Shown here: one piece after another, positions 1 through 10,657 of the stretch
Numbering within the stretch: position 1 is the first letter of the stretch
How the letters are laid out: the number at the start of each line of letters is the position of its first letter
Source of the DNA: Clostridiales bacterium
GTDB lineage: Bacteria > Bacillota_A > Clostridia > Oscillospirales > Oscillospiraceae
DNA: 10,657 nucleotides
Assembly: GCA_019417795.1 (NCBI GenBank)
Contig: DXUR01000067.1
Coordinates: forward strand, 1 to 10,657
Reading direction: 5' to 3'
Notes under the pieces: model-generated
Seen by the model: only the letters and a program-made list of their open reading frames with translations
Told to the model about the DNA's origin: nothing
The model's database searches: none
Program-made: the position numbers and the translations under genes

Positions 1-4
1 GACT
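1..4 (+). other. 3' tip of the 5' exon of the intron-interrupted gene
   Basis: Only GACT of the upstream exon is inside the window. Read with the 3' exon it gives GAC (Asp) plus the first base of a split Tyr codon (T then AC), in frame with the open frame that ends at 2630. These bases should be the 3' end of the intron binding site IBS1. Confidence 0.7.
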
Positions 5-287
5 GTGCGCCCGTAGCGGCGATGTAATAATTCTGGATATGGCAATCCAGCGGGAAAAAGCTCATTAACCCGTCATCACCCGACTTACCTGAGAGGGAAA
101 CCTCATAGGGGAAAATAGCACATCGGGAAACTCATAAGTTGGGTAGTTGTCAGCCCACGACTGAATGGGAAGATGAAACAGATGATACAAGGATAAAAGC
201 TATACTGCCTGAAGCGCAGTCCGAGAGGTATTTGTAGGAACTATGGCGAAAGACAGCTATCGCCGTACCGTGCAGCCACAATTCATT

Positions 288-293
288 AGTCGA
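288..293 (+). other. Candidate exon binding site EBS1
   Basis: AGTCGA lies in a loop closed by CCACA and TGTGG, a suitable setting for a domain I exon-binding loop. Its first four bases are complementary to GACT, the visible end of the 5' exon. The base just before it (T287) can pair with the first base of the 3' exon (A2524), as in a delta-delta' contact. It predicts an IBS1 of TCGACT, meaning that TC lies just upstream of the window. AGTC also occurs at 218-221 and 517-520, so the choice rests mainly on the loop context. Confidence 0.4.
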
Positions 294-560
294 GAATATG
301 TGGGAGAGCTTGTGCACGGCTCAACTCCGTATGGAGAAAAGGACGAAAACGCTATCCGACAATCATCCATGCCATTATTACATTGCTAAACGGGGATTGC
401 CTAACCCGAAATGCCGAGGAATCGGCTATGTGTAATGCCTCTATGGTGATAAATTTCAAGGCTACGCCAAGAAAGATGACACTGAATATTCGGCATGGCA
501 ACGGAGCCGCCGTAGTAGTCCGAGTGCGGTAACGCCGCATACATGGCGAAGGGCGGCAGC

Positions 561-602
561 TTGTTATCTTAACAACAGAGAAAGGACGGTGTGTGATACA
601 CC
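561..602 (+). promoter_or_regulatory. Domain IV hairpins framing the maturase ribosome binding site
   Basis: TTGTTA (561-566) pairs with TAACAA (570-575). GGTGT (588-592) pairs with ACACC (598-602) directly before the ATG at 603. The purine-rich AAAGGA (581-586) lies between the two hairpins. The linear distance from AAAGGA to ATG (16 bases) is too long, and folding the second hairpin would shorten it. In the Ll.LtrB intron the maturase binds domain IVa and represses its own translation; a similar role here is an inference. Confidence 0.45.
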
Positions 603-2420
603 ATGAGAAATCCAATCAATTTGTTAAGCAGTTTACAAACCCACAGCAACGACAGGTCATATACCTTTGAACGACTCTATCGCAATCTTTATAATCGGGA
701 GCTGTTTATGCTGGCATATCAAAATATCTACGCCAGTCAAGGGAATATGACACAAGGCACCGATGGCAAAACCATCGACGCAATGAGCCTGAGTCGCATT
801 GATGGCATCATTGCGAGCCTAAAGGACGAGAGCTATCAGCCTCAACCATCAAGAAGAACTTACATTCCCAAGAAGAATGGGAAAATGCGCCCGTTGGGCA
901 TCCCATCGTTTGATGACAAGTTGGTACAAGAATGTGTGCGGCTGCTGTTGGAAGCAATTTATGAGGGCAGTTTTGCGAAAACCTCGCATGGCTTTCGCCC
1001 CAATCATAGCTGCCACACGGCGCTGAACCAAATACAAGTCTGTTTCTCCGGCGTGAAGTGGTTTGTTGAGGGAGATATCAAAGGCTTCTTTGACAACATC
1101 GACCACGAAGTCATGATAGGTATCTTAGCGGAGCGCATTAAGGACGAGCGTTTTCTGCGCCTTATCCGCAAGTTTCTAAAGGCGGGATATTTAGAGGACT
1201 GGAAATATCACAACACATACAGCGGAACGCCACAGGGTGGTATCATCAGCCCCGTTCTCGCCAACATCTACCTGGACAAACTGGACAGGTACATGGAGGA
1301 ACTGAAAACGCAGTTTGACAAGGGTGTAAGGCGCGCTGTCCATCCCGAAACCTATGAGTTGGAAAAGAAGCGGGGCGTGCTGGCGAAGAAATTACGCAAT
1401 GCCACCACAGAGGACGAACGGCAGATGCTTTCGGAGAAAATCCGTGAGATTGACCGTAGAAAGCTGACAATGCCTTACTCCGACCCGTTCGACGCCAGCT
1501 ACAAGCGGCTTCAATATGTCCGTTATGCCGACGATTTTCTTGTAGGCGTGATTGGCAGTAAGGAAGACGCAGTAGCAATCAAGGAACAGGTTAAGGCGTT
1601 TGTAGCGGACACACTTCATTTGGAGCTGTCAGACGAAAAAACACTGATAACCCATTCTGAGAAGAAAGCCCGGTTTTTGGGATACGACATTTATGTACGT
1701 CGTTCCACCGCTACCAGGAGAAACAAAATGGGATGGCTGTGCCGTCATCTTAACGGTACGGTCTGCTTGGAGATGCCGACAGAAATTATGCAAAAGAAGC
1801 TGCTGGACTATGGAGCTATGACCATCGAAAGAACGGTTTATGGCAAAAGTAATTGGAAAGCTAAAGCTCGTTACCACCTCAAAGATAATGATGACCTTGA
1901 AATTCTTGACCAATACAACAGTGAGGTCAGGGGCTTTCGCAATTATTACCGTATCGCCAACAATGCATCTCTCGCAAGCTCTTTTGGCTACATCATGCAA
2001 TACAGTATGTTCAAGACTTTTGCAACCAAATATCGTACCAGTATGCGCAAGATGATAGCAAAACTTCGTATGGGCAAAGATTTTGGAGTACGATTCACCG
2101 ATAAGAAAGGAAATCAAAAAATACGGTTGTTTTACAATGAGGGCTTCGCGCGAAAATCCATGCAAAAGTCTGCCGCTGTTGATGCGATACCGAATACGGC
2201 AAAGTATTCCGGCAGAACCAGCTTGATGGATAGGCTGTCCGCAGGGCAATGCGAGCTTTGCGGCAAAACTGATGGAGACATTGAAATACATCACATTAGG
2301 AAGCTCAAAGACCTGAAAGGCAAAAGCTACTGGGAGCGCTATATGATTGCGAGAAATCGCAAGACAATGGCGCTTTGCCTTGACTGTCACAGAAAATTAC
2401 ACAATGGTAAACTGAATTAA
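603..2420 (+). CDS. ltrA: Group II intron reverse transcriptase/maturase with HNH endonuclease domain
   Basis: This 605-residue protein helps the intron fold and splice, then reverse-transcribes it into a target DNA site. The N-terminal part (about 1-60) has the usual FERLYRNLYN and GTDGKTID blocks, which supports the ATG at 603. The reverse transcriptase core follows: RPLGIPSFDDKLVQE (96-110), HGFRPNHSCHTAL (129-141), EGDIKGFFDNIDH with catalytic D158 (156-168), GTPQGGIISPVLANIYLD (208-225), and the active-site YADD (308-311). The maturase (X) domain covers about 390-480. The C-terminal HNH nuclease shows C550/C553, HH at 563-564, and C592/C595 with H596 and H600. The length is close to that of LtrA of Ll.LtrB (599 aa). 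No key residue is missing. The stop lies only 8 bases before domain V, so domain IV has almost no 3' arm. Confidence 0.95.
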   Translation: MRNPINLLSSLQTHSNDRSYTFERLYRNLYNRELFMLAYQNIYASQGNMTQGTDGKTIDAMSLSRIDGIIASLKDESYQPQPSRRTYIPKKNGKMRPLGIPSFDDKLVQECVRLLLEAIYEGSFAKTSHGFRPNHSCHTALNQIQVCFSGVKWFVEGDIKGFFDNIDHEVMIGILAERIKDERFLRLIRKFLKAGYLEDWKYHNTYSGTPQGGIISPVLANIYLDKLDRYMEELKTQFDKGVRRAVHPETYELEKKRGVLAKKLRNATTEDERQMLSEKIREIDRRKLTMPYSDPFDASYKRLQYVRYADDFLVGVIGSKEDAVAIKEQVKAFVADTLHLELSDEKTLITHSEKKARFLGYDIYVRRSTATRRNKMGWLCRHLNGTVCLEMPTEIMQKKLLDYGAMTIERTVYGKSNWKAKARYHLKDNDDLEILDQYNSEVRGFRNYYRIANNASLASSFGYIMQYSMFKTFATKYRTSMRKMIAKLRMGKDFGVRFTDKKGNQKIRLFYNEGFARKSMQKSAAVDAIPNTAKYSGRTSLMDRLSAGQCELCGKTDGDIEIHHIRKLKDLKGKSYWERYMIARNRKTMALCLDCHRKLHNGKLN

Positions 2421-2428
2421 CAAGTGGA

Positions 2429-2462
2429 GAGCCGTGTGCGCTGAAAGGTGCAAGCACGGTTC
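2429..2462 (+). ncRNA. Group II intron domain V
   Basis: This 34-base catalytic hairpin begins GAGCCG and ends CGGTTC. The basal stem GAGCCGTG/CACGGTTC is topped by a GAAA loop. The invariant AGC triad is at 2430-2432. It is the most diagnostic RNA element in the window. Confidence 0.95.
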
Positions 2463-2523
2463 GGGGGCGAGTGTTCGGAAACCTGCCGCAGTAATGCGGC
2501 AAGGCGCTGGGCACTTAGCCTAC
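2463..2523 (+). ncRNA. Group II intron domain VI with branch-point A
   Basis: The long hairpin is capped by TGCCGCA-GTAA-TGCGGCA, with a lower stem GAGTGTTCG/TGGGCACTT and a base GGC/GCC. A2517 is left unpaired between the lower stems and sits 7 bases from the 3' end, the usual place of the lariat branch point. The 3' splice site is after C2523. Confidence 0.8.
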
Positions 2524-2630
2524 ACAGAAAAAGCGGCCAGTTCGAGTGGACGGCGCCCGCCATCCTGTTCGCGTGCCTGGTGTTCACGCTGACGGCGCCG
2601 CTGTACATCTGGCAGATCATCGGAATTTGA
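2524..2630 (+). CDS. 3' exon of an intron-split small membrane protein (pilin-like, DUF3852-like)
   Basis: After splicing with bases 1-4 the frame reads D-Y-R-K-S-G-Q-F-E-W and ends at the TGA at 2628-2630. The visible part is 36 residues, mostly one membrane segment (about APAILFACLVFTLTAPLYI) with a charged stretch before it. From memory it resembles the C-terminus of the small, two-helix DUF3852 proteins found in Clostridia conjugative elements next to TrbL genes. These are plausible VirB2-like pilins, but that role is an inference and the family name is from recall. The next gene starts 10 bases downstream, so it probably heads the same operon. The protein can only be made from spliced RNA. 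The intron lies upstream of the TrbL and methyltransferase genes, and splicing may therefore also affect their expression. Confidence 0.65.
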
Positions 2631-2640
2631 GGTATAGGCA

Positions 2641-3066
2641 ATGACTTTTTACGAACAGGAGCTTCGGAAGATCGTCGGAGAACGGTACCCCGACGCCACC
2701 TATGTGGGCAGAGCCTGCTATGTGCGTCTGAGCGATATGAACCGGGCAAAGATCCAATTTGTCACTGGAATCGTTGCCAATCAGTACAACGCCTTGCAGT
2801 TGACGATCCTGAACCGCAGCGAAGGACAGGTGGATACCCTGCGCCTTCGCTTTTCGGATCTGCTGGGGACGAAGGCGACTTCCAACCCCAACTTCCGCAA
2901 TGGTGTTGACCCGCACATTTGGGATGACTATGGAAAAGTAGACTGGTATGTGTATCACCCCACCCGGCAGGACTATGAGAAGCTCTCCAACGCAGTATCG
3001 GACTATCTGGAGGTGTTCCAAGACATGAGCCAGTCCACCGACCAGCAATGGTCACAGACAATGTAA
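2641..3066 (+). CDS. Conserved-looking protein of unknown function in the transfer operon
   Basis: I do not recognise this 141-residue protein with confidence. It has no signal peptide and no membrane segment, so it is probably cytoplasmic. The N-terminal half mixes hydrophobic strands and charged residues (GIVANQYNALQLTILNR, VDTLRLRFSDLLG). The C-terminal half is acidic and aromatic (WDDYGKVDWYVYH), followed by a likely helix (about 110-130) and a polar Ser/Gln-rich tail. The ATG at 2641 has GAGG about 8 bases upstream, and it starts 10 bases after the pilin-like gene's stop, which suggests co-transcription. A hairpin at 3081-3107 follows its stop. Its place between a pilin-like protein and a TrbL-like channel suggests a transfer role, but nothing in the sequence shows which. 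Confidence 0.75.
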   Translation: MTFYEQELRKIVGERYPDATYVGRACYVRLSDMNRAKIQFVTGIVANQYNALQLTILNRSEGQVDTLRLRFSDLLGTKATSNPNFRNGVDPHIWDDYGKVDWYVYHPTRQDYEKLSNAVSDYLEVFQDMSQSTDQQWSQTM

Positions 3067-3080
3067 ACCGAGTATGATTT

Positions 3081-3107
3081 AAAGGCCGTACCAGCTGTAC
3101 GGCCTTT
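3081..3107 (+). terminator. Terminator-like hairpin between the unknown gene and the TrbL-like gene
   Basis: A perfect 11-bp stem AAAGGCCGTAC/GTACGGCCTTT encloses the loop CAGCT, 14 bases after the stop at 3066. The only T run is the TTT within the stem, so it may be a weak or bidirectional terminator, an RNA processing or stabilising hairpin, or part of an attenuator. Its left arm can also pair with 3126-3133. Confidence 0.45.
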
Positions 3108-3130
3108 GCCATATCCCAAGCAGTTGGTAC

Positions 3131-3155
3131 GGCTTCACCCGGAGGAGGTGAAACC
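3131..3155 (+). promoter_or_regulatory. Hairpin presenting the ribosome binding site of the TrbL-like gene
   Basis: GGCTTCACC (3131-3139) can pair with GGTGAAACC (3147-3155) with one mismatch. This puts GGAGGA (3141-3146) in the loop and part of the GGAGG core in the right arm, just before the ATG at 3161. It may tune translation of the channel gene. The fold was read by eye, without an energy calculation. Confidence 0.35.
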
Positions 3156-3160
3156 GAACA

Positions 3161-4060
3161 ATGTTTATTTGGGATTTTGTTGCCGATAAGGTTTTGGGCC
3201 AAATTGTGGACTGGTTCTACGGTCAGGTCGTAGGCTTTCTCGGCAACTTCTTCGCAGAGATGGGAAGCATGGGTGTCGAGCTCTTCGAGATGTCATGGGT
3301 GCAGAGCATCGTGCTGTTCTTCTCCTATTTGGCGTGGGCGTTGTACGGAACCGGGCTGGTCGTGGCCTGCTTTGAATGCGGTATCGAGTATTCCAGCGGG
3401 CGGGGCAACATCCGCGAAACCGCGCTCAATGCCATCAAGGGCTTTATGGCCGTGAGCCTGTTTACTGTCGTTCCGGTCCGGCTCTATGAGCTTTCGGTAA
3501 CGCTGCAGGGGCAACTCACCGCAGGGATCACCGGCTACGGTGCATCCATCGGAGATGTGGCAAGTGATATCATGCAGGAGTTCAGCGCCGTGGAATCGCT
3601 GACCGATTTGGCATCCGGCCCGTTCCTCGGCTTTGGCAGTATCACCAGCGGATTCATGATTCTGTTCTGCATCATCCTTATGGCGTATGCGATCATCAAG
3701 GTCTTCTTTGCCAATCTCAAGCGCGGCGGTATCCTGCTGATCCAGATTGCCGTGGGAAGTCTGTACATGTTTTCTGTGCCCCGTGGCTATACGGACGGCT
3801 TCATCCAGTGGTGCAAACAGATCATTGGATTGTGCCTGACCGCATTTTTGCAGGCGACTATCCTCATCGCTGGGCTCATGGTGTTTAAGGACCACGCACT
3901 GTTGGGTCTTGGTTTGATGCTTTCGGCTGGCGAGATTCCCCGCATTGCCGGAACGTTTGGCCTGGATACGACAACAAGAGCCAACATTATGAGCGCGGTA
4001 TATACGGCGCAGGCCGCTGTAAACACCACGCGCACGATCATGCAGGCGGTGTCAAAATGA
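3161..4060 (+). CDS. TrbL/VirB6-like conjugal transfer membrane protein
   Basis: This 299-residue polytopic inner-membrane protein likely forms part of the mating channel. About six hydrophobic segments are visible: 47-71, 90-109, 160-183, 189-206, 221-242 and 245-257. An amphipathic N-terminus (WDFVADKVLGQIVDWFYGQV) precedes them, and the extracellular or periplasm-facing linker at about 112-155 is rich in Gly and Ser. A basic turn NLKRGG (185-190) and a polar C-terminal tail with NTTRTIMQAV follow the usual shape of TrbL-like proteins of Clostridia elements (CD1112-like). The ATG at 3161 has GGAGG about 12 bases upstream, with the GGAGGTGA variant about 9 bases away. Its stop overlaps the methyltransferase start by 4 bases (ATGA), indicating translational coupling. 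The family assignment rests on topology, recalled sequence likeness and position. Confidence 0.85.
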   Translation: MFIWDFVADKVLGQIVDWFYGQVVGFLGNFFAEMGSMGVELFEMSWVQSIVLFFSYLAWALYGTGLVVACFECGIEYSSGRGNIRETALNAIKGFMAVSLFTVVPVRLYELSVTLQGQLTAGITGYGASIGDVASDIMQEFSAVESLTDLASGPFLGFGSITSGFMILFCIILMAYAIIKVFFANLKRGGILLIQIAVGSLYMFSVPRGYTDGFIQWCKQIIGLCLTAFLQATILIAGLMVFKDHALLGLGLMLSAGEIPRIAGTFGLDTTTRANIMSAVYTAQAAVNTTRTIMQAVSK

Positions 4061-4746
4061 GCGGGCTCACTATGGGAAGCCTGTTTGACGGCATCGGTGG
4101 TTTTCCTCTGGCTGCCATTCGCAGCGGCATTACGCCGGTGTGGGCTTCGGAGATTGAAGCCTTTCCCATTGAGGTCACGAAGCAGCGCTTCCCAAGCATG
4201 ATCCATGTGGGTGACATCACAAAGCTCAACGGCGCAGAACTGCCGCCCGTAGATATCATCTGCGGCGGCAGCCCGTGCCAGGATTTATCCGTGGCTGGAG
4301 CGAGAGCCGGATTATCCGGCGCCCGCTCCGGTTTATTTATGGAGCAGGTTCGACTGGTAAAGGAGATGAGAAATGCAGACGAACAAAGAGGCCGAGCAGG
4401 TCACGCTGTCCGACCTCGGTATATGCTGTGGGAAAATGTTCCAGGAGCCTTCTCCAGCGGAACTCCCAAAGGCGAGGACTTCCGTATCGTCCTCGAAGAG
4501 ATCGTCCGAGTTAAGTGCGGTTCCGTTTATGTCCCTGGACCTTACCCCTGGCCATGGCAATCTGCTGGGCGAATCCTACTGGGAACTGATTTCTCCCTGG
4601 CTTGGCGGTGCCTGGATGCTCAATACTGGGGTGTCGCCCAACGACGCAAGAGGATCTTCCTTGTCGCAGATTTTGCAGGACGCACCGCCGATAAAATATT
4701 ATTTATCCCCGAAGGCATGCTTGGGGATCCTGCGCCGAGCTTCTGA
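4057..4746 (+). CDS. C5-cytosine DNA methyltransferase, catalytic (alpha) part, motifs I-VIII
   Basis: This 229-residue protein carries the S-adenosylmethionine site and the catalytic centre of a DNA (cytosine-5) methyltransferase, which methylates C5 of a target cytosine in double-stranded DNA. Motif I is SLFDGIGGFPLAA (8-20). The acidic residue of motif II is in SEIEAFP (31-37), motif III is VGDI (51-54), and motif IV is GGSPCQDLS with catalytic Cys74. Motif VI is ENVPG (126-130), and motif VIII is QRRKRIFLVADF (195-206). It stops there: motifs IX and X and the target recognition domain are missing from this frame and occur in the next gene. Its start overlaps the TrbL-like stop (ATGA). The last 124 codons are also read in another frame by the next gene. 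No cognate restriction gene is visible, so a protective (anti-restriction) role during transfer is likely but inferred. Confidence 0.92.
   Translation: MSGLTMGSLFDGIGGFPLAAIRSGITPVWASEIEAFPIEVTKQRFPSMIHVGDITKLNGAELPPVDIICGGSPCQDLSVAGARAGLSGARSGLFMEQVRLVKEMRNADEQRGRAGHAVRPRYMLWENVPGAFSSGTPKGEDFRIVLEEIVRVKCGSVYVPGPYPWPWQSAGRILLGTDFSLAWRCLDAQYWGVAQRRKRIFLVADFAGRTADKILFIPEGMLGDPAPSF
4361..4375 (+). promoter_or_regulatory. Intragenic ribosome binding site for the second methyltransferase gene
   Basis: AGGAG (4361-4365, within AAAGGAG) sits 7 bases before the ATG at 4373, inside the coding sequence of the alpha gene. The match and spacing are ideal, which makes independent translation of the overlapping frame likely. 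Confidence 0.75.
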
Positions 4747-5875
4747 ACGCGGAAAAGCTCTGCCGCCGAAGCTGGAACGGGCGTTGAAGATCCAAGCCGG
4801 ATTGATGCGCCCGGACGGACAGCCTACGGATCTGAACGCATTCCATATCAACCAGCGGGATGAGGGCATTGACCTGCACGGCGTATCCGGTGCCTTGATG
4901 GCGACCACCAATATGCAGATGCAGACCTTCGTGACGCAGCCGGATGACACCGTCGAGGGATTTGACGGCTACAATGGTGACCTGACCGGCGATGTTGCGG
5001 CCACGCTCGGCGTGAACTGCGGGATGTCCACCGGCAGAAACGGTGTCATGGCCTTTGCTGCCAACCAAAGGGACGAGGTCCGTGACTTACATGATATTGC
5101 GGGCGCATTGAATGCTCAGCTGGGAATGAAACAGCAGACCTTCGTGGCGGCCGCATTCTCGGCAGGAGCCGGCGCCTCTGCTGGGAGCATTGGGTATGGC
5201 GAGGAACTGGCTCCTACGCTGAAAGGCTCTGCCAGCGGAAACTGTATGCCGTCCGTCCTGTGCCTGAATGACCAGGGCGGAAGCGTGATGGAGTGCTCTG
5301 AGAATGTGTCCGGTACTCTGCGGGCGCAGGAGCATGGACACCAGCCGCTGGTCTATGAAAATCACGGCATTGATGCCCGGTACACCGGTCCTCATCAGGT
5401 GGCGCCTACCATGTCCGCAAGATATGGAACCGGCGGAAACAACGTGCCGCTCGTAGAACAGAAAGAAACCTTCTGCATTACCGGAAATGCCATTGACCGG
5501 CAGCCGCAGAACGGCGGCAATGGGATCGGATATCAGCGGGACATCGCATATACGCTGACGGCCACTGATCATCATGCAGTCTACAGCCGCCAGCGTGTGG
5601 ATGATTTCCGTGAGAACGGCGTAGTCAGCACACAAAGCGCTCGCCAGCATAAGGACGCCACCGATCTCGTTTGCCAACAGGCGGAAGCCTATGCCTATCT
5701 CATCCGACGCCTGACACCGTTGGAGTGTGAGCGCCTGCAGGGCTTTCCGGATGGATGGACAGATATCCCCGGTGCTTCGGACAGCGCCCGTTATAAAGCG
5801 TTGGGCAACAGCGTAGCGATACCCTGCGTAGAGTTTATCATGGGTCGGATCACCGCAGCTCTTCGGGAGGTATAG
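4373..5875 (+). CDS. Overlapping second methyltransferase gene (beta): conserved N-part, repeat array, motifs IX and X
   Basis: This 500-residue protein starts within the alpha gene in the +1 frame and shares 374 bases with it. Residues 1-155 include LDLTPGHGNLLG (55-66), a WELISPW-type segment (70-76), LSPKACLGILRRASERGK (111-128) and a helical LPPKLERALKIQAGL. From memory, blocks like LSxKACxGILRRAxxRGK recur in phage and mobile-element proteins beside cytosine methyltransferases. Residues 156-433 are a diverged repeat array. The C-terminus has motif IX-like RRLTPLECERLQGFPDGW (445-462) and motif X ALGNSVAIPCVEFI (476-489), exactly the parts alpha lacks. Known two-polypeptide C5 methyltransferases (M.AquI, M.EcoHK31I) are divided in the same way, but their beta chains are under 200 residues. 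Beta probably supplies target recognition. A frameshift fusion of alpha and beta is an alternative. Confidence 0.85.
   Translation: MQTNKEAEQVTLSDLGICCGKMFQEPSPAELPKARTSVSSSKRSSELSAVPFMSLDLTPGHGNLLGESYWELISPWLGGAWMLNTGVSPNDARGSSLSQILQDAPPIKYYLSPKACLGILRRASERGKALPPKLERALKIQAGLMRPDGQPTDLNAFHINQRDEGIDLHGVSGALMATTNMQMQTFVTQPDDTVEGFDGYNGDLTGDVAATLGVNCGMSTGRNGVMAFAANQRDEVRDLHDIAGALNAQLGMKQQTFVAAAFSAGAGASAGSIGYGEELAPTLKGSASGNCMPSVLCLNDQGGSVMECSENVSGTLRAQEHGHQPLVYENHGIDARYTGPHQVAPTMSARYGTGGNNVPLVEQKETFCITGNAIDRQPQNGGNGIGYQRDIAYTLTATDHHAVYSRQRVDDFRENGVVSTQSARQHKDATDLVCQQAEAYAYLIRRLTPLECERLQGFPDGWTDIPGASDSARYKALGNSVAIPCVEFIMGRITAALREV
4838..5671 (+). repeat. Array of 7-8 diverged protein-level repeats in the methyltransferase beta gene
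   Basis: Units of about 32-39 residues share a pattern: an opening F or C with polar residues, then a [GA][AT]L.A or AxTL block, Gly/Asn-rich residues, and a closing V or VV. Units begin near residues 156, 196, 227, 261, 297, 329, 367 and possibly 411. The closest pair is 156-188 and 227-259, which share NQRDE, DLH, GAL and QTFV. Other blocks in the same place are AATLGV, APTLKG, SGTLRA, APTMSA and YTLTAT. The units are diverged at DNA level, so this is an old expansion. Confidence 0.6.
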
Positions 5876-5958
5876 CTGCCTTGGTGGTTTTGCTTCCGTT
5901 TCGCATAGCTTCTTCGTTGAGTTTGGTGAATAGCTTTCCATGACTTCTTCCGGTATGC

Positions 5959-5970
5959 TTTGCTTGCAAA
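5959..5970 (+). promoter_or_regulatory. Dyad TTTGC-TT-GCAAA, possible operator
   Basis: A perfect 5+2+5 inverted repeat lies 22 bases before the start of the ribbon-helix-helix gene, in the only sizeable gap (5876-5991) of this block. Proteins of that fold often repress their own promoter at short dyads. No clear -35/-10 pair is visible, and a dyad of this size can occur by chance. Confidence 0.2.
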
Positions 5971-5991
5971 ATCGAGGAAAGGAGCAGAACG

Positions 5992-6279
5992 ATGGAGGGC
6001 AAAAAGAACCTCTGTGCCATGATCCCGGCAGAGCTTCACACAAGGATCATGGCAGAGAAAGAAGAAATGAAGCTGGGTACACTGGCGGAATATGTGGAGC
6101 GCATCTTCGCAGAACACTTTGAAGGAGGAAACGATATGCAGACAGAACGGACCCTTGCGGTGAAAATCTCCGCGGAACTCTTCGACCGCCTGAAAGAGTA
6201 TCTGGAAAAGAATCACCTGAAGCAGAAGGACTTCATCACGCAACTGCTCCAGCAGGCGCTGGACAACGCAGAAGAATAA
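5992..6279 (+). CDS. Tandem ribbon-helix-helix (RHH) DNA-binding-like protein
   Basis: The 95 residues consist of two copies of the same fold. Residues 4-44 open with NLCAMIPAELHTRI and residues 52-95 with TLAVKISAELFDRL. Each copy has a short strand, then two helices (about EKEEMKL-GTLAEYVERIFAEHF and KNHLKQKDFITQLLQQAL). This is the layout of Arc/MetJ-type repressors, which act as dimers, so two copies in one chain could fold as a pseudo-dimer. AGGAAAGGAG lies just upstream of the ATG at 5992. A second strong ribosome binding site and ATG lie between the halves, so the second domain may also be made alone. It stands between the methyltransferase and the VirB-like genes, where a regulator or relaxosome accessory protein is expected. 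The exact target is unknown. Confidence 0.75.
   Translation: MEGKKNLCAMIPAELHTRIMAEKEEMKLGTLAEYVERIFAEHFEGGNDMQTERTLAVKISAELFDRLKEYLEKNHLKQKDFITQLLQQALDNAEE
6124..6138 (+). promoter_or_regulatory. Internal ribosome binding site and ATG between the two RHH halves
   Basis: GGAGG (6124-6128) is 7 bases before the in-frame ATG at 6136, at the junction of the two RHH copies. Translation from it would give a 47-residue protein, MQTERTLAVKIS onward, containing just the second domain. Confidence 0.5.
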
Positions 6280-6290
6280 TCAAATCACTG

Positions 6291-6326
6291 GATGGCCGCA
6301 GGGAAACCTGCGGCCATCTCTATTCT
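6291..6326 (+). terminator. Perfect GAAA-capped hairpin after the RHH gene
   Basis: GATGGCCGCAGG (6291-6302) and CCTGCGGCCATC (6307-6318) form an uninterrupted 12-bp stem with a GAAA tetraloop, 11 bases after the RHH stop. The following TCTATTCT is only moderately T-rich. It may be a partial terminator that lowers expression of the downstream VirB-like genes, or an RNA stabiliser. Confidence 0.5.
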
Positions 6327-6332
6327 CCGGAG

Positions 6333-6605
6333 GTGAGAACAATTTATATTTACCCTGATAATTTGACCGCAAAAGCCATGCTGTGGCTTTGGGAGCTGCG
6401 GGACATCGGCATCATCGGCGTGGGACTTCTTATCTCTGTTCTGGCGCTGACCCAGACCGGTATCGCCCTGCCGCTGGTGCTGACGGCTGTTTACGCTTTT
6501 CTCAGCATTCGCTTCGACGGCACCAGCATATTGGATTTTCTCAAATATGCCGCTGCGTTCCTGATCACAAAGCAGCAATTCTATGATTGGAGGTTGGAGT
6601 CGTGA
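6333..6605 (+). CDS. PrgI/VirB3-like small conjugation membrane protein
   Basis: This protein of up to 90 residues has a short YIYPDN-type N-terminus, two hydrophobic segments (about 24-40 and 43-60) joined by a tight turn, and a basic/aromatic C-terminal end (LITKQQFYDWRLES). Small two-helix proteins of this type (PrgI, VirB3) lie directly before VirB4 in Gram-positive transfer operons and are thought to anchor the ATPase to the membrane channel. The start is uncertain. The GTG at 6333 overlaps the Shine-Dalgarno sequence GGAGG (6329-6333), whereas an ATT at 6342 would have ideal spacing but be a rare start codon. The stop overlaps the next gene's GTG start (GTGA). The family call rests on size, topology and position. 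Confidence 0.75.
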   Translation: MRTIYIYPDNLTAKAMLWLWELRDIGIIGVGLLISVLALTQTGIALPLVLTAVYAFLSIRFDGTSILDFLKYAAAFLITKQQFYDWRLES

Positions 6606-7186
6606 GTAAAAAGCAGAAAAAGGACAAAGCCGCCCGCTCCACACGGCAGCTCATGGGCATTGAAGAGATCAAGGACTACTGCATTGCCACCCGCATGGGC
6701 AATCTCGTGTTTTTTATCATCAAGCCCACTAACATCTCCGTCCTGCCGGATTCCAGTATCAGCGCCCGCATCTATGCGCTGCTGAATGTCGTAAAGGGAC
6801 AGGCAGAGATCGAGATGCTGGCGCTCAATTCCAAGGAATCCTTCGAGCGCAATAAGGACTTCTACCGAGAGCGTCTGAGTCAGGAGGAACTGCCAGCGGT
6901 CCGCAGACTGCTGGAGCAGGACAGCAAGCACCTGGACCGTATTCAGGTGCTCATGGCGTCCAGCCGTGAGTTTTATATTATCATCCGGCTGCGTGGTGAA
7001 CAGGAGTCCGATGTGTTCTCCTACCTTTCCCGCATCGAGCAGAATATCAACGATAACGGCTTCACGACCCGCCGAGCCACCGAGCAGGATCTTAAAAAGA
7101 TGCTGGGTGTTTACTTTGAGCAGAACGTGACGACGGAAAAGTTTGAGGACTTCGACGGTGACCGCTGGGTCATTGTTGGCGAATGA
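6602..7186 (+). CDS. VirB4-associated conjugation protein resembling a stand-alone VirB4 N-terminal domain
   Basis: The protein has 194 residues from the GTG at 6602, which overlaps the previous stop and follows GGAGG (6589-6593). A TTG at 6589 would also be open, but it coincides with that Shine-Dalgarno sequence. The first 10 residues are very basic (SKKQKKDK). The rest is mixed alpha/beta with no membrane segment: strands LVFFIIKPTNISVL and EFYIIIRLRG, and a central charged helix region (FERNKDFYRERLSQEELPAVRRLLEQD). This strand-helix layout resembles the domain that precedes the ATPase in VirB4/TraC-type proteins, but no Walker motif is present. It lies immediately before the VirB4 gene, with only 13 bases between, so the two probably act together at the membrane base of the channel. 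Known relatives are annotated only as conjugal transfer proteins, so the domain relation is an inference. Confidence 0.75.
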   Translation: MSKKQKKDKAARSTRQLMGIEEIKDYCIATRMGNLVFFIIKPTNISVLPDSSISARIYALLNVVKGQAEIEMLALNSKESFERNKDFYRERLSQEELPAVRRLLEQDSKHLDRIQVLMASSREFYIIIRLRGEQESDVFSYLSRIEQNINDNGFTTRRATEQDLKKMLGVYFEQNVTTEKFEDFDGDRWVIVGE

Positions 7187-7199
7187 AGGAGGGATTCCT

Positions 7200-9032
7200 T
7201 TGGCAAAGAAAGTGAAGAAAGCAGCGCCGCAGAGCCGGGAGACTGCAAGAATCAAATCCTTCCTGGATATGATCGCACCTTCCGTGGTCAAGTTCGAACC
7301 CGATCACTTCATCTGCGGCAACACCTTCCGCTGCGTGTGGGCGCTGCGGGAATATCCCACGCAGACCGATGAGCAGGCTATTCTCCGACATCTGGGTGAA
7401 AAGGATGGGATCACGCTGCGCATCTACACCCGCCAGGTAACACCTGCCGAGGAAAAGCGCATCATCCAGAATGCTGCCAACAAAAACCGCATGGGCAGCT
7501 CCAACACCAACGACCTGCAGCAGACGATCACGGCGGAAAGCAATCTGCAGGATGTGGCATCGCTGGTGGCTTCCATGCACCGCAACCGAGAGCCGCTGCT
7601 CCACTGCGCCGTCTATATCGAGCTGACCGCTTCGGATTATAACACGCTCAAGCTGCTCCAGACCGATGTGCTGACAGAACTGGTACGGAGCAAGCTCAAT
7701 GTGGACAGGCTCCTGCTTCGTCAGCAGCAGGGATTCTGCTGTGCCAGTCCCGTGGGATACAACGCCTTCGGCCAGCAGTTCGAGCGTGTTCTCCCGGCAA
7801 GCTCTGTGGCGAATCTCTATCCCTTCAATTACAGCGGTAAAACAGATGCAAAGGGCTTCTATGTCGGGCGTGACAAGTACGGCAGCAACATCCTCGTGGA
7901 CTTCGATCAGCGCGACGAAGATAAGACCTCCGCCAACATCCTCATTCTCGGCAACTCCGGCCAGGGCAAGAGCTATCTTATGAAATTGCTCATCCTCAAT
8001 CTGCTGGAGTCCGGGAAATCGGTTATCACGCTGGATGCCGAGCATGAGCAGCAGGAAATGTGCGAGGCCGTGGGCGGCTGCTTTGCCGACCTCATGGCGG
8101 GAAAGTACATCATCAATGTGCTGGAGCCGAAATGCTGGGATGATGGCGGTGACCCGGACGATACGGCAGCACCGGAAGCCTTCCGCAAAAGCACTTTGCT
8201 GGCACAGCATGTTTCCTTCCTCAAGGACTTTTTCCGTGCCTACAAGGATTTCAGCGATGCGCACATTGACACCATCGAGATCATGGTGTCCAAGCTCTAC
8301 GCAAAATGGGGTATCACGGAGCGGAGCAACTTCCGCCGAATGCGACCGGAGGACTATCCGATCCTCTCTGACCTCTATAACCTGATCGAAGAAGAATTCA
8401 AAAGCTACGATCCCAACGCCCATCTGCTCTATACGGAAAAGCTCCTGCAGGAAGTGCTGTTGGGACTGCATTCCATGTGCAAGGGTGCGGACGCACAGTT
8501 CTTCAATGGACACACCAACATCACCTCCAGCCGCTTTCTTGTCTTTGGCGTCAAGGGAATGCTGAGTGCCGCTAAAAATGTCCGCAACGCCATGTTGTTC
8601 AATGTGCTGTCCTTCATGTCGGATAAACTTCTGACGGTCGGCAATACCGTGGCGGCACTGGACGAGCTGTATATCTGGCTGTCCAATCCCACGGCCATTG
8701 AGTACATCCGCAACTGCCTCAAGCGTGTGCGCAAAAAGGAATCCGCCATGCTGCTGGCTTCGCAGAATCTGGAGGACTTTGATCAGGAACATGTGCGCGA
8801 AATGACCAAGCCGCTGTTCAGCATCCCGCCCCACCAGTTCCTGTTCAACGCGGGATCCATTGACAAGCGCAGCTACATGGAGATGCTCCAGCTTGATGAG
8901 GCGGAGTATAACCTCATCAAGTTTCCGCAGCGCGGTGTCTGCCTGTACAAGTGCGGAAATGAGCGCTACCTGTTGGAGGTACATGCGCCAACCTATAAAG
9001 AAAAGCTGTTTGGCACGGCGGGTGGTCGCTGA
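7200..9032 (+). CDS. virB4: VirB4-type conjugation ATPase
   Basis: This 610-residue cytoplasmic ATPase powers assembly and substrate transfer of the type IV secretion channel. The chosen start is the TTG at 7200, with GGAGGG (7188-7193) 6 bases upstream. An upstream TTG at 7143 would add 19 residues but lies within the previous gene. The N-terminal domain (about 20-240) includes TFRCVWALREYP and the CCASPVGYNAFG-type block before the nucleotide-binding part. Walker A is GNSGQGKS (251-258). Walker B is AALDELYIW with D488/E489. The downstream LLASQNLEDF motif with Gln522 is typical of this RecA-like family, and SIDKRSYMEML follows. The size is normal for the Gram-positive VirB4 group. The stop overlaps the next gene's ATG by one base. 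Confidence 0.95.
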   Translation: MAKKVKKAAPQSRETARIKSFLDMIAPSVVKFEPDHFICGNTFRCVWALREYPTQTDEQAILRHLGEKDGITLRIYTRQVTPAEEKRIIQNAANKNRMGSSNTNDLQQTITAESNLQDVASLVASMHRNREPLLHCAVYIELTASDYNTLKLLQTDVLTELVRSKLNVDRLLLRQQQGFCCASPVGYNAFGQQFERVLPASSVANLYPFNYSGKTDAKGFYVGRDKYGSNILVDFDQRDEDKTSANILILGNSGQGKSYLMKLLILNLLESGKSVITLDAEHEQQEMCEAVGGCFADLMAGKYIINVLEPKCWDDGGDPDDTAAPEAFRKSTLLAQHVSFLKDFFRAYKDFSDAHIDTIEIMVSKLYAKWGITERSNFRRMRPEDYPILSDLYNLIEEEFKSYDPNAHLLYTEKLLQEVLLGLHSMCKGADAQFFNGHTNITSSRFLVFGVKGMLSAAKNVRNAMLFNVLSFMSDKLLTVGNTVAALDELYIWLSNPTAIEYIRNCLKRVRKKESAMLLASQNLEDFDQEHVREMTKPLFSIPPHQFLFNAGSIDKRSYMEMLQLDEAEYNLIKFPQRGVCLYKCGNERYLLEVHAPTYKEKLFGTAGGR

Positions 9033-10228
9033 TGGCAGTATCTGCAGGCATGATCGCAAAAGCCGCGGCGACGGTGCTCTCTAACGAAAAGCTGCGCAAA
9101 GGCGTGGGATGGACGCTGGTCGCAATTCTCTCGCCAGTCATTGTACTCATCGCACTTCTGTGTTCCATTGGCTCCGGAGGTGCGGATCACAACAACCAAG
9201 CGGTAGCTGCAGCCTTCTATGGCGTGAGTTACTCAACAGAAGTACCCGCAGAATTCCGGTATCATATCAAGGAGATGCGTACCGCTTTTTCTCTTCTGGA
9301 TTCGGCAGTGGCTTCCGTCAATGGGCAAACGGAAAGCGGAAATGGCCTTGACCCGATTCGGATCAAGGCCGTTTTTTATGCTCTCTGCTTTGGCGAGGAT
9401 GCGCCGTCCGCACGGGCGGCAAGCCGCTTCGTAGAATGCTTCTACACTTGGGAAACCCGTACCCGCACGGTAGATATTGAGAACGGCGATGGCACGGTTA
9501 CCAGCACGGTAGAAGAATACACCGTCGCTGTTCCGGTCTCACTGTATCAAGCGTATGCCAATCTGGAAGCAGAGCTTGGCAGGACGATCACAGAGGACGA
9601 CAAGAGCAATATCAACCACATCTATTCCATGATCGCCGGCGCTGCGGGCGGCGGAAATTACAGCGGTGAATTCCTTCGTGGAGATGGAAGCAGTATCGAC
9701 TTGGACATCTCAGCTTTCACCGATCCCTACAGCAAAAATGCTACTGACCTCGTGACCTACGCCAACCACGCATGGGAATCCGGCTGGGGCTATGTCTGGG
9801 GAACCTACGGCGATGTGCTGACCGAATCGCTCTTTGCCTACAAATTGGAACAGTACCCTGACGGTGTCGGCAGCTATGAAGATTTTATCCGTGCCAACTG
9901 GCTGGGCGGCAGGACCACCGACTGCGTGGGACTCATCAAGGGCTATGGCTGGTTGTCCCCGGAAACGATGACCATCGACTATGGGACTCACGGAATGCCG
10001 GATATCGGCGCCAACCAGATGTACTACAGCGCCACGGAATCTGGCACTATCGATACCATACCGGACATTCCCGGCCTTGCCGTTTGGCATGACGGACACA
10101 TCGGCGTTTACATTGGCGGCGGTCAGGTCGTTGAAGCTATGGGTACCAAGTACGGTGTCGTCAAAACAGAATTGGCTGGCCGAGGATGGACGCACTGGCT
10201 GAAGATTCCGTATATCAATTATGACTGA
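9032..10228 (+). CDS. Membrane-anchored NlpC/P60-like peptidoglycan hydrolase (VirB1-like)
   Basis: The protein has 398 residues with a short basic N-terminus, one membrane anchor at about 26-45 (WTLVAILSPVIVLIALL), and a large outside part. The C-terminal domain (about 235-395) looks like an NlpC/P60-type cysteine peptidase: Cys298 in TTDCVGLIKGYGW, His356 in WHDGHIGVYIGGG, and a following VVEAMG with Glu368 as a possible third residue. Such enzymes cut wall peptides to open a path for the mating channel. The middle region (about 55-210) is not a domain I can name; a classical lysozyme/SLT motif is not visible, unlike in many two-domain VirB1-like proteins. The ATG overlaps the VirB4 stop (TGATG), and its own ribosome binding site is weak, so it probably depends on translational coupling. 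A terminator-shaped sequence lies inside the gene at 9344-9377. Confidence 0.88.
   Translation: MAVSAGMIAKAAATVLSNEKLRKGVGWTLVAILSPVIVLIALLCSIGSGGADHNNQAVAAAFYGVSYSTEVPAEFRYHIKEMRTAFSLLDSAVASVNGQTESGNGLDPIRIKAVFYALCFGEDAPSARAASRFVECFYTWETRTRTVDIENGDGTVTSTVEEYTVAVPVSLYQAYANLEAELGRTITEDDKSNINHIYSMIAGAAGGGNYSGEFLRGDGSSIDLDISAFTDPYSKNATDLVTYANHAWESGWGYVWGTYGDVLTESLFAYKLEQYPDGVGSYEDFIRANWLGGRTTDCVGLIKGYGWLSPETMTIDYGTHGMPDIGANQMYYSATESGTIDTIPDIPGLAVWHDGHIGVYIGGGQVVEAMGTKYGVVKTELAGRGWTHWLKIPYINYD
9344..9377 (+). terminator. Intrinsic-terminator-like structure inside the hydrolase gene
   Basis: GGCCTTGA (9344-9351) pairs perfectly with TCAAGGCC (9363-9370). An inner CCG/CGG extends the stem across one C/A mismatch, leaving a 3-base loop ATT. 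A single G and six T (9372-9377) follow directly. The form is that of a strong Rho-independent terminator, yet it encodes GLDPIRIKAVF in the open frame. Translating ribosomes would mask it. Confidence 0.5.
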
Positions 10229-10239
10229 GGAGGTACGAC

Positions 10240-10512
10240 ATGAAAAAAGTAAATATCACTCTCACCTTTGACGATGACAAGCTGGATGCACTGGAGTTTT
10301 CTCTCCGCAAGGAACACTCCTCCGTGCAGGCCCGCATGGACGATGCGCTCAAGCAGCTCTATGAGCAGACGGTGCCGGAAGCTGTGCGGGAGTATCTGGA
10401 CAGCAAGGCTGTCCCTGCGTCCAAGCCCAAGCGCACTGCCAAATCCGCTGTCCCGAAAACGCCGAGTAGTGAGCCGAAGCCTGCGGCAGCCGTGGTAAAG
10501 GAGGGCAACTGA
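10240..10512 (+). CDS. DUF6103-like small protein with basic Ala/Pro/Lys tail
   Basis: This 90-residue protein begins with a strand KKVNITLTFDDDKLDALEF, then a helical region (KEHSSVQARMDDALKQLYEQTVPEAVREYLDSK). It ends in a disordered tail rich in Lys, Pro, Ala and Ser (about 57-90). The N-terminal strand followed by helices is compatible with an RHH-like or small dimeric fold, and the basic tail could contact nucleic acid. From memory it matches DUF6103 proteins found in the same position of Clostridia conjugative elements, whose function is not known. GGAGG lies 7 bases before the ATG at 10240, which is 11 bases after the hydrolase stop, so it is part of the same operon. Confidence 0.75.
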   Translation: MKKVNITLTFDDDKLDALEFSLRKEHSSVQARMDDALKQLYEQTVPEAVREYLDSKAVPASKPKRTAKSAVPKTPSSEPKPAAAVVKEGN

Positions 10513-10513
10513 T

Positions 10514-10657
10514 ATGGCACAGCAGGAAGAAATCGTCCTGTGGATCGACCAGCGATGGAAAAGAGCCATTGAGAAACATCTCAGGGATGAAACTTTACAG
10601 GAGCATCTGGAGAATGTGCTGGACGAGCTGTGCAATCAGCTTCCGGAGCGTGAGTAT
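10514..10657 (+). CDS. Unidentified protein, N-terminal 48 residues only (cut by the window end)
   Basis: The open frame starts MAQQEEIVLWIDQRWKRAIE and runs off the window end. GGAGGG lies about 9 bases before the ATG at 10514, and only one base separates it from the preceding stop, so it is surely co-translated with the DUF6103-like gene. The visible part is soluble, charged and probably helical (a coiled-coil-like run, LQEHLENVLDELCNQLPE). I cannot name the family. Position suggests a cytoplasmic accessory protein of the element. Confidence 0.7.
   Translation, partial: MAQQEEIVLWIDQRWKRAIEKHLRDETLQEHLENVLDELCNQLPEREY

Follow-up and report, generated by a model that had tools for sequence, protein, structure and literature searches.

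In the M.EcoHK31I system, according to a first-pass annotation of the locus studied here, the second gene overlaps the first out of frame. This C5-cytosine methyltransferase consists of two polypeptides, and in the excerpts of PMC3404938 on which we draw, its small chain is described as holding motif IX only, while the large chain carries both the target domain and motif X. The same excerpts describe M.AquI, whose first chain comprises motifs I to VIII and whose second chain comprises the distal variable region and motifs IX and X, as well as fragments of M.SssI, which complement each other best if the C-terminal piece begins past motif VIII but ahead of the target domain (PMC3404938).

The window, i.e., the whole stretch of 10,657 nucleotides that we analyzed, contains two overlapping genes, alpha and beta, that divide the motifs as M.AquI does in these excerpts: I to VIII lie on alpha, and the variable region and IX and X lie on beta. 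Unlike M.AquI, the beta chain opens with an overprinted protein of ~145 residues, which has a nested gene to itself in relatives whose enzyme is unbroken. The first-pass annotation had drawn an analogy to M.EcoHK31I, of which the two polypeptides stand, but the chain composition is a weak match, as beta holds motif IX together with motif X and the variable region whereas the small chain in the PMC3404938 excerpts has motif IX only. The features of the locus, all on the + strand, are as follows:

4057 to 4746, +: alpha chain, putative C5-cytosine methyltransferase motifs I to VIII, 229 aa (ORF translation, Pfam)
4078 to 4104, +: SLFDGIGGF of alpha, which we take to be motif I (sequence)
4273 to 4281, +: motif IV of alpha, predicted catalytic PCQ (sequence, alignment)
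4359 to 4365, +: ribosome binding site of beta, AAAGGAG, within alpha codons K-E-M, 7 nt 5′ of the beta ATG (sequence)
4373 to 5875, +: beta chain, 500 aa, comprising the overprinted N-terminal protein, the variable/target-recognition region and motifs IX and X
4373 to 4746, +: dual-coding stretch, read in the alpha frame and, at +1, in that of beta
4432 to 4440, +: motif VI of alpha, ENV (sequence, alignment)
4639 to 4659, +: motif VIII of alpha, QRRKRIF (sequence, alignment)
4658 to 4801, +: best-conserved segment of the overprinted protein, SLSQIL...KYYLSPKACLGILRRASERGKALPPKLERALKIQAG (conservation)
4703 to 4738, +: signature motif of the overprinted protein, LSPKACLGILRR (sequence)
4820 to 5662, +: variable region of beta with repeated modules FHINQRDEGIDL.../FAANQRDEVRDL..., borders approximate, presumably for target recognition (sequence, conservation)
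5705 to 5758, +: motif IX of beta, RRLTPLECERLQGFPDGW (sequence, Pfam)
5795 to 5824, +: motif X of beta, KALGNSVAIP (sequence, Pfam)

As the first-pass annotation had claimed, the two overlapping genes are real, and beta is preceded by a ribosome binding site of its own. The beta frame is at +1 relative to alpha, 374 nt are shared, and beta carries the variable region. The assignment of motifs IX and X to beta only in that annotation was likewise confirmed by Pfam, where PF00145 is divided between the two ORFs: it matches alpha over residues 5 to 147 (profile positions 2 to 128 of 324, E = 7.5e-33) and beta over residues 381 to 493 (profile positions 220 to 322, E = 3.9e-12), and the full set of motifs I, IV (PCQ), VI (ENV), VIII, IX, and X is present across both. 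In a 13-sequence alignment, the invariant alpha residues include P73 C74 Q75, E126 N127 V128, and Q195 R196 R197 R199. The setting is that of a conjugative-type element, again as first read, since a TrbL gene (3161 to 4060) lies directly 5′ of alpha, with its stop overlapped by the alpha start, and VirB4-like genes lie 3′ of the locus.

Homologs occurred in three main arrangements among 96 sequences; the first genome scan used beta patterns, and two of the six query peptides fell within or close to the nested part or its adjoining modules. Class A has overlapping alpha and beta genes as in the window, and motifs IX and X lie within the beta ORF in 18/20, where L021 (an insert) and L086 (a closed nested ORF) belong to the class by frame and are not continuous beta chains. 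In class B (37/96), motifs VIII to X share one frame, and the nested protein is a separate ORF inside the continuous enzyme gene; 32 of these sequences reach from motifs I to IV through to X, and five contigs (L044, L047, L054, L062, and L065) start after motif IV. In class A′, beta lies 3′ of alpha without overlap and holds motifs IX and X in its ORF in 20/20. These relocated sequences form a single clade (19 rows), and we therefore count the loss of overlap as one event. The frame switch is directly visible when the window, L018, and L003 are set against L061, L048, and L022, and in two further loci (L104 and L469), motifs IV and VI and the nested protein are all read in a single open frame.

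The first-pass annotation had named, as evidence that would count against it, uninterrupted homologs that lack the first 125 residues of beta or do not conserve them: uninterrupted homologs do exist (37/96), but those residues are kept in them as the separate nested ORF. The homologous pairs with the same overlap that it had suggested looking for were found in other independent class A assemblies and in an uncultured Lachnospiraceae MAG (L001), whose beta is 98% identical to that of the window in an identical gene arrangement. At the protein level, the nearest two entries show 98% and 97% identity and represent clusters of 6205 and 609 sequences. Because of this match and these large clusters, the alpha/beta layout is not a sequencing error, and they likewise contradict decay. 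A decayed or mis-assembled methyltransferase gene is thus an explanation of next to negligible probability: frame breaks do occur elsewhere in the family (class C, 9/96), yet both frames are conserved here and the arrangement is repeated in L001 and other independent assemblies (18/20 of class A).

Our preferred reading, to which we assign a probability of roughly 0.7, is that C5 methyltransferases of phages and mobile elements contain an overprinted gene, which in the window is fused to the C-terminal half of the enzyme gene and whose product acts as a partner to that enzyme. Ordinarily, the enzyme is a single chain and the nested protein stands apart. In the window, a frame change right after the nested gene has truncated the enzyme past motif VIII, yielding alpha, and has made the nested protein continuous with the target-recognition region and with motifs IX and X, yielding beta. 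The comparison of reading frames shows that the window holds a predicted two-chain form that came about by fusion of the nested gene to the C-terminal half of the enzyme. The data partly support the first-pass annotation, which overlooked that the N-terminal part of beta is an overprinted protein, one that is far commoner than the gene split.

The nested protein is roughly 135 to 165 aa long (in the window, the first ~145 residues of beta), and its gene overlies motifs VI to VIII and the linker after them. Its ~45 C-terminal residues are the most conserved, with the signature LSxxACxGILRRAxxRGKxLPxxLxxAL. We scanned viral sequences with methyltransferase-frame patterns, some of which sit in motif VIII, i.e., within the dual-coding stretch, taking the best 80 of 600 stretches for each scan. 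A motif pattern removed 24 of the 320 viral loci, and de-duplication left 280 genes within groups and 267 across groups. Among the matches listed, the nested frame was open in 266/267 distinct genes, and 249/267 had the signature. For the genes unique within groups, again among the matches listed, 277/280 had no stop (23.9 expected), and the signature was present in 261/280 (0.16 expected by synonymous resampling), while the +2 control frame was open in 0/280 against 1.6 expected. In four groups, synonymous divergence dipped inside the nested ORF, reached minima of 0.00 to 0.08 over the signature, and rose again past the stop; the first part of the ORF was much less constrained than the last. 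Around the signature, the nested frame was more conserved than alpha in 8037/8489 pairs. Carriers include elements from the Bacillota, the Pseudomonadota (P1-like dmt), and the Actinomycetota, and the P1-like dmt of phage JL22 has the nested +1 ORF. Taken together, the pattern of sequence evolution shows that the C5 methyltransferase genes of phages and mobile elements have a further gene overprinted on them at +1, predicted to encode a protein.

The relocated clade served as a natural contrast. An open-frame test covered 61 of the 77 A, B, and A′ sequences (identical sequences and those lacking motifs I to IV or spacing 0 were left out), among them eight with an alpha-frame stop inside the stretch. 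The nested frame was open in 45/46 overlapping sequences (A 17/18, B 28/28) versus 3/15 of A′, with a mean null chance of no stop of 0.11 to 0.15, and the nested ATG was present in 43/45 versus 0/15, where the Fisher values of 3e-9 and 3e-12 overstate significance because the sequences were treated as independent. The codons at the ribosome binding site read AAGGAG in 14/18 of class A, 17/28 of class B, and 9/15 of A′, and since the latter have lost the nested start, these codons by themselves do not diagnose a nested gene. Divergence at fourfold sites, expressed as the ratio of the overlap to the upstream part, was 0.67 in A, 0.51 in B, and 1.00 in A′ (L021, L088, L089, and L090 left out). 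In this test for an overprinted same-strand gene, synonymous divergence was thus reduced in the overlap only, and the reduction was missing in the relocated clade. The relocated domain itself was under purifying selection, with a median dN/dS of 0.17 and a maximum of 0.32 (47/120 pairs from 16 sequences, pairs with dS of 0.05 or less, saturated, or not computable being left out). Its f+1 frame had 2 to 9 stops in 16/16 copies, and the alpha-like frame had 1 to 6 stops in 15/16 and none in L027. Conservation of the +1 frame as a by-product of motif VIII was ruled out by synonymous resampling, the +2-frame control, and the relocated clade.

These data bear on two further explanations. The synonymous constraint could stem from a programmed frameshift signal or from some RNA element instead of a separately initiated protein. 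With a loose pattern that had no null, and among the matches listed, a start with a ribosome binding site was found in 62/63 genes of group V1, 38/72 of V3, and 63/71 of V4, but a clear site was mostly lacking in V2 (10/74 with one), and class B fusion may proceed via frameshift, both as such a signal would have it. Relocated copies, however, keep the amino-acid sequence while their other frames acquire stops, and the start codon vanishes in the relocated clade, which makes this explanation very improbable. Slightly less probable still is an ordinary two-chain enzyme of the M.AquI kind, in which the first ~125 residues of beta would be a mere by-product of the overlap. The division of motifs agrees with it, as far as the excerpted account of M.AquI goes (PMC3404938), but an accidental origin of the N-terminal part is contradicted on three counts: the same residues form a separate ORF in single-chain enzymes, they are kept at a dN/dS of 0.17 when re-encoded without overlap, and they impose synonymous constraint on alpha.

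In 196 genomes of the one class searched, all 19 matches to the nested protein lay in or beside a C5 methyltransferase, from which a role as enzyme partner appears likely. Constant linkage to the enzyme could also be explained by shared expression instead of binding. As controls, we took 17 PF00145 loci from ten genomes, of which three (L439, L445, and L450) were of the nested kind with the signature, five (L430, L434, L435, L441, and L451) lacked the canonical pattern, and nine (L427 to L429, L431 to L433, L437, L438, and L440) lacked the signature. Of these nine, the +1 frame was open in four (L431, L432, L433, and L440) and had 4 to 6 stops in five; an open +1 frame alone is thus not diagnostic, as it is open by chance in some canonical enzymes.

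Database searches placed the nested protein in hardly any described family. There was no match in Pfam at E ≤ 1 (six proteins tested), in NCBIfam at E ≤ 0.1 (five tested), or in PADLOC at E ≤ 0.1 (three tested). In PHROGs, four of six matched phrog_16143 (E values: L101, 1.6e-7; L097, 2.6e-5; L106, 0.0083; L048, 0.021), a family of 139 positions labeled "DNA methyltransferase". Given these matches, part of the nested protein may already be filed there as a methyltransferase; the family entry states no nested or overlapping origin. None of 12 annotated phage and plasmid records (L096 to L106 and L476) annotates the nested ORF as a gene of its own. Among the matches listed from open-licence PMC full texts, none described a nested gene in C5 methyltransferases; subscription journals lay mostly outside this scope, and the result is hence no proof that the gene is unpublished. 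The window beta was modeled poorly (mean pLDDT 37.8), the nested protein confidently only over residues ~100 to 140, and a search of the PDB with its fold gave five matches at E ≤ 10 and none at E ≤ 0.001; for these reasons, the fold suggests no mechanism. In the L048 model, the counterpart of the most conserved part is a predicted two-helix unit.

A nested protein with an independent job, for example, in regulation or in countering the restriction of methylated DNA by the host, would share expression with the enzyme and be fused to it in the window by accident. The separate nested protein and continuous enzyme of class B (37/96, 32 with motifs I to IV in the ORF) would fit this, as would the six proteins without a Pfam match. 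Yet, upon leaving the overlap, the protein is still fused to the C-terminal half of the enzyme (A′, 20/20), L104 and L469 encode it within the same open frame as motifs IV and VI, and 0/19 genomic matches are away from a C5 methyltransferase. We consider an independent job unlikely, though well ahead of the other alternatives. The preferred reading of an enzyme partner draws on the constant link of the overprinted domain to C5 methyltransferases and on its fusion to different parts of them; it would most likely assist the enzyme, e.g., by docking, folding, or DNA positioning. Alpha and beta are predicted to assemble most likely into one active C5 methyltransferase, in which alpha would provide cofactor binding and catalysis, and beta would provide target recognition and motifs IX and X. 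As the first-pass annotation proposed, beta may set the specificity and the element may be shielded from host restriction.

Single-chain orphan phage C5 methyltransferases (PHROG 116; P1-like dmt of JL22) belong to the same catalytic family and have the same nested +1 ORF, but unlike the window they have a one-chain enzyme and an unfused nested protein. The nested gene resembles viral overprinted genes in the selection on its second frame, the lower synonymous divergence of the first frame, and, in most groups, a putative start of its own. It differs from them in being common to elements of at least three phyla, in sitting in the catalytic half, and in having later been fused, re-framed, and once de-overlapped. 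With somewhat better than even confidence, we extend the reading to the majority of orphan C5 methyltransferase genes of the phage type, including P1-like dmt, as two-gene loci in which an ancient overprinted gene makes a dedicated partner. With the partner always present, the enzyme could tolerate cuts and changes of frame at several points and still be rebuilt from pieces, so that two-chain forms would arise repeatedly.

If true, a long conserved overlapping gene in an intensively studied family of DNA-modifying enzymes would be a surprise; its carriers include phages related to a workhorse of Escherichia coli genetics. Its overlap, fusion, and relocation offer a clean natural experiment on the persistence of overprinted genes, and a direct test is at hand, namely methylation with the nested frame stopped and the enzyme unchanged. 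Fusion of the nested gene would account for how two-chain methyltransferases can arise.

The window seems to belong to a conjugative-type element and has the following features.

Features of the window
603-2420, reverse transcriptase/maturase of a group II intron (whole 603-2523), also with an HNH domain
2427-2523, match to Rfam RF00029 (group II intron)
3161-4060, TrbL-family protein
4057-4746, + strand, alpha, C5-methyltransferase motifs I-VIII
4373-5875, + strand, beta, motifs IX and X, in the +1 frame with a 374-nt overlap with alpha
4820-5662, variable region of beta, repeated modules FHINQRDEGIDL... and FAANQRDEVRDL...
After the alpha/beta pair, small ORF
After the small ORF, ORF matching TcpE very weakly (E 0.13)
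6602-7186 and 7143-9032, VirB4-like genes
Window end, weak NlpC/P60 match (E 0.012)

As the first-pass annotation had claimed, a C5 methyltransferase is split here over two overlapping genes, motifs I-VIII on alpha and IX-X on the +1-frame beta, and beta has its own strong ribosome binding site, AAAGGAG, 7 nt upstream of its ATG. The repeated modules of beta may be several target-recognition units. The intron is seemingly absent from a related element in an uncultured Lachnospiraceae MAG (L001), whose DNA alignment with the window spans 2520-10657 only, and the two adjacent VirB4-like genes apparently encode parts of one ATPase (positions 92-287 and 284-893 of profile NF045975).

We sorted 96 sequences (79 genome loci from a beta search, 16 viral loci from an alpha search, and the window) according to which reading frame holds motifs I-IV, motifs V-VIII, the N-terminal region of beta (beta-N), and motifs IX-X. 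The window-like class A comprised 20 of the 96, with IX-X within the beta ORF in 18; L021 and L086 belong to it by frame only. In class B (37/96), one ORF carries V-VIII and IX-X, together with I-IV in 32 cases (the other five are contigs beginning after motif IV), and beta-N is encoded apart, in a nested ORF 144-164 codons long (74 codons in L065, which is truncated). Class A' (20/96) encodes beta-N 3′ of alpha's motif VIII, and each of the 20 has IX-X within the beta ORF; class C (9/96) has an extra frame break directly past motif IV. Six sequences showed another motif spacing (insert, permutation or alignment gap), and four were unsortable. The frame switch can be seen directly: in class B (L061, L048, L022), the nested frame ends soon past ...LILQAG/IQAG and the FHINQR.../FAANQR... 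modules lie in the enzyme's frame, whereas in class A (window, L018, L003) the enzyme's frame terminates and the nested frame continues into these modules. In the tree (74 alpha rows; SH-aLRT, quick search), a branch with support 96 sets class A' apart from all other rows; A, B and C need 8, 5 and 3 state changes, of which 6, 3 and 3 are forced by starred branches.

Further rearrangements were also observed. The enzyme is broken identically just past motif IV in L008, L009, L011, L035, L036, L041, L042, L063, L067 and L094 (three changes on the tree for the nine placeable loci), with beta in the frame of the first enzyme piece and VI and VIII intact in the other frame, except that VIII was not seen in L094. 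Elements of ~3.5-3.9 kb with tyrosine recombinase ORFs lie inside motif IV (L056, L064, L072) or VIII (L021); Phage_integrase ORFs number three each in L064 and L021 and two of two scanned in L056, and L072 has similar ORFs. These elements may resemble recombinase-in-trio or Tn554-type elements. A motif I stretch downstream of motif X in L088, L089, L091, L093, L104 and L476 marks apparently circularly permuted C5 methyltransferases, and in the related Faecalibacterium phages among them, IV-VI, the nested domain and VIII-X are spread over two (L104) or three (L476) frames.

Sequence evidence identifies the nested frame as a gene. A nested-frame ATG lies at most 18 nt past the K-E-M codons in 43 of 45 class A and B sequences (one further class B row lacks the K-E-M pattern) versus 0 of 15 A' sequences, and the frame is stop-free across alpha residues 108-213 in 45/46 versus 3/15, against a mean chance of 0.11-0.15 upon synonymous-codon resampling. 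Shine-Dalgarno-like codons are kept in 14/18 A and 17/28 B sequences but are not diagnostic, because 9/15 A' sequences retain them. Relative to upstream alpha, divergence at fourfold-degenerate sites of the overlap was 0.67 in A (n = 16), 0.51 in B (n = 27) and 1.00 in A' (n = 15), and 0.68, 0.54 and 1.00 after 95% identity reduction. The relocated, overlap-free domain of A' had a median dN/dS of 0.17 (maximum 0.32; from 47 of the 120 pairs among 16 sequences), with 2-9 stops in its f+1 frame in 16/16 and 1-6 stops in the alpha-like frame in 15/16. The A' clade thus serves as a natural control: with the domain moved, the nested frame inside alpha has lost its start codon and its openness, alpha has lost its constraint, and the protein itself was kept. 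Because A' is a single evolutionary event, the Fisher test values of 3e-9 and 3e-12, which count its sequences separately, overstate significance.

The same signal was present in viral genes. Viral contigs were scanned four times with queries from the methyltransferase frame; the best 80 loci of each scan made up a set of 320, and motifs VI and VIII were located by pattern in 296 (unique: 280 within groups V1-V4, 267 across). Among these best loci, 266 of 267 genes had no stop from motif VI (ENV) to ten codons beyond VIII, and 249 carried the signature L[ST]..A[CA].G[IL]..[RK] in the nested frame; at <80% nucleotide identity (n = 98), 97 were open and 89 had the signature. To 60 codons beyond VIII, 277/280 were open versus 23.9 expected, the signature occurred in 261/280 versus 0.16 expected, and the +2 control frame was open in none (1.6 expected). 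In 8037 of 8489 pairs, conservation around the signature was higher in the nested frame than in alpha. Fourfold divergence was 0.09-0.28 from motif VIII to the nested stop, intermediate (0.27-0.54) from ENV to VIII, and 0.50-0.68 upstream of ENV and 0.58-0.70 beyond the stop. In ten-codon bins it was 0.45-0.72 ahead of the nested ORF, fell to minima of 0.00-0.08 at 30-50 codons beyond VIII, and regained 0.39-0.77 past the stop, where the V4 bins are noisy. Ribosome binding sites of the nested ORF are weak or missing in V2 and V3.

Eleven named records (L096-L106), chosen from matches of the nested or beta protein, all had the nested match shifted by +1 from the frame of motif VIII or of the enzyme (L102 placed by tblastn position, the others by motif pattern). 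They include Vibrio, Streptococcus, Ruminococcus, P1-like Escherichia phage JL22, mycobacteriophage Dove, Corynebacterium and Enterobacter plasmids, and Sinorhizobium, Faecalibacterium and Providencia phages. Nested-protein matches occurred in 112 of 50,697 INPHARED and 524 of 72,556 PLSDB records; by DNA match only, irrespective of frame, the P1-like nested region was found in 493 of 5,426 complete E. coli genomes and the lambdoid-type region in 13. The class B nested protein matches 544 predicted proteins, and among the 120 listed, five had a Pfam domain (PF00145 in four, PF19511 in one) and one a methyltransferase name, the rest being 'hypothetical protein' or without functional name. A nested profile run against 196 genomes of one class, scoring the best ≤20 first-look candidates per genome, found at least 19 places in at least 16 genomes, 18 of them overlapping a C5 methyltransferase in +1 and one (L469) in the same frame, past motif VI.

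All of these places lie in or beside a C5 methyltransferase, and thus, among the matches listed, the domain is linked to the enzyme every time. It is joined to different enzyme pieces: in classes A and A' to the target region together with IX-X, and in L104 and L469 to motifs IV and VI, with which it shares one open frame. According to an excerpt of PMC3404938, fragments of M.SssI complement each other, best with a second piece starting between motif VIII and the target domain, which is where the enzyme part of beta starts. The main rival reading is that the nested protein has a separate function of its own. Because of the constant linkage, the joining to various pieces and the M.SssI rebuilding, we take alpha and beta to be one two-chain enzyme and the overprinted domain to be its probable partner. 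The predicted structure of the L048 nested protein offers a short two-helix unit only (residues 109-122 and 128-137), and a PDB fold search with this model gave no significant relative, so any mechanism of this partnership is an inference.

In the excerpt of PMC3404938, M.AquI has the same division of motifs as the window pair, whereas the small chain of M.EcoHK31I has motif IX only; the excerpt mentions no overprinted protein. Within the open-licence literature, searches turned up no publication that describes a gene nested in C5 methyltransferases. Four of the six nested proteins tested match PHROG 16143 (best E 1.6e-7), a family that bears the label DNA methyltransferase, so part of the nested protein may already sit there unnoticed. 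Both overlapping genes and C5 methyltransferases made of two chains have precedents, and the present variant is unusually widespread.
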